Source of the DNA: Candidatus Avelusimicrobium luingense
GTDB taxonomy: Bacteria; Elusimicrobiota; Elusimicrobia; Elusimicrobiales; Elusimicrobiaceae
Direction: 5' to 3'
NCBI GenBank assembly: GCA_900315845.1
Contig: OOHK01000002.1
Span: forward strand, 1 to 64,000
DNA: 64,000 nt
Position 1 is the stretch's first letter. Each line of letters begins with the position of its first letter. The notes beneath the pieces are model-generated. The model was not told where the DNA came from. It ran no database searches and worked only from the letters and a program-made list of their open reading frames with translations. This document shows positions 1 to 64,000 of the stretch, one piece after another. The position numbers were made by a program, and so were the translations under genes.

Positions 1-147
1 TGCCATCATTTCTTCCGCTTCCGTTGTTTTGCGGGTTTCTATAATTTTATTAAACTTCGGTAAAACTACCGCCGACAAAACCCCAATTACAATTACTACT
101 ACCAGTAGTTCTGTCAGCGTAAAAGCACGTTTCTTTTTACTTTTCAT
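1..147 (-). CDS. type IV prepilin-like protein (partial, 3' end outside window)
   Basis: Only the N-terminal 49 residues lie in the window. They begin MKSKKKRA followed by FTLTELLVVVIVIGVLSAVV, the class III prepilin signal and hydrophobic pilin helix with Glu at +5, then a charged heptad region (KFNKIIETRKTTEAEEMMA). The residue before the cleavage site is Ala, whereas the other five prepilins here have the usual Gly. A GGAGGAGG ribosome-binding site precedes the ATG. The protein would be processed by PilD/TFPP and assembled in a type IV pilus or type II secretion-like filament; which one cannot be told. Confidence 0.85.
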   Translation of the reverse strand, partial: MKSKKKRAFTLTELLVVVIVIGVLSAVVLPKFNKIIETRKTTEAEEMMA

Positions 148-180
148 TTTTGCCTCCTCCTACTATAATACAAAAACAAC

Positions 181-206
181 CACGAGCCCCTAATAGTTTG
201 CTCGTG
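181..206 (-). terminator. hairpin with T-rich tail upstream of the partial prepilin gene
   Basis: CACGAGC pairs with GCTCGTG around a 12-base loop. Read on the minus strand it is followed by GGTTGTTTTTG. It may end read-through transcripts from the upstream prepilin operon or act as a leader hairpin. The region 148-349 holds nothing else I can identify. Confidence 0.4.
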
Positions 207-307
207 TCAATCTATTCATATAGGATAACAAATAAAATTTAACAAAAAAAGAAAAAACAATGTCAAGTAAAATTTTATTAGAAAATTTGTATATACTGAC
301 AAAAAAT

Positions 308-331
308 ATCCCCGGGCAAAACCCGGGGATA
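308..331 (-). terminator. rho-independent terminator of the three-prepilin operon
   Basis: ATCCCCGGG pairs with CCCGGGGAT around a short AT-rich loop; on the minus strand it is followed by a run of T. It lies about 20 bases past the stop of the last prepilin gene of the operon (350-850). Confidence 0.85.
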
Positions 332-349
332 CATAAGAATTATAACAAA

Positions 350-850
350 CTATTTACACCACGCTTCGGAACCCACCGATTCCATGCCAAAAACGTCACA
401 GGCTCCGTCATTTCCATTATCATAACAGAGCAATTCTACGGTACCGGGCGCCCCGGATCTTTCCCCAAATAAGAAATTGACACCTTTATAATCTCCGCTA
501 AGGCGCATGGCACATACTTTGTTTTGGTTACCTGTTCCGCTTGGCAATAGAGAATAACCAAAATCTTTACTTTTGCAACCAATCATATGGCCATCTGTTT
601 CTTCTCCCAACGAACAATCAAACGAAAAATCTAAATTTTCAAAACCGAATAACTTGGCGACATATTTCGTTTTTTCCATATCATCTAACAAGCGCATTTT
701 AGCATCGTAAATACGCCGCAAATTTGCACGAACTTCGGCAATGCGGGATTTTTCAATCGTTTTTTCGTACATGGGAACAGCCATTGTTACCAATATTCCC
801 ATGATAAGTACTGCAATCAAAATTTCTACTAATGTAAAACCTCTATTCAT
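350..850 (-). CDS. type IV prepilin-like protein, 166 aa
   Basis: The protein has a very short leader (MNRG) then FTLVEILIAVLIMGILVTMA, the prepilin cleavage site and N-terminal helix with Glu+5. The remainder is a globular domain of about 125 residues. It ends in a Cys-rich segment (CYDNGNDGACDVFGM ... WCK) that resembles the C-termini of the neighbouring pilins, suggesting a C-terminal disulfide loop. It is the last gene of a three-gene minus-strand operon (gaps of 9-10 bases) and has the RBS GGGGGA. It may be a major or minor pilin or a pseudopilin; the sequence alone does not decide. Confidence 0.88.
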   Translation of the reverse strand: MNRGFTLVEILIAVLIMGILVTMAVPMYEKTIEKSRIAEVRANLRRIYDAKMRLLDDMEKTKYVAKLFGFENLDFSFDCSLGEETDGHMIGCKSKDFGYSLLPSGTGNQNKVCAMRLSGDYKGVNFLFGERSGAPGTVELLCYDNGNDGACDVFGMESVGSEAWCK

Positions 851-860
851 AATTTTCCCC

Positions 861-1394
861 CTAATTCGCCACCTGCGGAGTATCTTCTCCGCTTGCAGAA
901 AAACTCACATTAGAAGTTGTATTTCTATCCAACCCATATACATCGCAAGCCGCAGCTGTGCCTTGACAAGATATTTGCAAACTATTGCGATCAAGTAAAA
1001 TATAAGTACCGGCGTAAGGATTTTTCAATTTTTTAGCCGCCACATATCCATTCGTTGCAATTTTGTACGCAAAACGCCGGCAATTTAATATTTCAAAATC
1101 TTCTATGAAACATTGCGCCGGTAAGCGATCGGCATCAAACATATCCAACCGAGCAAAAGAATGGGTTTTTTTATCTTTATAATTCAGCAATTGAACATAC
1201 GAACGATAACCATATTCACCGGCCAGACGTTCACTGCTGTCATAAATAGTGCGCAACATGGCTTGTGCTTCCGTGGCACGGGAACTATCCACCACCCGCT
1301 TATACTGCGGGACAGCCACGGCCGTTAAAATACCGATAATCACCAAAACGACTAATATTTCTGATAAGGTAAAACCTTTTTGAAAATTTTTCAT
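861..1394 (-). CDS. type IV prepilin-like protein, 177 aa
   Basis: Leader MKNFQKG is followed by FTLSEILVVLVIIGILTAVA and PQYKRVVDSSRATEAQ, a classic PilE-like N-terminus with Glu+5. The C-terminal part carries CQGTAAACDVYGLD, matching the C-terminal cysteine motif of the adjacent pilins. It is the middle gene of the operon, with an AGGAG-type RBS inside the 9-base gap from the upstream gene. The paralogues share the first 45 or so residues and diverge afterwards, as expected for a set of pilins with different surface domains. Confidence 0.88.
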   Translation of the reverse strand: MKNFQKGFTLSEILVVLVIIGILTAVAVPQYKRVVDSSRATEAQAMLRTIYDSSERLAGEYGYRSYVQLLNYKDKKTHSFARLDMFDADRLPAQCFIEDFEILNCRRFAYKIATNGYVAAKKLKNPYAGTYILLDRNSLQISCQGTAAACDVYGLDRNTTSNVSFSASGEDTPQVAN

Positions 1395-1403
1395 GGTATT
1401 CTC

Positions 1404-1892
1404 CTAACGCAAATCGCAATCGTCTATATTAAAAATTTCACAACCGTTATTTTTAGGATCAGAACCGGTATATTTACACATCAAACACCGGCCGTCAAAA
1501 AAAATTTTTGTACCGGGATAACGCGTAATAGGCTCGGCCGACACCAAATTCGGGTCATCATCATCAAATAAGAAATAAAAAAAGTTACTTGTCATCCAAA
1601 GGGTAGGTTCGGAAGGATCTTTGAGTTGCCCCCTAATTTCAATATCCAACCGGGAAAAAGGAGCCTCTTTTTTGCGATATTCTGGGTCGTTACGCAAGGC
1701 TTCCCAATCCAAATCCCGCTCGGTAATTAACCGCTCACGCGCATCAAAAATAGCCGGCAACATTTGGCTGGGCTCCGCCGCGCGCGAACGCTCCAAACTG
1801 CGCCGGTATTGCGGCACGGCCATAGCAGTAAGCACCCCCATAATAAGGACGACTGCTAACAATTCAATCAATGTAAAACCTTTGCGTTTCAT
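1404..1892 (-). CDS. type IV prepilin-like protein, 162 aa
   Basis: Leader MKRKG precedes FTLIELLAVVLIMGVLTAMA and PQYRRSLERSRAAEPSQ. I chose the ATG at 1892 because GGGAG stands five bases upstream; an in-frame GTG two codons earlier is less likely. The C-terminus has CLMCKY...NNGCEIFNIDDCDLR, the same spacing of cysteines followed by an acidic and an aromatic residue as in the other pilins. It is the first gene of the three-prepilin operon. Confidence 0.88.
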   Translation of the reverse strand: MKRKGFTLIELLAVVLIMGVLTAMAVPQYRRSLERSRAAEPSQMLPAIFDARERLITERDLDWEALRNDPEYRKKEAPFSRLDIEIRGQLKDPSEPTLWMTSNFFYFLFDDDDPNLVSAEPITRYPGTKIFFDGRCLMCKYTGSDPKNNGCEIFNIDDCDLR

Positions 1893-2014
1893 AAACACTC
1901 CCTGAATGATTAAAATTACGATGAATTACTTTTATTATAACTAAAAAAGCCCGGGAATAAAAGGGGGAATCTGTCTTTTATATAAATTTTTTCCCTAAAA
2001 AAATCAAAAACTGT

Positions 2015-2020
2015 TACAAT
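2015..2020 (+). promoter_or_regulatory. -10 box (TGt TACAAT) of the FKBP gene
   Basis: TACAAT preceded by TG one base away (extended -10) lies 36 bases before the chosen ATG. The same TACAAT hexamer recurs upstream of several other genes in the window and of rnpB. Confidence 0.55.
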
Positions 2021-2056
2021 ATAGCATTGTCCCGCATACGGGCCAAGGAGAAAATT

Positions 2057-2473
2057 ATGATTAAAGAAGGTGCTAAAGTAAAATTTGATTACACCCTGAC
2101 GGTTGACGGTAAAGTAGCCGATACTTCCGCCGGGCGCGGCCCGCTTGAATATACGCACGGAGCCGGGCATATTATTCCCGGGCTTGAAAAAGAACTGACC
2201 GGAATGAAAGTGGGCGATAAAAAAACCGTTAAAGTCGCGCCCGAAGAAGGTTACGGCAAAGTGTTAGACGAAGCCATCCGTCGCGTACCGAAAAGCGCTG
2301 TGGGCGGGGCTGAAAACTTAAAAGTAGGCGACATGGTAGGTGCCAGCAATGCCGGGCACACATTCCGCGCCATCGTTAAAGAAATTACCGATACGGAAGT
2401 GGTGTTAGATTTCAATCACCCTTTAGCCGGCAAAGAATTAACCTTTGACGTAGAAATTAAAGAAATCAATTAG
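2057..2473 (+). CDS. FKBP-type peptidyl-prolyl cis-trans isomerase (SlyD-like)
   Basis: The 138-residue protein catalyses cis-trans isomerisation of prolyl bonds in proteins. It opens with VKFDYTLTVDGKVADTS, has the FKBP active-site segment GHIIPGLEKELTGMKVGDKK, and contains an inserted flap (about residues 65-115) as in SlyD-type FKBPs. It lacks the His-rich metal-binding tail of E. coli SlyD and has no signal peptide, so it is cytoplasmic. The ATG at 2057 is chosen because AAGGAG stands seven bases upstream; an earlier in-frame codon would add residues not typical of the family. It is a single-gene unit. Confidence 0.9.
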   Translation: MIKEGAKVKFDYTLTVDGKVADTSAGRGPLEYTHGAGHIIPGLEKELTGMKVGDKKTVKVAPEEGYGKVLDEAIRRVPKSAVGGAENLKVGDMVGASNAGHTFRAIVKEITDTEVVLDFNHPLAGKELTFDVEIKEIN

Positions 2474-2490
2474 TTCATATCTTATTTGCA

Positions 2491-2520
2491 AAAACTCCCG
2501 CCGTTTGGCGGGAGTTTTTT
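2491..2520. terminator. bidirectional terminator between FKBP and glycosyltransferase genes
   Basis: AAAACTCCCGCC pairs with GGCGGGAGTTTT, flanked by A-tracts on one side and T-tracts on the other, so it can serve both converging genes. Confidence 0.85.
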
Positions 2521-3718
2521 ATTTACCGAATTTTTGCAAGAACCATTTGAGTACCCAATCGGGTTTATAATCAATAATTTTGCGGTTATGCGGCGTGTAA
2601 CTTTCCGGCGGAGCCATCAGTTGTTTTTCACGCGGCAAGAACGGATAAAAATAATTTGTAACCACTTCTATATTCGGATACCACAAATTGTGTACCTTTT
2701 TATCTATCCAATGCTGCAAACCTAAATTTGGTAAATCAAGCCCGGCACTGGCCGCCCAAAAAACGGAATTCACCGCAATCACATAGAGTGCAAATTCTTG
2801 TTTCAGTAACGACAACAAATGCCACGTTTGGTTAATGGTAAATTTTTTAATATCAATTTCCATATAATCGGCATTTTCCGTCGGGCCGCCTTTGGTTACA
2901 CTTAACACCACATACCCTTGTTCCATCAGCCCTTGCGCCAGTTTTTTCATGTGCGGATACACATAATTAGACCCGCGCGAATCTAACTGCAAAAATACCA
3001 ATCCTTTTTTGCCGTTCATTTTAGCGCGTACGGTTTGCAACGTTTGCGTTACGACTTCAGCCGGTTCTTTCGGGAAATACATCACAGGCGCCGGCGCTTC
3101 AGCAGGAAGCGGCAAATCAAACGTGTCAAACAAACTCACCACCCGATGCGTTACTTTTTTACTGTAATCGTAATAAACGGGAACGGCTAAAAATCCGTCG
3201 GGGATATTTTTGAAAGCGTCCTCGTAATCGTAATTTTTCCAAATAAGCGGATGGCGCGTACCGTTAAAATAAAATACTTTTTCAAAGTTGGGGTTTTCGG
3301 CCAGTAATTTACCGACAATCGGCGAATTATTCCTATCAAACTGCGCCCCGACATACGCATAAAACGGCACGTTGGGATACTTCTTTTTAAGTTCCCCCCA
3401 CACCGGCGTAGTATATAAGTAGTCGCCGATCCCCATAAAGAAAATAAACGCAAATCCCTTGACCGCACCCGTTTGCAAGGCATTGTCAAAGTTATAATGC
3501 ACATGTTCATGGCGGTAAAGCGGACGGGAAATGCGGTAAAATGACGGATCGGACGGCGCTATTTTATCCGTCTGAAACGGTTTATTGTCAAACCGGTACC
3601 ACGGGGCCGTTTTCTCAGGCAAGAAACCGGTTAATTGATGATATAACCACCGGCCCATTTCGTAACACACGCAAGGCAAACGGCGGGAACAAATTTTACG
3701 ATACAAAAAGTTATTCAT
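2519..3718 (-). CDS. probable glycosyltransferase of the GT9 (heptosyltransferase-like) type
   Basis: The 399-residue protein has, near residue 97, FMGIGDYLYTTPVWGELKKKYP, which matches the 'GDvl.ttP.l..Lk..yP' N-terminal signature of ADP-heptose:LPS heptosyltransferase-like proteins. A second Rossmann-like half follows (GLVFLQLDSRGS; VLSVTKGG; YVIAVNSVFWAASAGLDLPNLGL), the last resembling the GT9 C-terminal nucleotide-sugar site. No signal peptide is seen. It begins just after a terminator and has no clear RBS, so it may be expressed by read-through from the prepilin gene at 3762. The substrate is unknown; gmhA in the window makes heptose plausible. Confidence 0.6.
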   Translation of the reverse strand: MNNFLYRKICSRRLPCVCYEMGRWLYHQLTGFLPEKTAPWYRFDNKPFQTDKIAPSDPSFYRISRPLYRHEHVHYNFDNALQTGAVKGFAFIFFMGIGDYLYTTPVWGELKKKYPNVPFYAYVGAQFDRNNSPIVGKLLAENPNFEKVFYFNGTRHPLIWKNYDYEDAFKNIPDGFLAVPVYYDYSKKVTHRVVSLFDTFDLPLPAEAPAPVMYFPKEPAEVVTQTLQTVRAKMNGKKGLVFLQLDSRGSNYVYPHMKKLAQGLMEQGYVVLSVTKGGPTENADYMEIDIKKFTINQTWHLLSLLKQEFALYVIAVNSVFWAASAGLDLPNLGLQHWIDKKVHNLWYPNIEVVTNYFYPFLPREKQLMAPPESYTPHNRKIIDYKPDWVLKWFLQKFGK

Positions 3719-3728
3719 ATATAAAAAA

Positions 3729-3750
3729 TCCCCGCGTTAAACGCGGGGAT
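3729..3750 (-). terminator. terminator of the prepilin gene 3762-4265
   Basis: TCCCCGCG pairs with CGCGGGGA around TTAA; on the minus strand it is followed by TTTTTTAT. It stands 11 bases upstream of the start of the glycosyltransferase gene. Confidence 0.85.
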
Positions 3751-3761
3751 AAAAAGCCTTA

Positions 3762-4265
3762 TTATCTACAATATTTCATTATGCCGTCATCGGTAACTTC
3801 ACTGTTGATAGCCTTGCAAAAGTCCCATAAGTTACAATTATCCCCATTATCATCATGACAAGTCCAATAGGTTTGCCCAACCGACAAATTACCGGGCACA
3901 CCGGTTTTTCCGGCTTTACCTATATAGCCGCGGCTTAGTACTGCACCCGTTTCTTTATTAATGACCGGTATTATGCAGTTGCGGTCCGTCGGGTCGCCAA
4001 TATATTCCAATTTAAAATCCCAATATTTACCCTCGGGAGATATTTTAATATCCAAATCTTCAAAGGCAACCGGGCATCCTTCAAAGCGGTGTTCCGTAGC
4101 GTACATAATTGCAGCTTCCAATAAAGCTTTGCTGGTTACGCTAGCCTCTACGGTTTTGGCCTTTTCAATAGATTTGCGGTAATTAGGTAACGCTACCGCC
4201 GATAAAATACCGACAATCAACACTACAATCAACAACTCAATCATGGTGAAACCTTTTTTGTTCAT
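3762..4265 (-). CDS. type IV prepilin-like protein, 167 aa
   Basis: Leader MNKKG precedes FTMIELLIVVLIVGILSAVA and PNYRKSIEKAKTVEAS (Glu+5 present). The C-terminal third is rich in Cys and Asp (WTCHDDNGDNCNLWDFC ... MKYCR), a variant of the C-terminal cysteine motif of the other pilins. AAGGAG stands nine bases before the ATG, and a TATACT box lies further upstream on the minus strand. It is monocistronic, ended by the hairpin at 3729-3750. Confidence 0.88.
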   Translation of the reverse strand: MNKKGFTMIELLIVVLIVGILSAVALPNYRKSIEKAKTVEASVTSKALLEAAIMYATEHRFEGCPVAFEDLDIKISPEGKYWDFKLEYIGDPTDRNCIIPVINKETGAVLSRGYIGKAGKTGVPGNLSVGQTYWTCHDDNGDNCNLWDFCKAINSEVTDDGIMKYCR

Positions 4266-4371
4266 AGTTATTCTCCTTAATAAATCTATTTATAGTATAA
4301 CAAAAAAACAGGAAAAAAACTGCCCCCTTTTTGATATTGGCTAATATCCTATATTAACTTGCAATTTAATT

Positions 4372-4399
4372 TGCGCGGGCTCTTGCAAAATTCTATAAT
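4372..4399 (+). promoter_or_regulatory. promoter of nifJ (TTGCGC - 16 bp - TATAAT)
   Basis: A -35-like TTGCGC and a perfect TATAAT at 4394-4399 are separated by 16 bases. They lie about 80 bases before the nifJ start, leaving a leader with a normal AAGGAG RBS. Confidence 0.65.
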
Positions 4400-4478
4400 A
4401 GAAATAAGGTTTCGTTTGGCCTTACGTTATATGCCGAACACAAAACCGTTTTTAATTCAAACAAGGAGACTTTCTAGT

Positions 4479-7400
4479 ATGGCTAAATTAGTTGCTATGG
4501 ACGGTAACGGAGCAGTATCCCACGTCGCCCATGCTACCAACGAAGTAATCGCGATTTACCCGATTACCCCGTCTTCCACGATGGGTGAAATCTGTGACGC
4601 TAAAAGCGCCAAAGGCGAAACGAACATTTGGGGCAACGTTCCCTCGGTGAGCGAATTGCAATCCGAAGGCGGTGCTTCCGGCGCCGTACACGGCTCGCTA
4701 GTAGCCGGTGCGCTTACCACCACCTTTACCGCTTCGCAAGGTTTACTTTTGATGATTCCGAACATGTATAAAATCGCCGGCGAATTAACCCCGACGGTTT
4801 TCCACGTTTCGGCCCGCGCGATTGCTACCACCGCTTTGTCTATTTTCGGTGATCATTCCGACGTAATGGCTGTCCGCCAAACCGGCTGGGCCATGTTGTG
4901 CTCGGACAATCCGCAAGAAGCCATGGATATGGCCCTAGTCGCCCAAGCGTCCACCTTGCGTGCCCGCGTACCGTTTGTACACTTCTTTGATGGTTTCCGC
5001 ACCAGCCACGAACTTAACATGGTGGAACCCTTGACCAAAGAACAAATGAAAGAAATGATTAACGATGACCTCGTAGCCGCCCACAAATCCCGCGGTTTGA
5101 ACCCGGAACACCCGACCGTACGCGGTACGGCTGCCAACCCGGACGTCTATTTCCAAGAACGCGAAGCCGTTAACAAATTCTATAATGCCGTACCCGGTAT
5201 TGTGAAAGAAGAAATGGCGAAACTCGCCAAAATGACGGGCCGCAATTACGATTTATTCCAATACTTCGGCGATAAAGATGCCGAACGCTTAATCGTTATT
5301 ATGGGTTCCGGCGCTGACGTAGCCCAAAATGCGGTAGAAGTGATGAAAGGCGAAAAAGTGGGCGTACTTAAAGTTAAATTATTCCGCCCGTTCTCCATTG
5401 CCGACTTCATCCGTGTCATTCCCAACACCATTAAGAAAGTAGCCGTTATGGACCGCACCAAAGAACCCGGTTCGTTGGGCGAGCCGCTCTTCCAAGATGT
5501 CTGCGCGGCCTTCTTAACCGAAGAAGCCAAAGCCAAATTCGCCACGACTCCTTTAATTATCGGCGGCCGCTACGGTATCGGTTCCAAAGACTTTACCCCC
5601 AGCGACATCAAAGCCGTATTTGACAATTTAGCCGCTAAAAACCCGATTAAAGATTTTGTAGTCGGTATTAACGACGATTTGACCCACAAATCGCTCCCCA
5701 CTACCAAATTGGAAAGCAAAGCCGGCAATGATATTTTCGCCGCTTTGTTCTACGGTTTAGGTTCTGACGGTACCGTCGGTGCGAATAAAAACACGATGAA
5801 AATCATTTCCGCCAACGGTTTCTTTGCGCAAGGGTACTTCGTCTATGACTCTAAAAAATCGGGCTCTATGACGACTTCCCACATCCGCTTCGGTAAAAAC
5901 TATATCCGCGCTCCGTATCTCATCCAAGCCGCTGATTTTATCGGCGTACATATGTTTGACTTCTTGGATAAATACGACGTACTCGGCAAAGCCAAAAAAG
6001 GCGCCACGGTCTTAATCAATGCGCCGTACTCGGCCGAAGAAGTGTGGAACCACTTAACCGCGGAAGTACAACAAATCATTATTGACCGCCAACTCAAAGT
6101 CTATGTGATTGATGCTTCCGAAATTGCACTCAAAACCGGTATGGGCAGCCGCACCAACACGATTATGCAAACGGCGTTCTTCGGTATTGCGGGTGTAATT
6201 CCTTCGGAAAAAGCCATTGCGGATATTAAACACGCTATTGAAAAAACCTATTCTAAAAAAGGTGAAGAAGTCGTACAGAAGAACTACAAAGCCGTAGATG
6301 CGGCTTTAGCCGGTCTGCATGAAGTAAAATATCCGTCTAAAGTTTCTTCCAAACTTCACACCAAAGCCCCCGTTCCGGCCGATGCCCCGGCGTTTGTTAA
6401 AGACGTTTTGGGCGAAATGATTGCCGGACGCGGCGACAACTTGCCGACCTCGGCTATGCCCGAAGGCGGTGTATATCCGACCGGTACCACCCAATACGAA
6501 AAACGCAACATTGCGATTATGGTTCCGGCATGGGATCCGGACACCTGCATTCAATGCGGTTTCTGCTCTATGGTCTGCCCGCATGCGGCTATCCGTATTA
6601 AAGCATACGACGCTGATGCGCTCAAAAATGCACCGAAAACTTTCAAATCTGCCGACGGCAAAGCCGATTTGGCCGGTAAAAAATTCACCGTACAAGTAGC
6701 GGTGGAAGACTGCACCGGCTGCGGCGCGTGTGTATTTAACTGCCCGGCGAAAAACAAAGAAAATCCGGAAAAGAAAGCCATTAACATGGTGCACCAACTT
6801 TCCGTGCGCGAAAACGAAATTGACAACTACGCTTTCTTCTTGGGCTTGAAACAAGCCGATGTAAAAACGAAGAAAGAATCTGTCAAAGGTTCTCAAATGA
6901 GAAAACCCTTGTTTGAGTTCTCCGGCGCGTGCGCGGGCTGCGGTGAAACCCCGTATGTAAAACTCTTAACGCAATTGTTTGGGGATCGCTTGGCCGTTGC
7001 CAACGCGACGGGCTGCTCGTCCATTTACGGCGGCAACTTGCCCACCACTCCGTATTGCCAACGCGAAGACGGCAAAGGACCGGCTTGGGCCAACTCCTTA
7101 TTTGAAGACAACGCCGAATTTGGTCTCGGTATGCGCTTAGCGTTTGACCAACTTAACCATGATGCCAAAGCACTCTTGGAACAAGCCAAACAAGACGAAA
7201 ACTTCAAAGCCCACACCGCTTTGATTGACGCCATTTTGAACGCCGATCAAACGACCGACGCGGGCGTAGAAGAACAACGCAAACGTGTGGCCGAACTCAA
7301 AGGTATTTTAGAAGGCGGCGCGAAAAAAGGTTGCGAAACCTGCAAACGTCTGTTAAGTTTGACCGACTACCTAATCCGCAAATCGGTGTGGATCTTGGGC

Positions 7401-8051
7401 GGTGACGGTTGGGCCTACGATATCGGCTACGGCGGTTTAGACCACGTACTCGCCAGCGGCAAGAACATCAAAATCTTGGTGCTGGATACGGAAGTCTATT
7501 CCAACACCGGCGGTCAAATGTCCAAAGCCACCCCGTTAGGTGCTAAAGCCTTATTCGCCGCTGGCGGTAAAACGATGCCGAAGAAGGACCTCGGTATGAT
7601 TGCCATGACCTACGGTAACATCTACGTCGCGCAAATCGCGATGGGAGCCAACATGAACCAAGCCATCCAAGCGATTGCCGAAGCCGATGCTTACGACGGT
7701 CCGGCCTTGGTCATTGCGTACTCTCACTGTATTGCTCACGGGATTGATATGTCCAAAGGTATGGGCGAAGCCAAACGTGCCGTACAAGCCGGCCGCTGGA
7801 TCCTCTACCGCTTCAACCCCGAAGCCCGCTACGAAGGCAAGAACCCCTTGCATGTAGACAGCCCGCTCGGCGCGCCGACGTTGCCGTTGGCTGACTATAT
7901 GAGTGGCGAAAACCGCTTCAAAGGGCTTATGCGCGATAATCCGGAACTGGCGAAGAAACTCATTAAACAAGCCGAGTCCGAATATGCGTGGAGACGCGAT
8001 TTGTATAAACAACTCGCGGCTATCACGCCTGCTGAAAAACTTGAAAAATAA
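4479..8051 (+). CDS. nifJ: pyruvate:ferredoxin (flavodoxin) oxidoreductase
   Basis: This single-chain PFOR of 1190 residues oxidises pyruvate to acetyl-CoA and CO2, reducing ferredoxin. The N-terminal domain has YPITPSSTMGE (pyruvate/TPP side) and later KSGSMTTSHIRFG. Two 4Fe-4S motifs follow at about residues 690 and 745 (CIQCGFCSMVCP and CTGCGACVFNCP). The C-terminal TPP domain has CAGCGE near 817, GGDGWAYDIGYGG near 974 and DTEVYSNTGGQMSKATP. The length is that of the family. The ATG at 4479 is preceded by AAGGAG. It is monocistronic, with its own promoter and terminator, and is the central catabolic enzyme seen in the window. Confidence 0.97.
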   Translation: MAKLVAMDGNGAVSHVAHATNEVIAIYPITPSSTMGEICDAKSAKGETNIWGNVPSVSELQSEGGASGAVHGSLVAGALTTTFTASQGLLLMIPNMYKIAGELTPTVFHVSARAIATTALSIFGDHSDVMAVRQTGWAMLCSDNPQEAMDMALVAQASTLRARVPFVHFFDGFRTSHELNMVEPLTKEQMKEMINDDLVAAHKSRGLNPEHPTVRGTAANPDVYFQEREAVNKFYNAVPGIVKEEMAKLAKMTGRNYDLFQYFGDKDAERLIVIMGSGADVAQNAVEVMKGEKVGVLKVKLFRPFSIADFIRVIPNTIKKVAVMDRTKEPGSLGEPLFQDVCAAFLTEEAKAKFATTPLIIGGRYGIGSKDFTPSDIKAVFDNLAAKNPIKDFVVGINDDLTHKSLPTTKLESKAGNDIFAALFYGLGSDGTVGANKNTMKIISANGFFAQGYFVYDSKKSGSMTTSHIRFGKNYIRAPYLIQAADFIGVHMFDFLDKYDVLGKAKKGATVLINAPYSAEEVWNHLTAEVQQIIIDRQLKVYVIDASEIALKTGMGSRTNTIMQTAFFGIAGVIPSEKAIADIKHAIEKTYSKKGEEVVQKNYKAVDAALAGLHEVKYPSKVSSKLHTKAPVPADAPAFVKDVLGEMIAGRGDNLPTSAMPEGGVYPTGTTQYEKRNIAIMVPAWDPDTCIQCGFCSMVCPHAAIRIKAYDADALKNAPKTFKSADGKADLAGKKFTVQVAVEDCTGCGACVFNCPAKNKENPEKKAINMVHQLSVRENEIDNYAFFLGLKQADVKTKKESVKGSQMRKPLFEFSGACAGCGETPYVKLLTQLFGDRLAVANATGCSSIYGGNLPTTPYCQREDGKGPAWANSLFEDNAEFGLGMRLAFDQLNHDAKALLEQAKQDENFKAHTALIDAILNADQTTDAGVEEQRKRVAELKGILEGGAKKGCETCKRLLSLTDYLIRKSVWILGGDGWAYDIGYGGLDHVLASGKNIKILVLDTEVYSNTGGQMSKATPLGAKALFAAGGKTMPKKDLGMIAMTYGNIYVAQIAMGANMNQAIQAIAEADAYDGPALVIAYSHCIAHGIDMSKGMGEAKRAVQAGRWILYRFNPEARYEGKNPLHVDSPLGAPTLPLADYMSGENRFKGLMRDNPELAKKLIKQAESEYAWRRDLYKQLAAITPAEKLEK

Positions 8052-8066
8052 GTTTGCTGGCTAACC

Positions 8067-8100
8067 AAAACCCCCTAGCCGAAATCGGCTAGGGGGTTTT
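8067..8100 (+). terminator. terminator of nifJ
   Basis: AACCCCCTAGCCGA pairs with TCGGCTAGGGGG in a long GC-rich stem followed by TTTTT. Confidence 0.9.
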
Positions 8101-8118
8101 TACGAATAAAAATTTTAA

Positions 8119-8766
8119 TTAAAAACCGCTGTTGTTAAAATATTGTTCGTTGTGCGTCCAATAATAATACAAACTATACACCGCAAGCACTAAACAAATA
8201 ATACCTATATAAATAAGCGTGCGACCAATCACAATATCATAATTCAGTAATCCCAACGGTTGTAAAATATAGTGCCAATCTCCTTTCACTTCTCCCGGAG
8301 CATAATTCGTCATCATATCCGAGGAGCTCAACTTCAAAGCACACGCCCGCGCATCGGCGGCGTAAATTCCGGCACCGTAAAAAGTGCTTGCCAACCAATA
8401 CCAAAGCCCCGGTAGAAAAAACCGTCCCCCCGCTATACGCAAACAGGCCAGTAAGAGCAACAGCGGAACTAATGTTTCCATACCGTTACCCATAGCAGCG
8501 GCCCACCACTCGCCAAAGGCAGGGCAAGAAGAATAGCAAATACGCCAACCCAAATTGCCCACTAAATTGTGCCCAATCATCTCATGGATAAGATAATTAG
8601 GGAAATATACAAAGATATTGTCCAGCGCGGTTTTAATAAAAGGACTTTCCCAATGGGTTATCCCCCAATAACACGCGCCGCCTACAAATAAAATACTCCA
8701 AAACCCCCACTTAAAATATAATGGGCTTTGATGGTAAGGATCTATATGTTGCAGTAAGTTTTTCAT
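8119..8766 (-). CDS. polytopic membrane protein with an HExxH motif, unknown function
   Basis: The 215-residue protein has four to five predicted hydrophobic segments: residues 22-37, 52-70, 96-113, 117-135 and 180-203. Segment two ends in NYLIHEMIGHNLVGN, an HExxH zinc-metalloprotease signature at a membrane position, as in intramembrane proteases of the M50 type. The second M50 motif (LDG) is not evident; MGNGMETLVP or an Asp in the loops could supply the third ligand. I cannot assign a family. Its ATG lies six bases after a perfect -10 box, so the mRNA is probably leaderless. It is transcribed divergently from the ankyrin-repeat gene. Confidence 0.65.
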   Translation of the reverse strand: MKNLLQHIDPYHQSPLYFKWGFWSILFVGGACYWGITHWESPFIKTALDNIFVYFPNYLIHEMIGHNLVGNLGWRICYSSCPAFGEWWAAAMGNGMETLVPLLLLLACLRIAGGRFFLPGLWYWLASTFYGAGIYAADARACALKLSSSDMMTNYAPGEVKGDWHYILQPLGLLNYDIVIGRTLIYIGIICLVLAVYSLYYYWTHNEQYFNNSGF

Positions 8767-8772
8767 AGAAGT

Positions 8773-8778
8773 ATTATA
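8773..8778 (-). promoter_or_regulatory. -10 box TATAAT six bases before the ATG at 8766 (leaderless)
   Basis: On the minus strand TATAAT is followed by six bases (ACTTCT) and then ATG. No Shine-Dalgarno sequence fits in this interval. Confidence 0.65.
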
Positions 8779-8829
8779 CTACTTTATGAAAAACCCTCTG
8801 TTCACACGCCGGCATCGTAAGCAATTTGC

Positions 8830-8835
8830 TACAAT
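8830..8835 (+). promoter_or_regulatory. extended -10 (TGC TACAAT) six bases before the ATG at 8842 (leaderless)
   Basis: TGCTACAAT is followed by six bases (AACTCT) and ATG. Together with the box at 8773-8778 it forms a compact divergent promoter pair in a 75-base gap. Confidence 0.65.
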
Positions 8836-8841
8836 AACTCT

Positions 8842-9558
8842 ATGCTTAAAAAATTTATTATCTTATGTATTTTAATCGGAGTCAGTGCATTAGGGATTAG
8901 TTATCATACCGCCCTTATACAAGAGCGTGGCGAAAATCTAGTTACCGATGCCTATTATGGTGATTTGGAAAGTGTAAAAGATGATGTGGATGACGGTGCC
9001 CCGCTTGATTTTATGTTTTATTTCCACGACGATGAACGCGAATATTCTGCCGTTTCATTTAATGCATTACACGCGGCCGCTTCAAGCGGAAATGAAGATG
9101 TAATCAACTTTTTATTAAACCATGGCTTTGACATCAATGCACAAACGCCCGATGGCTGGACTCCTTTATTCATTGCTGCGCGCGATGGAAACACAGAAGC
9201 CGCCAAGTTATTCGTTTTCCGTAAAGCCGATTTGAATATACAAACAAATTTAGGGGCCACCGCACTACTGATGGCTGTTACGCAACCGTATCCTACGGAA
9301 GAAGAACGCGCCCAATTGGTGACTTATATGCTAAAACGCGGAGCAGATCCTGATCTAGCCGGCGAAAATAGTTTTCCCCCGTTGTACTTTGCTGCTCTTA
9401 TGAAGAAATTGCCTATTGTTAAAATTCTGTTAGACAATAATGCTACCGTTACCCCGGAATTATATGAAAATATTTCACAGTATTTTCAAAAAGAAAAGAC
9501 GGCCGATGGCAAACAAATTTTAACGCTTCTTAAAAAGAAATTACCCAAACAAAAATAA
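8842..9558 (+). CDS. ankyrin-repeat protein with N-terminal membrane anchor or signal
   Basis: The 238-residue protein starts with a hydrophobic stretch (residues 3-22), then carries ankyrin repeats. The clearest units are NALHAAASSGNEDVINFLLNHG, TPLFIAARDGNTEAAKLFVFRKAD, ATALLMAVTQP...LVTYMLKRGAD and FPPLYFAALMKKLPIVKILLDNNA. Such repeats mediate protein-protein binding. The N-terminus suggests display in the periplasm or at the membrane. No RBS is present; the start follows a -10 box by six bases. No partner is evident from the neighbours. Confidence 0.8.
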   Translation: MLKKFIILCILIGVSALGISYHTALIQERGENLVTDAYYGDLESVKDDVDDGAPLDFMFYFHDDEREYSAVSFNALHAAASSGNEDVINFLLNHGFDINAQTPDGWTPLFIAARDGNTEAAKLFVFRKADLNIQTNLGATALLMAVTQPYPTEEERAQLVTYMLKRGADPDLAGENSFPPLYFAALMKKLPIVKILLDNNATVTPELYENISQYFQKEKTADGKQILTLLKKKLPKQK

Positions 9559-9560
9559 AA

Positions 9561-9586
9561 AATCCCCGGATGCTAATCCGGGGATT
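9561..9586. terminator. terminator shared by the ankyrin gene and the converging secreted-protein gene
   Basis: AATCCCCGGAT pairs with ATCCGGGGATT. The T-tail is stronger on the minus strand (ATTTTTTATTTTT) than on the plus strand (TTCCTTAT). Confidence 0.8.
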
Positions 9587-9605
9587 TCCTTATATCAAAT
9601 AAATA

Positions 9606-10406
9606 CTACGGCTTCAACCCGACGTCAGCATGTTGAGAAAATTCTTTGTCCAAATGCTCTGCCCCTTCGGGATCTAATCTCACCCAGTCCTGATACCCGC
9701 CTAAATTCGGGTTAATAATGCGCCGGGCACCTTGACGGAGCAAGAATTGTCTTTGATAATTACTACCATCCGCAGGCGCTTCCCCTATCCAGGTTCCGTC
9801 ACTCTTTTTGGTATAATCATTTTGATATTCGTTCGTCCAGATTGATTTTTGAGAACTTCCGGAAGACGTAGTCAAATAACTGCAATTGGCCGGAGAAGCC
9901 GCTTCACAATCGCCCAAATATAACTTGGTAGTTTTGAGCCCTTCCAAATCCATCGTACCGCCAACGTACATTTCCGTAGCCTTTAATTTATTCTGCGTAA
10001 TCGAAAGCGGAAGCCCAGGCAAACTATAAGCACCGGAACCTCTGTTGGTATTGTTGGTGGCCACATTGGCAAAAATTGCTTTCCCTACCATTTTTCCTTC
10101 TTTGCGCAGAGAGACTGAACTAACCAGCAATTCCGCAATAGAAGCACTGGCAAGTTTAGCCTCGTTATCGAGTACGACGTTCCCTAAAGAAGGAGCCTTC
10201 GAACCGGCCAACAAAATAGTACCGCCGGAGGCCTTACTGTTACAAAAATTTACGCGTCCGCTTTGTGCTATTTCATTAGGGTTGGCCGTTTCCAAGGTTG
10301 TAAACGTACCTACAGGAGAAGATAATACTGTAGCAAAATTAATCTCTTCTGCATAACATAAAATGCCCACAAGCATCAAGCCGATAATTCCCATTATCTT
10401 TTTCAT
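9606..10406 (-). CDS. secreted protein of unknown function, 266 aa
   Basis: A typical signal peptide (MKKIMGIIGLMLVGILCYAEE) is followed by a Gly/Ser/Thr/Asn-rich mature protein with short beta-type segments such as KLKATEMYVGGTMDLEGL and KTTKLYLGD, suggestive of a beta-solenoid but not diagnostic. A few scattered cysteines are present. I recognise no family. The ATG at 10406 is chosen because AGGAGTG stands five bases upstream and the signal peptide starts there. It is transcribed alone, behind the PAS-array gene on the same strand. Confidence 0.7.
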   Translation of the reverse strand: MKKIMGIIGLMLVGILCYAEEINFATVLSSPVGTFTTLETANPNEIAQSGRVNFCNSKASGGTILLAGSKAPSLGNVVLDNEAKLASASIAELLVSSVSLRKEGKMVGKAIFANVATNNTNRGSGAYSLPGLPLSITQNKLKATEMYVGGTMDLEGLKTTKLYLGDCEAASPANCSYLTTSSGSSQKSIWTNEYQNDYTKKSDGTWIGEAPADGSNYQRQFLLRQGARRIINPNLGGYQDWVRLDPEGAEHLDKEFSQHADVGLKP

Positions 10407-10499
10407 AATACACTCCTTTCCTAAAAACAGAAAAAAATACAACAACTTATATTATAAGTGTAACATACGTTACACAAAATTTCAATAGCAAATTAGGCT

Positions 10500-13400
10500 T
10501 TATTTGCCACCGCGCACAAGAAACGTATAACCTTCTATTTGGCCTTCTGTATTCCTGGCAGGAATTACTTCCCATTCTACCGATTGATAAATTCCGCTGG
10601 GCAACAATATTTCTAAAGTTACCTGACAAGGATTATTCCCCGCAGCCTCTAATTTCTGCCGGACCATTCGTCTGGAACTTTCTTCATCGCGAATCAGTTC
10701 GGTAAAAAATTCACGTCCGATAAATTTTTTAGGTTCTTGTTGCAACCACTCAGCCAAAGGACCGTTGACATAAGAGATGTAAAAATCTTCACTGACCCGC
10801 AAGGCCGGAGTCTGCAACGCATCTAATGTACGGGCAAAAGTTTCCCCGACAATAGCAAACGATTTATCAACTTGATGCAATTCTATACGCAAACTCAATA
10901 AACGAGCCATTAAACCTAAAAATTCTTCCGCACCCGGTTGGAAACAACGGCGCGAATCTGACGAAGCGAAACATAAAGCCCCTTCCACTTGTCCATTGAC
11001 CACCAAAGGCGCGGCTAATAAGGCACCGAATTTCTTGGATTGATGGATACAACGAGAACAGTTTAACCCATCCAAATCGGGCTGTAACACCACAGCGCCA
11101 TCAGTCACATCCTGCAAACATTCTTCCACGGCAAATTCCATACCGCGCTCAATACTCTTGGCATTTTTAGATGCGTAAAGCACCACGCTCGCGGTATGGT
11201 CTTTACGAGACTCAAAACGTAATACCAAGCCCGTATCGGTTTGGAAAATTTGATTGCCTAACGCTAAAATTTGCTCTACTTGTTCGGTTAAACTCAAATC
11301 TGTTTTTTGCGATAACAGATACAAGGCATGCAATTGGCGGTCATATACTTGTTTTTCCGAAGCATCTTTCACCCATAAAATGGCTTCCTTGCCGGATGCT
11401 AACGGTGAAACATCCACCTCGTAATAGCGCGTATTTCCTTGGCGTTCCCATTCAAATTCAAAATGGGTGCTTACATGCACAGATAAAGCCTCTTTAATAG
11501 AGAACAGCGCACGGGAAGCCGCCTCTTCCGGCCAAAATTCCATCGGAGTTTTAGACAAGAAAATGGTTTGGGCTTGCGCATTATTTATATCCGGCAAATT
11601 AGAAGAGGTCTCCATGACTTTCCCTTCTGCATCCACGCGCAAGTATAACCCGGGTAAAGTTTGACGCAAACTGGTTAATTCTTGCGCTTCGTGCGATTCT
11701 TCCCCCCATTTTTGTTGTTGGGCGGTTAAATTGCTAATCACCACTAACGCTTCATTACGTTTAGGTATATCAATTAAACTCAACACTACTTGCGCTACAA
11801 ACGAACTGCCATCTTTTCGCCGTAGCGGCAAACGGAATTCGGCTTGCCCGCGGCGGGCCAGTTGGGTCTGTACTTTGCTTAATTCAAAAGAGGCCGATTC
11901 ATCTTCTTGCGACGGGTCAAAGAACAAATCTGCAAATTTCATCTGCGACAGTTCTTTATGGGAATATTGGGTTTGACGTGCCAGCCAATTATTGAGTTGT
12001 TCTATGGCGCCCAATTTGCGGTTATTAAAATCTACCCGCAAAACAGCACCATCCGTTGCACTGCGCAAAGCACTTAATTGGGCGGAACGTTCCTCTAAAA
12101 TCTTCATAATTTGCAAGTGGAACGCCAAACTGTGCAAGACAAAAAGCAATTGGCCGCTTTCTTCCCGCACCGCCATCAGCCGCACTTTGCAAGTCTCCAA
12201 ACTGCTGCCTAACAAAATCGTATATTCCCGGTTAGACAGTTTCCCTTCTTTGCGCAACAACTTGAAATCTTGCTCAATAAGGGGTTCATCATCCGGGTGG
12301 AATAAACGGCGGATATCACTGCCTTTCAGTTCATCCATGTGCAGTTGGCATAAGGAACAGAACAACTGGTTACATTCCGTAATAATAAAATCGTCATTAC
12401 ATAACGCATACGGTTCGCTGTTAGGGAGCACCAACCGATTTTCAGTTTTTCCCTGATGTTGCGGAGTTAAAAACGGCGGAAGCGGCGGTAACGAAGGAGG
12501 AACTTCTTCCGCTTCAGTTGATTCGGCAGGGGCAGCAGGGGCTTTAGACGCCTGCCGCTGCTCTATACACACTAAATACTCGGCCTCCACAGAACCATCT
12601 TTTGCATCCCGTTTGGCAATCGGCTCAAAAGACACCCATAAATTCATCTGCCCGGTTTTATGGATATGCTCCGGAAATTGACGGGCGGCTTTATCAAAAT
12701 CAAACACATAATCTGTCCGCACCGCCATACCTTCTTTCATGGCCTTACGGGCGGCCAAGGGAATCCCCGGACGGATATAGACGTTACAATAGAACTTTTT
12801 GTCGTCGTCCGTAAACCCGAACAATTGACGGGCCGCGGAATTCATCCGGGAAATATAACCTTTGGAAGACAAGATAAATGCCGGGAATATGCTTTTTTCA
12901 AAGGCTTGGCGGAAATTATTACGTTCCTGTTTTAAGGCTCGTACTAATTTATTTTCCGCAGTAATATCATTCAAGAAGCCCAACACCACACGCCGACCCA
13001 AATATTTAGCGAGCATAGCGGTAAATTTAGCCTCTAATTTTTGGCCGTCTTTACGGACGAAATGAGCCTCCAAAGAGGTACTGCCGTCATCGGAACCGGT
13101 CCGTACCGCCTCGTATTTTTCTTTTAAGAATACGCGGTGGTTTTCGGTAGAAAAATCTAATATTTTTTGGCCTTTCAGTTCGTCTAATCCGTCAAAACCT
13201 AACATGGTGCAGAAAGCCTGGTTAGCATACAAAATCTTTCCGTCTTCTATTAACACAACTCCTTCGCGGGCATTTTCCACGAGTAAGGTGTTTTTATCGT
13301 TGGCTTCACGGATTTGCTTTTCCATTTTTGTTTTAGCGGTAATATCTTCCGAAACGACCAACAGACAATGGGGCGTACCGTCTTCATTAAACACCGGTGT

Positions 13401-15203
13401 TTTAACGGTATGCATAATTTTAATACCTTCGTTGGCCGACGACACCAATTCTTGCGGAATATTTTGTTCTTTCTTGCTTTCAAATACGCGCAAATCGGTT
13501 TCCCGCACAAATTCCAACTGCTCTTTGTTCAGGTCAGCGCGGTAAGCACTTTTTCCGATAACTTCTTGAGCCGAAACGCCGAAAAGTTCTTCACTTTTCT
13601 TGTTCCATAAAATATATTCACCTTCGTAATTTTTAACCGATAAAGATACCGGCAACTGGTTAATAACGGTTTGTAAGAAGTTTTTAGATTCTACCAAGGC
13701 ACGTTCTTGTGCTTTTTTCACAGAAATATCTTCCACCAAGGTAATCACACAATTTCCTTCTTTAACCGGGGCTTTAACGATATGCAATAATTTCTTTTCT
13801 CCGCTGGGAGTAATATATTCTTCTTCGGGAATATCCACCGTTTTCCCCTGCTTCAAAATTTCGCGTTCGCGGTTGATGTAATTGGTTACCTGTTCGTCGG
13901 TTTCATGGGCAAGGCCGCCTCTGTCATCAAAATCGCTATCTTCAATTTGTCCGAATAATTCGGTACATTGTTTATTACGCAGCAACATATGGCCGTCTGA
14001 AGCGCGGGCATATAGAGCGATAGGGGCATTTTGTACCACCGCCGAGAAGAAACTGTTGATCCGTTGAATTTCCTGCTCTTGGGCAAGACGTTTGGTAATA
14101 TCTTCAATAATTGTTAAAACAAGCGGTTTGGGGCCGGCATCAAAAAGCGGCACTTTGATAATATGCACCGTACGTTCTTTACCGGAAGAATCTACATACA
14201 CCTCTCCCGGATATTCATAGGTTTTTCCTTCACGTAAAATCTGCCGTTCACGATCATTGTAACTATCCGATTCTTCTTGGGTTTGGCAATCGTGTTTTTC
14301 TTCCAACGAATCCGGTGTTTCATTTAAGATAGATAAGCCTTGTTTGTTAATGAATGTAACTTTTTTATCGCAGTCGCGCGTGTAGAGACCCAGCGGAATA
14401 TTTTCCAAAATAGCCTGTAATAGTTTTTGACTTCGTTCCAAATCTTGCTGATGCGCCAACCGGTCGGTAACATCTTCATACCGCGTTACTAACAAGCGCA
14501 AAGACGATCCTACCCACGATTTGGTAATGGCTAAACAAATCTCTTTTCCGTCTTCTTTGGCGGGCAACGTAAAATTGGCGGGTTCTTGGCGGGTTTTTCC
14601 GGCTTTAAGTTCTTCATCGAGCCCATACACAAAGGCCGACAAGGTTTTAGGAAGCAGTTGATAAATAACTTTCCCTTGCGCATCTTTCGCCTGTAAACCA
14701 AACAGTTTTTCGGCAGATTCACTCCAAAAAACACATTTCCCTTGTTCATCCTGTACGGTTAATGCCCCGGATAAACCGTCTAAAATCTCTTGCAATTTGG
14801 TTTTTTGAGATTGCAAATCTTCCAATTCCGGCATTGCGTTTAATGTAACAACAATTAAAGATGTTTCGCCCATTTTTTTGGCTTCGGCTTGCAAAACAAC
14901 CATTTTCCCGTCCGGAGTTTTCAGACGCAATAAATTCTTGCTGCTTTGGGTGTACCACCGGGAAAATTCATCTGCAGATATGCCCAATACTTCTTCAACC
15001 GTTTTACCCGGTAACTGCGCCGCATTCCACCCCAATAAATTGGCGGCTGCCGTATTTGTTTGCCCGATTTTGCCGTTTTCTTCCACTAACAATACGGCCG
15101 TAGGTAATTGTTCCACAAACGAAAGCATATCGGCATTAACGGTTTTTAATACTGCGGTTGAAGGTTTTTGTTTTGAAAAAAACGAAAAGATATTTTTGGG
15201 CAT
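10500..15203 (-). CDS. giant soluble PAS-array/GAF protein without recognisable output domain
   Basis: The 1567-residue protein has no signal peptide or membrane segment. I count about eleven PAS-like units, near residues 30-130, 140-255, 262-375, 385-495, 503-625, 635-745, 755-880, 925-1030, 1045-1170, 1180-1290 and 1455-1567, with one GAF-like domain at about 1300-1440. PAS hallmarks include ILDGLSGALTVQDEQGKCVFW, ILENIPLGLYTRDCDKKVTF and VVSEDITAKTKMEKQIREAN. A Pro/Ala linker lies near residue 900. No H-box, HATPase, GGDEF, EAL or receiver domain is visible, and the protein ends inside the last PAS. It is presumably a ligand or redox sensor or scaffold acting on a separate output protein. 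GGGAG precedes the ATG. Confidence 0.8.
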   Translation of the reverse strand: MPKNIFSFFSKQKPSTAVLKTVNADMLSFVEQLPTAVLLVEENGKIGQTNTAAANLLGWNAAQLPGKTVEEVLGISADEFSRWYTQSSKNLLRLKTPDGKMVVLQAEAKKMGETSLIVVTLNAMPELEDLQSQKTKLQEILDGLSGALTVQDEQGKCVFWSESAEKLFGLQAKDAQGKVIYQLLPKTLSAFVYGLDEELKAGKTRQEPANFTLPAKEDGKEICLAITKSWVGSSLRLLVTRYEDVTDRLAHQQDLERSQKLLQAILENIPLGLYTRDCDKKVTFINKQGLSILNETPDSLEEKHDCQTQEESDSYNDRERQILREGKTYEYPGEVYVDSSGKERTVHIIKVPLFDAGPKPLVLTIIEDITKRLAQEQEIQRINSFFSAVVQNAPIALYARASDGHMLLRNKQCTELFGQIEDSDFDDRGGLAHETDEQVTNYINREREILKQGKTVDIPEEEYITPSGEKKLLHIVKAPVKEGNCVITLVEDISVKKAQERALVESKNFLQTVINQLPVSLSVKNYEGEYILWNKKSEELFGVSAQEVIGKSAYRADLNKEQLEFVRETDLRVFESKKEQNIPQELVSSANEGIKIMHTVKTPVFNEDGTPHCLLVVSEDITAKTKMEKQIREANDKNTLLVENAREGVVLIEDGKILYANQAFCTMLGFDGLDELKGQKILDFSTENHRVFLKEKYEAVRTGSDDGSTSLEAHFVRKDGQKLEAKFTAMLAKYLGRRVVLGFLNDITAENKLVRALKQERNNFRQAFEKSIFPAFILSSKGYISRMNSAARQLFGFTDDDKKFYCNVYIRPGIPLAARKAMKEGMAVRTDYVFDFDKAARQFPEHIHKTGQMNLWVSFEPIAKRDAKDGSVEAEYLVCIEQRQASKAPAAPAESTEAEEVPPSLPPLPPFLTPQHQGKTENRLVLPNSEPYALCNDDFIITECNQLFCSLCQLHMDELKGSDIRRLFHPDDEPLIEQDFKLLRKEGKLSNREYTILLGSSLETCKVRLMAVREESGQLLFVLHSLAFHLQIMKILEERSAQLSALRSATDGAVLRVDFNNRKLGAIEQLNNWLARQTQYSHKELSQMKFADLFFDPSQEDESASFELSKVQTQLARRGQAEFRLPLRRKDGSSFVAQVVLSLIDIPKRNEALVVISNLTAQQQKWGEESHEAQELTSLRQTLPGLYLRVDAEGKVMETSSNLPDINNAQAQTIFLSKTPMEFWPEEAASRALFSIKEALSVHVSTHFEFEWERQGNTRYYEVDVSPLASGKEAILWVKDASEKQVYDRQLHALYLLSQKTDLSLTEQVEQILALGNQIFQTDTGLVLRFESRKDHTASVVLYASKNAKSIERGMEFAVEECLQDVTDGAVVLQPDLDGLNCSRCIHQSKKFGALLAAPLVVNGQVEGALCFASSDSRRCFQPGAEEFLGLMARLLSLRIELHQVDKSFAIVGETFARTLDALQTPALRVSEDFYISYVNGPLAEWLQQEPKKFIGREFFTELIRDEESSRRMVRQKLEAAGNNPCQVTLEILLPSGIYQSVEWEVIPARNTEGQIEGYTFLVRGGK

Positions 15204-15362
15204 ATTTTTTCTCCCGGGATAGTGAGATACGATTACGCTTATATATTACATAAATTCAGCCCTACACGCAACCTAACTTCCGTACGCGCGCATAATTCTT
15301 ATTAAATGGGACTAACCCTATTTTGTTACGTAAGAGTTATACCGCACCTACGTAAAATTTGC

Positions 15363-15368
15363 TAGCAT
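15363..15368 (+). promoter_or_regulatory. extended -10 (TGC TAGCAT) six bases before the ATG at 15375 (leaderless)
   Basis: TGCTAGCAT, six A residues, then ATG. The hexamer is a weaker match to TATAAT but keeps the upstream TG and the fixed spacing. Confidence 0.5.
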
Positions 15369-15374
15369 AAAAAA

Positions 15375-15941
15375 ATGAAAAAGTATTTTATCCTATTAGC
15401 CTCTTTAGCCGTATTTACAGCGGCCGCACCTTATAAACCCGTTACGGTGCGCCAAAATGCCCAATATTTATCAACGGAAATCCCCACCGTAGCCGATACT
15501 TGCCCGGGGAATGATATTTTTACTCCTTTTACCTGCACCAAACAACAAGCCCCCGGCTATTCGTGTTTTGATATTGTGCAACTTCAAGGGGATCCCATTG
15601 ATAAAGAACGCTACACTTTATTAGACCAAACCATTACCACCGAGCCGGTTTCGGCGGAACCGCTTTGTCCGATGTCGGATTTAACGTGTGATAATTTTTT
15701 AGTTGCCTTAAAATATAATTTAGATTTTTCATGGTTTATTGCCAATTTTCCATCTTCTTCGTTTCCCGAGTGCGGTAAAACTTACTCCTGCACGCGTATT
15801 GCCTGTTTTATAGCCCAACCGTCCACTTCGCCGGACAACCCTGTCTCTAAAAAACTCTCTTGCGTGTTCAAAAAGAACCAAACGTTTTTTGTCGGGGCGG
15901 AAGTAACCTGTCAAGACAAACATCAACAAGCCGCCAAATAG
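15375..15941 (+). CDS. secreted cysteine-rich protein of unknown function, 188 aa
   Basis: A signal peptide (MKKYFILLASLAVFTAAAPY) precedes a mature protein with ten cysteines (TCPGND, FTCTK, YSCFD, PLCPM, LTCDN, ECGK, SCTR, ACFI, SCVF, TCQD), an even number that could form five disulfides. I recognise no family. It is expressed from a -10 box six bases upstream of its ATG and ends 29 bases before the DUF1189-like gene, which has its own promoter. Confidence 0.7.
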   Translation: MKKYFILLASLAVFTAAAPYKPVTVRQNAQYLSTEIPTVADTCPGNDIFTPFTCTKQQAPGYSCFDIVQLQGDPIDKERYTLLDQTITTEPVSAEPLCPMSDLTCDNFLVALKYNLDFSWFIANFPSSSFPECGKTYSCTRIACFIAQPSTSPDNPVSKKLSCVFKKNQTFFVGAEVTCQDKHQQAAK

Positions 15942-15958
15942 GCGCCTTTCTAAATTGA

Positions 15959-15964
15959 TATAAT
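15959..15964 (+). promoter_or_regulatory. extended -10 (TGA TATAAT) six bases before the ATG at 15971 (leaderless)
   Basis: A perfect TATAAT with upstream TG is followed by ACCTAT and ATG. It would drive the whole queuosine/folate operon. Confidence 0.7.
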
Positions 15965-15970
15965 ACCTAT

Positions 15971-16720
15971 ATGGTGTGGATTCATCTAAAGACGCTGTTT
16001 TCATTTCATTTTTACCACCGGCTTATTTTGACTACGCGGTGGCAAGTAGTAGGTTTTGTGGTCTATTTGTGGCTGTTATCCGTACTTGTATTTTATGGAT
16101 TTGCCAATGGCCTTGTAAAAAAGAATCTATCTGCTTTTTTGAAGAATTTTCCGGAAGTAACTTTTGAAAAAGGAGTATTAACCGCACCGAAAAACACCGT
16201 TTTTGTTCCGTTGCCGGGGAGCGATTTCAAAATTGCTTTTGATGCAACGCGCCAAACGCCCCCCAGCAGCGAGGAATTGATACGAGAAAATATATTGGCA
16301 CTGGTGTCATCAAACACCGTATATATGCCCGGTTCCGGCCACGCGCAACAACGGACACTCCCCCCTACATTGACAGTCACAACCACGCAAGAATTTTTAA
16401 ACACGCACACTGATTTTTTGGTGGCCAGCCTTACGGCTACCATCTTAATGGCGGCTTGTTTTTTAATTCCGTTTGTTATGCTGTTTGATTTTTTTCTCGC
16501 GCTATCTGTTATTACGTTTTTCTCTCTTTGGACGCGCCGTCTTTTACCGCGGCATATTACCTTGCGTTGGGCAGTATTTTTACAAGGGCCGCTGGCCATA
16601 TTATGGTACGCACGGTTGTGGTATGATATTCCGCTTTTTATGTGGGCACAAGTATTTTTATGTATTATTTATGTTCAGCAGATTTTTAATCTTATCCCGG
16701 AGAATAACAAATGCGCATAA
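15971..16720 (+). CDS. DUF1189-like membrane protein
   Basis: The 249-residue protein has one membrane segment near residues 25-45, an extracytoplasmic region with FPEVTFEKGVLTAPKNTV (resembling the 'P...f.dG.l' segment of DUF1189 proteins), and several C-terminal membrane segments (about residues 147-175, 195-215 and 220-240). The family's function is unknown. The ATG coincides with the expected transcription start. The stop overlaps queD by 10 bases, making it the first gene of the operon. Confidence 0.65.
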   Translation: MVWIHLKTLFSFHFYHRLILTTRWQVVGFVVYLWLLSVLVFYGFANGLVKKNLSAFLKNFPEVTFEKGVLTAPKNTVFVPLPGSDFKIAFDATRQTPPSSEELIRENILALVSSNTVYMPGSGHAQQRTLPPTLTVTTTQEFLNTHTDFLVASLTATILMAACFLIPFVMLFDFFLALSVITFFSLWTRRLLPRHITLRWAVFLQGPLAILWYARLWYDIPLFMWAQVFLCIIYVQQIFNLIPENNKCA

Positions 16721-17055
16721 AACTGATTCGTTCCTTTAGTGCGGCCCACCGTTTACCGAATTATCAAGGCCCTTGTCACGATTTACACGGTCATACATGG
16801 AAAGCCGTTTTTGTATTGGAAGGGCCTGTAAAAGAAGACGGCATGGTGTGCGATTTTAAGGTCGTTAAAAAACTACTGGACGGCTTTTTGCCCGACCACC
16901 AATTTCTAAACGATATCGTGCCGAACCCGACGGCTGAAAATTTAGCGCAATTTTTATTTGACACAATCAGCGCGGAACTTAAGAAACAAAATTTAACCTT
17001 AAAAACCGTTGAAATCTGGGAGAGCGACAATGCCGCAGCCATCGTGGAAGGTTAA
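16711..17055 (+). CDS. queD: 6-carboxy-5,6,7,8-tetrahydropterin synthase (QueD)
   Basis: QueD converts 7,8-dihydroneopterin triphosphate to 6-carboxytetrahydropterin in queuosine synthesis. The 114-residue protein has the zinc site FSAAH plus HGH and the catalytic Cys four residues before it (CHDLHGHTW), the pattern of PTPS-I/QueD. The catalytic DH pair (LPDHQFLND) and a late Glu (EIWESDN) are present. GGAG precedes the ATG. It overlaps queE by 26 bases. A divergent paralogue with a different active site is fused to folK at 19894. Confidence 0.92.
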   Translation: MRIKLIRSFSAAHRLPNYQGPCHDLHGHTWKAVFVLEGPVKEDGMVCDFKVVKKLLDGFLPDHQFLNDIVPNPTAENLAQFLFDTISAELKKQNLTLKTVEIWESDNAAAIVEG

Positions 17056-17623
17056 CGAAATTTTTTATTCTATCCAAGGTGAAGGCCGCCATAGCGGTAT
17101 GCCGGCGGTATTTTTGCGTTTGGCGGGGTGCAGTATGGGGTGCGCATGGTGCGATACCAAGTATGCTTTTTCCGCCGGGCAAGAAATGAACAATTTACAA
17201 GTGCTCGTAGAATTAGCGAAATTCCCGTGTAAGACGGTGATAATTACCGGCGGGGAACCGGCCGAGCAAGATTTACCCGCGTTAATTGCATTATTAAAAT
17301 CGGCGGGGCATATAGTACATATTGAAACAAACGGCGCGCACGATTGTGATATCAGCCGCGCCGATTTTGTATGCGTTTCGCCCAAAAAATACGTCAGCGA
17401 AAACATGCTTAAAAAAGCCGATGTAATCAAACTCGTCGTTAATGAACAAACCGACTTAGAAGATTTGCAAAAATACTATAATTACGAAAACGAAAAAACA
17501 ACCGTTTATTTACAACCCGAAAGCAATAAAGAGGAGAACATCAATCTATGCGTAAAACTGGTAAAAGAACATCCGTCCGCTCGACTAAGCGTGCAACTGC
17601 ACAAACTTATCCACATAAAGTAA
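17030..17623 (+). CDS. queE: 7-carboxy-7-deazaguanine synthase (radical SAM, QueE)
   Basis: QueE rearranges 6-carboxytetrahydropterin to 7-carboxy-7-deazaguanine. The 197-residue protein starts WKVNEIFYSIQGEGRHSGMP, the QueE signature, followed by the radical-SAM cluster motif CSMGCAWCDTKYAF and a GGEPA segment. The ATG at 17030 is chosen for its GGGAGAG RBS and the family N-terminus. It overlaps queD upstream and folE downstream, which implies tight co-expression. Confidence 0.93.
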   Translation: MPQPSWKVNEIFYSIQGEGRHSGMPAVFLRLAGCSMGCAWCDTKYAFSAGQEMNNLQVLVELAKFPCKTVIITGGEPAEQDLPALIALLKSAGHIVHIETNGAHDCDISRADFVCVSPKKYVSENMLKKADVIKLVVNEQTDLEDLQKYYNYENEKTTVYLQPESNKEENINLCVKLVKEHPSARLSVQLHKLIHIK

Positions 17624-18168
17624 GCGAAGAAAAAATGTTGCAAAATTTACGTGAAATGCTCGCCTATATCGGCGATGATCCCGCACGGGAAGGATTGCAA
17701 GAAACCCCCAAACGCATTGTAAAAAGTTGGAAAAAATTATTCGGCGGCTACCAACAAAAACCGCAAGATGTGTTAAAAACCTTCGTGGAAGGCTCTTGCG
17801 AAGAAATGGTGGTACTCAAAGATATTGAGTTTTACTCCACGTGCGAACACCACTTACAACCCTTCTTCGGAACAATCAGCATTGGGTATTTGCCCAACGG
17901 ACGCGTACTCGGGATTTCCAAATTAGCCCGGTTGGTGGAAGTGTTTGCACGGCGGCTGCAAATTCAGGAAAAACTCGTTGCACAAATTGCCGATAGTTTA
18001 ATGGAAACTTTACACCCGCACGGCGTAATGGTCGTATGCAAAGCCAAGCACATGTGTATCAGTTCGCGCGGCATTGAAAAGCACAACGCTGTTATGGTAA
18101 CGAGTGCGATTCGCGGAGCATTTAACAAATTAGAAGTACGCAGTGAGTTTTTAGAAATGATTAAATAG
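17548..18168 (+). CDS. folE: GTP cyclohydrolase I
   Basis: FolE converts GTP to 7,8-dihydroneopterin triphosphate, the shared precursor of the queuosine and folate branches encoded around it. Zinc ligands are visible in CEHHLQPFFG and CKAKHMC, and the motif GISKLARLVEVFARRLQ is present. The 206-residue frame includes a basic N-terminal tail of about 29 residues. An alternative ATG at 17635 would give a protein beginning MLQNLREMLAYIGDD, nearer the family core. GAGGAG before 17548 makes me prefer the longer form only slightly. Confidence 0.92.
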   Translation: MRKTGKRTSVRSTKRATAQTYPHKVSEEKMLQNLREMLAYIGDDPAREGLQETPKRIVKSWKKLFGGYQQKPQDVLKTFVEGSCEEMVVLKDIEFYSTCEHHLQPFFGTISIGYLPNGRVLGISKLARLVEVFARRLQIQEKLVAQIADSLMETLHPHGVMVVCKAKHMCISSRGIEKHNAVMVTSAIRGAFNKLEVRSEFLEMIK

Positions 18169-18177
18169 GAGTTGCGC

Positions 18178-19104
18178 ATGAAAAAAACGCTATTGGCCCT
18201 ATTTCTTGGTTTAGTATGCGGCAGCGCGTTCGCGCAAACTTTTACCGCGGATACTTCTTTGGTTTTTAGTCCTACTCAAAAACAAAAAGAAAATTTTTAT
18301 ACCAAACTGCCGCCCCCCGTATTAGCCGTTTATCAAAAAGACGGGAAAACACTTGTGTTGTTAGCCGCCTCTCACGGGCCAAAGTCTATCCCGGCCGTAC
18401 AATATGCGTTTGATATGTATTACCCGCAAATAGCATTGATTGAACGGGAACCGGGCCAACCGTTAGGTAATTGTTCGATGATGGAAGACGGTTATACAGC
18501 CGCTTTGAGTGCCCAGCATCATATTCCGCTTGTACGTAACGATGCCGATTTGGAACATCAATGGAAACATGTGCAGCAACAGGGGTTTTCATACGAAGAT
18601 TTCCAAATGCTTTGGATACTTCGCAGTGCTTATGCGCTGGCTACCCAAGAAGGGAAATCAACCAATGCTGCCCAAGAAATCAAAGATTACAAACGCACGA
18701 TTCATAATCCTGCATGGGGCGAATTATTTACCGAAGAGCGCTTACTTGCCTATTTTCAACAACATTATAATAAGGACTTTAACACTACCGATTTTGTGCA
18801 GTTGTACCAAGATTTAATGAACCGATTTCCCCAAAAATGGGTCAAGCAAACACCTTTCTACCAAATCCATGCACAAGACCGTGTATATCGTAGTGTGTTT
18901 ATGTTGGAAAACATAGCCGCCGCACTTAACGAGTATCAAGTGGTATTTAGCGAAATGGGCGCCGGACATTTTATAGAAATTTCCAAAGCCCTTAAAAAAA
19001 TGTTAGGGAAACCGCACTATATTACAGCAGACCACATTCCCCCGCAAACCTTGTGGGAAGAGTGCAATTTAGAGGGCTTGCAAGAAAAAACACTCATACA
19101 ATAA
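18178..19104 (+). CDS. secreted TraB/ChaN-like (EreA/ChaN fold) protein, tentative
   Basis: A signal peptide (MKKTLLALFLGLVCGSAFAQ) leads a 308-residue protein. LLAASHGPKS near residue 60, IALIEREPG about 30 residues later and a late EMGAGHFIEISKAL resemble the GxxH, Glu and 'GAxH' motifs of TraB/PrgY/ChaN-type proteins. The similarity is recognised by eye and is weak. AGGAG precedes the ATG. It sits between folE and folP with gaps of 9 and 1 bases, so it is co-transcribed although a role in pterin metabolism is not obvious. Confidence 0.5.
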   Translation: MKKTLLALFLGLVCGSAFAQTFTADTSLVFSPTQKQKENFYTKLPPPVLAVYQKDGKTLVLLAASHGPKSIPAVQYAFDMYYPQIALIEREPGQPLGNCSMMEDGYTAALSAQHHIPLVRNDADLEHQWKHVQQQGFSYEDFQMLWILRSAYALATQEGKSTNAAQEIKDYKRTIHNPAWGELFTEERLLAYFQQHYNKDFNTTDFVQLYQDLMNRFPQKWVKQTPFYQIHAQDRVYRSVFMLENIAAALNEYQVVFSEMGAGHFIEISKALKKMLGKPHYITADHIPPQTLWEECNLEGLQEKTLIQ

Positions 19105-19105
19105 T

Positions 19106-19897
19106 ATGCCGCAAATCTGGGGAATTATTAACGCTACGCCGGACTCATTTTACGACGGAAATCCGCAAAACACGCCGGATACGCTAATCACGCGCGCGCA
19201 AGCGTTTGTGCAAGCGGGCGCAGATGCGTTAGATATCGGCGGAGAGTCCACCCGCCCCAATGCCACCCCCATTAACGAACAGGAAGAACTTGCCCGCGTG
19301 ATACCTTTATTAAACGCGTTGCGCGCGCACTATAAAGGACTTCCGCTTTCATTAGATACGCGCCACGAATCTGTGGCCGCAAAAGGGCTTGCAAACGGTG
19401 CTACCATTATCAACGATGTCAGCGGCAACCCGACAAGCGAATTATTTTCACTTGTAAAAAAGTACGACGCGCAACTTGTTTTAATGCACACGCGCGGCAC
19501 GCCGCAAACCATGCAAACGCAAACCGATTATAAAGATTTGCTCGGCGAAGTAAAAGATTTTTTAGCCGAAAAAATTTCGCAGGCACAGGCGGCCGGGTTG
19601 GTTAAAGAACAACTGATTATTGATGTAGGTTTTGGCTTTGCCAAAACACGCGCACAAAATTATGACTTGCTAAAACACTTAAAATTTTTTAAGAATTTAG
19701 GAGTACGGTTGTTAGTGGCGCTTTCGCGTAAAAGTTTTTTAAGCCAACCGGAAGACTCACCACAAGACCGCTTGCCGCAAACACTCGCGGCGCATTTTAT
19801 TGCGCTGGAGCAAGGGGCAGATATATTACGCGTGCATGATGTTAAAGAAACACGTCAACTGATTACGTTTTATAACGAATGGGAGAACATAAAATGA
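19106..19897 (+). CDS. folP: dihydropteroate synthase
   Basis: FolP condenses 6-hydroxymethyldihydropterin pyrophosphate with p-aminobenzoate. The 263-residue TIM barrel shows GIINATPDSFYDG, GADALDIGGESTRPNA, SLDTRHESVAAKGLANGATIINDVSG, LMHTRGTPQTMQ and DVGFGFAKT, all DHPS signatures. It follows the TraB-like gene by one base and overlaps the next gene by an ATGA stop/start. Confidence 0.95.
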   Translation: MPQIWGIINATPDSFYDGNPQNTPDTLITRAQAFVQAGADALDIGGESTRPNATPINEQEELARVIPLLNALRAHYKGLPLSLDTRHESVAAKGLANGATIINDVSGNPTSELFSLVKKYDAQLVLMHTRGTPQTMQTQTDYKDLLGEVKDFLAEKISQAQAAGLVKEQLIIDVGFGFAKTRAQNYDLLKHLKFFKNLGVRLLVALSRKSFLSQPEDSPQDRLPQTLAAHFIALEQGADILRVHDVKETRQLITFYNEWENIK

Positions 19898-20829
19898 AAA
19901 AAGTTCACTTAACCCAATGCGGCAACTTTACCGCACGCCATAGCCACGATGGCATTTTAAATGAGCCATCGCACGCACATCAATTTTCATATCAAGTTAC
20001 ATTTTACGGACCGCTTAATGATGAAGGGTTCTTGATTGATTTTCGTGAAGTGCAACAATTTTTACAAACGCATATCAACGATTACTTAAACCACGCCGAT
20101 TTGAATGCACTTTTTCCTTATCCGACGACGGAACACCTGGCCATTTGGATCTTTGATGCGGTGCATGCCAAATTTCCGCAACTGGTCCGTGTGCGCGTAG
20201 CCGAAGCCCCCGATCGTTGGGTAGACTATGAAGAAAATTCATTTCAAAACAATGACGAGCCCACGTTGGCCCCGTATGAACCGATACCCACTATTGATTT
20301 AGCCTTGCCCACGCCGGAAGACACCGTAGAACCCACGCAAGTGCTTATCGGTATAGGCAGCAATATTGCTCCTGCTAAAGAGCATGTGGATCAAGCCATT
20401 GCCGCGCTGTCGCAAGTAGGGGAAGTGAAACAAATATCCCCTTATATTGTTTCCGAGCCGGAAGGATTTGCCGACCAACCGGACTTCATCAATGCGGTTG
20501 TCTTGCTGGAAACTACCTTTGCTCCGTTGGCCTTACTAAAAAAATTAAAAGCGTTAGAAACGCAACTCGGGCGCACCAAAACATTTCCTAACGGGCCGCG
20601 TGTCATTGATTTAGACATCTTATTATATGGGGACAAAGTACTCTTTGAAGATGATGATGAATTTCCGCTTTTTATTCCGCATCCGCGTTTAGCCGAACGG
20701 GAATTTGTATTAAAACCGCTTTCTTATATAGTGCCGGAATGGGAGCATCCGCAACTAAAAAAACCCATTTATCGTCTATATCGCGAACTTATGAAAAAAA
20801 AGGGTACACCAACTTGCAAGATATTGTAG
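19894..20829 (+). CDS. folK: fusion: 6-pyruvoyltetrahydropterin-synthase-like (PTPS-III type) domain + HPPK (FolK)
   Basis: Residues 1-120 or so form a PTPS/QueD-like domain: FTARH and HAH give the three zinc histidines, LNHADLN keeps the catalytic His, and VAEAPD the late Glu. The QueD cysteine is absent; a Glu stands three residues before the first His (EPSHAH), the pattern of PTPS-III enzymes that replace FolB. Residues 150-311 are HPPK: LIGIGSNI, QPDFINAVV, GPRVIDLDILLYG and IPHPRLAEREFVLKPL. The fusion would take FolE product to hydroxymethyldihydropterin and then pyrophosphorylate it for FolP. The linker is acidic and Pro-rich. The ATG at 19894 has a GGGAG RBS and overlaps the folP stop. 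Confidence 0.9.
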   Translation: MKKVHLTQCGNFTARHSHDGILNEPSHAHQFSYQVTFYGPLNDEGFLIDFREVQQFLQTHINDYLNHADLNALFPYPTTEHLAIWIFDAVHAKFPQLVRVRVAEAPDRWVDYEENSFQNNDEPTLAPYEPIPTIDLALPTPEDTVEPTQVLIGIGSNIAPAKEHVDQAIAALSQVGEVKQISPYIVSEPEGFADQPDFINAVVLLETTFAPLALLKKLKALETQLGRTKTFPNGPRVIDLDILLYGDKVLFEDDDEFPLFIPHPRLAEREFVLKPLSYIVPEWEHPQLKKPIYRLYRELMKKKGTPTCKIL

Positions 20830-20871
20830 AATATAAAAGTCAAGCCGTATATTTTATACAAGGAGAAATCA

Positions 20872-21510
20872 ATGAAGAAAGTATTGACTATTTTGGCAGT
20901 CGCCTTGTTTTTAGGAGCCTGCCACTGCACGAAGTGCACCACCACGCCGTATCGCTCTAACACCTGCAATACGGTTGCTTGCCAAAAGCACCACCATCCG
21001 AAAGGATGCCATTGCAAAAAATGCAAACAAGAAGGTTGCTTTAAACCGGTAGCCAAACCGGCCCCGGCCCCGAAACCGGCCCCTGCTCCGAAACCGGTAG
21101 CCAAAGTAGCCGATGATGCCGCGTTAGCCGAAGTCGCTCACGTAGCCAAAAAAGCCGATAACAGCGCTGTATTATCTTTCAAAGAACCGATTAACTTCGG
21201 CCACAACAGCGATGTTATTCAAGATGATTCTCTCAGTCAAATCCGCAAAACCGCTAACGTACTCAAAAAATATCCGAATGCTCATGTACGTGTAGCAGGT
21301 CACTCCGATTCTCTCGGTGATCCGGATTACAACGTTGACTTGTCTCAACGCCGCGCCAAAGCCGTTGCCGACGAACTCATCAACAACGGTGTTGCTGCGG
21401 AAAATGTATCTTTCATCGGATACGGTGCTGCTCGCCCGGTTGCCACGAACAAAACGAAAGCCGGTCGTGCTCAAAACCGCCGCGTAGAATTGGAAGTAAC
21501 GAACAAATAA
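20872..21510 (+). CDS. OmpA-family (Pal-like) lipoprotein with Cys/His-rich N-terminal segment
   Basis: The lipobox LGAC at residues 15-18 is followed by an unusual Cys/His-rich stretch (CHCTKC, then VACQKHHHPKGCHCKKCKQ), a PAPAPKP linker, and a C-terminal OmpA domain. That domain has INFGHNSDVIQDDSLSQI, VAGHSDSLGDPDYNVDLSQR and GYGAARPVATNKTKAGRAQN, which bind peptidoglycan. The protein (212 aa) would tether the outer membrane to the cell wall; the Cys/His segment could bind metal. RBS AAGGAG lies before the ATG. The last 26 bases of the gene and its terminator are repeated downstream. Confidence 0.88.
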   Translation: MKKVLTILAVALFLGACHCTKCTTTPYRSNTCNTVACQKHHHPKGCHCKKCKQEGCFKPVAKPAPAPKPAPAPKPVAKVADDAALAEVAHVAKKADNSAVLSFKEPINFGHNSDVIQDDSLSQIRKTANVLKKYPNAHVRVAGHSDSLGDPDYNVDLSQRRAKAVADELINNGVAAENVSFIGYGAARPVATNKTKAGRAQNRRVELEVTNK

Positions 21511-21535
21511 GTGAGTTACTGACAATCTGTTTTAA

Positions 21536-21563
21536 AGAGTCCCCCAAACGGGGGGCTCTTTTT
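21536..21563 (+). terminator. terminator, repeat copy 1
   Basis: AGAGTCCCCC pairs with GGGGGGCTCT, followed by TTTTTT. Confidence 0.85.
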
Positions 21564-21670
21564 TGCTTATAAGCGGCGGTTTCAAAATTTCCCGTAGGGA
21601 AGTTTTGTTAAACAACAAACTAGAATTGGAAGTAACGAACAAATAAGTGAGTTACTGACAATCTGTTTTA

Positions 21671-21696
21671 AAGAGTCCCCTATGGGGGCTCTTTTT
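21671..21696 (+). terminator. terminator, repeat copy 2
   Basis: AGAGTCCCC-TAT-GGGGGCTCT followed by TTTTTT; the loop differs from copies one and three while the stem is kept. Confidence 0.8.
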
Positions 21697-21805
21697 TGCT
21701 TATAAGTGGCGGTTTCAAAATTTCCCGTAGGGAAGTTTTGTTAAACAACAAACTAGAATTGGAAGTAACGAACAAATAAGCGAGTTACTGACAATTTGTT
21801 TTGAA

Positions 21806-21837
21806 GAGTCCCCCAAAAAACGGGGGCTCTTTTTTTG
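21806..21837 (+). terminator. terminator, repeat copy 3
   Basis: GAGTCCCCC pairs with GGGGGCTC around an A-rich loop, followed by TTTTTTT. Confidence 0.8.
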
Positions 21838-21885
21838 TCACAAAAATGAAACAAAAAAATTCTATCCATAACCCACAGAAAAAAG

Positions 21886-21891
21886 TACAAT
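21886..21891 (+). promoter_or_regulatory. -10 box TACAAT of the second OmpA-family gene
   Basis: TACAAT lies 37 bases before the ATG at 21929, leaving a short leader with AAGGAG. Confidence 0.5.
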
Positions 21892-21928
21892 ATAGATACC
21901 TTATTTTAAAAAGGAGATTACTGAACAC

Positions 21929-22561
21929 ATGAAAAAACTAGTTCTGTTTGTTGCGGCAGTTTCTATGCTCGCCGCTTGTACTACCCCCGGTAAACGTACC
22001 GCTTGGGGTGCCGCCGGTGGTGCCGCGGTAGGCGCCGTAGCCGGAGCCGTCATCTCGCACAACACGGGTGGCAAAAGTGAAACGGGTGCCATTATCGGTG
22101 CTCTTTCCGGTGCTGCCGCCGGTGGTTTGCTTGGCAACTACTACGATAAACAAGCCAAAGAACTCGCCGCTATCGCCGATGTGGTTAAAGGCCCCAACGG
22201 AATTCAAGTTTATTTGAAAAACGATATTTTGTTCTCTACCGGAAGTTCGGAACTTTCTGCAGATTCTTTGCAAACGCTTTCCGATTTAAACCGCGTACTT
22301 AAAAAATATCCGAAAAACCGCATCGTGGTACAAGGTTACACCGATTCCACCGGTGGTGATGCTATCAACCAAAAATTGTCCACCGCCCGTGCTAAAGCCG
22401 TATATGATTACTTGCTCGGCAGCGGTTTGAAAACGTTGAGCATTAAATACGTCGGTTTTGGTGCTTCCAACCCGGTAGCGTCTAACGATACCGCCGAAGG
22501 CCGCGCCGCTAACCGCCGCGTAGTCTTGGCCATTACCGCCAACGAAAAAGACTTACAATAG
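21929..22561 (+). CDS. OmpA-family lipoprotein with glycine-zipper domain (YiaD/Pal-like)
   Basis: Lipobox LAAC (MKKLVLFVAAVSMLAACTTPG) is followed by a Gly/Ala-rich glycine-zipper region (about residues 28-70: GAAGGAAVGAVAGAVISHN, GALSGAAAGGLLGNYY). The C-terminal OmpA domain has ILFSTGSSELSADSLQTL, VVQGYTDSTGGDAINQKLS and GASNPVASNDTAEGRAANRR. It is likely anchored to the outer membrane and bound to peptidoglycan. AAGGAG is 12 bases before the ATG. It is monocistronic, with its own promoter and terminator. Confidence 0.9.
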   Translation: MKKLVLFVAAVSMLAACTTPGKRTAWGAAGGAAVGAVAGAVISHNTGGKSETGAIIGALSGAAAGGLLGNYYDKQAKELAAIADVVKGPNGIQVYLKNDILFSTGSSELSADSLQTLSDLNRVLKKYPKNRIVVQGYTDSTGGDAINQKLSTARAKAVYDYLLGSGLKTLSIKYVGFGASNPVASNDTAEGRAANRRVVLAITANEKDLQ

Positions 22562-22580
22562 TTTTTAATAAAACTATTTT

Positions 22581-22614
22581 GCCGGAGTGTTAGAAAACAC
22601 TCCGGCTTTTTTAT
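22581..22614 (+). terminator. terminator after the second OmpA-family gene
   Basis: GCCGGAGTGTT pairs with AACACTCCGGC around AGAA, followed by TTTTTTATTTT. Confidence 0.9.
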
Positions 22615-22668
22615 TTTCCGACGGCAGATAACCCTAAAAAAAGAGTGGAAAAACATCGTTCAATTTGG

Positions 22669-22674
22669 TATGTT
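22669..22674 (+). promoter_or_regulatory. extended -10 (TGG TATGTT) six bases before the ATG at 22681 (leaderless)
   Basis: TGGTATGTT, then ATATAT, then ATG. The hexamer is a partial match to TATAAT with the TG extension and the recurrent six-base spacing. Confidence 0.5.
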
Positions 22675-22680
22675 ATATAT

Positions 22681-23517
22681 ATGGAAAATACGCGGCTAAA
22701 AGCATTACTCAAACTCCTTTCTAACGAAACAGACGCCCACAGCCGACTGGTTCGTAAAGAAATCGCCGACGCGTTAGAACAAGATCCCGTCGGAGTAAAG
22801 ACCGCTTTGGCTGAAGAATTTTCCACGGATGCCCCCTTGCATGTTGTTCATGCGTTAGAAGAAATTTACTGGGATGAACTCGCCCGCTCACTGGCGTGTT
22901 TTTCAGCCAAAATCAATCCCGATTTAGAAGAAGGTTTGAAATTATTATCCCAATTTACCGAGCCCGGCTCATCCAACGAACACATTTCTCAATCTATTGA
23001 CGGTGTAGCCCGCGCCTTGCGACCAGCCTTATTAAACGCTACCGGATATACGGAAATTGCACTTATTTTAGGGCACTACTTTTTTGACACACTTGGTTTC
23101 AAACCATTGCCTACTTTACTGAATGTAAAAGATATTTCGTTTGCACGTTTTTTACGTACACGCAGAGGTTCCGGTTTGTGTGCGGCCTGTTTATATTCCG
23201 TCGTAGGGGCCCGCTACGGATTAGATATTAGTATCGTTGATTTAGCCGGCCGCGTTTTGGTACATTTGCAAGATTTTCAGCAAGATCAATCCTTTTTTAT
23301 TGACCCGCTAGACAACGGGAAACTGCTTACGCAAGAAGATTGCCGTTCTTATTTAGAATCGCGCCAACTGGCTTGGAATGATGAATTTACAGTGCCGCTT
23401 TCGTCCCGTCAAATCGTGCGGCGGTTTATTGCCAATATGATTTTCGTACTTAACAAAGTACACGATACTAGACGGCTTACTTACTTGCGCAATTATTTAG
23501 AAATTATTAAGAATTAA
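22681..23517 (+). CDS. SirB1/transglutaminase-core-2-like protein
   Basis: In this 278-residue protein residues 150-235 match the SirB1-type transglutaminase-like region: FLRTRRGSGLCAACLYSVVG, ARYGLDISIVDLAGRVLVHL and FFIDPLDNGKLLTQEDCRSY. The N-terminal part is helical, as in SirB1-family proteins. The family is widespread and of uncertain biochemical role. The usual PGH histidine region reads AGR here, so protease-like activity is doubtful. No RBS; start follows a -10-like box by six bases. Flanking promoter and terminator make it monocistronic. Confidence 0.7.
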   Translation: MENTRLKALLKLLSNETDAHSRLVRKEIADALEQDPVGVKTALAEEFSTDAPLHVVHALEEIYWDELARSLACFSAKINPDLEEGLKLLSQFTEPGSSNEHISQSIDGVARALRPALLNATGYTEIALILGHYFFDTLGFKPLPTLLNVKDISFARFLRTRRGSGLCAACLYSVVGARYGLDISIVDLAGRVLVHLQDFQQDQSFFIDPLDNGKLLTQEDCRSYLESRQLAWNDEFTVPLSSRQIVRRFIANMIFVLNKVHDTRRLTYLRNYLEIIKN

Positions 23518-23518
23518 A

Positions 23519-23548
23519 AATATCCCGCCGAAAAGCGGGATATTTTTT
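23519..23548. terminator. terminator after the SirB1-like gene
   Basis: ATATCCCGC pairs with GCGGGATAT, followed by TTTTTTC; the minus strand also gives AT-rich flanks toward the converging gene. Confidence 0.85.
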
Positions 23549-23565
23549 TCTTGACGCAACATTTC

Positions 23566-24015
23566 TTATTTTTGTTCTGCCAAATATTTCTCTAAAATTT
23601 CCGCTGCGCATTTTACTTTATCCGCACACGTACGATGTTGGTAATACGCGTCCGTACGTTTTTCGGGCGTGGGGACAGACGGTCCGGCGGGCAACCCTAA
23701 CAGTTCGCGACAGATAATTGAACCGTTTTCTTCTTTGAATTGCAAGCACACCTCTTGCACACGTTTATAAAATTGTGCTTTAGCGAGTTGATCGGTCGGA
23801 TCTTTAGGAGCATACTTTACGGATAGTGCCATACACATTCCGCTGACAGCCCCGCAGACTTCGCGTTGCCGTCCAAGTCCGCCACCGAAACAGGCTGAAA
23901 GGGACAGAGCCGTTTTTTGGTCTATCCCAAGTTCGTCCGCAAACGCACAAAATACGGCTTGTGCGCAGTTGTAACCGTCTAAAAATAGTTGTTTGGCTTG
24001 TTCTGCTTTAGTCAT
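23566..24015 (-). CDS. C-GCAxxG-C-C family redox-type protein
   Basis: The 149-residue protein has YNCAQAVFCAFADELG, LSACFGGGLGRQREVCGAVSG and further Cys in EVCLQF, SIICRELLG, TCADKVKCAAEIL. This is the C_GCAxxG_C_C (Cys-rich, putative redox-active) family common in anaerobes; its reaction is not known. The ATG at 24015 is chosen because MTKAEQAKQLF is the family N-terminus and a -10 box stands six bases upstream. A longer in-frame extension overlaps that promoter. Confidence 0.85.
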   Translation of the reverse strand: MTKAEQAKQLFLDGYNCAQAVFCAFADELGIDQKTALSLSACFGGGLGRQREVCGAVSGMCMALSVKYAPKDPTDQLAKAQFYKRVQEVCLQFKEENGSIICRELLGLPAGPSVPTPEKRTDAYYQHRTCADKVKCAAEILEKYLAEQK

Positions 24016-24021
24016 ATAGGT

Positions 24022-24027
24022 ATGATA
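24022..24027 (-). promoter_or_regulatory. extended -10 (TGC TATCAT) six bases before the ATG at 24015 (leaderless)
   Basis: On the minus strand TGCTATCAT is followed by ACCTAT and ATG. ACCTAT is the same six-base interval as at the 15971 start. Confidence 0.6.
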
Positions 24028-24110
24028 GCATAAATTAATCAACAGCACCGTTTCTCTTTATTGACGCCATAATCCAAAAAACCTCTTTCAAACTTTTTCC
24101 TCGTTTTCTA

Positions 24111-24116
24111 TAATAT
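24111..24116 (+). promoter_or_regulatory. -10 box TATAAT of the Bat operon
   Basis: TATAAT within TTTTCTATAATATAGG lies about 45 bases before the moxR ATG, leaving a leader with an AGGGGG RBS. Confidence 0.5.
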
Positions 24117-24159
24117 AGGTAAATACTCGGCGCAGGCCAAATTTATACAGGGGGAAATT

Positions 24160-25143
24160 ATGGATATCACCACCTTAAACAAACAAGTACAACAAGAAAG
24201 TTTATTTCTGCAAGATCTTAAACACGAAGTCGGCAAGGTTATCGTCGGACAAGAAGACCTGGTGGAAAAAATGCTCGTGGCCCTACTGGCAGACGGACAC
24301 ATTTTAATTGAAGGTGTCCCCGGGTTAGCCAAAACGCTCGCCGTAAAAACATTATCGCAAGCCATTCATGCCCAATTCCAACGCATCCAATTTACCCCTG
24401 ATTTGCTGCCCGCCGATATTACGGGAACGCTGATTTTTAACCCCAAAGACGGGCTCTTCTACCCTAAACGCGGACCGGTATTTTCTAACTTTGTTCTCGC
24501 CGACGAAATTAACCGCTCTCCTGCTAAAGTGCAAAGTGCTTTGTTAGAAGCCATGCAAGAGCGCCAAGTAACCATCGGCGAAAAAACTTACCCACTCCCC
24601 AAACCGTTTATGGTGCTGGCTACCCAAAACCCGGTAGAGCAAGAAGGGACGTATCCGCTTCCGGAAGCGCAAGTGGATCGCTTTATGCTTAAAGTCGTAA
24701 TTTCCTATCCGACTAAAGAAGAAGAAAAGATGATTTTAGAGCGCATGGCCAGTCACCAACCCATCGCGCTTAACACGCAAGTTACGCCGGAAATGATTAT
24801 AAAGGCACGCAGCGTGGTAGATACTATTTATGTTGATGAAAAAATCAAAAATTATATCGTAGATCTCGTGTTCGCCACGCGCGACCCGAAAGCCGCTGGA
24901 CTTGAAAAATTAAAATCGTTTATTGCCTACGGGGCCAGCCCGCGTGCCACCATTTTCTTAACACAAGCCGCCAAAGCCTATGCGTTCTTGAACGGACGCG
25001 GCTATGTAACGCCGGAAGATATCAAGGCTATCGGAGTGGATGTTTTGCGCCACCGCGTGTTGTTGTCGTACGAAGCCGAGGCCGAAAACGTATCATCCGA
25101 ACAAATCGTCAAACATATTTTTGATGCGGTAGATGTACCGTAG
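24160..25143 (+). CDS. moxR: MoxR-family AAA+ ATPase
   Basis: MoxR proteins are AAA+ chaperones paired with VWA proteins. The 327-residue protein has Walker A (GVPGLAKT, near residue 50), Walker B (VLADEINRSPAK), a sensor segment (VLATQNPVEQEGTYPLPEAQ) and the C-terminal lid. It is the first gene of an eight-gene operon with DUF58 and Bat proteins, the standard arrangement of the Bat (Bacteroides aerotolerance) system, and probably remodels or loads the VWA partners. Confidence 0.93.
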   Translation: MDITTLNKQVQQESLFLQDLKHEVGKVIVGQEDLVEKMLVALLADGHILIEGVPGLAKTLAVKTLSQAIHAQFQRIQFTPDLLPADITGTLIFNPKDGLFYPKRGPVFSNFVLADEINRSPAKVQSALLEAMQERQVTIGEKTYPLPKPFMVLATQNPVEQEGTYPLPEAQVDRFMLKVVISYPTKEEEKMILERMASHQPIALNTQVTPEMIIKARSVVDTIYVDEKIKNYIVDLVFATRDPKAAGLEKLKSFIAYGASPRATIFLTQAAKAYAFLNGRGYVTPEDIKAIGVDVLRHRVLLSYEAEAENVSSEQIVKHIFDAVDVP

Positions 25144-25164
25144 TAACTCGCCGGGGGTAACAGC

Positions 25165-26055
25165 GTGGACAACGCGGAAATTCTAAAAAAAGTCCGTCAA
25201 ATAGAAATCAAAACGGGCAAATTAGTATCCGAAACGTTCGCCGGAGAATATTTAAGCACGTTCAAAGGGCAAGGTATTGAATTTGCCGAAGTGCGCGAAT
25301 ATATCCCGGGCGACGATGTACGCGCTATTGATTGGAACGTAACCGCCCGCGCCGGAACTCCCTTCGTTAAAAAATATAATGAAGAACGCGAATTAACCTT
25401 AATTATCGCGTGTGATGTTTCCGGCTCACAACATTTCGGTTCGTCAGACAAACTCAAACAGGAAGCCGCCGCCGAACTTACCGCTCTATTTGCATTAAGT
25501 GCTTTACAAAACAACGATAAAGTCGGGCTATTGTTATTTTCCGACCAAGTGGAACTGTATGTTCCCCCCCGCAAAGGGAAAAAACACATTTTGCGCTTAA
25601 TTCGCGAAGTGGTAGCGTTTGAGCCTAAACACACCGGTACCGATATCGGTATGAGTTTGGAAACGCTTAATAAAGTTATCAAACGTCAGGGAATTTTAAT
25701 TTTAATTTCCGATTTTATCGCGCCGCTAGCGTCGTTTGCTAAACCGTTTCGGCTGGCCGCGAAAAAATTTGATTTAATTCCGGTAATTTTACAGGATAAA
25801 TTAGAACGGCATTTGCCGTCGTTAGGGGTTTGTATAGATGTAACCGACCCCGAAACCGGCGAAAGCGATTTTTTAAGTTTATCTTCCGGCGACTTAAACG
25901 CCGCTTTGGATAATTACCACCAAGAACACGACAATCAATTGCGACACCTGTTCAACCCGTACAAAATTGAACCTATCGTCGTAGATACAGCACAGGACAC
26001 CGCGGATCCGGTGATTGCATTCTTCAAGCAGCGGGCCAAAAAATTGCGGAGATAA
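25165..26055 (+). CDS. DUF58 protein of the Bat operon
   Basis: The 296-residue protein starts with GTG and has the DUF58 signature GIEFAEVREYIPGDDVRAID and WNVTARAG, followed by a VWA-like half with ACDVSGSQHFGSS, a degenerate MIDAS. DUF58 proteins are regularly encoded beside moxR. No membrane segment is seen, so it is cytoplasmic. The spacing to moxR is 21 bases and GGGGGT serves as RBS. The biochemical role is unknown. Confidence 0.9.
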   Translation: MDNAEILKKVRQIEIKTGKLVSETFAGEYLSTFKGQGIEFAEVREYIPGDDVRAIDWNVTARAGTPFVKKYNEERELTLIIACDVSGSQHFGSSDKLKQEAAAELTALFALSALQNNDKVGLLLFSDQVELYVPPRKGKKHILRLIREVVAFEPKHTGTDIGMSLETLNKVIKRQGILILISDFIAPLASFAKPFRLAAKKFDLIPVILQDKLERHLPSLGVCIDVTDPETGESDFLSLSSGDLNAALDNYHQEHDNQLRHLFNPYKIEPIVVDTAQDTADPVIAFFKQRAKKLRR

Positions 26056-26057
26056 TA

Positions 26058-26966
26058 ATGAAAAAAATAGGGGCATTACTCATTTTTATTACAACGTTTA
26101 CGTTAGGCAACGCACAGGAAATTGCGGTACAGCAAGTACAAGCCCCCGCCCAAATTCCGTTTGCCCAACCGTTTGATTTGTCTTATCGGCTGTCTTATAC
26201 TCCTGATTATGAAATTTCGCTGGATAAAGATACACTCCCCGAAGATTTTGAAATTACCCAATCTGCCTTTACTCCTAACGGTTCAGGCAGCGGTGTCTAT
26301 ACGATATCGGCTATTCCGTTTGCACTTAATCAATCTACGTTTACAGTCACTTTTTTACTTACCAAAAACGGCAAAACCGCAGCAAAAACCACTCACGATC
26401 AACCCATTACCGTTACGCCCGTTAAAATTTTTAACGATAAAAAATTACGCGAAATCCGCGCTGCTTATATCCCAATCGGGTGGTTAGCGTGGCTGATTGC
26501 TTTTCTGGTTACGGTAGCCATTATATACGCGTTGTATTGCTGGGCCAACAGCCGCAAACAAAACAGGCTAAAAGTGGCCGCGCAAGAAGACACGCGCCCT
26601 TGCGATGAAATTGCACTTTCTAAAATTGACGCGTTGTTAAACAGCGGACTATGGGAACGCAAAGCCTACAAATTATTCTACATTTCGCTAAGTGATATTT
26701 TACGCGAGTATTTATGGCGGCAATTACATATAGACACGTCGGCCGACACCTCCGCCGAATTGCTTTTGCGCGCTAAAAAATCCCCGGCCTTGCAGCCGTT
26801 ACTCCCCCCTTTAAAAGATTTTTTGGCGTCCGGTGATTTAGTCAAATTTGCCAAAGCCGAACCGGAAGAAACTACCCGTAATAAAGACGTACAGATTTTA
26901 CGGGAAATTATACAGCAAACTACTCCCAAACCCGAAGAAATATCCATTAAGGAGACATCCAAATGA
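26058..26966 (+). CDS. Bat-operon membrane protein (BatD-like ectodomain, cytoplasmic tail), unknown role
   Basis: A signal peptide (MKKIGALLIFITTFTLGNAQ) precedes a beta-rich periplasmic part of about 115 residues, a membrane helix (WLAWLIAFLVTVAIIYALYC) and a cytoplasmic helical domain with LLNSGLWERKAYKLFYISLSD and DILREYLWRQL. The layout resembles proteins placed between DUF58 and BatA in other Bat operons. It overlaps batA by an ATGA. I give no specific family name. Confidence 0.75.
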   Translation: MKKIGALLIFITTFTLGNAQEIAVQQVQAPAQIPFAQPFDLSYRLSYTPDYEISLDKDTLPEDFEITQSAFTPNGSGSGVYTISAIPFALNQSTFTVTFLLTKNGKTAAKTTHDQPITVTPVKIFNDKKLREIRAAYIPIGWLAWLIAFLVTVAIIYALYCWANSRKQNRLKVAAQEDTRPCDEIALSKIDALLNSGLWERKAYKLFYISLSDILREYLWRQLHIDTSADTSAELLLRAKKSPALQPLLPPLKDFLASGDLVKFAKAEPEETTRNKDVQILREIIQQTTPKPEEISIKETSK

Positions 26967-28090
26967 CCGCTTTATTTTTACTATCCTTCTGTTTATTTCT
27001 TGTTTCTCTTGCTTGTCTGCGCTTACTACCCAAGCAAGCCCGGTGGGCATGGGGCGGAATTTTGCTCGGCGTGACCGGCATGCTGGTAGGAATTTGCGGT
27101 ATATTGCTTCTCCGTTTTGGAAACGGACAAGTAGAATTTTTACATCCCTGGGCCTTTATTCTTCTGGTATTTCCGGTGGCCGTTTTTTGGGCTTATAGTG
27201 CCGGAAGAAATCTGTTTGCCCGTACGGTTAATTATCCGCTAACCCATTTACAAGTAGCGCAAAATTCCTTGCGCGTATTGTTAACGCGTTGGCTACCGGC
27301 TACACTCTATACGCTGGCGTTACTGTTTATGACGGCTGCTTTGGCACACCCGGTACGCGTGGATCGCACCGTTCTTCCCCCGACTGAAGGGATTGATATT
27401 ATGCTACTGATGGACGTATCGGCCTCTATGCAAAAGCAAGATTTTTATCCCAATCGTTTTACAGCCGCCCAAAACACAGCATTGCGGTTTATTTCCAAGC
27501 GGTTAAATGACCGTATCGGCATTGTGGCCTTTGCTAAAGTAGCCATGTTGCAAGCCCCGCTTACCTTAGATCACGAAGCCTTAAATGAATATGTATCTTC
27601 TTTGTATTTAGGAATTGTAGATCCGAATTATACGGCTATTGGGGACGGCCTTGCCGTGGCGGCCAATCACTTAAAAGACAGTAAAGCCAAAAGTAAAATC
27701 ATTATCTTACTGACAGACGGAGATTCCAACGCCGGCACCATTGAGCCCGTCATGGCGGCTAAAGCGGCTAAAACATACGGCATCCGCGTCTATACCATTG
27801 GAACAGCCGCCACCCCGAAAGAAGATGCCTATTCCAGTGCAGAAGACGAAATCAATGAACCGTTACTAATGGAAATTGCCACGTTAACCGGTGGGAAATT
27901 CTACCGTGCGAAAAACGAAAAAGAACTCGTCCAAATTTACGATACAATTAATGAATTAGAAAAAACGGCATTTGCCGCCACCACCGATATTCACCGTACA
28001 GACGAATACCAACCGCTATTGTGGTTAGCCTTATGTTTCTTATCGGTGGGGTTAATCCTAGAAAAATTATTCTTAATTAAGGTGCCTTAA
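26963..28090 (+). CDS. batA: BatA: VWA-domain membrane protein
   Basis: The 375-residue protein has N-terminal membrane segments, a VWA domain with a full MIDAS (LLMDVSASMQKQDFYP; later LLTDGDSNAG) and a C-terminal membrane helix (LLWLALCFLSVGLILEKLF). VWA domains bind partner proteins through a metal ion. It is immediately followed by a second VWA protein, the batA-batB pair of the aerotolerance cluster. The start overlaps the upstream stop. Confidence 0.88.
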   Translation: MTALFLLSFCLFLVSLACLRLLPKQARWAWGGILLGVTGMLVGICGILLLRFGNGQVEFLHPWAFILLVFPVAVFWAYSAGRNLFARTVNYPLTHLQVAQNSLRVLLTRWLPATLYTLALLFMTAALAHPVRVDRTVLPPTEGIDIMLLMDVSASMQKQDFYPNRFTAAQNTALRFISKRLNDRIGIVAFAKVAMLQAPLTLDHEALNEYVSSLYLGIVDPNYTAIGDGLAVAANHLKDSKAKSKIIILLTDGDSNAGTIEPVMAAKAAKTYGIRVYTIGTAATPKEDAYSSAEDEINEPLLMEIATLTGGKFYRAKNEKELVQIYDTINELEKTAFAATTDIHRTDEYQPLLWLALCFLSVGLILEKLFLIKVP

Positions 28091-28091
28091 T

Positions 28092-29117
28092 ATGGAATTA
28101 TTCGCACGTCCGTTATTTTTACTTTATGCCTTACCGGCGATTGCCGGAGCATTGGTATTGTTTTGGTTGGGTGGGAAACTTAAACGTAGAGCCGAGCGCA
28201 TTTTATTTAGTTCACAAGCCTATGCAAAGTTGACTGCCGATTTACGCCCGCAAACCAAGTGGCGAACCGCGCTGATGGTGTTGGCGGTATTTTTCTTATT
28301 TGTCGCTTTAGCCGGGCCCCAATGGGGAACGGAAATCATTGAAGTACAAGGATCATTTGCGCAAACGGTTATTGCGGTGGATGTGTCGGCTTCGATGCGC
28401 GCGCAAGACGTTAAACCGGACCGCTTAGATAGTGCCAAAACAATGCTCCGGATGCTTATTAGCAACTTAAAAGACGAACGTATCGGGTTAATTGCATTTA
28501 CCTCAAAAGCATTCATTCAATGTCCTATTACCACTGACGAAGATGCCTTACGCTATTTTATTACTTCGTTGCACCCGAACATGTTGCCGGTACCGGGAAC
28601 CTCGCTAGCCGAACCGGTTAAACTGGCCGCCCATATGTTGGCCAAGTATCCCGGACAAAAAGCCTTAATTTTATTAACCGACGGAGAAGACCATTCCCCC
28701 GAAGAAATCGCCGCGGCTAAAGAAGCCGCCCAAAAAAGCGGAATCCGGATTATTGCTATCGGTATCGGCACAAAAGAGGGCACACTCATTCCCGATAAAA
28801 TGGATGCTGCCGGGAATGTTTTAGAATATAAAAAAGACAAACAAGGCAACACCGTCGTTTCTAAATTAGATGAAGATGCCTTGCTGGCTTTAGCCCAAGC
28901 CACCGGCGGTGCGTATATTCCCTACACCTCGCCGGCCCAAGTATCGGCCAAAGTAGAAGATTCTTTACGAGATTTAGATAAAACCCATTCAGCCTTATCT
29001 AAACATGCCGCCTATAAAACCCGTTACCAATGGCCTTTGGTAATAGCGTTATTATGTTTGAGCGGCTATTTATTATGGCCGCGCGGTAAACGGACACGCA
29101 AAGAACAAAAAAGGTAA
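28092..29117 (+). CDS. batB: BatB: VWA-domain membrane protein
   Basis: The 341-residue paralogue of BatA starts MELFARPLFLLYALPAIAGA, has helices near residues 8-26 and 58-76, a MIDAS (IAVDVSASMRAQDVKPDRL; LLTDGEDHSPEEI) and a C-terminal helix (WPLVIALLCLSGYLLW). It follows batA by one base. BatA/BatB are thought to act together at the inner membrane with MoxR. Confidence 0.9.
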   Translation: MELFARPLFLLYALPAIAGALVLFWLGGKLKRRAERILFSSQAYAKLTADLRPQTKWRTALMVLAVFFLFVALAGPQWGTEIIEVQGSFAQTVIAVDVSASMRAQDVKPDRLDSAKTMLRMLISNLKDERIGLIAFTSKAFIQCPITTDEDALRYFITSLHPNMLPVPGTSLAEPVKLAAHMLAKYPGQKALILLTDGEDHSPEEIAAAKEAAQKSGIRIIAIGIGTKEGTLIPDKMDAAGNVLEYKKDKQGNTVVSKLDEDALLALAQATGGAYIPYTSPAQVSAKVEDSLRDLDKTHSALSKHAAYKTRYQWPLVIALLCLSGYLLWPRGKRTRKEQKR

Positions 29118-29126
29118 AATAAAAAT

Positions 29127-29780
29127 ATGCGCAAATGTATGATTTTCTGCTTATTACTCACCACGTTGCCGATTCAAGCAGCAACCCGTTCCGATTTGCG
29201 TACGGGCGGCAAGTTATATAAGCAAGAAAAATACGGACAAGCGCAAGCGGTTTACAATGCTATCTTGCAAGCAGATCCCCATAACCAAGAAGCCGCTATC
29301 GGAGCAGGGGCATCTGCTTATTACTTAAAAGACTATGCCGCTGCCGAATCGGCCTTCAAACAAGCCGCCGAACCGGATTCCCTGCGAACAAACGACGCCT
29401 TGTTTAATTTAGGAAATGCTTATTATCGCGACAAAAAAATGACCGAAGCCAAACAGGCCTATCGTCAAGTAATTTTGAAAAACCCGAAAGATAAAGAAGC
29501 GTTACATAACCTACAATTGATTTTGGAACAGGAACAATCGCCCCAAAACAACAAAGATAAACCGAAAGACCAACAACAAAATCAAGGAAACGGACAGGGG
29601 CAAAACCAACAAAATGACAATAATTCCCAAGGTGGGGCAGATAACGATAAGCAACAAACGTCGCAAGATCAAAAAGATGCGGCCGCCAGCGTTATGCAAA
29701 TGGCAAAAGACCAAGAGCATAAATCATACAATCGGCAACCAGGCAATATGGCCGACGATTTTATAGAAAAAGATTGGTAA
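29127..29780 (+). CDS. batC: BatC-like TPR protein
   Basis: A signal peptide (MRKCMIFCLLLTTLPIQAA) precedes three TPR units (for example AQAVYNAILQADPHNQEAAI, DALFNLGNAYYRDKKMTEAK, AYRQVILKNPKDKEALHNL). A strongly Gln/Asn/Lys-rich low-complexity stretch follows (about residues 135-190), then a short acidic/aromatic end (DDFIEKDW) typical of BatC proteins. It is periplasmic and presumably scaffolds the Bat complex. Start after a 9-base gap. Confidence 0.85.
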   Translation: MRKCMIFCLLLTTLPIQAATRSDLRTGGKLYKQEKYGQAQAVYNAILQADPHNQEAAIGAGASAYYLKDYAAAESAFKQAAEPDSLRTNDALFNLGNAYYRDKKMTEAKQAYRQVILKNPKDKEALHNLQLILEQEQSPQNNKDKPKDQQQNQGNGQGQNQQNDNNSQGGADNDKQQTSQDQKDAAASVMQMAKDQEHKSYNRQPGNMADDFIEKDW

Positions 29781-29781
29781 T

Positions 29782-31554
29782 ATGTATCAAAAATTACGTT
29801 TATTTTTCATCTTGCTGTTAGTAACGTGCAGCGTTCACGCACAAGTGAATTTATCGGCACATGTAGATAAAAACGCGCTGGCGTTAGATGATGAACTTAC
29901 TTTTACAGTTAAAGTAACCGGCGTATCCGGCAACGTGGTTATGCCCCGCTTGCCCAGTTTGCCGGCCTTTAATGTTTATTCCCGCGAAGTGGAACAAAAT
30001 ACCATTAACGGGGAAACCTCGTTGTTATTTCGTTATATAATGTTGCCGCGTTTTGTAGGAAATGCAACCATCGGCCCGGTCACTTTTACATACAAAGGCG
30101 AAACCTACCAAACCGAACCCGTAACCGTACGAATCTATCGCAATTCCACCAATCAGGCAACAACCTCTGCGGGAAATATTCAAACGAATATACAAATTGA
30201 TCCGAATTTACCCCCCTTGCAAGCCGAGTTAACCAAACAGGCCTATGCCCATTCAGGGGAGCCGTTTTTCCTAATTTCAGCAGTAAGCGATAAAACCCCA
30301 TATGTCAATGAACCTATTTCGTTAGGAGTTCGTTTTTATTATTCCCGCGCATTTCACGATGCTCCTTATCAAAAGCCGAATGTATCTAATTTGTTTATGG
30401 AAGATGAAGGATCCAGCGAAGGCTCTCAGGCTATCAACGGTACCACGTACCGCTATAATGAACAACGTTATCAAGTGACGGCCGCTTCCCCGGGAGAGGC
30501 TACCATTGGACCGGCAGGAGTACGATATCATATAGGTAATTCAGCCTTGTCTGCTTTTGACCGAATTTTCGGCGGTTCTACTGCCGGACCGGAAAAAACG
30601 GCCCTTTCTTCTCCTATTACGTTGCGCGTTCGCCCCTTGCCCGCCGAAGGAAGACCCAACTCCTTTTACGGAGCCGTAGGGAATAATTTTATGATACATG
30701 CCAAAGCCGAGCCTACCCATGTCCGGGCCGGAGAAGCCATTAACGTTTCCGTCATGGTCAAAGGGCCGGGAAACTTAAAAGCCACCCAAAATTTGGAATT
30801 TCCGGCTTTAGACGGATTCAAAATTTATCCCGCTGCCGCCACATCCGGAACGGCTAACGGATCCGATGGTCAAATACAAGGTTACAAGATATTTAAGGCT
30901 GTTTTTGTACCGGTTACGTCCGGTATTTACACATTACCGCGATTCAAATGGTCTTATTTTGATCCTACTGCCAAAGCGTACCGCACGTTGCAAACTTCGC
31001 CCATTCAAATTACGGTGGATCCTGCCGCCAAAACCGATGGCGGGTTCAATTTTGCATCCGCCAATCCTTTAGGCAATGGGGTACAAACGTTAACCCAAGA
31101 TATTGCTTACTTAAAAACCGCTAAAGCCCCGCAAGACAATGCATTGGCTAAATTAAGTCGGGTACCCATCATCAACTGGATTTGTTTAATTATCATGGCG
31201 TTAACGGCTCTGTTTGTAGCACTTGGCCGGGCTCCGTTAGCCAAAAAGAAAGCCTTTCTTACAGCCAAGGCCCAACTTAAAAAAGCCACTTCTTGCCAAG
31301 CGGTGGCAGATATTATCAGCGAATATTTACAACGTAAACTTCGCCGTCCTACGGGGAGTTTATCCTTAAAAGAACTAAATATCCTCTTGCGAAAGAGTGG
31401 AGTGACTCCCGCTACCGTAGAATCGTTCGCTCTCTTGTGGCAACAATTAGAAGCAGAGCGGTTTGCTCCGGTAACGGACGGCACCGCCAGCGCGGTAGAT
31501 TTACCGTCGCAAGCGTTAGATATTTTAAAACTAATTGAGGAAGAAATGAAATGA
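29782..31554 (+). CDS. batD: BatD-like aerotolerance protein
   Basis: The 590-residue protein has a signal peptide (LRLFFILLLVTCSVHAQ), a long periplasmic portion of repeated beta-rich domains (VNLSAHVDKNALALDDELTF; YKGETYQTEPVTVRI; later VRAGEAINVSVMVKGPGNL), a membrane helix near residues 455-475 (INWICLIIMALTALFVALG) and a cytoplasmic helical tail. This is the BatD/'oxygen tolerance' layout. It overlaps batE by an ATGA. Confidence 0.88.
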   Translation: MYQKLRLFFILLLVTCSVHAQVNLSAHVDKNALALDDELTFTVKVTGVSGNVVMPRLPSLPAFNVYSREVEQNTINGETSLLFRYIMLPRFVGNATIGPVTFTYKGETYQTEPVTVRIYRNSTNQATTSAGNIQTNIQIDPNLPPLQAELTKQAYAHSGEPFFLISAVSDKTPYVNEPISLGVRFYYSRAFHDAPYQKPNVSNLFMEDEGSSEGSQAINGTTYRYNEQRYQVTAASPGEATIGPAGVRYHIGNSALSAFDRIFGGSTAGPEKTALSSPITLRVRPLPAEGRPNSFYGAVGNNFMIHAKAEPTHVRAGEAINVSVMVKGPGNLKATQNLEFPALDGFKIYPAAATSGTANGSDGQIQGYKIFKAVFVPVTSGIYTLPRFKWSYFDPTAKAYRTLQTSPIQITVDPAAKTDGGFNFASANPLGNGVQTLTQDIAYLKTAKAPQDNALAKLSRVPIINWICLIIMALTALFVALGRAPLAKKKAFLTAKAQLKKATSCQAVADIISEYLQRKLRRPTGSLSLKELNILLRKSGVTPATVESFALLWQQLEAERFAPVTDGTASAVDLPSQALDILKLIEEEMK

Positions 31555-32270
31555 AACGTCTTATCTTAACCATTTGTATCTGTTTCATGGTCTGTTTGGC
31601 TCATGGGCAAAATACGTTTCAATCTGCCGAAGAATTATACCGGCAAGGTAAGTTCTCTGCCGCCTTGCAAGAATATGAAACAGCCCTAAAAGACTACCCA
31701 AACGACCCTTTTCTTTACTACAATATAGGGAACTGCTATTTTAAGATGGGTAGCCGGGGGTTGGCTGTTGCCAATTATTACCGGGCTTTTCGATTGGCCC
31801 CGCGGGATAAAGACATCCGCCACAATTTAGCCTTAACGTTAGAAGCAAGTGGCGAGAAATTAGTTCCCGCCGGAGTACCGGTCATTTTACATAAGGCTTT
31901 CTTTTCGTTATCAAGTGCAGAATTGAAAGGCTTAGTATATGTATTGTTTTGGGCAGTTTGTATTTGTGTAATTATTTGTTTATTGCGACGTAAATGGTCT
32001 GTGGCATTCACCGTTGTATGTGTGATTTGGTTGATGAGCGCCGGATGGTTGTATTTTCGCCTGCAACAGGATAATGAAAACCGCGCCGTAATTGCCGTAC
32101 CGGTAGCCGAAATCCGTAGCGGCCCGGGAACAAATTTTCCGGCCAGTGCCAATATCGGGCAAGGCCATTTAGTTACTATTTTAGATGATAAAGATTCTTG
32201 GTATGAAGTAGTTGTATCTTCCCAAGGGTTAAAAGGGTGGATAGACAAAAACGCTCTGGAAAAAATTTAA
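31551..32270 (+). CDS. batE: BatE-like TPR/SH3 protein
   Basis: The 239-residue protein has a signal peptide, TPR units (AEELYRQGKFSAALQEYETA; FLYYNIGNCYFKMGSRGLAV), two membrane helices around residues 122-165, and a C-terminal bacterial SH3 domain (AEIRSGPGTNFPASANIGQG ... SQGLKGWIDKNALEKI). This combination is characteristic of BatE, the last gene of the operon. A 12-base gap follows before gmhA, so the sugar-isomerase genes may be co-transcribed. Confidence 0.88.
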   Translation: MKRLILTICICFMVCLAHGQNTFQSAEELYRQGKFSAALQEYETALKDYPNDPFLYYNIGNCYFKMGSRGLAVANYYRAFRLAPRDKDIRHNLALTLEASGEKLVPAGVPVILHKAFFSLSSAELKGLVYVLFWAVCICVIICLLRRKWSVAFTVVCVIWLMSAGWLYFRLQQDNENRAVIAVPVAEIRSGPGTNFPASANIGQGHLVTILDDKDSWYEVVVSSQGLKGWIDKNALEKI

Positions 32271-32282
32271 CAAGGAGTAACC

Positions 32283-32840
32283 ATGTTTGTACAAACACAA
32301 GCCGATGAACTGATTAGCGCATTAACCTATGTCAAAGAGAATTTAGCCGGCAAAGTAGAAACGTTAGCCGCTGAAATTGTCAAAGCATTTCAAAACGGTC
32401 ATAAAGTAATTTTGATGGGGAACGGCGGCAGTGCTTCCGATGCCCAACATTTAGCCGCTGAATTTGTAGGCCGTTTCAAAAAAGAACGTCCGTCTTTACC
32501 TGCGCTAGCGCTGAACACCAATTCATCCACACTTACGGCTATCGGCAATGATTATTCCTATGATGTCGTTTTCTCCCGTCAAATTGACGGATTTGCCCAA
32601 AAAGGGGATGTCGTCATCGGCATTTCCACTTCCGGCAACAGCAAAAATGTATATTTAGCGTTGGCGTTGGCCAAACAAAAAGGTTGTTTTACCGCGGCCT
32701 TTTTGGGTAAAGACGGCGGCACTATTAAAACCATTTGTGATTTACCGTTAATTGTCCCCGTAAATAACACGCCCCATGTGCAAGCGTGTCATATTTTTAT
32801 GGGACATTGTATGTGTGAACTTGTAGATGAGGCTTATTAA
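32283..32840 (+). CDS. gmhA: phosphoheptose isomerase (SIS domain)
   Basis: GmhA converts sedoheptulose 7-phosphate to D-glycero-D-manno-heptose 7-phosphate for LPS core. The 185-residue SIS protein has MGNGGSASDAQHLAAEFVGRF with the zinc His/Glu, GISTSGNSKNV for phosphate, and NNTPHVQACHIFMGHCMCEL with the second pair of metal ligands. RBS AAGGAG. Its stop overlaps the rpiB start by one base. Confidence 0.93.
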   Translation: MFVQTQADELISALTYVKENLAGKVETLAAEIVKAFQNGHKVILMGNGGSASDAQHLAAEFVGRFKKERPSLPALALNTNSSTLTAIGNDYSYDVVFSRQIDGFAQKGDVVIGISTSGNSKNVYLALALAKQKGCFTAAFLGKDGGTIKTICDLPLIVPVNNTPHVQACHIFMGHCMCELVDEAY

Positions 32841-33292
32841 TGAAAGTAGCATTAGGTTGTGACCACGCCGGATTTGCCTTAAAAGACACCGTAGCCGAAC
32901 AAATAAAACGTTTAGGCCACGAAGTATTAGATTGCGGCACTTTTTCTGCCCAAAGCACCGATTATCCGGACTATGCCGAAAAAGTCGCCAAGGCCATTGC
33001 CAACAAACAAGCCCAACGGGGTATTTTGATTTGCGGCAGCGGGGTAGGTGTTTGTATTGCCGCCAATAAAGTTAAAGGCGTTCGGGCCAGTATTTGCCAC
33101 GATGCTTATTCTGCCCAGCAAGCGGTAGAACACGATGGCTTAAATGTACTGTGTTTAGGAGCCCGCATTATCGGGCCGGCCACCGCTGAAGAATTGGTGA
33201 CGCGGTTTTTAAGTGCTACATTTTCTAATGGAGAACGTCATTTACGCCGCTTAAATAAAGTATTGACGTTAGAAAAAAACAATTTTAAATAA
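32840..33292 (+). CDS. rpiB: ribose-5-phosphate isomerase B
   Basis: RpiB interconverts ribose 5-phosphate and ribulose 5-phosphate. The 150-residue protein has MKVALGCDHAGFALKD, DCGTFSAQSTDYPDYAEKVA, ILICGSGVGVCIAANKVKGVR (catalytic Cys and anion hole) and HDGLNVLCLGARIIG. It overlaps gmhA by one base; both act on the pentose/heptose phosphate pool. Confidence 0.95.
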   Translation: MKVALGCDHAGFALKDTVAEQIKRLGHEVLDCGTFSAQSTDYPDYAEKVAKAIANKQAQRGILICGSGVGVCIAANKVKGVRASICHDAYSAQQAVEHDGLNVLCLGARIIGPATAEELVTRFLSATFSNGERHLRRLNKVLTLEKNNFK

Positions 33293-33330
33293 GACCGGTT
33301 TTGGTCTTTATAAAGAGGATGGAAAAAGTT

Positions 33331-34995
33331 ATGAATACACATGAAAACCCCTTGGCTCAAGGTATTGTACGCGAAGGACTAATCAGACTTGAAAATTTGT
33401 CGTTCAATACAAAGTTCTGGGCCAAAGACGCTTCTTTGTGGAAGCAAGATAAACCAAGTCAAGATTTCATTGTCCAATTTTTAGGTTGGCAAAAAGTCTA
33501 TGAATTTACCTTGGAACATTTAGAAGAAATTACTACTTTTGCCCAAGACGTCAAAGAACATTTTAAATATTGTATTGTGATGGGAATGGGGGGTTCTTCG
33601 CTCGCGCCGGAAGTTTTCCGCACGGTATTTGGCAAACAAAATAACTGGCCCGAACTTATCGTGTTAGACACAACTAACCCCGATTGGATAGACGCCGTAC
33701 GTGCCCGCATTAACCCGGCAGAAACGCTTTTCATTTTTGCCAGCAAATCGGGCGGAACGGTGGAACCGTCTTCTCAATTTGCTTACTTTTTTGACGAAGT
33801 TAAAAAAGCCGGTATTGAACAACCGGGCGAAAATTTTGCCGCTATTACAGACCATGGTACCGGGTTGGAAAAATTGGCCAAGAGACATCATTTCCGCCAC
33901 ATCTTTTTGAACCCTGCCGATATCGGCGGCCGTTTCTCCGCTTTATCTTTCTTTGGGATTGTTCCGGCGGCATTGATGGGAGTGGATGTAAACAAATTAC
34001 TTTTGCTGGCTCAAGAAGAAGCCAAATCGTTTGGCCCGCAAACTCCGGTCAAAGAGAATGCGGCGCTTAAATTAGGGGCTTTTATGGGGGCGTGCAACGT
34101 CAACCACAGCCGCGACAAATTAACCTTGCTTACGCCCAAAGATTTGGCCACTTTTGGCTTGTGGGTGGAACAATTAGTCGCCGAATCTACCGGCAAAGAA
34201 GGAAAAGGGATTGTGCCGGTTGCCGGCGAACATATCCGCACTAATTTTGACTATCGCGAAGACCGTTTCTTTGTTCATTTATCCACCGGCAGCGAAGACG
34301 ATAAACACCTCCGCTCTTTTGCGGCCAAATTAGATGAACATGAAACCCCGCTTATGACGATTGACGTACCTACTCCGTATCATTTAGGTGCATTATTCTT
34401 ATTGTGGGAAATTGCCACAGCGGCGGCGGGAGCGATTTTAGCCATCAATCCTTTTGACCAACCCAATGTGCAAGAATCTAAAACCATGACCAAAGACGTG
34501 CTTGCCAAACTGGCCGACGGAGATATCCCGGCGGAGATTCAGGCTCCGATTTTGGTTTCCGAAGATATTGCGGACGAAGTCAAATTAGAGACGCTCGCGC
34601 AAGACGTATATTCTATTTTGGAAAGCAACGATTATGTAGCGTTACTACCGTATGTATATCCGTCTGCCGATGTGGCGCAAGCATTAGACGAATTACGCGA
34701 TAAAATTCGCCAACGCACCAAACGCGCCGTTTTGTTTGGGTACGGGCCGCGCTATTTGCACTCTACCGGGCAGTTGTATAAAGGGGATGGCAATAACGGA
34801 GTATTCATTATTTTCTCCGCCGATGCCGAACATGACATTCAAATCCCCGGGCAAAAGTACACGTTCGGGCAACTGTGCAATGCCCAAGCGCTGGGAGACT
34901 TCCAAGCGTTAGAGTCTAAAGGACGCCGCGTCATTAAAGTTCATTTGGCTCAACCGCTTGTTGAAAGCATCCGCAAAATCAGCAGTTTATTCTAA
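33331..34995 (+). CDS. pgi: glucose-6-phosphate isomerase
   Basis: Pgi interconverts glucose 6-phosphate and fructose 6-phosphate. The 554-residue protein shows MGMGGSSLAPEVFRTVFG, FASKSGGTVEPSSQFAYFF, DIGGRFSALSFFGIVPAAL and NPFDQPNVQESK. The N-terminus (NPLAQGIVREGLIRLENLSF) and length resemble the isomerase half of transaldolase/isomerase fusions rather than short E. coli-type Pgi. Two ATG codons are possible (33319, 33331); the second has better spacing from AGAGG. Confidence 0.92.
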   Translation: MNTHENPLAQGIVREGLIRLENLSFNTKFWAKDASLWKQDKPSQDFIVQFLGWQKVYEFTLEHLEEITTFAQDVKEHFKYCIVMGMGGSSLAPEVFRTVFGKQNNWPELIVLDTTNPDWIDAVRARINPAETLFIFASKSGGTVEPSSQFAYFFDEVKKAGIEQPGENFAAITDHGTGLEKLAKRHHFRHIFLNPADIGGRFSALSFFGIVPAALMGVDVNKLLLLAQEEAKSFGPQTPVKENAALKLGAFMGACNVNHSRDKLTLLTPKDLATFGLWVEQLVAESTGKEGKGIVPVAGEHIRTNFDYREDRFFVHLSTGSEDDKHLRSFAAKLDEHETPLMTIDVPTPYHLGALFLLWEIATAAAGAILAINPFDQPNVQESKTMTKDVLAKLADGDIPAEIQAPILVSEDIADEVKLETLAQDVYSILESNDYVALLPYVYPSADVAQALDELRDKIRQRTKRAVLFGYGPRYLHSTGQLYKGDGNNGVFIIFSADAEHDIQIPGQKYTFGQLCNAQALGDFQALESKGRRVIKVHLAQPLVESIRKISSLF

Positions 34996-35001
34996 TCTAA
35001 C

Positions 35002-35035
35002 AAGAAGGCGGGCTAAAAACCGCCTTCTTTTTTCT
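35002..35035 (+). terminator. terminator after pgi
   Basis: AAGAAGGCGG pairs with CCGCCTTCTT, followed by TTTTT. It lies directly before the miaB start, which has no RBS. Confidence 0.85.
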
Positions 35036-35046
35036 GATAAAAACGT

Positions 35047-36276
35047 ATGAAAAAAGTGTTTATTCAAACGTACGGTTGCCAAATGAACATTGCCGATTCC
35101 GAAGAAATGTTCGCTCATTTATCGGCACGCGGATATTTACGTACCGATAATTTGGAAGAGGCCGATGCCGTTTTGATTAACACCTGTACCGTACGTGACC
35201 ATGCCGAACATAAAGCCGTATCTTTTTTGGGCCGTCTTAATTCATGGAAAAAAGAACGTGCCGGCCGGCGTATTATTTTTGCCGGATGCGCCGCACAACG
35301 GTTAGGGAAAACCCTACAAAAAAAATATCCGTTTTTAGATATTTTATCCGGAGCCAAAGGCATTGAACATTTTTCGGATATGTTAGATGAAAGCGGACTT
35401 TTCGGCCCGCAAACCTCGCAAGGCGAAACGTTACCGCCCGGTTTAACAGGATATGTTACCATTATGCGCGGGTGCAATTTCGCCTGTACTTACTGCATTG
35501 TGCCCAGCGTACGCGGCCCGATTAAATGTTTACCGCATGAAGAAATTTTACAAAACGTCCGTAACAAAGTGGCCGCCGGCGCCAAAGAAATTATGCTCCT
35601 TGGTCAGACGGTCAATGCCTATCAAGACGGGGCTGTTTCCTTTGCCGATTTGCTCAACAAAACAAGTGAAATCCCCGGGGTGGTGCGCGTAGGTTTTACC
35701 AGTCCGCATCCTATTTATTTTACGCCGCAATTTTTAGCCGCCGTGAAGGATAACCCCAAAATCGCGCGCCATTTACACTTGCCCGCCCAAAGCGGTTCTA
35801 CCAAAGTATTACAAGAAATGAAACGCGGTTACACGCGCGAAATTTTACTGGAAAAAATTAAAGCACTGCAAGCAGCGGGATTTGTAATTTCTACCGATTT
35901 AATTGTCGGATTTCCGACGGAAACGGAAGAAGATTTCAAACAAACGCTTTCACTCGTAGACGAAGCGGGATTTATTACGGCTTATTGCTATAAATACTCC
36001 CCCCGCCAAGGCACCGTAGCCGCACAAATGAAATTACTTTCGCAAGAAATACTGGAACAACGGCTTGAAAATTTGTTAAATAAAGTAAGAGATTTGGCCC
36101 AGAACGCTTACCGGGCACAAGTAGGCACAACGCAAGAAGTGCTTTTTGAAACACCGGACAAGGGCCGCTCGTCGGGTAGTTTTTGGGTAAAAGCCGAAGG
36201 TGGCAAGTATCCCATAGGAAGTGTAGCCAAACTGACGGTGGAAAAAGCCGTCGGAACATTACTGATTGCGAGGTAA
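35047..36276 (+). CDS. miaB: tRNA-2-methylthio-N6-dimethylallyladenosine synthase
   Basis: MiaB adds the 2-methylthio group to i6A37 of tRNA. The 409-residue protein has the N-terminal cluster cysteines (TYGCQMN, NTCTVRD, FAGCAAQR), the radical-SAM motif CNFACTYCIVPSVRGP, HLPAQSGSTKVLQEMKRGYT and a C-terminal TRAM-like region (GRSSGSFWVKAEG). No RBS is visible before the ATG; a weak TGATAA hexamer stands six bases upstream. miaA, which makes its substrate, is 1.2 kb downstream. Confidence 0.93.
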   Translation: MKKVFIQTYGCQMNIADSEEMFAHLSARGYLRTDNLEEADAVLINTCTVRDHAEHKAVSFLGRLNSWKKERAGRRIIFAGCAAQRLGKTLQKKYPFLDILSGAKGIEHFSDMLDESGLFGPQTSQGETLPPGLTGYVTIMRGCNFACTYCIVPSVRGPIKCLPHEEILQNVRNKVAAGAKEIMLLGQTVNAYQDGAVSFADLLNKTSEIPGVVRVGFTSPHPIYFTPQFLAAVKDNPKIARHLHLPAQSGSTKVLQEMKRGYTREILLEKIKALQAAGFVISTDLIVGFPTETEEDFKQTLSLVDEAGFITAYCYKYSPRQGTVAAQMKLLSQEILEQRLENLLNKVRDLAQNAYRAQVGTTQEVLFETPDKGRSSGSFWVKAEGGKYPIGSVAKLTVEKAVGTLLIAR

Positions 36277-36281
36277 AAACT

Positions 36282-36746
36282 ATGACTAAAAAAAATGTAG
36301 GATCCGAAAGACGCCGTCACCCGCGTATGCCGGTGATTAGCAATTTAATTGAACCCGTCAATTTACACTATAAAACCCCGGACGGAAAAGAAGTGTCGCT
36401 CGTGGCCATTTTAGCCGACTTGTCCGCCTCCGGCATGCGTATGATTAGTTTTTTAGGCGCGCCGCTGGCCGATCATTTCTCTATCAGTTTACAACTGCCC
36501 GGCACCGAAAAAATGGAAGTGGAAGCACGACTTGCGTGGGTAAAAGAACGCGAAAACGTCTATACCATTGGTATTGAATTTTTGAAACTTGCCGCCAAAC
36601 ACGCTAAAGTCATCAGCGAAATGGCCGACGATTTTAACGATTGCGATACACGCATCTTGTTAAAACTGCCCGAACCGTGCGTTAAGACGTGCAAGTGCAA
36701 CAAAATCTGCAACAAAATTCAAAAAGACGAAAGTTTATTTGAATAG
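36282..36746 (+). CDS. PilZ-domain protein with Cys-rich C-terminus
   Basis: The 154-residue protein carries the c-di-GMP-binding motifs of PilZ: RRRHPR near residue 10 and LADLSASGM near residue 45, then a beta-barrel (EVEARLAWVKERENVYTIGIEF). The last 30 residues hold a cluster of cysteines (CVKTCKCNKICNK) not usual for PilZ and possibly metal-binding. GAGGT precedes the ATG and the gene follows miaB by five bases. In a genome rich in pilins it may link c-di-GMP to pilus function, which is inference. Confidence 0.85.
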   Translation: MTKKNVGSERRRHPRMPVISNLIEPVNLHYKTPDGKEVSLVAILADLSASGMRMISFLGAPLADHFSISLQLPGTEKMEVEARLAWVKERENVYTIGIEFLKLAAKHAKVISEMADDFNDCDTRILLKLPEPCVKTCKCNKICNKIQKDESLFE

Positions 36747-36772
36747 TTGTACTTGATTTACCTTCGCAAAAA

Positions 36773-36798
36773 AAGCCCCCGGTATTAAAACCGGGGGT
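36773..36798. terminator. terminator between converging PilZ and prepilin genes
   Basis: AGCCCCCGGT pairs with ACCGGGGGTT; on the minus strand it is followed by TTTTTTTG, on the plus strand by TAGTTGTT. Confidence 0.85.
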
Positions 36799-36804
36799 TA
36801 GTTG

Positions 36805-37368
36805 TTAAAACGGAATGGTAAACATCGGGGAATTAGCGGCAATTTGTGTTCCGTGCAAAATCTTTTGGCAGTAATCGCCTCTGCTTTTTGTAAATACGAC
36901 ACCACTATCAAAGCGCTCATAACATACAATTTGCTCCAACGGATAAATTCCGTGAGCATTATCCCCCAGAAAAAACCACATGAACGAGGCACCTTTATAG
37001 GGTCCTGTCAGGCGCGTTACATAAATAGCGTGTTGGACAGGCAGATTATACAATTGTACAGACCAATCATTATTAGATACCACATCCGTCCCGGCAGCAT
37101 CGGTCATTCCTTTGGTTGTTCCTGTCCAGGGGATTTCCACATCCAATTCATCAAATTTAGTAGCATACGTCCCATTTGCCATATAATAAGTTTCCGCAGA
37201 TTGCGCGATTGCTTTCAGTAACGTTAACGCTTGTGTAGCCCGTGATTTTTCCACCGCTTTTTGATATTGCGGCAACGCCACACTTGCTAAAATACCGATA
37301 ATCAAAACAACCACTAATAATTCTATGAGCGTAAAACCGCCCAGTCTGTTTAGTTTTGTATTTTGCAT
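36805..37368 (-). CDS. type IV prepilin-like protein, 187 aa
   Basis: Leader [11 protein letters not shown] precedes [20 protein letters not shown] and [20 protein letters not shown] (Glu+5), a close match to major PilE/PilA N-termini. The C-terminus has ICYERFD-like [15 protein letters not shown] and DYCQKIL, so a C-terminal cysteine pair is retained. The ATG at 37368 has AAGGA eight bases upstream; the longer open frame upstream is not supported. It is monocistronic and lies far from the other pilin genes of this window. Confidence 0.9.
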
Positions 37369-37464
37369 AAAATTTCCTTTTTTACAGTACATTTCTTTAA
37401 TAAAATATAGCAAAAAAATGATATCAAGTAAAATTTGCACGCGCCGAAATCTCTGCCAAAAAAG

Positions 37465-37470
37465 TACAAT
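37465..37470 (+). promoter_or_regulatory. -10 box TACAAT six bases before the miaA ATG (leaderless)
   Basis: TACAAT, then ATATCT, then ATG. No TG extension and no clear -35 element were seen. Confidence 0.6.
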
Positions 37471-37476
37471 ATATCT

Positions 37477-38421
37477 ATGAAACCCATTATTTTGTGCGGT
37501 CCGACGGCCAGCGGAAAAACCGAACTTGCCCTTGCTCTTGCCAAGCAACTGGGCGGCGAAATTATTTCGGCTGATTCGCGCCAAGTGTATAAGCGGCTGA
37601 CTATCGGCACCGCCAAACCGCAAGGCACGTGGCAAAACGGCGTCTATCGGGTGGATGGTATCGCCTATCATTTGGTTGATTTTTTAGATGTAACCGATAC
37701 ATTTAACGCAGGATCATTCTGTACAAAAGCAAAAAAAATTGCCACCGGCGCCCCCCACACTCCGCTTATTTTTGCGGGCGGGACGGGTATGTATTTACAT
37801 GCATATTTTGTAGGCATGGACGACTTGCCCGCTTCTACGCCAACGTCGCGCGCCGCGGTAGAAACTATCCTCGCCGAAAAAGGCAAAGAAGGGTTGCATG
37901 CCCGTTTGCAAGAAATAGACCCTGTTAGTGCGGCGAACATTCCGGTAGGAAACGTCCAACGTACCATGCGCGCGGTAGAATTATTTTTACTTACAGGCAA
38001 ACCCGCCAGCACCTTAAAAAGCGGAAAATTTTTCCAACTTCCCGAGCAAGAAAAAGGTCTTTTTGTCTATTTAGATTGGCAAAAAGATGCCTTACAACAA
38101 CGTATAGAAAAGCGCACCGCACAAATTTTTGATGGTATGGTACAAGAGACACGGGAATTACTTGCGGCCAATTACGCGCCGGACATCCCCGCGTTAAAAA
38201 GTTTAGGATATCCGCAAGCCGTTGCATTTGTGCAAGGCGAACTTTCCCGCCAAGAAGCCCTTACGCAAATTATCACACTCACGCGCCAATACGCCAAACG
38301 CCAACGAACGTGGTTTAACCGCTATACGCAGGCGTTGCACTTGCCGCTTGAACGTCCGGAAGATTTTGATGTATCCCAACTAACCACCCGTATTATTAAC
38401 ACATACAAAAACCCGGCTTGA
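37477..38421 (+). CDS. miaA: tRNA dimethylallyltransferase
   Basis: MiaA transfers the dimethylallyl group to A37 of tRNA. The 314-residue protein has the P-loop [51 protein letters not shown] and the late [12 protein letters not shown]. The ATG lies six bases after TACAAT with no RBS, so translation is probably leaderless. It is a single-gene unit. Confidence 0.95.
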
Positions 38422-38441
38422 GCCAAACTCAAACCGGGTTT
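38407..38441. terminator. terminator shared by miaA and the protease gene
   Basis: AAAACCCGGCTTGAG pairs imperfectly with CTCAAACCGGGTTTTT; the stem includes the miaA stop codon. Confidence 0.75.
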
Positions 38442-38457
38442 TTAATAACTATCAATA

Positions 38458-39453
38458 TTATATAGCAAACGAACTTTGATTAACGCTTTTGATAATTGTT
38501 TTGAAATCTTTATCGGTTGGCTCAATAAAACCGTTTTCCGCACCGATCACCCGCAAATTCGGCACCCAACTACGGATAAAATTTAAGGTAGAACCGTTAA
38601 ACCCGGTAAATAAAAAGTAGTCGCGGGCATTTTGCAACGTAACTAACGTTTGTCCGTCGTCGTTTTTAAAAGAAACACTTCCGTCAGGCGTATATAACAG
38701 AGACGACACCACCCCCGCCAAATCGCCCGACGGTGTAAATATTCCTCCGCCGCTATTACCGGGGCGCACTCCAAAATCAGGCGAAACGAAATGTTGAAGT
38801 TCTTTCACAAAAAACACATCCCCCGCCGATGACAAATAGGATAACGTTCCATCGGTCATTTTCGGCACTATAACTTGCGGCAGAAAACGGGCGCTTGGCA
38901 AATTAGCCGCCCCGATTAGCCGCGCGCCCATCGCATTTAATTGGGCTTTTGTCTCCGGACTTTCGGACAATTTCTTTTCAAATTCTGCACGGGACATAGC
39001 CAACCATTGTTGTGTTTCGCTATCCCAAAAATCATAAAAATATTCTGCACCGCTTAATTTAATTAACGCCACATCCGTACTGCTAATGCGGTTTTGCCCC
39101 GGGAAAAACCCGGAATAAATAAATACCGTTTTAGCGGTTGTAGTATGATTTATCCGCGCCATTTGACGCATTTCACCTTCGGCAAGCGTAATTTGTACGG
39201 TACAAGGCAACCCATCCCTGCAGGAATTATACACACAGTGTGCCGCCGTCAAGAACCACTCGCGTGACAAACGAACGGCTTGGCAATTATATACGGCTAC
39301 CCGGGAATTGTTCGCTTTATCGGTACGCCACGTGGAAATTTCCTTTTGAATTAAAAATGCATCTTCGTTCACTTTGGGCGCGGCAAAATCTTCTTGCGCC
39401 ACAAGCGGCAAGAAGGCAAATGTGCTTAATACGCAAAAAATCAGTTTCTTCAT
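38458..39453 (-). CDS. secreted trypsin-like (S1) serine protease
   Basis: The signal peptide (MKKLIFCVLSTFAFLPLVAQ) precedes a 331-residue S1-fold protein with all three catalytic residues: His in WFLTAAHCVY, Asp in STDVALIKLSG and Ser in RPGNSGGGIFTPSG. Two cysteines flank the His motif. No PDZ domain follows, so it is not a DegP type. The ATG lies six bases after a TACACT box, giving a probably leaderless mRNA. It may act in the periplasm or outside the cell; the substrate is unknown. Confidence 0.88.
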   Translation of the reverse strand: MKKLIFCVLSTFAFLPLVAQEDFAAPKVNEDAFLIQKEISTWRTDKANNSRVAVYNCQAVRLSREWFLTAAHCVYNSCRDGLPCTVQITLAEGEMRQMARINHTTTAKTVFIYSGFFPGQNRISSTDVALIKLSGAEYFYDFWDSETQQWLAMSRAEFEKKLSESPETKAQLNAMGARLIGAANLPSARFLPQVIVPKMTDGTLSYLSSAGDVFFVKELQHFVSPDFGVRPGNSGGGIFTPSGDLAGVVSSLLYTPDGSVSFKNDDGQTLVTLQNARDYFLFTGFNGSTLNFIRSWVPNLRVIGAENGFIEPTDKDFKTIIKSVNQSSFAI

Positions 39454-39459
39454 ACTTTA

Positions 39460-39465
39460 AGTGTA
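39460..39465 (-). promoter_or_regulatory. -10 box TACACT six bases before the ATG at 39453 (leaderless)
   Basis: On the minus strand TATATACACT is followed by TAAAGT and ATG. Confidence 0.55.
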
Positions 39466-39519
39466 TATAAAAAAGACAAAAAAAACCACTTTTTTCATAA
39501 AAAATACGCCCCAAATATA

Positions 39520-39525
39520 ATATAA
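39520..39525 (+). promoter_or_regulatory. -10 box TATAAT just upstream of plsY
   Basis: Two overlapping TATAAT hexamers (39515-39520 and 39520-39525) lie eight or more bases before the ATG at 39534. The leader would be absent or only a few bases long. Confidence 0.5.
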
Positions 39526-39533
39526 TGATATAT

Positions 39534-40148
39534 ATGATGATTACAATAACCCTGCTCATTTTATTTAGTTATCTTTTAGGTTCTATTCCCACCGGATATC
39601 TCATCTCCAAACGGGTGATGCATATTGATATCCGCCAACACGGCTCGGGCAATCCGGGCGCGGCCAACGTGTACCGTATCGTCGGTAAATGGGCCGGCAT
39701 TTCTACTTTTTTGATTGATGCGCTAAAAGGGTTCATCCCGGTGTGTATGGCCCGCCACTTCTGCCCGGACTATTACTGGGTGGCTATTGCGTGCGGTGTA
39801 ATTGCTATTTTGGGCCATATGTGGACGATTTATCTCAAATTCCGCGGGGGCAAAGGCGTTGCAACGTCTGCCGGTGTATTTGCCGCATTACTGCCTTGGC
39901 CCACGGCCATTGCATTTGCTTCCTTTGTAGTGTGCGTAGCGTTATGGGGCCGTATTTCTATCGGTTCTATTTGTGCGTGTATCGTGCTTCCGCTATGCAG
40001 TTTCTTTATTGGAAATCATCCTATGTCTGTCAATTTGATGGTAACGGCTATCGGGGCGCTTGTAATTTATAAACACGTACCGAACATTAAACGCTTGCTG
40101 GCGCAAAAAGAACTCAAATTTGAAGACGGCGCCAAAAAGAGAAAATAA
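39534..40148 (+). CDS. plsY: acyl-phosphate:glycerol-3-phosphate acyltransferase
   Basis: PlsY acylates glycerol 3-phosphate from acyl phosphate, the first step of phospholipid synthesis. The 204-residue membrane protein has LLGSIPTGYLISK, GSGNPGAANVYRIVGKWAG, HMWTIYLKFRGGKGVATSAG and a late YKHVPNIKRLL, the conserved PlsY loops. The start is uncertain among ATGs at 39525, 39534 and 39537; MITITLLILFSYLLGS best fits the family. It precedes gpsA by three bases, so the two supply and use glycerol 3-phosphate in one operon. Confidence 0.95.
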   Translation: MMITITLLILFSYLLGSIPTGYLISKRVMHIDIRQHGSGNPGAANVYRIVGKWAGISTFLIDALKGFIPVCMARHFCPDYYWVAIACGVIAILGHMWTIYLKFRGGKGVATSAGVFAALLPWPTAIAFASFVVCVALWGRISIGSICACIVLPLCSFFIGNHPMSVNLMVTAIGALVIYKHVPNIKRLLAQKELKFEDGAKKRK

Positions 40149-40151
40149 TTT

Positions 40152-41156
40152 ATGAACATCCGTAATATTACCGTCTTTGGGGCGGGTATTTGGGGCAGTG
40201 TAATTGCCCAACATTTGGCGAAAAAAGGCTTTTCCGTTACGTTATGGGAATATAACGAAACGCTACTTAATGCCCTGAAAACCATGGGCCGCCACCCTAA
40301 TATTCCTAATTTCAAGATTCACGATAATATCCGCCTAACGGGCAACGTTGCCGAAGCGATGGAAAATACCGATTTAATTGTATTTGTCATTTCATCTAAA
40401 GCCATTCGCTTATTTTGCCGCGAGCAGTTAAAACCGCTCTTAAACGGTCGTGTGGTACCGGTAGTCAGCGCGTCCAAAGGCATTGAAGACAAATCATTCA
40501 AAACCATTTGTGAAATTGTAGAAGAAGAACTTCCGCAACTTAAAGATAAAGTGCTCGCTTTCTCCGGGCCGAGTTTTGCTTTGGAAGTAGCGCAAAATGT
40601 CCCTACCAAAATTATGCTTGCGGGGGCCGATGATAAATTAGTCGCACAAATAGGCGAAGTATTTAACGGCGGGCCGATTATTGTAGTACCGGCCAAAGAC
40701 CGCCGCGGCGTAGAATATGGCGGCGGCATTAAAAACGTGATGGCTATCGGCTGCGGGGTAATTGACGGTATCGGCGACGGTGCTAATACCAAAGCCGCGC
40801 TTATTACGCAAGCCTTGCACGAGATGAACGATATTTTAGTCAGCCAAGGCGGACAGGCGGGAACCGTTTACAGTTTAGCCGGGTTTGGCGATGCCATTTT
40901 GACAGGCATGTCTGCCATTTCGCGCAACCGCCGCTTAGGTGAAAAATTAGGTATCGGGCTGACGTTAGAAGAAGCACAAAAAGAAGTCGGCACTATTGCG
41001 GAAGGTGTCAACTCCGTACAAAGCGTGTACGATATTGCCCGCAAAAACAATTTACATACCCCGATCATTGACGCTATTTGGCAGATTGTTTGCCAAGGCA
41101 AAAAACCGTGTGTGTTGTTGCACGCGATGGGTTTTACCAACCGGGGAAATAAATAG
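40152..41156 (+). CDS. gpsA: glycerol-3-phosphate dehydrogenase [NAD(P)+]
   Basis: GpsA reduces dihydroxyacetone phosphate to glycerol 3-phosphate for PlsY. The 334-residue protein has the Rossmann motif VFGAGIWGSVIAQHLAKKG, SASKGIEDKSF, FSGPSFALEVAQNVPT, YGGGIKNVMAIGCGVIDG and AGFGDAILTGMSAISRNRRLG. Translation is probably coupled to plsY. Confidence 0.96.
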   Translation: MNIRNITVFGAGIWGSVIAQHLAKKGFSVTLWEYNETLLNALKTMGRHPNIPNFKIHDNIRLTGNVAEAMENTDLIVFVISSKAIRLFCREQLKPLLNGRVVPVVSASKGIEDKSFKTICEIVEEELPQLKDKVLAFSGPSFALEVAQNVPTKIMLAGADDKLVAQIGEVFNGGPIIVVPAKDRRGVEYGGGIKNVMAIGCGVIDGIGDGANTKAALITQALHEMNDILVSQGGQAGTVYSLAGFGDAILTGMSAISRNRRLGEKLGIGLTLEEAQKEVGTIAEGVNSVQSVYDIARKNNLHTPIIDAIWQIVCQGKKPCVLLHAMGFTNRGNK

Positions 41157-41162
41157 ATATAA

Positions 41163-41193
41163 GCCTGCGCCCAACCGACGCAGGCAGTTTTAT
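41163..41193 (+). terminator. possible terminator after gpsA
   Basis: GCCTGCG pairs with CGCAGGC around a nine-base loop, followed by AGTTTTATC. The T-tract is weak. Confidence 0.5.
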
Positions 41194-41213
41194 CGGTAAA
41201 TAAGGAAATTAAA

Positions 41214-41477
41214 ATGAATAAAGATGATGTGATCCGGCACTTAACCCGGAAAGTAATTGACAAAAAACTCGCCAAAACGGCAGTGGATAGTGTATTTGAT
41301 ATTATTAAACACGGCTTAAAACGAGACGGGAAAGTAGTGATTAGTAATTTCGGCTCGTTCCAACTTAAAACGGCCCGCCCCGTTACACGCCACAACCCCA
41401 AAACACGCGAAAAAGTACAAGTTCCCGCTAAGCAAAAAGTACGCTTTAAGCCGTCTGAAAATATCTTAAAGAAATAA
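41214..41477 (+). CDS. HU/IHF-family DNA-binding protein
   Basis: The 87-residue protein starts MNKDDVIRHLTRKV and has KRDGKVVISNFGSFQLKTARP and VTRHNPKTREKVQVPAKQKVRFKPSE, the HU/IHF beta-arm signature with the intercalating Pro in RHNPKT. It bends and compacts DNA. AAGGA precedes the ATG, and a terminator follows at once. Confidence 0.95.
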   Translation: MNKDDVIRHLTRKVIDKKLAKTAVDSVFDIIKHGLKRDGKVVISNFGSFQLKTARPVTRHNPKTREKVQVPAKQKVRFKPSENILKK

Positions 41478-41478
41478 T

Positions 41479-41509
41479 AAAACCCCCGGCAATTAAACCG
41501 GGGGTTTTA
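41479..41509. terminator. terminator shared by the HU gene and the converging operon
   Basis: AAAACCCCCGG pairs with CCGGGGGTTTT around CAATTAAA, with T-tails on both strands. Confidence 0.85.
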
Positions 41510-41525
41510 TAAAAGAAAATAACGT

Positions 41526-42260
41526 CTACAAGACTTGTTTTAATTCCAAAGGTAAGTCTTTTTTATCCACGATTACAACGCTATGGGTATTGATTTTTTT
41601 ATCCAGCCCAAACACACTTACCCGGTACGAAACAACACGTTTTCCATCCACCTCTTGCACGGTAGTTACATCAAATACTTTATCCGGCAAGTTGCTTTCT
41701 GATTCCAAAACGAGCAACTGTTCTTTGGCAAAATTGACTTCGGGATAATTCCCGCGGGCACGCCGCTTAAATTGGCGATAATCGTCTAACGATTTAATCA
41801 ATGTCGCTTTGACAGGGGCTTCTATCATAGAAATTTTGGTATCCGCAGAAGTGGTTTGTTGGGCCGGTTTTGTAGGCACTTGCAACGTTACTTGCGCCGA
41901 TTCATCCAAGGTAACAACCGAATGTGGCTCGTCATCATTTTTATCATTAGCCGCTTGCGTTTCGTCACCATGTTTAGGCAACACTTCTTCCACGTCCTGA
42001 ATATCTATTTTAGACAATTGGGACGGTACTGTTACGCGCTGTACTTCCGCCGCGGGAGCATCCGCATCCGTCATGTCCGGGGCGATGGATGCATCTTTCA
42101 TATCTGACACCCACACCGAGGCTCGCGTTTCCCCCACTTCAGACAGTAACGCATCATCTTGCCGCGTTTGATGCGAGTGCCATACTTGCATAGCCGCCGC
42201 GCCTGCTACAAAGCAAATCGCGCCGACCATCACTTGCATTCCAATCTTTGATAGGTTCAT
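41526..42260 (-). CDS. membrane-anchored protein with PrcB-like C-terminal region, tentative
   Basis: The 244-residue protein has a single N-terminal membrane helix (IGMQVMVGAICFVAGAAAM), a long acidic low-complexity linker (about residues 35-150) and a C-terminal domain of about 90 residues (SLDDYRQFKRRARGNYPEVN, FAKEQLLVLESESNLPDKVF, VVIVDKKDLPLELKQVL). The pattern 'F...qlLVl.s' recalls PrcB_C-type domains, but this is a visual impression only. It is the last gene of the ileS operon, with an ATGA overlap with queF. Confidence 0.6.
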   Translation of the reverse strand: MNLSKIGMQVMVGAICFVAGAAAMQVWHSHQTRQDDALLSEVGETRASVWVSDMKDASIAPDMTDADAPAAEVQRVTVPSQLSKIDIQDVEEVLPKHGDETQAANDKNDDEPHSVVTLDESAQVTLQVPTKPAQQTTSADTKISMIEAPVKATLIKSLDDYRQFKRRARGNYPEVNFAKEQLLVLESESNLPDKVFDVTTVQEVDGKRVVSYRVSVFGLDKKINTHSVVIVDKKDLPLELKQVL

Positions 42261-42664
42261 TTTGTTTTCTCGTATTTAGCCGTAATGACCGAACGCAACC
42301 CGCCGCGCGGCGTAAACACTCCGGTTACGGTAGCGCATTTAGGTTTGCAGGCTTTTACGACATCATCTAAAATTTTGTTGGCGATATTTTCCATAAAAAT
42401 ACCCATATCGCGGTACTCTAATAAATAGTATTTAAGCGATTTGAGTTCCAAACACAATTCGTCCGGAATATATTCTATGGTAATCGTGCCAAAATCCGGT
42501 AGGCCCGTTTTCGGGCAAACGGACGTAAATTCCGGAAGTTCAATTTTAATATCATAGTCCCGTTTATATTGGTTGGGCCAGCATTGAATTTCCGGCAAAA
42601 CCGCATCGGCATTTTTGCGGGCGTGGTCTGAAGTATAACCGAAGTCAATATCTTTATTTGTCAT
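42257..42664 (-). CDS. queF: 7-cyano-7-deazaguanine (preQ0) reductase
   Basis: QueF reduces preQ0 to preQ1, with NADPH, in queuosine synthesis. The 135-residue type I enzyme has the nucleophile Cys and Asp in SVCPKTGLPDFGTITIEYIP, and ELKSLKYYLLEYRDMGIFME. The ATG at 42664 overlaps the ATPase stop (ATGA). A longer open frame upstream lies in the ATPase gene. It is unlinked to queD/queE at 16711-17623 but belongs to the same pathway. Confidence 0.94.
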   Translation of the reverse strand: MTNKDIDFGYTSDHARKNADAVLPEIQCWPNQYKRDYDIKIELPEFTSVCPKTGLPDFGTITIEYIPDELCLELKSLKYYLLEYRDMGIFMENIANKILDDVVKACKPKCATVTGVFTPRGGLRSVITAKYEKTK

Positions 42665-44613
42665 TTGATTCTTAATAACCTCATTGAATTTAAAAATATA
42701 ATTCCTATAATTGCCAAACTCCCCCCGACGGGCCAACGCCAATCGGGTTGGTGCGGCGCACTATAAAACAAAAATTCTACCCATATTAGTCCCAGTACAA
42801 CGGATAATACGGCATTGGTCAAACTGGTTTGGCGAATTTTACGGTTGATAGTTAACAGTAACGTAAGCGGATACAAATCAGACCGAGAAATCACTACATC
42901 TACCCAGTTGGCATATACATTTTGTCCCGTTTCGTACGCAATAGACATATCGGCTTTTAACAAAGCCACAATGTCGTTAAAACCATCGCCCACCATTACT
43001 ACTTTTTTGCCAAGGGCCCGTAAATTACCCACAATTTCCGCTTTCGTTTTGGGGAGCACATTGGCATTGTATTTTTGAATATTCACTTCCCCCGCCACAG
43101 CGGCAACGGCCGGTTCGTTATCCCCGGAAATAAGCAAAATTTCTTTCTTTTTCTTTTTCAAATAATCAATCGTTTCCCGGGCACCTGTACGCAAATTATC
43201 CACCAACACCAAATATCCTAAATAGACGTTATCTTTCACCACCGCGACCACAGTATGCGGAGTTTGGTAAATTTCTTTAGGTAGCGTAACGCCTTGTTCT
43301 TCCATCCAAGGAATGCGTCCGGCAAGTATCGTATGCTTTCCGTAATGTACCCGCGCACCCATACCGGGGAACAATTCCAGCGAATCGTTTTTCGGTGCTA
43401 CAATTTTTTGGGCTTGGGCATAGGTTAAAATGGCTGAAGCAAACGGGCCTTCGGCTTGTTGTTCGGCACAGGCAGCGGCTTCTAACAATTCCCTTTCTTT
43501 GAGATTAGAAACCGGGCAGACTTGTTTGACCGTTAATTTTCCATACGTCAATGTACCGGTTTTATCAAAGAACACCATATCGGCCAATGCTAATTGGGCT
43601 AAGGCATGCTCATTGTGAATCACGATTCCGTTTTTGCGGGCAAAGCACCGTGCAAAAAATACCGGAAAAATATCCGCAAACAACAGTGCCAACGGCGCGC
43701 CCAATGCAAATACTACCAATAATATTCCACTATTATACAACCACGACGAAATCCCTTGTTGCGACAATACCAACCCGTATTTAAGCCCCGCTACCAAGAC
43801 TAAAATAACCAATAGAATTGCCGAATAAGTTTCCAACGGGGACGAAAAATTACTGCGGCGCAGTTCGCTATTTTTAACGGCCTCTATCACACTCATCAGG
43901 GCGCAGACCGGCAGGGGTTTTTCCACCCGTACATAAATGGTAGATGACTTATTAATCGTTCCCGCATATACCGTATTACCGACTTGCTTATACGCCGGAA
44001 CATGGCTACCGGTCATCAATTGTTCATCTACGGAAGTATGCCCTTTACAAATAACTCCGTCACAAGGCAACCGCTCACCGGGTTGGACACAAACTTCATC
44101 ACCGGGTTTTAATTCAACAGCGAATACGCGTTGTTCTTTACCGTTCTTAAGTATCCGGCCGGATTTGGGCAAAAAATCATCTATTTTCTTAATATAAACT
44201 TTCGCCCCTTCGCGCGCACGCGTGCGCCGAATTTGCACCCAAAGAGCCATCGTTAAAAAGAACGAGACATATAAGTACAATTCCGCCACCGGGCCGATAA
44301 CAGGCACCCGTAAAAACGTATGGCATGCCGAATATAAAAATCCGGCATATACAACTACACTTACTAATAACGAAAAACCGATATGTCCGTTGCTCAAATC
44401 TTTAAACGCACTGCGCACAAAAATCGTAGCGCAAAATAACGTATTAATAAGCACTAAAATAAAGAAACTAATTTCGGAATATCGGACCGCCAATAAACAT
44501 AACATCAGGCCCAAGAGTACCATAGACAGATAAAAACGGTACACAAATACTCCGGACGGCAACTGCAAAGATGCCGGCACGAAAGGAGCACGGGCCGCTT
44601 TTGGCTGAGTCAT
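42661..44613 (-). CDS. P1B-like P-type ATPase lacking the CPC, TGE and HP motifs
   Basis: The 650-residue protein has the P1B heavy-metal ATPase layout. The phosphorylation site FFDKTGTLTYG (about residue 348), LLISGDNEPAVAA and MVGDGFNDIVALLKADMSIA are intact. Three usual motifs are altered: the membrane CPC motif reads GAP-L (VVFALGAPLALLFA), the actuator TGES reads TGSH (DEQLMTGSHVPAYKQVG), and the HP motif reads GP (AEGPFASAI). No N-terminal CxxC metal-binding domain is present. A transported ion cannot be named, and transport itself is uncertain. It follows the TPR lipoprotein gene by six bases and overlaps queF. Confidence 0.85.
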   Translation of the reverse strand: MTQPKAARAPFVPASLQLPSGVFVYRFYLSMVLLGLMLCLLAVRYSEISFFILVLINTLFCATIFVRSAFKDLSNGHIGFSLLVSVVVYAGFLYSACHTFLRVPVIGPVAELYLYVSFFLTMALWVQIRRTRAREGAKVYIKKIDDFLPKSGRILKNGKEQRVFAVELKPGDEVCVQPGERLPCDGVICKGHTSVDEQLMTGSHVPAYKQVGNTVYAGTINKSSTIYVRVEKPLPVCALMSVIEAVKNSELRRSNFSSPLETYSAILLVILVLVAGLKYGLVLSQQGISSWLYNSGILLVVFALGAPLALLFADIFPVFFARCFARKNGIVIHNEHALAQLALADMVFFDKTGTLTYGKLTVKQVCPVSNLKERELLEAAACAEQQAEGPFASAILTYAQAQKIVAPKNDSLELFPGMGARVHYGKHTILAGRIPWMEEQGVTLPKEIYQTPHTVVAVVKDNVYLGYLVLVDNLRTGARETIDYLKKKKKEILLISGDNEPAVAAVAGEVNIQKYNANVLPKTKAEIVGNLRALGKKVVMVGDGFNDIVALLKADMSIAYETGQNVYANWVDVVISRSDLYPLTLLLTINRKIRQTSLTNAVLSVVLGLIWVEFLFYSAPHQPDWRWPVGGSLAIIGIIFLNSMRLLRIK

Positions 44614-44619
44614 AAGCGT

Positions 44620-45606
44620 TTAACGTGGGAAGAAACGGTTGGCCTGCACACGGGCACGGCCTTCTTCGTTTTTCATCAAACGAATTTTGGCTTCGTAACG
44701 GCGGGCATGGGCCGGGTCTAATTTCAAGGCAACCATATAGTTAGCCGTTGCAGAGACCGGGTCTTCCACCGCAAGCATATCACCCATCAATTCGTAAGTG
44801 GGGACGTACTGATTGGCCAGTTCTTTGGAACGGGCCAACATACCTAACGCCGCATCCGTTTCCCCTTTGCGGAAAAGCAGATCGCCCATGTAATAATAGG
44901 GCAGAGCATACGAAGGTTTCAACGTAACGGCTTGTTCCAAATCGGCATACGCCTCGGCGGGATATCCCATTTTGATAAATGCACGGGCGCGTTCCAAATA
45001 GGCGCGGGCATCCGCCGGATTAAGTGAAATTAGATACGTCAAATCTTCTACGGCATTTTCATATTGCCCCATATCATAGAAGGCAAGTGCGCGGTTAAGT
45101 AAAAGCAATTGATTACGCGGACGCAAACGGGCGGCTTTATTAAAATCATCCAACGCTTCTATGGTACGGCCCAACCGGTAAAAAGCGATAGCACGGTTCA
45201 TACGGGCCGTAAAATAACGGGGTTCTAACATAAGTGCGCTGGATAACATATCCACCGCATCCAAATTGCGGCCCATATCAATATATAAGGCACCCAAGTT
45301 ATTATAGGCTTCGGCGTTATTCCCATTGATTTCCATTACTTGCAAATAATCTTGCTCGGCACGTTGGCGGTTTTTCTTACGTTCTTTGGCATCTTTCACC
45401 GGCAAGCGTTCCCAAAGTACCCCACGGTTCAAATAAGCGGCAAAATTATCGGGGTTTTGTTTGATAGCACGTGTGTAAAGTTCCACGGCTTGGTTCAGTT
45501 CGCCTTTAGACGTAGCAAACCGCGCCTCTTTGAATAATTCTTTATCGGAACTACCGCACGCTGCCGCGCACACACAAGCAATTACACCTAAAAATAGTTT
45601 TTTCAT
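44620..45606 (-). CDS. TPR lipoprotein
   Basis: The 328-residue protein has a lipoprotein signal (MKKLFLGVIACVCAAACGSS, lipidated Cys near residue 17) and about eight TPR units, such as AVELYTRAIKQNPDNFAAYL, AEAYNNLGALYIDMGRNLDA and ALPYYYMGDLLFRKGETDAA. It probably scaffolds an envelope complex. Its start overlaps the stop of lspA, the signal peptidase that would process it. GGAGG precedes the ATG. Confidence 0.85.
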   Translation of the reverse strand: MKKLFLGVIACVCAAACGSSDKELFKEARFATSKGELNQAVELYTRAIKQNPDNFAAYLNRGVLWERLPVKDAKERKKNRQRAEQDYLQVMEINGNNAEAYNNLGALYIDMGRNLDAVDMLSSALMLEPRYFTARMNRAIAFYRLGRTIEALDDFNKAARLRPRNQLLLLNRALAFYDMGQYENAVEDLTYLISLNPADARAYLERARAFIKMGYPAEAYADLEQAVTLKPSYALPYYYMGDLLFRKGETDAALGMLARSKELANQYVPTYELMGDMLAVEDPVSATANYMVALKLDPAHARRYEAKIRLMKNEEGRARVQANRFFPR

Positions 45607-46106
45607 TTTTCCTCCCGTTTTGGTTTTTTATGAAAAATCAAAGAAATCACAAATAACGCACCACCGATGGTAATGGCACTATCGGCCACATTAAAAACCG
45701 GCCAAACTAAAAAATCTAAGAAGTCCACTACATACCCTAATGTTATTCTATCATAAAGATTGCCAAATGCACCTGCTAAAATCAATACACTTCCCCATTT
45801 GACAAGGTTTCCTTGCGCGCAAAGATCTTTCCAACTGTGTATAATGTAACCGATAATCACCAGCATGACCACAATCAAAAGGCCGTTTGCCCCTTGGAAC
45901 GAGCCAAATGCCGCGCCCGTATTTTCCACATACCGCAAGTGAAAAAACGGAAACACAACGATAGGATTTTCCGTTAAAAATACTTGGGCTAGCACCTTGC
46001 TGATGCGATCAGCCGCCAACACAAAAGCCACTACCCACAATACCGGGGTATTTTCGGCTGTCCACTTTTTTAATGTTTGCCAACTTTTACGCACCAACGG
46101 GTTCAC
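45603..46106 (-). CDS. lspA: lipoprotein signal peptidase (signal peptidase II)
   Basis: LspA cleaves prolipoproteins. The protein has the two catalytic Asp regions: FGNLYDRITLGYVVDFLDF and VFNVADSAITIGG, plus an early ADRISKVLAQ and FHLRYVENTGAAFGSFQG, and four membrane helices. The start is uncertain: no ATG fits, and GTG at 46106, TTG at 46097 or GTG at 46094 lie within the ileS 3' end behind GAGGAG. ileS and lspA are adjacent in many bacteria. Confidence 0.9.
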   Translation of the reverse strand: MNPLVRKSWQTLKKWTAENTPVLWVVAFVLAADRISKVLAQVFLTENPIVVFPFFHLRYVENTGAAFGSFQGANGLLIVVMLVIIGYIIHSWKDLCAQGNLVKWGSVLILAGAFGNLYDRITLGYVVDFLDFLVWPVFNVADSAITIGGALFVISLIFHKKPKREEK

Positions 46107-48903
46107 TCTCCTCAACCGATAATCCTTCGCGGGTTAAGACTTCTTCGCAACGTCCGCAAATATCCTGGTGTGCATGTGTGCCGACGTCCTCTTTCCATTG
46201 CCAGCAACGAGCACATTTCGTACCTTTAGCGTGGACAACTTCCACCGACAGTTCTTCCCCACCGTCTGCAATTTCTACCGCAGACACAATGGCAATTTCC
46301 GGCCATAACGCTTGGGTATCTTGTAAAAATTTACGTATTTCTTCATTAGATGTTTTGAACACTACGCACGCTTCTAATGAGGAGCCGATTACGCCTTTTT
46401 GCCGCGCTTCTTCCAAGGTTTTTTGGATGATTTCGCGCACTTGGCGGATACGGTTCCATTTTTCTTCCAATTTCACATCCGGCACGAGGGAAGCGTTTGC
46501 CGGCATATTGGACAAGAATATGCTTTGCGGCAAGGTGCGCCCGAGCGCGGTTTTGCGTATTTCCTGCCACGCTTCTTCCGCGGTAAAAGAAAGTACCGGC
46601 GCCATTAACTGCAGCAACGTAACCGCAATTTCGGCCAACACCGTTTGGGCACTGCGCCGCGCCGGAGCGTTAACGCCTTGTGTATAAAGACGATCTTTAG
46701 ACGCGTCCAACATAAACGACGACAAATCTAAAATACAAAAATCGGTAATGGCGCGCATAGCCCGGCGGAAATTAAATTCCGCATATCCGTTATGAACTTC
46801 TTCAATCAGCGTATTTAACCGCCCAAGCATATATTTATCCATTTCGGTTAATTCTTTGGCATTTACGCGGTGGATATCCGGATCGTAATCGGATAAATTC
46901 CCCAGTGCATAGCGTACCGTATTGCGGATTTTGCGGTAAGTATCAATCGGTCCGCCCAAGATTTCTTCGCTAATGCGTACGTCGCCTTGGTAATCGGAGA
47001 ACGATACCCACAAGCGCAAGATATCGGCGCCGTATTTGTTGATAACATCTTCCGGATCTACGGCATTGCCGGCCGATTTGTGCATCGGGCGGCCATCACC
47101 GTCTAGCACCATACCGTGCGTCAAAATTGTTTTGAACGGCGCGGTCCCTTCTAACGTATAAGACGGAATATAAGAACTTTGGAACCAACCGCGGTGTTGG
47201 TCGGAACCTTCGGAATAGACGTCGGCCGGAAAATCTAAGCCGCGGTCTTTTAATACCGCCGCCCACGACACACCGGAATCAAGCCATACGTCTAAAATAT
47301 CGGTTTCTTTTCTAAATTCGCGGCTACCGCATTCACAGGTATAATTTTCCGGCACGAGTTTTTCCACCGGATCAATAAACCAAAAATCGGAGCCTTCCTT
47401 CATCGCGCGGGCTTTGATAAATTCAAACAAGTCGTGATTTACTTGCGGTTTGCCGCATTTTTTGCAGTACACCACCGCAACCGGGGTTCCCCAAAACCGC
47501 TGACGCGATAAACACCAATCGGGGCGCAACCCAATCATGGCGCGCATACGTTCTTGTCCGCCGGCGGGATAAAATTTGACATTTTGTAAATTGTCCATTA
47601 ATTTTTGGCGAAGTCCGTCTTTATCAATAGACATAAACCACTGTTCCGTAGCCCGGAAAATAATGGGATTATGACACCGCCAACAATGTGGATAACTGTG
47701 TACGATTTCCTGTTCTTTGATAAGTGCACCGAGTTCGTCCAATTTCTTAACCATTAAGGGGTTCGCGTCAAACACGTGCATCCCTTCAAAAACGCCCGCA
47801 TCTTTGGTATAGCACCCTTTTTCATCTACCGGGCAAACCGTTTCTAATTTCCATTGTTTGCCGGCTTGGGCGTCTTCTTCCCCGTGACCGGGAGCAATAT
47901 GAACCACCCCCACCCCGGCATCCATAGTTACAAAATCCGTCCAAATGACCGGATTTTCTTTGTGCGTTAAAGGGTGGTAGTATTTCATACCGACGAGTTT
48001 TTCACCGGGCACACAACCCACCTGCGTACAATCAAGTTCGGTGTTTTTCAAAAATTCTTCGGCCAGTTTTTCCGCCGCAATATAATATTCGCCTGTATGG
48101 TTATCTTTCAAAATAGCGTAATCTTCCGTATTGGATACGGCAGCGGCAACGTTAGCGGGAATCGTCCACGGGGTGGTCGTCCAGACCGCTAAATTAACGG
48201 GTTTTGTGTAGTCCAAATCGCCCAAAATTTCTTTACTGGGATTTACCAACTTAAAGCGCAAGTAAATAGACGGCGACGAAATATCTTGATATTCCGTTTC
48301 CGCATCGGCCAAAGCCGTTTCACAATGGGCACACCACGTAATGGTTTTTTGCCCTTTATAGACGTATCCTTTTTCAATAAGGTCCAAGAAAGCCCCCACG
48401 GTAATGCCTTCATACCGCGGCGACATCGTCAAATAAGGGTTATCCCAATCGGCTTGAACGCCTAAACGTTTGAATCCTTGGCGTTGCAAGTCAATAAATT
48501 TAGCGGCAAATTCGCGCGCCCGTTTGCGAAAAGCGGGGATATCGGTAATGTGTTTTTTATCTTGTTTAAGTTCTTTTAAGAGCGCCTGTTCAATGGGCAA
48601 ACCATGGCAGTCCCACCCCGGCACATAAGGCGTATAGTGCCCGGTCATCGCGCGTGATTTTAAGATGATATCTTTAATGGTTTTATCTAAAGCGTGTCCG
48701 ATATGAATTTTGCCGTTAGCGTAGGGCGGCCCGTCGTGCAAGACAAAGTGTTTGCCTTGCTCGTTTTTCTTGAGCATGGCTTCGTAAAGGTTAATAGATT
48801 TCCAAAAATCTAAAATTTTCGGTTCTTTTTGCGCCAAACCCGCGCGCATCGGAAAATCGGTTTTGGGCAACAAAACCGTATGGGAATATTTATTTTTTGC
48901 CAT
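46087..48903 (-). CDS. ileS: isoleucyl-tRNA synthetase
   Basis: The 938-residue class I synthetase has DGPPYANGKIHIGHALDKT (HIGH motif near residue 60), the connective editing domain (WTTTPWTIPANVAAAVSNTE), WLDSGVSWAAV, the KMSKS-type loop written PMHKSAGNAVDP, and a C-terminal zinc finger (CARCWQWKEDVG ... CGRCEEVL). The ATG at 48903 follows GGAG by 10 bases. It heads a six-gene operon with a TATAAT box at 48936-48941. Confidence 0.97.
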   Translation of the reverse strand: MAKNKYSHTVLLPKTDFPMRAGLAQKEPKILDFWKSINLYEAMLKKNEQGKHFVLHDGPPYANGKIHIGHALDKTIKDIILKSRAMTGHYTPYVPGWDCHGLPIEQALLKELKQDKKHITDIPAFRKRAREFAAKFIDLQRQGFKRLGVQADWDNPYLTMSPRYEGITVGAFLDLIEKGYVYKGQKTITWCAHCETALADAETEYQDISSPSIYLRFKLVNPSKEILGDLDYTKPVNLAVWTTTPWTIPANVAAAVSNTEDYAILKDNHTGEYYIAAEKLAEEFLKNTELDCTQVGCVPGEKLVGMKYYHPLTHKENPVIWTDFVTMDAGVGVVHIAPGHGEEDAQAGKQWKLETVCPVDEKGCYTKDAGVFEGMHVFDANPLMVKKLDELGALIKEQEIVHSYPHCWRCHNPIIFRATEQWFMSIDKDGLRQKLMDNLQNVKFYPAGGQERMRAMIGLRPDWCLSRQRFWGTPVAVVYCKKCGKPQVNHDLFEFIKARAMKEGSDFWFIDPVEKLVPENYTCECGSREFRKETDILDVWLDSGVSWAAVLKDRGLDFPADVYSEGSDQHRGWFQSSYIPSYTLEGTAPFKTILTHGMVLDGDGRPMHKSAGNAVDPEDVINKYGADILRLWVSFSDYQGDVRISEEILGGPIDTYRKIRNTVRYALGNLSDYDPDIHRVNAKELTEMDKYMLGRLNTLIEEVHNGYAEFNFRRAMRAITDFCILDLSSFMLDASKDRLYTQGVNAPARRSAQTVLAEIAVTLLQLMAPVLSFTAEEAWQEIRKTALGRTLPQSIFLSNMPANASLVPDVKLEEKWNRIRQVREIIQKTLEEARQKGVIGSSLEACVVFKTSNEEIRKFLQDTQALWPEIAIVSAVEIADGGEELSVEVVHAKGTKCARCWQWKEDVGTHAHQDICGRCEEVLTREGLSVEESEPVGA

Positions 48904-48935
48904 GGTATAAAACTCCAATAAAGAATATTTCTTAT

Positions 48936-48941
48936 ATTATA
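48936..48941 (-). promoter_or_regulatory. -10 box TATAAT of the ileS operon
   Basis: On the minus strand TTTTCTATAATATAAG lies about 33 bases before the ileS ATG, leaving a short leader. Confidence 0.55.
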
Positions 48942-48970
48942 GAAAATTTTACGCGCGTGTACGAGAAGAA

Positions 48971-49000
48971 ATAAGCCGGGAAGTTATTCCCCGGCTATTT
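48971..49000 (-). terminator. hairpin at the end of the DtxR/MntR-type gene
   Basis: AGCCGGGGAA can pair with TTCCCGGCTT on the minus strand; the stem includes the stop codon and is followed by ATTTCTTC, a weak T-tract. Confidence 0.5.
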
Positions 49001-49361
49001 TGTGCAAATAGGCGTGGAGTTTTTCTAACGTTTCTTTGCTAACGGCGTGTTCCATTTTACACGCGTCCATATCGGCGGTTTTAGGGGTAACGCCCAATAC
49101 TTGCGTCAAAAAGCGGCTCAAAATAGCGTGGCGTTTTTTAACATCTTGCGCCGCGCGGCGACCTTTGGGGGTCAGTTTAATTCCGCCGTAAGGCTGGTGA
49201 GTTACGTAGCCGTTTTCGGCCAGCAGTTTCATAGCGCCCGTTACGCTGGGCGTTTTAACCCCCAGCAAATCGCGAATATCACTTACGCGGGCAATGCCTT
49301 GGTCGTTGGCGCAGAACAAAACGGCTTCTACGTAATCTTCCATATTAGCAGATAATTTCAT
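48984..49361 (-). CDS. DtxR/MntR-family metal-dependent regulator
   Basis: The 125-residue protein has an N-terminal winged helix (NMEDYVEAVLFCANDQGIAR, VKTPSVTGAMKLLAENGYVT) and the metal-binding dimerisation segment with DACKMEHAVSKETLEKLHAYL, as in MntR/IdeR. It lacks the SH3-like third domain, matching short MntR-type proteins. It probably represses metal uptake genes in response to Mn or Fe; no target is evident nearby. A TACACT box lies seven bases before the ATG and no RBS is seen. Confidence 0.87.
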   Translation of the reverse strand: MKLSANMEDYVEAVLFCANDQGIARVSDIRDLLGVKTPSVTGAMKLLAENGYVTHQPYGGIKLTPKGRRAAQDVKKRHAILSRFLTQVLGVTPKTADMDACKMEHAVSKETLEKLHAYLHKIAGE

Positions 49362-49368
49362 ATTAAGT

Positions 49369-49374
49369 AGTGTA
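49369..49374 (-). promoter_or_regulatory. -10 box TACACT seven bases before the ATG at 49361 (near-leaderless)
   Basis: On the minus strand GTTACACT is followed by ACTTAAT and ATG, one base more than the six-base spacing of the other cases. Confidence 0.5.
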
Positions 49375-49432
49375 ACATATTTTTTACCGCTTGAAATAAT
49401 TTTGCAGGCTACCTTTTCCTAACATTAAATAG

Positions 49433-49438
49433 TATAAT
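49433..49438 (+). promoter_or_regulatory. -10 box TATAAT of gdhA
   Basis: AAATAGTATAATAAAC stands about 35 bases before the gdhA ATG, which has a normal RBS. Confidence 0.55.
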
Positions 49439-49472
49439 AAACATAGTTGTTATTATAACCAGAGGAGTGTGT

Positions 49473-50822
49473 ATGGATATTCATGCCTATACAGCGGACT
49501 TCTTAGAAGCCCAAGAAAAGAAAGATCCCGGCCAAAAAGTATTTCTTCAGGCCGTTAAAGAAGTAGTCAGCACGTTGCACCCGGTGTTGGAGCAAAACCC
49601 GGTCTATATTAAAGAAAAGATTTTGGAACGTTTGGTAGAACCGGAACGCATCATCAGTTTCCGCGTACCGTGGCAAGACGATAAAGGCGAAATTCACGTC
49701 AACCGCGGCTACCGCGTTCAATTCAACAGTGCTATTGGGCCGTACAAAGGCGGTATCCGCTTTCATACGTCCGTTACGCAAGACTCATTGAAATTTTTAG
49801 CGTTTGAACAAACCTTCAAAAACAGTTTAACCACGTTGCCCTTAGGCGGCGGTAAAGGCGGAAGCGACTTTGATGCCCGCGGCAAATCCGACGGCGAAGT
49901 GATGCGCTTTTGCCACTCATTTATGAACGAACTCTATCGCCACATCGGTTATCACACGGACGTGCCCGCCGGAGATTTAGGTTGCGGTGCGCGCGAAATC
50001 GGTTATATGTACGGTCAATACAAAAAACTGACCGACGTTTTTACGGGTACTTTTACCGGTAAAAAACCGAATTGGGGCGGCAGCCTTTTACGTCCGGAAG
50101 CCACCGGCTACGGTGTAGCGTACTTCACGCAAAACATGCTTGCTACCAAAAATGACAGCGTCAAAGGTAAAACCTGCATTGTTTCCGGTACCGGCAACGT
50201 AGGTATTCACGCTATTGAAAAATTAACCGAACTGGGCGGTAAAGTCGTTGGGTTTATGGACTATGACGGCAGCGTCTATGACAAAGACGGCGTAGATGCC
50301 GAAAAACTCGCGTTCTTAAAAGAACTCGTATTTGTCCGCCGCGGCAGTTTGAAGGAATATGTCAAAAAATTCCCGAAAGCCGAATTTAGACCCGGCAAAA
50401 AAACGTGGGATATCCCGTGCGATATCGCCTGCCCGACCGCTTGCGAAAACGAACTGCACGGCGACGACGCCAAAACCTTACTTAAAAACGGTTGCAAATG
50501 CGTATGCGAAGGCTCTAACATGCCTTGCACGCCCGAAGCCATTGAAGCGTTCCAAGCCGCCGGAATTTTGTACTCCCCCGGCAAAGCCTCTAACGCGGGC
50601 GGGGTAGCCGTTTCCGGGTTGGAAATGACGCAAAACTCCATGCGCCTGTATTGGACGCGCGAAGAAGTGGACCAATACTTGCACCGCATTATGAACAGCA
50701 TTCACAACAGTTGTTTGGAAGCCGCCGAAATGTACGGCATGAAAGGCAACTATATGGCCGGCGCGAACATCGCGGGCTTCAAAAAAGTCGCCGATTCTAT
50801 GCTGGACCAAGGGTTGGTATAA
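49473..50822 (+). CDS. gdhA: NADP-type glutamate dehydrogenase
   Basis: GdhA interconverts 2-oxoglutarate plus ammonia and glutamate. The 449-residue hexameric-type enzyme has YKGGIRFHTSVTQDSLKFLA, LPLGGGKGGSDFDARGKSDG, HTDVPAGDLGCGAREIGYMYG and the coenzyme loop SGTGNVGIHAIEKL. Length and the K-S-D-E pattern fit the NADP-dependent small GDHs. AGAGGAG precedes the ATG at 49473. It is monocistronic and, with transaminases, could recycle reductant during sugar fermentation. Confidence 0.95.
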   Translation: MDIHAYTADFLEAQEKKDPGQKVFLQAVKEVVSTLHPVLEQNPVYIKEKILERLVEPERIISFRVPWQDDKGEIHVNRGYRVQFNSAIGPYKGGIRFHTSVTQDSLKFLAFEQTFKNSLTTLPLGGGKGGSDFDARGKSDGEVMRFCHSFMNELYRHIGYHTDVPAGDLGCGAREIGYMYGQYKKLTDVFTGTFTGKKPNWGGSLLRPEATGYGVAYFTQNMLATKNDSVKGKTCIVSGTGNVGIHAIEKLTELGGKVVGFMDYDGSVYDKDGVDAEKLAFLKELVFVRRGSLKEYVKKFPKAEFRPGKKTWDIPCDIACPTACENELHGDDAKTLLKNGCKCVCEGSNMPCTPEAIEAFQAAGILYSPGKASNAGGVAVSGLEMTQNSMRLYWTREEVDQYLHRIMNSIHNSCLEAAEMYGMKGNYMAGANIAGFKKVADSMLDQGLV

Positions 50823-50849
50823 GCAATAAATGCTAAAAGATTAGATGTA

Positions 50850-50880
50850 AAAACTCCCGCTCGTTTGAGCGGGAGTTTTT
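50850..50880 (+). terminator. terminator of gdhA
   Basis: AAAACTCCCGCTC pairs with GAGCGGGAGTTTTT. Confidence 0.9.
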
Positions 50881-50913
50881 AGTGTTCTATTGCCCGTCCG
50901 GCAAGGACTTTGC

Positions 50914-50919
50914 TACAAT
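50914..50919 (+). promoter_or_regulatory. extended -10 (TGC TACAAT) six bases before the ATG at 50926 (leaderless)
   Basis: TTGCTACAAT is followed by AAATTT and ATG. A possible -35 (TTGCCC, 50890-50895) lies 18 bases upstream, giving the best complete promoter among the leaderless set. Confidence 0.65.
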
Positions 50920-50925
50920 AAATTT

Positions 50926-51492
50926 ATGCAAGTAAAAATAAATATAGACGGCGGTTCGCGCGGCAATCCCGGTCCGGGGGCGTCGGCGTATGTGATTTGC
51001 GATCTAAACGGTAAAATTTTGGCGCAAGAAGGGCATTTCATGGCTCACTGTACCAACAATCAGGCCGAATATACCGCCTTAAAGTTGGCACTTATCAAAT
51101 CAAAAGAACTAGGTGCCACAGAATTATTTATTGAATCAGATTCTTTGTTACTTGTTAAACAATTTGTAGGGGAATATAAGATAAAAAACCCCGATTTGGC
51201 CGCGCGCATGGTGGTTATTCGCCGGTTAGCCGAATCGTTTTCCATCCACATTAAACACGTCTTGCGCGAGTTCAACAAAGCCCCGGACGCACTTGCTAAC
51301 AAAGCCATGGACGCCAAACAATCCTTAGGCTTTAATCCCATCAAACACTTGCCCGAAGACGCTGAAATTTTAGCCGTACCGCAAACCGGCAATACGGTTA
51401 ACGGGGTAGAAGTAAAACCGGTAGTACGCAAGCCGGCTCAATCTGCCAAAAAACAACACCCCGAGCCACCCAGTTTATTCGGCGATTTCTAA
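50926..51492 (+). CDS. ribonuclease HI-family protein
   Basis: The 188-residue protein has the RNase H fold with the four acidic residues: NIDGGSRGNPGPGASAYVI (Asp), NNQAEYTALKLAL (Glu), LFIESDSLLLVKQF (Asp) and NKAPDALANKAMD (Asp). It degrades RNA of RNA-DNA hybrids, or belongs to the related single-domain RNase H-like family. The C-terminal 50 residues are a non-conserved Pro/Lys-rich tail ending EPPSLFGDF. It lies directly upstream of rnpB. Confidence 0.87.
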   Translation: MQVKINIDGGSRGNPGPGASAYVICDLNGKILAQEGHFMAHCTNNQAEYTALKLALIKSKELGATELFIESDSLLLVKQFVGEYKIKNPDLAARMVVIRRLAESFSIHIKHVLREFNKAPDALANKAMDAKQSLGFNPIKHLPEDAEILAVPQTGNTVNGVEVKPVVRKPAQSAKKQHPEPPSLFGDF

Positions 51493-51497
51493 TTTGA

Positions 51498-51503
51498 TAC
51501 AAT
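51498..51503 (+). promoter_or_regulatory. extended -10 (TGA TACAAT) of rnpB
   Basis: TTTGATACAAT is followed by ATATAT; the RNA's 5' pairing strand (AGGACGGTC) begins right after these six bases. It fixes the distance between the -10 box and +1 in this organism. Confidence 0.7.
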
Positions 51504-51509
51504 ATATAT

Positions 51510-51842
51510 AGGACGGTCAGATAACCGCTCCTGTTTATAAAAACAGGGGAGGAACTTCCGGACTCCACAGGGTAATGCGCCGCTTGAAAAGGCGGGCGGG
51601 TAAGTGTCAAAACTTATCCGATGGAAAGTGCCGCAGAAAATATACCGCCCGTAAGGGTAAGGGTGAAAAGGTGCGGTAAGAGCGCACCGCACGGTTGGCA
51701 ACAAACGTGGCAAGGTAAACCCCGCAAGGAGCAAGGCCAAGCCGGTTCATACGTGACCCGCGTTCGTAACCAAGTAGGCCGCCTAGAGTAATGGTTATCC
51801 GGCCCGCAAGGGCTGACAGAATCTGGGGTATAGACCGTCCGT
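51510..51842 (+). ncRNA. rnpB: RNase P RNA (bacterial class A)
   Basis: The 5' end GGACGGTC pairs with GACCGTCC at the 3' end (helix P1). Conserved core elements are visible: GAGGAACTTCCGGACTCCAC near the 5' side, GGCAACAAACGTGGCAAGG-type central segments (AGAGCGCACCGCACGGT), CGTAACCAAGTAGGCCGCC, and ACAGAATCTGGGGTATAGACC near the 3' end. The RNA processes the 5' ends of tRNAs with RnpA. The P4-forming sequences depart from the common GAGGAAAGTCC/CGGCTTAT pair in a partly compensated way. It fills most of the 409-base gap between the RNase H and histidine-kinase genes. Confidence 0.93.
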
Positions 51843-51847
51843 CAATT

Positions 51848-51883
51848 AAAATACTCCCGCATTTTAAGCGCGGGAGTATTTTA
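51848..51883. terminator. terminator of rnpB and of the converging histidine-kinase operon
   Basis: AAAATACTCCCGC pairs with GCGGGAGTATTTT around ATTTTAAGC, with T-tails on both strands. Confidence 0.88.
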
Positions 51884-51900
51884 TGCCTAAAAACAGTAAA

Positions 51901-52905
51901 TCAAACGGCAGATTTGGCTTTCGTTTTTGCCGATTTAGTAGGCGTTGACGTCGGAACAAATTCTTTAGGCACTCTAAACCAGAACAACGCCCCTTGCCCC
52001 AGGCCCGCACTTTCTACACTGATATCTCCGCCATGTGCATGGACGATTTCTTGCGCGATAGATAACCCCAAACCCCAGCCTTGTTTTTTGAGATTACGGT
52101 CGTTATCGGACTGGTGGAATTTTTGAAAGATTTTTTCTTTTTCCGTATGCAAAATACCGGGGCCGTTATCAGATACTTGGCAATACACATCTTTATTATC
52201 GTCGTAAAAATTAACTTCTATCCGCCCCCCTTGCGGTGCAAATTTAATTGCATTGCCGATTAAATTATTAAGTACTTGCGACATTCGGAAACGATCTGCC
52301 GTAATCGTAATTTCGGTAGGATATTCATAGAGTTGCAAGTTTATTTCTTTCTTTTGGGCATTAACGGCTTGCAAGGTAACCACATCACTTACCAAGGCAT
52401 TAAAATTAAAGGGCTGCACGTCCATTTTGAAACGGCCCGATTCCATCATAGAAATATCCATTAAATCGGTCATCAACATATTCATATTATCGGTGGCTTT
52501 CAAAATGTTGTTTAACGCAATTTGGTCATCATTGGTTTTACCACCTTGCGGTGTGTCCATTTTCAACACCGAGGCAAACCCTTGAATAGACGAAAGCGGT
52601 TGGCGCAAATCATGTGCCACAATAGACATAAATTTAGCGCGAATTTCGTTAAGCCGCGTAAGTTCCTGGTTAGACAACCGCAATTTATTGACCATTCCTT
52701 CCAATACAGATACTTTACCCGATAATTGCATTTGCAAAGACGCAATTTGTTGTTGATAATTGTGCTCGGCCGTCATAATCGTGCGGTTCATTTTACGCAA
52801 AATAAATTTTTTCGTTACCCAATACGTTATTAACGACAAGGACGACGCAATAATTACTACATATGCTACCACCATTTGCCAAGGTGTACCTACAATAGTT
52901 ACCAT
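51901..52905 (-). CDS. sensor histidine kinase (orphan, single membrane helix)
   Basis: The 334-residue protein has one N-terminal membrane helix (MVVAYVVIIASSLSLITYWV), a coiled-coil linker, a HisKA domain with the phospho-acceptor His (SIVAHDLRQPLSSIQGFAS) and an HATPase domain (QVLNNLIGNAIKFAPQGG, QVSDNGPGI, GWGLGLSIAQEIVHAHGG). No periplasmic or PAS sensor domain and no adjacent response regulator are present. The coiled coil or a partner may provide the signal. The gene follows tsaC by 10 bases; AAAGGAG precedes the ATG. Confidence 0.93.
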   Translation of the reverse strand: MVTIVGTPWQMVVAYVVIIASSLSLITYWVTKKFILRKMNRTIMTAEHNYQQQIASLQMQLSGKVSVLEGMVNKLRLSNQELTRLNEIRAKFMSIVAHDLRQPLSSIQGFASVLKMDTPQGGKTNDDQIALNNILKATDNMNMLMTDLMDISMMESGRFKMDVQPFNFNALVSDVVTLQAVNAQKKEINLQLYEYPTEITITADRFRMSQVLNNLIGNAIKFAPQGGRIEVNFYDDNKDVYCQVSDNGPGILHTEKEKIFQKFHQSDNDRNLKKQGWGLGLSIAQEIVHAHGGDISVESAGLGQGALFWFRVPKEFVPTSTPTKSAKTKAKSAV

Positions 52906-52915
52906 ATTTTCTCCT

Positions 52916-53548
52916 TTACTCTTCTAATGGTGCGCCTAATACACGCACCAATTCATGGCGCGTAATACTTCCTTCGCGCAAAATTCGCGGGCTTTGTGTC
53001 ATATCCACCACGCTGGATGCGGTGGGGCTTAACGTACCCGCCTGAAAAATCAAATCTACTTTTCCGTCAAACGTTTCCACAAGCGTTTGTTCATCCGTAA
53101 TAACCGGCTGGTTGTGCAAATTAGCACTTGTGCACGCCATGGGCATACTCATTTGCCCCAGTAACGCCGTCAAAAATGCGTAATCGGGCACGCGAAACCC
53201 AAGCCCCGCAAACCCACGTGTTAAAGCCTTCGCTTGCGGTTTAGGTGGCAAAATAAGTGTAAGCCCGCCGGGCCAAAACGCAGTAGCCAATTTGGCTGCA
53301 TCCGCCGACACTTCGGCACAAGTCCGCACCGTCTCTATATGCGGGGCCAGCAGTTGCAAGGGGCTCGTTGCCGGACGGTTTTTGATCTGATAAATCGTTT
53401 GGATACTTGCTTCGGCAAATGCACCCGTACCGATACCATATACCGTATCGGTGGGCAAAACCGCCAAGGCGCCTTGTTCTATTTCCCGGGCCAACGTCTT
53501 GATTTCTTGCGACGTTAAATCAGTCGTCTTAAAAATACGGGTTTTCAT
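52916..53548 (-). CDS. tsaC: L-threonylcarbamoyladenylate synthase (TsaC/Sua5/YrdC)
   Basis: TsaC makes threonylcarbamoyl-AMP for the t6A37 modification of tRNA. The 210-residue YrdC-fold protein has ALAVLPTDTVYGIGTGAF, KNRPATSPLQLLAPH, WPGGLTLILPPKP and PMACTSANLHNQPV with SSVVDMTQSPRILREGSI. It overlaps rsmI by 20 bases. TsaB and TsaE, of the same pathway, are encoded at 62814-63964. Confidence 0.92.
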   Translation of the reverse strand: MKTRIFKTTDLTSQEIKTLAREIEQGALAVLPTDTVYGIGTGAFAEASIQTIYQIKNRPATSPLQLLAPHIETVRTCAEVSADAAKLATAFWPGGLTLILPPKPQAKALTRGFAGLGFRVPDYAFLTALLGQMSMPMACTSANLHNQPVITDEQTLVETFDGKVDLIFQAGTLSPTASSVVDMTQSPRILREGSITRHELVRVLGAPLEE

Positions 53549-54236
53549 CAGTTTCCTCTTTTTCTTCGGCGGCAGGTCTATCTATAATCAGTACAAATTC
53601 GCCCTGCACTTTGGGACGTTTGGAAAAATTTTCAATTAGTTCTCGTACCGTTCCGCGCGTCCATTCTTCATATACTTTAGACAGTTCGCGCGCCACAATC
53701 ATCGGGGTTTGTTCGCCCAATGTTTTAGCAATTAGTTCTAACATCTTAATAACGCGGTAAGGTGACTCATACAACACCACTGGGACATTCAACCCATACG
53801 CATTGGCAATTAGTTTAGCGGCTTTACCCGGCTTGCGCGGCAAAAATCCTAAAAACGTGAACGCGCCCCCCGTAATACCGGCTCCCGCCAACGCACACGC
53901 TACGGCACTCGGCCCGGGTAATGACGACACTTTTATATTGGCGTTTAAGGCTTCTTTAACCAATTTCCACCCCGGATCGGAAATACACGGAGTACCGCAA
54001 TCGGACACAAGCGCGGCGGTTTTTCCGCTTTGCAACACTTCCACACAACGCGAGATAGAACGCTCGTCATTTTCGTTATAGCGCATCGTCGGTTTGGAAA
54101 TCGCGAAATGGGAAAGCAAAATTTGTGTACGGCGGGTATCTTCGCACAAGATAACATCCGCGTTTTTAAGCACGTCTAACGCGCGCAAGGTGATATCTTG
54201 TAAATTACCTATCGGGGTAGGAACGATGTAAAGCAT
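53529..54236 (-). CDS. rsmI: 16S rRNA (cytidine-1402-2'-O)-methyltransferase
   Basis: RsmI methylates the ribose of C1402. The 235-residue SAM-dependent tetrapyrrole-methylase-fold protein has MLYIVPTPIGNLQDITLRAL, CEDTRRTQILLSHF, ALVSDCGTPCISDPGWKLV, PGPSAVACALAGAG and VLYESPYRVIKML. The ATG at 54236 is the family start and lies six bases after a TATACT box, with no RBS. It heads the rsmI-tsaC-histidine kinase operon. Confidence 0.94.
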   Translation of the reverse strand: MLYIVPTPIGNLQDITLRALDVLKNADVILCEDTRRTQILLSHFAISKPTMRYNENDERSISRCVEVLQSGKTAALVSDCGTPCISDPGWKLVKEALNANIKVSSLPGPSAVACALAGAGITGGAFTFLGFLPRKPGKAAKLIANAYGLNVPVVLYESPYRVIKMLELIAKTLGEQTPMIVARELSKVYEEWTRGTVRELIENFSKRPKVQGEFVLIIDRPAAEEKEETDENPYF

Positions 54237-54242
54237 AGATAA

Positions 54243-54248
54243 AGTATA
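54243..54248 (-). promoter_or_regulatory. -10 box TATACT six bases before the rsmI ATG (leaderless)
   Basis: On the minus strand TTTTATATACT is followed by TTATCT and ATG. The diverging promoter at 54281 is about 35 bases away. Confidence 0.6.
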
Positions 54249-54280
54249 TAAAATAATCACGCAAAACGGAGTGCATTTAG

Positions 54281-54286
54281 TACAAT
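54281..54286 (+). promoter_or_regulatory. -10 box TACAAT of the YfcC-like transporter gene
   Basis: TTTAGTACAATATATATTC lies 52 bases before the ATG at 54339; the leader contains AGAGAGGAA. Confidence 0.5.
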
Positions 54287-54338
54287 ATATATTCGTTGTT
54301 ATTATTATTAAAAAGTAAGAGAGGAATCCCAAAAGAAA

Positions 54339-55808
54339 ATGTCTAAAGTACTGTCTAAAATCAAGTTAAATACCTTCGCTATTATTTTATCGGTATTAGC
54401 GATAGTAACCGCGCTGACGTGGATTGTCCCGTCCGGAGCGTATGACCGCGTGGAAAACGCCGATGGGCGGCTGGTGGCTGTTGCAGGCACGTATCACCGT
54501 GTAGCGGCTAGCCCGCAAGGGTTGTTTGATTTATTACAAGCCCCAATTCAAGGATTTTCCAAAACGTCGGAAGTTATTGTATTTTTACTTGTAATTGGCG
54601 GAGTACTGGGCATTATTGAAAAGACGGGAGCCATCGCCGCGGGCATTCAAGCGGCAAGCGGTTTTTTCAAACGAAACCCCAAATTGCGCTTCCTGTTTAT
54701 TCCGCTGGGTGTGATTGTATTTTCGCTGTGCGGGGCGACCTTCGGTATGTGCGAAGAAGCCTTGATTTTCGTACCGATTTTTATTCCCCTTGCTTTGTCG
54801 TTGGGATATGACTCGGCCTTGGGAACGGCTATCCCGTTTGTGGGAGCCGGTGTTGGGTTTGCCGCCGCATTTACCAACCCGTTCACCGTCGGTATCGCAC
54901 AGGGGATCGCGCAAGTACCGCTTTATTCCGGTTTAGGATACCGCTTAATTATTTGGGTAATTTGTACTTCGGTAATTATTGCGTGGTTAAGCGTGTATGC
55001 GCACAAAATCAGCAAAGATCCGACCAAAAGTTTAACCTATGAATTTGACCAAGAAAAGCGCAAAGAATTAAAACTTAATAAAACGGAATATCATATCACC
55101 CGCCGGCAAAAAGCCGTTTTGATTGCCTTTGGTTTAGGCATGGCCGGAATGATTATCGGCGTACTCAAACCGCAAGTCTGTGCGTTTATTAACGGAACGT
55201 TCGGTATTGATTTAATCAAGTGGCTCAACTGGGAAAATTCCGGTTGGTACATTACCGAAATTGCCGCTTGGTTTTTGGGACTTGGTTTTGTGTGCGGTAT
55301 TTTGGGCAAAATGAAAATGCAAGATTTTAGCGATACATTTTTTAACGGTGTACGCGGTATGGCCGAAATTGCTATGCTCTTGTGTTTCGCGCAAGCCATT
55401 GTAATTATTGCCAACAACGGCCATATCTTAGATACCTTGCTTAACACGATGTCGGGGCTGATCAAACATTTACACCCCATTTGTGCTTCGTGGGCGGCCA
55501 TGATGTTGCAAACGGTCATTGACTTCTTTATTCCGTCCGGCTCGAGCAAAGCCGTTTTGACCATGCCGATTTTAGCCCCCCTGGCCGACTTAATCGGCAT
55601 TACACGCCAAACGATGGTCTTGGCGTTCCAATTAGGCGGAAGTTGGATGAATATGGTAATTCCCACCGATCCGGTTACCATCGCGGCCATCGGGTTTGCG
55701 CGTATTGCTTATCCTAAATGGCTCAAGTGGATGTTGCCGCTGTTAATAACCATGTATTTATTGTCTTTCCTGTTACTGATTCCGCCGTATTTTATGAAAT
55801 GGCAATAA
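54339..55808 (+). CDS. YfcC-family transporter (C4-dicarboxylate/arginine-antiporter type)
   Basis: The 489-residue protein has about 12 membrane helices and YfcC/DcuC-superfamily motifs: LTWIVPSGAYDRVENADGR near the N-terminus, GATFGMCEEALIFVPIFIPL, GVGFAAAFTNPFTVGIAQ and DFFIPSGSSKAVLTMPILAP. The substrate is not known; related proteins move dicarboxylates or basic amino acids and peptides. GAGGAA precedes the ATG by an unusually long 13 bases. Single-gene unit with its own terminator. Confidence 0.85.
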   Translation: MSKVLSKIKLNTFAIILSVLAIVTALTWIVPSGAYDRVENADGRLVAVAGTYHRVAASPQGLFDLLQAPIQGFSKTSEVIVFLLVIGGVLGIIEKTGAIAAGIQAASGFFKRNPKLRFLFIPLGVIVFSLCGATFGMCEEALIFVPIFIPLALSLGYDSALGTAIPFVGAGVGFAAAFTNPFTVGIAQGIAQVPLYSGLGYRLIIWVICTSVIIAWLSVYAHKISKDPTKSLTYEFDQEKRKELKLNKTEYHITRRQKAVLIAFGLGMAGMIIGVLKPQVCAFINGTFGIDLIKWLNWENSGWYITEIAAWFLGLGFVCGILGKMKMQDFSDTFFNGVRGMAEIAMLLCFAQAIVIIANNGHILDTLLNTMSGLIKHLHPICASWAAMMLQTVIDFFIPSGSSKAVLTMPILAPLADLIGITRQTMVLAFQLGGSWMNMVIPTDPVTIAAIGFARIAYPKWLKWMLPLLITMYLLSFLLLIPPYFMKWQ

Positions 55809-55838
55809 TACAGCCGCTTGATTATTTAGTAAAATAAA

Positions 55839-55870
55839 AGAAGCCCCAAAACAAATCCGGGGCTTCTTTT
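55839..55870 (+). terminator. terminator after the YfcC-like gene
   Basis: AGAAGCCCC pairs with GGGGCTTCT around ten bases, followed by TTT. It stands six bases before the next ATG. Confidence 0.8.
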
Positions 55871-55875
55871 GATAT

Positions 55876-57306
55876 ATGTTAAACGAATTAAAAACCGTAT
55901 CGTATTTACATATTGCCGATTGGATTGTATTGCTACTGGTATTGGTGGCTACGGCTTGCGCCGCGGCGTACGGTCATTTCCGTCTTAAAATCTCACAACC
56001 CAAAGATAAACTCTCCGCGTTAGATTATCTGCTCATGGGCCGCCAACTTACTTTGCCGCTTTTTGTAGCGACGTTAGTGGCCACTTGGTACGGGGGCATC
56101 TTCGGTATTAGTGAAATTACATTTAATTACGGTATTTATAATTTCGTCACCCAAGGCTTGTTTTGGTATGTAGCGTATCTGATCTTTGCCTTTTTTATTG
56201 CCGACAAAATTGCCCGTTATAATTCCATGACTTTACCTGATTTAACCGGACAAATGTTTGGCCCAAAATCCGCCAAAATATCAGCCATTTTCACTTTTTT
56301 CTATATCACACCCGTTGCCTATGTATTAAGTTTAGGCATGTTTTTACACATGGTTTTTGGCATCAGCGTCTTGACGGGGATGATTCTGGGGACCTTATTT
56401 ACGTGCTTATATACGGCATGGGGTGGGTTCCGTTCGGTAGTATTTTCCGATTTAGTACAGTTTTTTGTCATGTGTAGTGCGGTACTGTTAGTGGCTGTAT
56501 TTTCAGTATCTGTATTTGGCGGGATAGATTTCTTAAAAGCCAATTTGCCCGCTTCGCATTTTACACTTACCGGCGGCAACTCGTGGATGAGTACGTTTGT
56601 ATGGGGCTTTATTGCGCTGGCCACTCTTATTGACCCGAGTTTTTATCAACGCTGTTTTGCCGCTAAAAGCCCCCTCGTTGTTAAACGCGGGGTCCTCATT
56701 TCCACAGGCATTTGGTTTGTGTTTGACTTATGTACCACTTTAGGCGCGCTATACGCACGTGCCGTATTGCCGCAAGCGCAACCGGGGCAAGCATACTTTT
56801 TTTATGCTATACAATTATTACCGTCCGGATTGCGCGGTTTATTTGTAGCCGGTATTTTATCTATTATTCTCTCTACCCTTAATTCGTTTTTATTTATTGC
56901 GTCTAACACATTAAGTTTTGATTTGTTGCGTAAACATTTTCAAAATGTCATTTTATCAAACCGTATTATGATTTTTGCGGTAGGCACGATCTCCATTATG
57001 TTAGCGCAATTATTTCACGGCAGTTTCAAAGAAATTTGGCTGGTATTGGGGTCCTATTTTTCGGCCTGTTTACTGATCCCTATTTTGATGGGTTATATTT
57101 ATCCGGGACGCATTAGTGATAAATTATTTGTATGTTCTTCCCTAATCAGTGCGGTAGGAATGACTGTTTGGTATTTAGCCGTACCGGACGAATGGCTCGA
57201 TAAAATAGCCCCGTTTTATATTGGGGTAAGTATCAGTTTAATTATTATTCTGCTTTACAGGAGCCGTCATGGAAGGATTGAATCACGTATTATTGATAGG
57301 CAATAG
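55876..57306 (+). CDS. sodium:solute symporter family protein
   Basis: The 476-residue protein has about 13 hydrophobic helices and SSS-family features: YLLMGRQLTLPLFVATLVAT, WYGGIFGISEITFNYG, LPDLTGQMFGPKSAKISAIF and GLFVAGILSIILSTLNSFLFIASNTLS (the conserved A/S-rich helix). The ATG has no RBS and lies just after a terminator. It overlaps the thiamine pyrophosphokinase gene by 38 bases, so the substrate may be thiamine or a precursor; that is inference from context only. Confidence 0.85.
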   Translation: MLNELKTVSYLHIADWIVLLLVLVATACAAAYGHFRLKISQPKDKLSALDYLLMGRQLTLPLFVATLVATWYGGIFGISEITFNYGIYNFVTQGLFWYVAYLIFAFFIADKIARYNSMTLPDLTGQMFGPKSAKISAIFTFFYITPVAYVLSLGMFLHMVFGISVLTGMILGTLFTCLYTAWGGFRSVVFSDLVQFFVMCSAVLLVAVFSVSVFGGIDFLKANLPASHFTLTGGNSWMSTFVWGFIALATLIDPSFYQRCFAAKSPLVVKRGVLISTGIWFVFDLCTTLGALYARAVLPQAQPGQAYFFYAIQLLPSGLRGLFVAGILSIILSTLNSFLFIASNTLSFDLLRKHFQNVILSNRIMIFAVGTISIMLAQLFHGSFKEIWLVLGSYFSACLLIPILMGYIYPGRISDKLFVCSSLISAVGMTVWYLAVPDEWLDKIAPFYIGVSISLIIILLYRSRHGRIESRIIDRQ

Positions 57307-57910
57307 CCCGCACTGTTCTCTATCCCTTATCAAAAAACTAGCCACAACCGCTGATTTTATTTTAGCGACCGACGGCGGCGCCAACAATGCTCGCAAAGCC
57401 GGAATTCGCCCCCATGCCGTTATCGGCGATTTGGATTCCGTTTCCCGTACCACCCGCCACCAATGGCCTGATATTTCTTGGATTTTCGTAGATAACCAAA
57501 ACAATACCGATTTACAAAAAGCATTGGATTATTTAGTAGCACACAAATGCAAAAAATGCACACTCATCGGATTTTATGGCGGACGGACCGATTTTTCCAT
57601 CGGCAATTTACTCGCCTTATATTCGTATGCTAAAAAAATAGATCTTTGTGTCATGGAAGACGGGTGGAAAATTTATCCACTTTGCTCCGAAAAAACCTTT
57701 TCTGCTCCCATAGGCACGCGTGTCAGTTTGCTACCGCTTACTACCTGCTATCAAGTGACTCTTGCCGGGTTTAAATATCCTCTTAAAGAAGCGCGCTTGA
57801 CGCTGGGCACTACACGCACGTTAAGCAACCTGACCGCAGCCAACCGTTTTTCGGTTTCGCTTACACGCGGGACCTTATTAGTATACATAGAACATAAGTC
57901 CCAACGTTAA
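57269..57910 (+). CDS. thiN: thiamine pyrophosphokinase
   Basis: The enzyme converts thiamine to TPP, the cofactor of the PFOR encoded at 4479. The 213-residue protein has LATDGGANNARKAGIRPHAVI, GDLDSVSRTTRH, NNTDLQKALDYLV and IGFYGGRTDFSIGN, and the C-terminal beta domain (GTRVSLLPLTTCYQVTLAGF). CAGGAG precedes the ATG, inside the symporter gene. A decayed partial copy lies at 59121-59280. Confidence 0.9.
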   Translation: MEGLNHVLLIGNSPHCSLSLIKKLATTADFILATDGGANNARKAGIRPHAVIGDLDSVSRTTRHQWPDISWIFVDNQNNTDLQKALDYLVAHKCKKCTLIGFYGGRTDFSIGNLLALYSYAKKIDLCVMEDGWKIYPLCSEKTFSAPIGTRVSLLPLTTCYQVTLAGFKYPLKEARLTLGTTRTLSNLTAANRFSVSLTRGTLLVYIEHKSQR

Positions 57911-57924
57911 TTGGGTCTTTTGAC
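57900..57924 (+). terminator. terminator after thiN
   Basis: CCCAACG-TTAATTGGG forms a short stem followed by TCTTTTG. A diverged version follows the thiN relic downstream. Confidence 0.55.
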
Positions 57925-57955
57925 CCTTGTTCATATATGACATGTTTTTTTAAAC

Positions 57956-57961
57956 TATAAT
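57956..57961 (+). promoter_or_regulatory. -10 box TATAAT of the secreted-protein gene at 58004
   Basis: AAACTATAATTAC lies 42 bases before the ATG; the leader contains AAAGGAGAA. Confidence 0.5.
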
Positions 57962-58003
57962 TACATACTAAATAGTTGGTATCTAAAGGAGAATTAGTAA
58001 AAA

Positions 58004-59035
58004 ATGAATGTATCCACCCAAACAAAACTATTGTTATTAACAGTTGCCCTACTGTTAGCCGCCGGAAGCGCACAGGCCCAACCGGGACCAGAAATAGCCA
58101 AGGAAGTCGTTCGCACGTTTCGCGAAGCAGATATGCTTTTTGCACAACAGCAAGAAACTCTGTTCAAAGCCATCTTTGCTCCCGATCCGAATTTGTATGC
58201 GAATTTTTATATCGGCGGAAACCAATATTTTGACCCCATGGCCAAATCTATTCAACGTGCCAAAGAACTGGGGCGAACCGATTTATTGCCTTATTTAATA
58301 AATCCCCAAAAATTAGAGACCTTAGAACCCAATCGGGCCGATCCGGCTGCAGATGGAGTTTCCTATGATATGGTCACAAAATTTGTACAAAACACAACGG
58401 CAGAGATGTTAAGCGGTAAATATGCAGATATTCCGACTGTTAACGCCAACTATCATTCCTCGCAATATCAACAAGCCCTTGAGCGCCACATGAAGTGGCT
58501 AGAAAACAATCCCTTGGTAGACCAAACCAAAGCGACACCTTTCCAAAACGCCAACAGACTAACGCCGGCAGACAAGGACCAACTTGCTTACAAATTGGAA
58601 GAAATATACGAACGCGTTACCGATGAAACAGATTGTTTCTTTTTTAAGAAAATCGTATTTAAGGGAATGGAAATTTCCCCTTGGAAACAAGCGTTTTACC
58701 GCGCTAAAGAAGAAGGCAATACTTTATTTGTTTCATTTCTGAGTAGCAAATCATTAATGACGGAACTGAGAACGGCTTTCCAAGAAGGAGATTATATGCC
58801 CATGTACCAAAAGCACCAAGCACTTTTTGACAAATTGGAATTATGCCCCGAAGCATCCGAAGACTTTGAACTGACGATGAACGACGTTTGGCTGAACATT
58901 TATGACTTTGTCCAAAACACCACCAAACAAATGATCAGAGACGGGAAATCATGGGATGGAAACTCGTTAGAACAGATTGGAAGTATTGACAACGAATATT
59001 TCTCCTCTGACTTTTTGAGAAGAATTTCAGAATAA
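58004..59035 (+). CDS. secreted protein of a new-looking two-repeat family, paralogue 1 (343 aa)
   Basis: A signal peptide (TKLLLLTVALLLAAGSAQAQ) precedes a helical mature protein with an internal duplication. Repeat A (about residues 75-150) has DPMAKSIQRAKELGRTDLLP and DMVTKFVQNTTAEMLSGKY. Repeat B (about residues 225-330) has SPWKQAFYRAKEEGNTLFVS and IYDFVQNTTKQMIRDGKSWD. The protein at 59382 is a clear paralogue with the same two repeats. I recognise no known family. RBS AAAGGAG is 13 bases before the ATG. Its own terminator follows. Confidence 0.8.
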   Translation: MNVSTQTKLLLLTVALLLAAGSAQAQPGPEIAKEVVRTFREADMLFAQQQETLFKAIFAPDPNLYANFYIGGNQYFDPMAKSIQRAKELGRTDLLPYLINPQKLETLEPNRADPAADGVSYDMVTKFVQNTTAEMLSGKYADIPTVNANYHSSQYQQALERHMKWLENNPLVDQTKATPFQNANRLTPADKDQLAYKLEEIYERVTDETDCFFFKKIVFKGMEISPWKQAFYRAKEEGNTLFVSFLSSKSLMTELRTAFQEGDYMPMYQKHQALFDKLELCPEASEDFELTMNDVWLNIYDFVQNTTKQMIRDGKSWDGNSLEQIGSIDNEYFSSDFLRRISE

Positions 59036-59065
59036 CTTATACGACGATTACTCGTATTTTTGCAA

Positions 59066-59107
59066 AGCTTGCCCCCGCTAGTTCAAACGGGGGCAAGCAT
59101 ATTTTTC
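59066..59107 (+). terminator. terminator of the secreted-protein gene 58004-59035
   Basis: GCTTGCCCCCG pairs with CGGGGGCAAGC around CTAGTTCAAA, followed by ATATTTTTC. Confidence 0.88.
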
Positions 59108-59120
59108 AGGCTATACAAGT

Positions 59121-59280
59121 ATGACCGATTACAAAAAGCATTAGATTATTTAGTAACGCACCTATGCAAAAAATGCACGCCTGCCACTGGGCACTACACG
59201 CACGTTAAGCAATCTGACAGCCACCAACCGTTTTTCGGTTTCGCTTACACGCGGGACCTTGTTAATATATATAGAGCAAA
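59121..59280 (+). pseudogene. thiN: decayed, internally deleted copy of the thiamine pyrophosphokinase gene
   Basis: Positions 59124-59173 match 57507-57560 of thiN (ACAAAAAGCATTAGATTATT against ACAAAAAGCATTGGATTATT), with a one-base loss. About 240 bases are then missing, and 59185-59280 match the thiN 3' end (CTGGGCACTACACGCACGTT, TTTTTCGGTTTCGCTTACAC). The match continues through the post-thiN intergenic segment (TTTGACCCTTGTTCAT). The frame is broken and no function remains. It occupies most of the 346-base gap between the two secreted-protein genes. Confidence 0.92.
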
Positions 59281-59381
59281 AGGCCTAGTACTCTTTAGGC
59301 CCTTTGACCCTTGTTCATTAAGAGTATTTATTTTATTCTATCATTAGATACAAAAAATATTTGTACTCAAGGGGAATGAAC

Positions 59382-60779
59382 ATGACATTACGTGCCAAAA
59401 CGAACCTAAGTTTACTAACCGTTGCGTTACTATTAGCAGTAATCGGCAACGTACAAGCGCAACCAGTCGGATCCGAAGTTGTAAAAGCAGCCGAAAGTGT
59501 CGGTAAAGCCATAGAAGAAACCGTCAGAGCCACCGGACAAGCGATAAGAGCCACCGAACAAACGACAAGAGGCACCGAACAAGCCATAAGAGCCACAGAA
59601 GAAGCTACACGGGCTGCAGAAGAAGCGGCAGGAGCCGCTGCCCGAATGAGAAACGGGACCGTCACCGCAGAAACAGGGAGAGTACTTAATACTGAATTAG
59701 GTACGGGCACAACGGGCCAAGCTTCAAACATAGATAAAGCATTAGACAACGCATTTATCTCCGCCCAAAGGCGCGAAGCACATAATGTATCAAGCGAAGC
59801 CGTCATGTCAGAAGAGGAGATGATTGCTTATGCAGAACAACAAGATCTTTTCCTACAGAAAATATTTGTTCCCTTACCCAATCTTTATGCTAAACATTTT
59901 CCCTTCCCCGATCTTTATGCTAAATATTATTTAGGTAAGGGAGTATGGTTTAATCCAATGCAACAGTCTATCTTACGCGCCCAAGAAACCGGACGGACAG
60001 AGTTACTTCCTTATTTGACAGATTCTAAAAAACTAAAGTCTTTACAGAAAGATTACAGAAATGCAAACGAAGATGGTGTTACCTATGACATCATTGTTGC
60101 ATATGTACAACAGACAACTGCTTTGATGTTAACCGGTAAATATTGGGGACATATTCCATTGAATGTACCACAAATTCCGGCGAAATATCATACTCAGTTC
60201 TACCATGAAATGGTAGAAGATGCTGTAAAAAATGCTCTAGAAGAGGCTCTCTCATATCCGGAATCTACAATGGCTGATCCCAATACGGAGAGATTCACGC
60301 CTACCAAAAAACGCAAAATTGCAAAACTGCAGGAACAAATGTATGAATATATTGCCCTGGACCATAACTTGGCTATCAAATTCACTGTCGGGGAAACTGA
60401 AATTGCTCCTTTACGCCAGGCCTATGCACGTGCAGTACAGGAAGGGAAAACAAATTTCATTCCTTTCTTAAAAGATCCCAAACTACTTAAAGAATTAGAA
60501 AAAGCTTACAAAGATGATGATCCCACCACATTGTTTGTGGAAAATGAAAAACTGCTTAAAAAAATCGGCATTCATCCGGATTGCGTTCCTGATTTTGAAT
60601 TAGCCCTGAACGATTTGTGGCTTGATATCTGCGATTATGTAGAAGATACCATGTGGCAAATGTTCTTAAAAGGCAAATCGTGGGACAAGACTTCGTTACA
60701 AGACTTTGTCTTTGACAGTGACTACTATGGGCTAGAATTCCGAGAAGCCAGGTCTAATTATTGGGAAAAAATCAAATAA
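59382..60779 (+). CDS. secreted protein of the same two-repeat family, paralogue 2 (465 aa)
   Basis: Signal peptide LSLLTVALLLAVIGNVQAQ matches that of the paralogue at 58004. An Ala/Glu/Arg-rich segment of five tandem heptads (about residues 49-83) follows and is absent from the paralogue. Repeat A has NPMQQSILRAQETGRTELLP and YDIIVAYVQQTTALMLTGKY; repeat B has APLRQAYARAVQEGKTNFIP and ICDYVEDTMWQMFLKGKSWD. A small extra duplication (PNLYAKHFPFPDLYAK) is present before repeat A. The ATG at 59382 is chosen because AAGGGG is seven bases upstream. Function unknown. Confidence 0.8.
   Translation: MTLRAKTNLSLLTVALLLAVIGNVQAQPVGSEVVKAAESVGKAIEETVRATGQAIRATEQTTRGTEQAIRATEEATRAAEEAAGAAARMRNGTVTAETGRVLNTELGTGTTGQASNIDKALDNAFISAQRREAHNVSSEAVMSEEEMIAYAEQQDLFLQKIFVPLPNLYAKHFPFPDLYAKYYLGKGVWFNPMQQSILRAQETGRTELLPYLTDSKKLKSLQKDYRNANEDGVTYDIIVAYVQQTTALMLTGKYWGHIPLNVPQIPAKYHTQFYHEMVEDAVKNALEEALSYPESTMADPNTERFTPTKKRKIAKLQEQMYEYIALDHNLAIKFTVGETEIAPLRQAYARAVQEGKTNFIPFLKDPKLLKELEKAYKDDDPTTLFVENEKLLKKIGIHPDCVPDFELALNDLWLDICDYVEDTMWQMFLKGKSWDKTSLQDFVFDSDYYGLEFREARSNYWEKIK
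59526..59630 (+). repeat. five tandem 21-bp units encoding heptads
   Basis: Units begin at 59526, 59547, 59568, 59589 and 59610 and encode RATGQAI, RATEQTT, RGTEQAI, RATEEAT and RAAEEAA. The period is exactly seven codons, so the reading frame tolerates gain or loss of units. The heptads suggest an amphipathic helix or coiled coil. Confidence 0.88.
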
Positions 60780-60799
60780 AAAGGTATTATAGTTAAACA

Positions 60800-60830
60800 A
60801 AAGCCTCCACGAAAGTGGGGGCTTTTTATT
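60800..60830. terminator. terminator between converging paralogue 2 and TPR genes
   Basis: AAGCCTCCAC-GAAA-GTGGGGGCTT followed by TTTATT; the minus strand also has a T-rich tail. Confidence 0.85.
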
Positions 60831-60847
60831 ATATAACAATAATTTCT

Positions 60848-62389
60848 TTATTTTTGACGAAATATTTTTTGATATATTTTTTGCGCGGCCGGCCACTTAG
60901 GGGTTGCCTTTTCCAAATATCTCAACGATTCTTCTTGCCGGCCTTGTTTCTCACGCAACACACCGATATGATAGGCTATTTCCGGGTTAGCATTTACAGC
61001 ATCCTCAGGCAGAGAAGAAAAAACAGCATCGGCTTTTTCCAATTCGCCTTGCTTAATATACACCCACCCGAGCGTATCTATAAATGCTACTTCTTTGGGC
61101 GAAATAGCCACGGCACGGACAATAAGTTCTTTGGCTTCATCTAGCCGTTCACCGCGTTCGGCTAAACTATAGGCTAATAAGTTAAGCGCGGAAGCATTAT
61201 TGGGTTGTTTTTCTAAAAGAATTTGAAGTTGTTCTTCCATATGCTTATATTTTTTCAAACTCTCTAAAGAGTAGGCATAATGCAAACGTGCTTCCATATA
61301 CTCCGGACGTGATTTCAACAATTTTTCAAATACACGGGCGGCTTGCTTATAGTTTCGTCGGTCATTGAGCATCAATCCATAGAAAAAAGCGATTTCCACA
61401 TTATCACCAAACTGTTTGTATGCTTTTTCCAATGTTTGCAAACTTTGTTCATTCTGTCCGGCCTTTTGTTGTAAAAAACTGACTTGCAACGGACGGGTAG
61501 CATTCGTGGAATAATCGTTGGAGGCTTGTAAATAATTGATAGCCCCTTGGAAATCGCCTCGTTGTTCCGCAAATAAAGACAAAAAATAATTAGCGGCTGT
61601 ATGGTGAGGATCTTGCCCAACGGCTTTTAGAAAATAGGCTTCCGCCTTAGGAAAATCCCGCACCGCCGTAAATATAGCAGCCATACGCACATATACTTCC
61701 GCATCGGCATATCCCATTTTTTCCACTTCTTCCAATTCATGCAACATCAAAAAAAATTGCGACGTTTTTTCGTACACTTCGGCCTTTATTAAATGCGGTT
61801 GCGGATTATACGGATCAGCTTGAATTGATTTATCAAAATAGAGCAAGGCTTGTTCTATTTGATTACGGCGCAAATATAAAAGCCCAATTTGGTGATAGGC
61901 CAGCGAAGTCCAAGCCGGTTGTTCGTTGGCTGTTTTTTCCAACACCGCTATTGTTTTATCCAAATCTACCGTTGAAAGAAGCAGCAAATACTGTTGAAGC
62001 AATATGCTATCATCCGGGCGTAAAGCAAGGGCTTTTTCGTAAGCATCAAGGGCTTGGGCGGAATTTTGCTTCTTAAGGTTATACGAAGCATACGCCAAAT
62101 AGTCTTCTGCTGTATTTTCGCCCATCGTAATATAATCTATATACGGCTCAGCCTGCTCCGGAGTGGGGGCCGCCGCCACCAATAATTGACGCAAGTATTT
62201 AGAATCGGGATCCAGTGCTAGTGTTTTCTTTAAGGCCTCAAAATAGGCTTGCGGATTATTTCGATGCACATAAACAGCCTCTAAAAAGGAATTAAATAAC
62301 GCGGCTTCTTGTTTCCCTTCTGGGCTAATTTCCAACCCCCAAGCCGGGCACGCATAGCATATGGCTAAAACAATGATCCATTTTTTCAT
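60848..62389 (-). CDS. secreted TPR-repeat protein, 513 aa
   Basis: A signal peptide (MKKWIIVLAICYACPAWGLE) is followed by a near-continuous array of about a dozen TPR units, for example ALDAYEKALALRPDDSILLQ, ALLYFDKSIQADPYNPQPHL, AYSLAERGERLDEAKELIVR and GWVYIKQGELEKADAVFSSL. It is expected in the periplasm or at the outer membrane as a scaffold. It is the last gene of the tsaE-tsaB-rimI operon and overlaps rimI by an ATGA. Confidence 0.88.
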   Translation of the reverse strand: MKKWIIVLAICYACPAWGLEISPEGKQEAALFNSFLEAVYVHRNNPQAYFEALKKTLALDPDSKYLRQLLVAAAPTPEQAEPYIDYITMGENTAEDYLAYASYNLKKQNSAQALDAYEKALALRPDDSILLQQYLLLLSTVDLDKTIAVLEKTANEQPAWTSLAYHQIGLLYLRRNQIEQALLYFDKSIQADPYNPQPHLIKAEVYEKTSQFFLMLHELEEVEKMGYADAEVYVRMAAIFTAVRDFPKAEAYFLKAVGQDPHHTAANYFLSLFAEQRGDFQGAINYLQASNDYSTNATRPLQVSFLQQKAGQNEQSLQTLEKAYKQFGDNVEIAFFYGLMLNDRRNYKQAARVFEKLLKSRPEYMEARLHYAYSLESLKKYKHMEEQLQILLEKQPNNASALNLLAYSLAERGERLDEAKELIVRAVAISPKEVAFIDTLGWVYIKQGELEKADAVFSSLPEDAVNANPEIAYHIGVLREKQGRQEESLRYLEKATPKWPAAQKIYQKIFRQK

Positions 62390-62817
62390 AATTTAATTCC
62401 CATAATTAATGCATCTTGTCCGTCAGCATAAAATTTTTTTCGCCGACCTATCGGCAAAAATCCTGCTTTTTCATACAACCGTATCGCGGCTGCATTATCG
62501 GCCGCCACTTCTAACGAAATTTCTTCTCCGCCGTTTTCGCGGGCCCACGTCAGGGCGTGGAAAAGTAAAGCCGTTCCTATTGCGCGGCGCGTAAAATCTG
62601 GCGATATACCCACGTTTAAAATTTCACCTACGCCCGCCGCTAAGCGCAACGCCACAAATCCGACAACGGCTTGTTCGTGCGCACAAAAAACGTGTGCAGA
62701 TTTCTCTGCCAATTCCGTTTTCCACCCATTTTCCCCCCATTGAGCACAACGCGGTTGCTGCTTTTCTATAACCGCTAATGCGGGGATATCTTGAGAGTTG
62801 GCTAAACGTATGTTCAT
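62386..62817 (-). CDS. rimI: GNAT N-acetyltransferase, probable ribosomal-protein-alanine acetyltransferase
   Basis: The 143-residue GNAT protein has the acetyl-CoA loop in the segment ISPDFTRRAIGTALLFHALT and the C-terminal ISLEVAADNAAAIRLYEKAGF, characteristic of RimI. Its place directly after tsaB is typical. It would acetylate the N-terminus of ribosomal protein S18 or another target. Overlaps on both sides (ATGA) indicate translational coupling. Confidence 0.88.
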   Translation of the reverse strand: MNIRLANSQDIPALAVIEKQQPRCAQWGENGWKTELAEKSAHVFCAHEQAVVGFVALRLAAGVGEILNVGISPDFTRRAIGTALLFHALTWARENGGEEISLEVAADNAAAIRLYEKAGFLPIGRRKKFYADGQDALIMGIKL

Positions 62818-63509
62818 TTAGGAGTAATAAGTTCAAAGCGCGCCGGTTTTAAGTAAAGCGGTTCTAACGCATCTTGTTTAAGCGTATCATCTTGCGCCAT
62901 GGCAAGTAACGTCTGCGGACGCACCCGAGAGTCACGCGGCGCAGCAAGTGGATATTTATTACCCAACAAGCCGTCCAAATCCGCATTATTTTTATCCGTT
63001 CCCGCCAGCATAATAGGATGCGTGTACGCGGCTAACCGCGCCAGTAATTCTTCGCGCGATAACCACATGGGCGCCCCATTTTTTCCGTCAAAAATCTGTA
63101 AAAAATACTCCTCGCGAAATGCGTGCAACACTACACCCAATGCTCCGTCAGGATATTGTTTTTGAAAACGTTTGAACGTGGCCGAAACCACTACTTGCCG
63201 ACGGATAATTTCAAAAAGGGTTGCGCCATAGACTTCGGCCTGATTTAAGTATTTCATCATAGAAGCAAACGTCAGCCCGATACGGATACCCGTAAACCGC
63301 CCCGGCCCACGCACAATACACACTTTTTTAACATCTTGCAATGTACTCTCACAGGCCGTTAAAGCACGCGACATAACCGGAAAAAGCAAGCGTTCCTGTT
63401 TGATGCCTTTTTGACGGCGTGCGGCTGTTTTTTCTCCGGCTTGCACCGCTACCAAAAGAGGCGAAGCCGATGTATCCAATCCTACAATGACGTTTTTGCC
63501 TGTTTGCAT
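62814..63509 (-). CDS. tsaB: tRNA threonylcarbamoyladenosine biosynthesis protein TsaB
   Basis: The 231-residue inactive-homologue partner of TsaD has VIVGLDTSASPLLVAV at the N-terminus, KQERLLFPVMSRAL and CIVRGPGRFTGIRIGLTFAS, the TsaB signature. It works with TsaD and TsaE in transfer of threonylcarbamoyl to A37. GAGGA precedes the ATG. It overlaps tsaE by 28 bases. tsaD is not in the window. Confidence 0.93.
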   Translation of the reverse strand: MQTGKNVIVGLDTSASPLLVAVQAGEKTAARRQKGIKQERLLFPVMSRALTACESTLQDVKKVCIVRGPGRFTGIRIGLTFASMMKYLNQAEVYGATLFEIIRRQVVVSATFKRFQKQYPDGALGVVLHAFREEYFLQIFDGKNGAPMWLSREELLARLAAYTHPIMLAGTDKNNADLDGLLGNKYPLAAPRDSRVRPQTLLAMAQDDTLKQDALEPLYLKPARFELITPK

Positions 63510-63964
63510 AAATCCTCTAACAATATATCTGAAATGCGGCCGAAGGACGACAGTTTAATTTCCCGTTCGTCCCCTTGGCGCAAGATAAAATCCATTTCTA
63601 GCCTATCGGAGGGCAACATATGTGCAATCGGATCAGGCCACTCAGCTAAAATGATAGCCTCTTCATCTTCCAACATTTCTTCAAAACCCAGATTAAACAC
63701 TTCCCCCGCAGATAACCGGAATAAATCAATATGAAACAAACGGTGTTTCTTATTGTGATATTTTTTCATCAAACTAAAACTGGCACTGGTAGGGGAACTT
63801 TTTAGCCCGAGCGCAGCGGCAATTCCTTTCACAAACACCGTTTTCCCGGCACCGATCGGCCCGCGTAAAAAGATAATCTCCCCGCCGTGCAACGCATGAG
63901 CAAACCGCGTTGCCAAAGCAAGCGTTTCTTCGCGCGAAGAAGTATAAATGGTACCTTGTTTCAT
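63482..63964 (-). CDS. tsaE: tRNA threonylcarbamoyladenosine biosynthesis ATPase TsaE
   Basis: The 160-residue P-loop ATPase has IIFLRGPIGAGKTVFVKGIA (Walker A), SPTSASFSLMKKY, LFHIDLFRL (Walker B region) and IILAEWPDPI, as in TsaE/YjeE. It stimulates the TsaB-TsaD complex. Its ATG overlaps by one base the stop of a further upstream frame that leaves the window. Confidence 0.94.
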   Translation of the reverse strand: MKQGTIYTSSREETLALATRFAHALHGGEIIFLRGPIGAGKTVFVKGIAAALGLKSSPTSASFSLMKKYHNKKHRLFHIDLFRLSAGEVFNLGFEEMLEDEEAIILAEWPDPIAHMLPSDRLEMDFILRQGDEREIKLSSFGRISDILLEDLCKQAKTSL

Positions 63965-64000
63965 TATTTTACCGTCTTAATACACACCCGCCGTCCATCA
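63964..64000 (-). CDS. C-terminal end of an upstream gene (partial)
   Basis: On the minus strand the last 37 bases read in frame as DGRRVCIKTVK and stop, with TAATG overlapping the tsaE start. The one-base overlap matches the style of this operon, but 11 residues cannot be assigned to a family. Confidence 0.45.
   Translation of the reverse strand, partial: DGRRVCIKTVK

Follow-up and report, generated by a model that had tools for sequence, protein, structure and literature searches.

The window analysed here comprises the first 64,000 nucleotides of contig OOHK01000002.1 (assembly GCA_900315845.1) from Candidatus Avelusimicrobium luingense, and it carries a set of queuosine and folate synthesis genes that includes a fused gene (table 1). 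As the earlier note had read from the DNA, a PTPS domain with the motif EPSHAH and a full HPPK are encoded by one uninterrupted frame. Pfam matches PTPS at residues 20-114 of the protein with 68.1 bits (cut-off 22.4) and HPPK at residues 152-280 with 118.5 bits (cut-off 25.7), the TIGR01498 folK model gives 121.6 bits (cut-off 54.1), and the FolB domain PF02152 has no Pfam match within the protein. In a full-chain AlphaFold2 model built on an alignment of 38 relatives, the T-fold part reaches a pLDDT of ~95 and the HPPK domain is confident, with linker residues 127-141 falling below 50, i.e. predicted to be disordered. The PTPS domain modelled alone (pLDDT 95.3) matches QueD/PTPS structures in Foldseek with TM scores of about 0.82-0.88, the HPPK half matches HPPK structures with target TM scores of 0.80-0.89, and the whole-chain model is matched best by the Streptococcus pneumoniae FolB-HPPK protein, 2CG8. 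The fused frame is not a product of chance, since it is found again in five other species, with 64-73% identity, and dN/dS is low in both domains (about 0.05-0.16 in both halves among the fusions, 0.06-0.10 in the PTPS half); both halves are thus under purifying selection.

Table 1. The fused gene, its parts and the genes upstream of it, in window coordinates.
Feature	Position	Strand	Remarks
DUF1189 membrane protein gene, head of the conserved block	15971..16720	+	PF06691; same place in relatives
queD, PTPS-I, CHDLHGH, without Glu	16711..17055	+	PF01242 105.7 bits; falls in the QueD clade of the family (f1)
queE, 7-carboxy-7-deazaguanine synthase	17009..17623	+	TIGR04322 146 bits (below the cut-off of 200); conserved gene order
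folE, GTP cyclohydrolase I (makes dihydroneopterin triphosphate)	17548..18168	+	TIGR00063 230.7 bits
folP, dihydropteroate synthase	19106..19897	+	TIGR01496 294 bits
folP stop and fusion start overlapping as ATGA	19894..19897	+	4 nt
PTPS-III-like/HPPK fusion gene	19894..20829	+	311 aa, no internal stop
N-terminal PTPS (T-fold) domain, residues 1-115	19894..20238	+	Pfam PF01242; AlphaFold2; Foldseek
H16 (predicted first zinc His) and H18 (extra His)	19939..19947	+	invariant in 28/28 orthologues
E24-P-S-H27-A-H29, Glu where QueD has its catalytic Cys, plus two predicted zinc His	19963..19980	+	E24, H27 and H29 invariant in 28/28
T78-T-E80, aligned with the substrate-recognition S/T-T-x-E of PTPS	20125..20133	+	T78 and E80 invariant
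E104, putative pterin-anchoring Glu (E161 of Plasmodium PTPS by equivalence)	20203..20205	+	invariant
Interdomain linker, residues 119-143	20248..20322	+	middle part predicted disordered; length varies strongly among fusions
HPPK (FolK) domain, residues 152-280	20347..20733	+	core GPRVIDLDIL and IPHPRLAEREF retained

The overlap with folP and the placement in an operon with folE, both claimed before, are borne out by the coordinates, and the gene order DUF1189-queD-queE-folE-folP-fusion, in some genomes with a 310-aa secreted protein between folE and folP, is common to the relatives. The close relatives are Elusimicrobiaceae MAGs from the rumen and other animal guts. Apart from DUF1189 and OmpA, the conserved block, as queried with the window proteins, yielded genes of folate and queuosine synthesis only. 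Across the family the block reads DUF1189-queD-queE-folE-folP-[PTPS-III]-folK, with an unfused PTPS-III gene between folP and folK; the free-standing version in G022 encodes a domain with 79% identity. It is folK, rather than queD or queE, that the PTPS-III gene adjoins throughout the family, and in g3 (G034) the PTPS-folK pair is separate from the queD block. Genera g1 and g2 combine a QueD lacking Glu with an additional PTPS gene that has Glu only and is situated between folP and folK. In G127, another member of the family, a single hybrid PTPS (CEALHGH) occupies the queD position in a block of the form DUF1189-queD-queE-folE-folP-folK, and there is no second PTPS. The 310-aa protein of the window (18172-19104), which has a signal-peptide-like start, has no Pfam match and a weak hint of TraB (E 0.054); a counterpart lies between folE and folP in G075, and none was recognised in the other relatives read.

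Folate genes with and without FolB in Elusimicrobiota

The bypass of FolB by PTPS-III enzymes has been known since 2007-2009, and the genome shows the setting in which such enzymes are found, folate genes without FolB. Checked family by family, the assembly (1.46 Mb, 94.5% complete) has no match to FolB (PF02152), so that the lack of folB noted for the window extends to the whole assembly; a folB elsewhere in the genome, which the earlier note had named, in combination with loss of activity in the fusion, as evidence that would count against its reading, was found neither here nor in any other genome sampled from the family. The transaldolase-type FolB2 likewise has no match in this 94.5% complete genome and was rejected as the substitute. 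Exactly two PTPS genes are present, queD and the fusion. FolC is found beside FolE, FolP and FolK, and FolA-type dihydrofolate reductase (PF00186) has no match in the same 94.5% complete genome, which leaves the last step of the pathway unaccounted for by FolA.

A survey of 248 genomes sampled from the phylum, including the family of the window (f1) and its sister family (f2), places these observations in a broader context. FolB occurs in 33 of the 248, all of which belong to f3 or f5-f10, families in the class of the window, with three matches below the family cut-off, and in none of the genomes sampled from f1, f2, f4 or f12-f25. None of the 33 FolB-bearing genomes has a Glu at position -3 of HGH, all of them possessing a PTPS without it, whereas Glu at -3 of HxH is carried by 96 of the 97 genomes read that lack FolB but match HPPK (scored, outside the class, by match to the fusion protein). 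In f2, which lacks FolB, Glu and HPPK occur together in 20 genomes, Glu without HPPK in three, HPPK without Glu in none and neither in 11 (Fisher p 1.3e-6, a value that overstates independence, because only three independent pairs lie on well-supported branches); in the tree-aware count the independent pairs never point in the opposite direction. This distribution, with no Glu beside FolB and with its loss in most genomes that have given up HPPK, amounts to a natural test of the role of Glu, and indicates that Glu follows the need for the FolB step and not ancestry alone. The sole exception is G069 (f6, L190), a 99% complete genome with HPPK and with neither FolB nor a Glu-bearing PTPS, which may be a candidate for yet another FolB substitute in the phylum. 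A separate observation concerns f5 (L130, L131, L132), where a FolB match below the cut-off adjoins queD and is probably a divergent FolB.

In the other classes of the phylum, genomes without FolB typically have a single CExxHGH enzyme, with a motif known from PTPS-I/III hybrids (PMC5041015). In the family of the window, the two roles appear to be split: a true QueD with CHDLHGH in the same operon had been pointed out before, together with a division of roles between the paralogues, and this pattern holds family-wide, QueD having Cys without Glu and the PTPS-III-like protein or fusion having Glu without Cys. Judged from these motifs, the pattern fits a division of labour between PTPS paralogues after the specialised gene had arrived. 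One phylum would then apparently hold four routes to 6-hydroxymethyldihydropterin, i.e. FolB, a CExxHGH enzyme doing two jobs, PTPS-III beside QueD, and PTPS-III fused to HPPK. PTPS-III beside QueD is also seen in f4 (L119, L121, L123, L272, L279, L282), with the motif DEPLHGH.

Origin and active site of the PTPS-III-like domain

The earlier note had regarded a position within QueD as evidence against its reading, and the tree places the domain outside: it belongs to a clade of its own with support of 100/99, and the QueD proteins of the family form a separate clade (100/98). The nearest relatives of the PTPS-III-like clade are, weakly (74/92), PTPS-III proteins of candidate division WOR-3. 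A tree constrained to an origin by duplication of QueD within the family is not rejected (AU p 0.27), though the free tree sets the clade apart. Relatives of the domain on viral contigs are only ordinary Cys-type PTPS/QueD, and no plasmid record covers the fused protein.

These results bear on the notion that the N-terminal domain makes 6-carboxy- or 6-pyruvoyltetrahydropterin, as a further, diverged QueD or as a PTPS-II, and was joined to folK merely because the genes were neighbours. The best NCBIfam match of the domain is indeed still TIGR03367 (QueD), and the gene block does contain queD and queE; however, the score of 41.6-44.2 bits is half of the cut-off of 89.25, the catalytic Cys is missing, a canonical QueD is encoded in the same operon, and the domain forms its own clade and keeps company with folK across the family. 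We consider this explanation very improbable.

Conservation was scored on an alignment of 28 members of the clade, extending down to about 42% identity. The motif of the fusion, N23-E24-P-S-H27-A-H29, has no Cys at the QueD position, and H16, H27 and H29, the zinc triad as predicted from sequence, are invariant in 28/28. The zinc histidines and the Glu of PTPS-III have been described for Plasmodium PTPS (PMC2229834), the motif with Glu being known from PTPS-III enzymes and from Glu38 mutants of the Plasmodium protein (PMC2229834; PMC5041015). The substrate-recognition S/T-T-x-E has been described for the Plasmodium and rat enzymes, and the pterin-anchoring Glu (E161) for that of Plasmodium (PMC7546909). 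The clade departs from these enzymes in other respects. The HGH of the published ExxHGH motif is missing, the window protein having HAH and none of the 28 members having the Gly; the middle residue is A, E, T, P, S, N, D, K, R or Q, so that the deviation singled out by the earlier note is real in the window protein but not peculiar to it. The absence of HGH is our reason for filing the clade as a divergent PTPS-III-like subgroup. The Asp-His pair, a feature of PTPS-I and PTPS-II and found elsewhere as LDHxxLN, is not kept either: the window protein has N66-H67, His occurs in four of the 28, and Asp and His together in none. In Plasmodium PTPS the His of this pair, H80, is kept and has been called catalytically important (PMC7546909). 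Another lineage with an altered pair is the PTPS-III of f4, in which Tyr replaces the His (xxYKNxN).

A second histidine, H18, is by contrast invariant in the clade, in a position where the remaining PTPS enzymes of the alignment mostly have Leu or Val. The AlphaFold2 model places residues 16 and 18 on a single strand, as it does 27 and 29, and strand geometry, as distinct from model coordinates, puts 16 and 18 on one face. From this geometry we infer that H18 shares the face of strand 1 with the predicted zinc ligand H16 and hence lies near the zinc site. With the Asp-His pair not conserved and a new invariant His two residues past the first zinc His, the base/acid chemistry has probably been rearranged in the clade, which would make it an example of a PTPS-type enzyme that apparently manages without the accepted Asp-His part of the mechanism. 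A bolder proposal, which we hold tentatively and at somewhat under even odds, is that the clade is a PTPS-type lyase of a kind apart whose active site has been rebuilt, with the Asp-His pair given up and H18 acting in its stead beside Glu24, and that its fusion to HPPK is a convergent copy of FolB-HPPK.

The losses of the HGH Gly and of the Asp-His pair might alternatively mean that the PTPS-like domain is catalytically dead and aids HPPK folding or pterin binding, with some other enzyme replacing FolB; G069 does keep HPPK with neither FolB nor a Glu-bearing PTPS. Such a reading is hard to reconcile with Glu24, Glu104 and the three predicted zinc ligands all staying invariant at identities as low as about 42%, with the low dN/dS of the PTPS half given above, or with the domain being a free-standing gene in most relatives, and we regard it as highly unlikely.

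Proposed function

The interpretation we favour, with a probability of roughly 0.85, is that the fusion is a divergent PTPS-III-like enzyme that replaces FolB and supplies 6-hydroxymethyldihydropterin to its own HPPK domain. The grounds for the PTPS-III role are the replacement of Cys by Glu, the absence of FolB, the conservation of the residues, the tracking of the folate pathway by Glu, and the gene order. Going by family assignment, FolE would make dihydroneopterin triphosphate, HPPK would use ATP to add pyrophosphate, and FolP, whose gene directly precedes the fusion, would add pABA. Between the first two of these steps, comparative evidence suggests that the PTPS-III-like site removes the side chain from a phosphate of dihydroneopterin, most probably the triphosphate, leaving 6-hydroxymethyl-7,8-dihydropterin, so that the domain would stand in for FolB and for the phosphatase step preceding it. 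Glu24 would act as the base where QueD uses its catalytic Cys, with His16, His27 and His29 holding the zinc and Glu104 anchoring the pterin, and the separate QueD of the operon would serve queuosine only. What we infer here is the chemistry, its substrate and whatever advantage the fused form may bring.

Several known systems resemble the fusion in part. Like it, the PTPS of Plasmodium falciparum and P. vivax (1Y13, 2A0S) has Glu in place of Cys, retains the zinc His triad, occurs where FolB is absent and makes a product for HPPK (PMC2229834); unlike it, the Plasmodium enzyme has the motif FRETLHGH, keeps H80 and stands alone, and the domain of the fusion differs further in its HAH, a shorter loop and the extra H18, with a structure-based identity of 13-14%. 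In bacterial PTPS-III and PTPS-I/III hybrids, Glu likewise stands at -3 from the second zinc His, the genes cluster with those for folate, and FolB is replaced, as far as the work of Pribat et al. 2009 is relayed in PMC4224340 and PMC5041015, but their published motif is ExxHGH and not HAH (PMC5041015). The best profile match among solved structures (E 3e-20) is PH0634 of Pyrococcus horikoshii (2DJ6/2DTT), which also has Glu at -3, no Cys (HWEDVHGHTF) and PTTEN, but keeps HGH and the Asp-His pair (LDHRNLN), and whose function is not assigned in its record.

That the nearest solved structure by sequence profile is this archaeal protein lends some credit to a different substrate, i.e. dihydroneopterin or its monophosphate, cleaved in an aldolase-like manner after a phosphatase, as proposed for some archaeal members; the substrate of some archaeal PTPS-III may be the monophosphate (PMC5041015), and the active site of the fusion is unlike that of characterised PTPS-III. 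On the other hand, the triphosphate is the substrate of the PTPS-III enzymes known from bacteria and Plasmodium (PMC2229834; PMC5615194), and no phosphatase was recognised in the conserved block, a comparison that was queried with the window proteins only and that an extra phosphatase in relatives would escape. We judge this variant unlikely, though distinctly less so than a dead domain or a second QueD, and retain the triphosphate as the probable substrate of the PTPS-III-like site.

Age and spread of the fusion

The fused gene occurs in at least six of the 66 species of the genus (G000, the genome of the window, and G255, G256, G253, G025 and G075), six being a minimum that leaves G249, G252, G266 and G267, with open frames of similar length, outside the reading. 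Four further candidates with open-frame lengths of about 285-363 aa (G016, G234, G242, G257) were rejected, their DNA showing a PTPS stop and then an in-frame folK start; as the stop directly precedes that start, they are one substitution away from a fusion. G067 was also discarded, having a stop after the PTPS part as well as masked bases. The six fused species form one clade with two unfused ones (100/98). A single fused clade is not rejected (p 0.33), and on these trees either one fusion followed by two splits or several fusions are possible.

The fusion is, in any case, young and rare in the genus, and it is therefore not needed for the bypass of FolB. The earlier proposal that the fused enzyme may carry folate synthesis past the FolB step is supported by the comparisons, with the qualification that the fusion itself is dispensable. 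A further suggestion was that the product is handed from one active site to the next. Two consecutive enzymes are indeed fused, in the same order as in S. pneumoniae FolB-HPPK, and channelling of 6-hydroxymethyldihydropterin from the PTPS site to the HPPK site would be a compatible addition to the reading favoured above; however, the two proteins are separate in most relatives, two unfused species lie inside the clade of fused ones, and the linker varies strongly in length between the fusions and is predicted to be disordered at residues 127-141. Channelling thus seems doubtful.

A literature search, conducted mostly without access to subscription papers, returned no description of a PTPS-HPPK fusion. 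The closest parallel in architecture is the FolB-FolK protein of S. pneumoniae (2CG8), likewise a tunnelling-fold maker of 6-hydroxymethyldihydropterin placed N-terminal to HPPK. FolB is an aldolase that acts on dihydroneopterin without zinc. The T-fold domain of the S. pneumoniae protein is a true FolB, whereas the fusion described here has PTPS, and because the two domains come from different families the two architectures look convergent. FolK-FolP and FolK-FolC fusions also join HPPK to a folate enzyme, but one of a later step.

Within the fused gene, G025 and G075 (L004, L005) differ by a dS of 0.29 in the PTPS half and 1.57 in the HPPK half, an inequality that suggests recombination inside the gene. 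The FolK-FolC form is found in f2, where folK of G220 (L115:1156-3123) is fused to folC in one 656-aa ORF (TIGR01498 129.5 bits, TIGR01499 260.3 bits) and the folK ORFs of the other f2 genomes are also long, at 545-672 aa (L288-L292); folK thus has a different fusion partner in each of two related families, f1 and f2.
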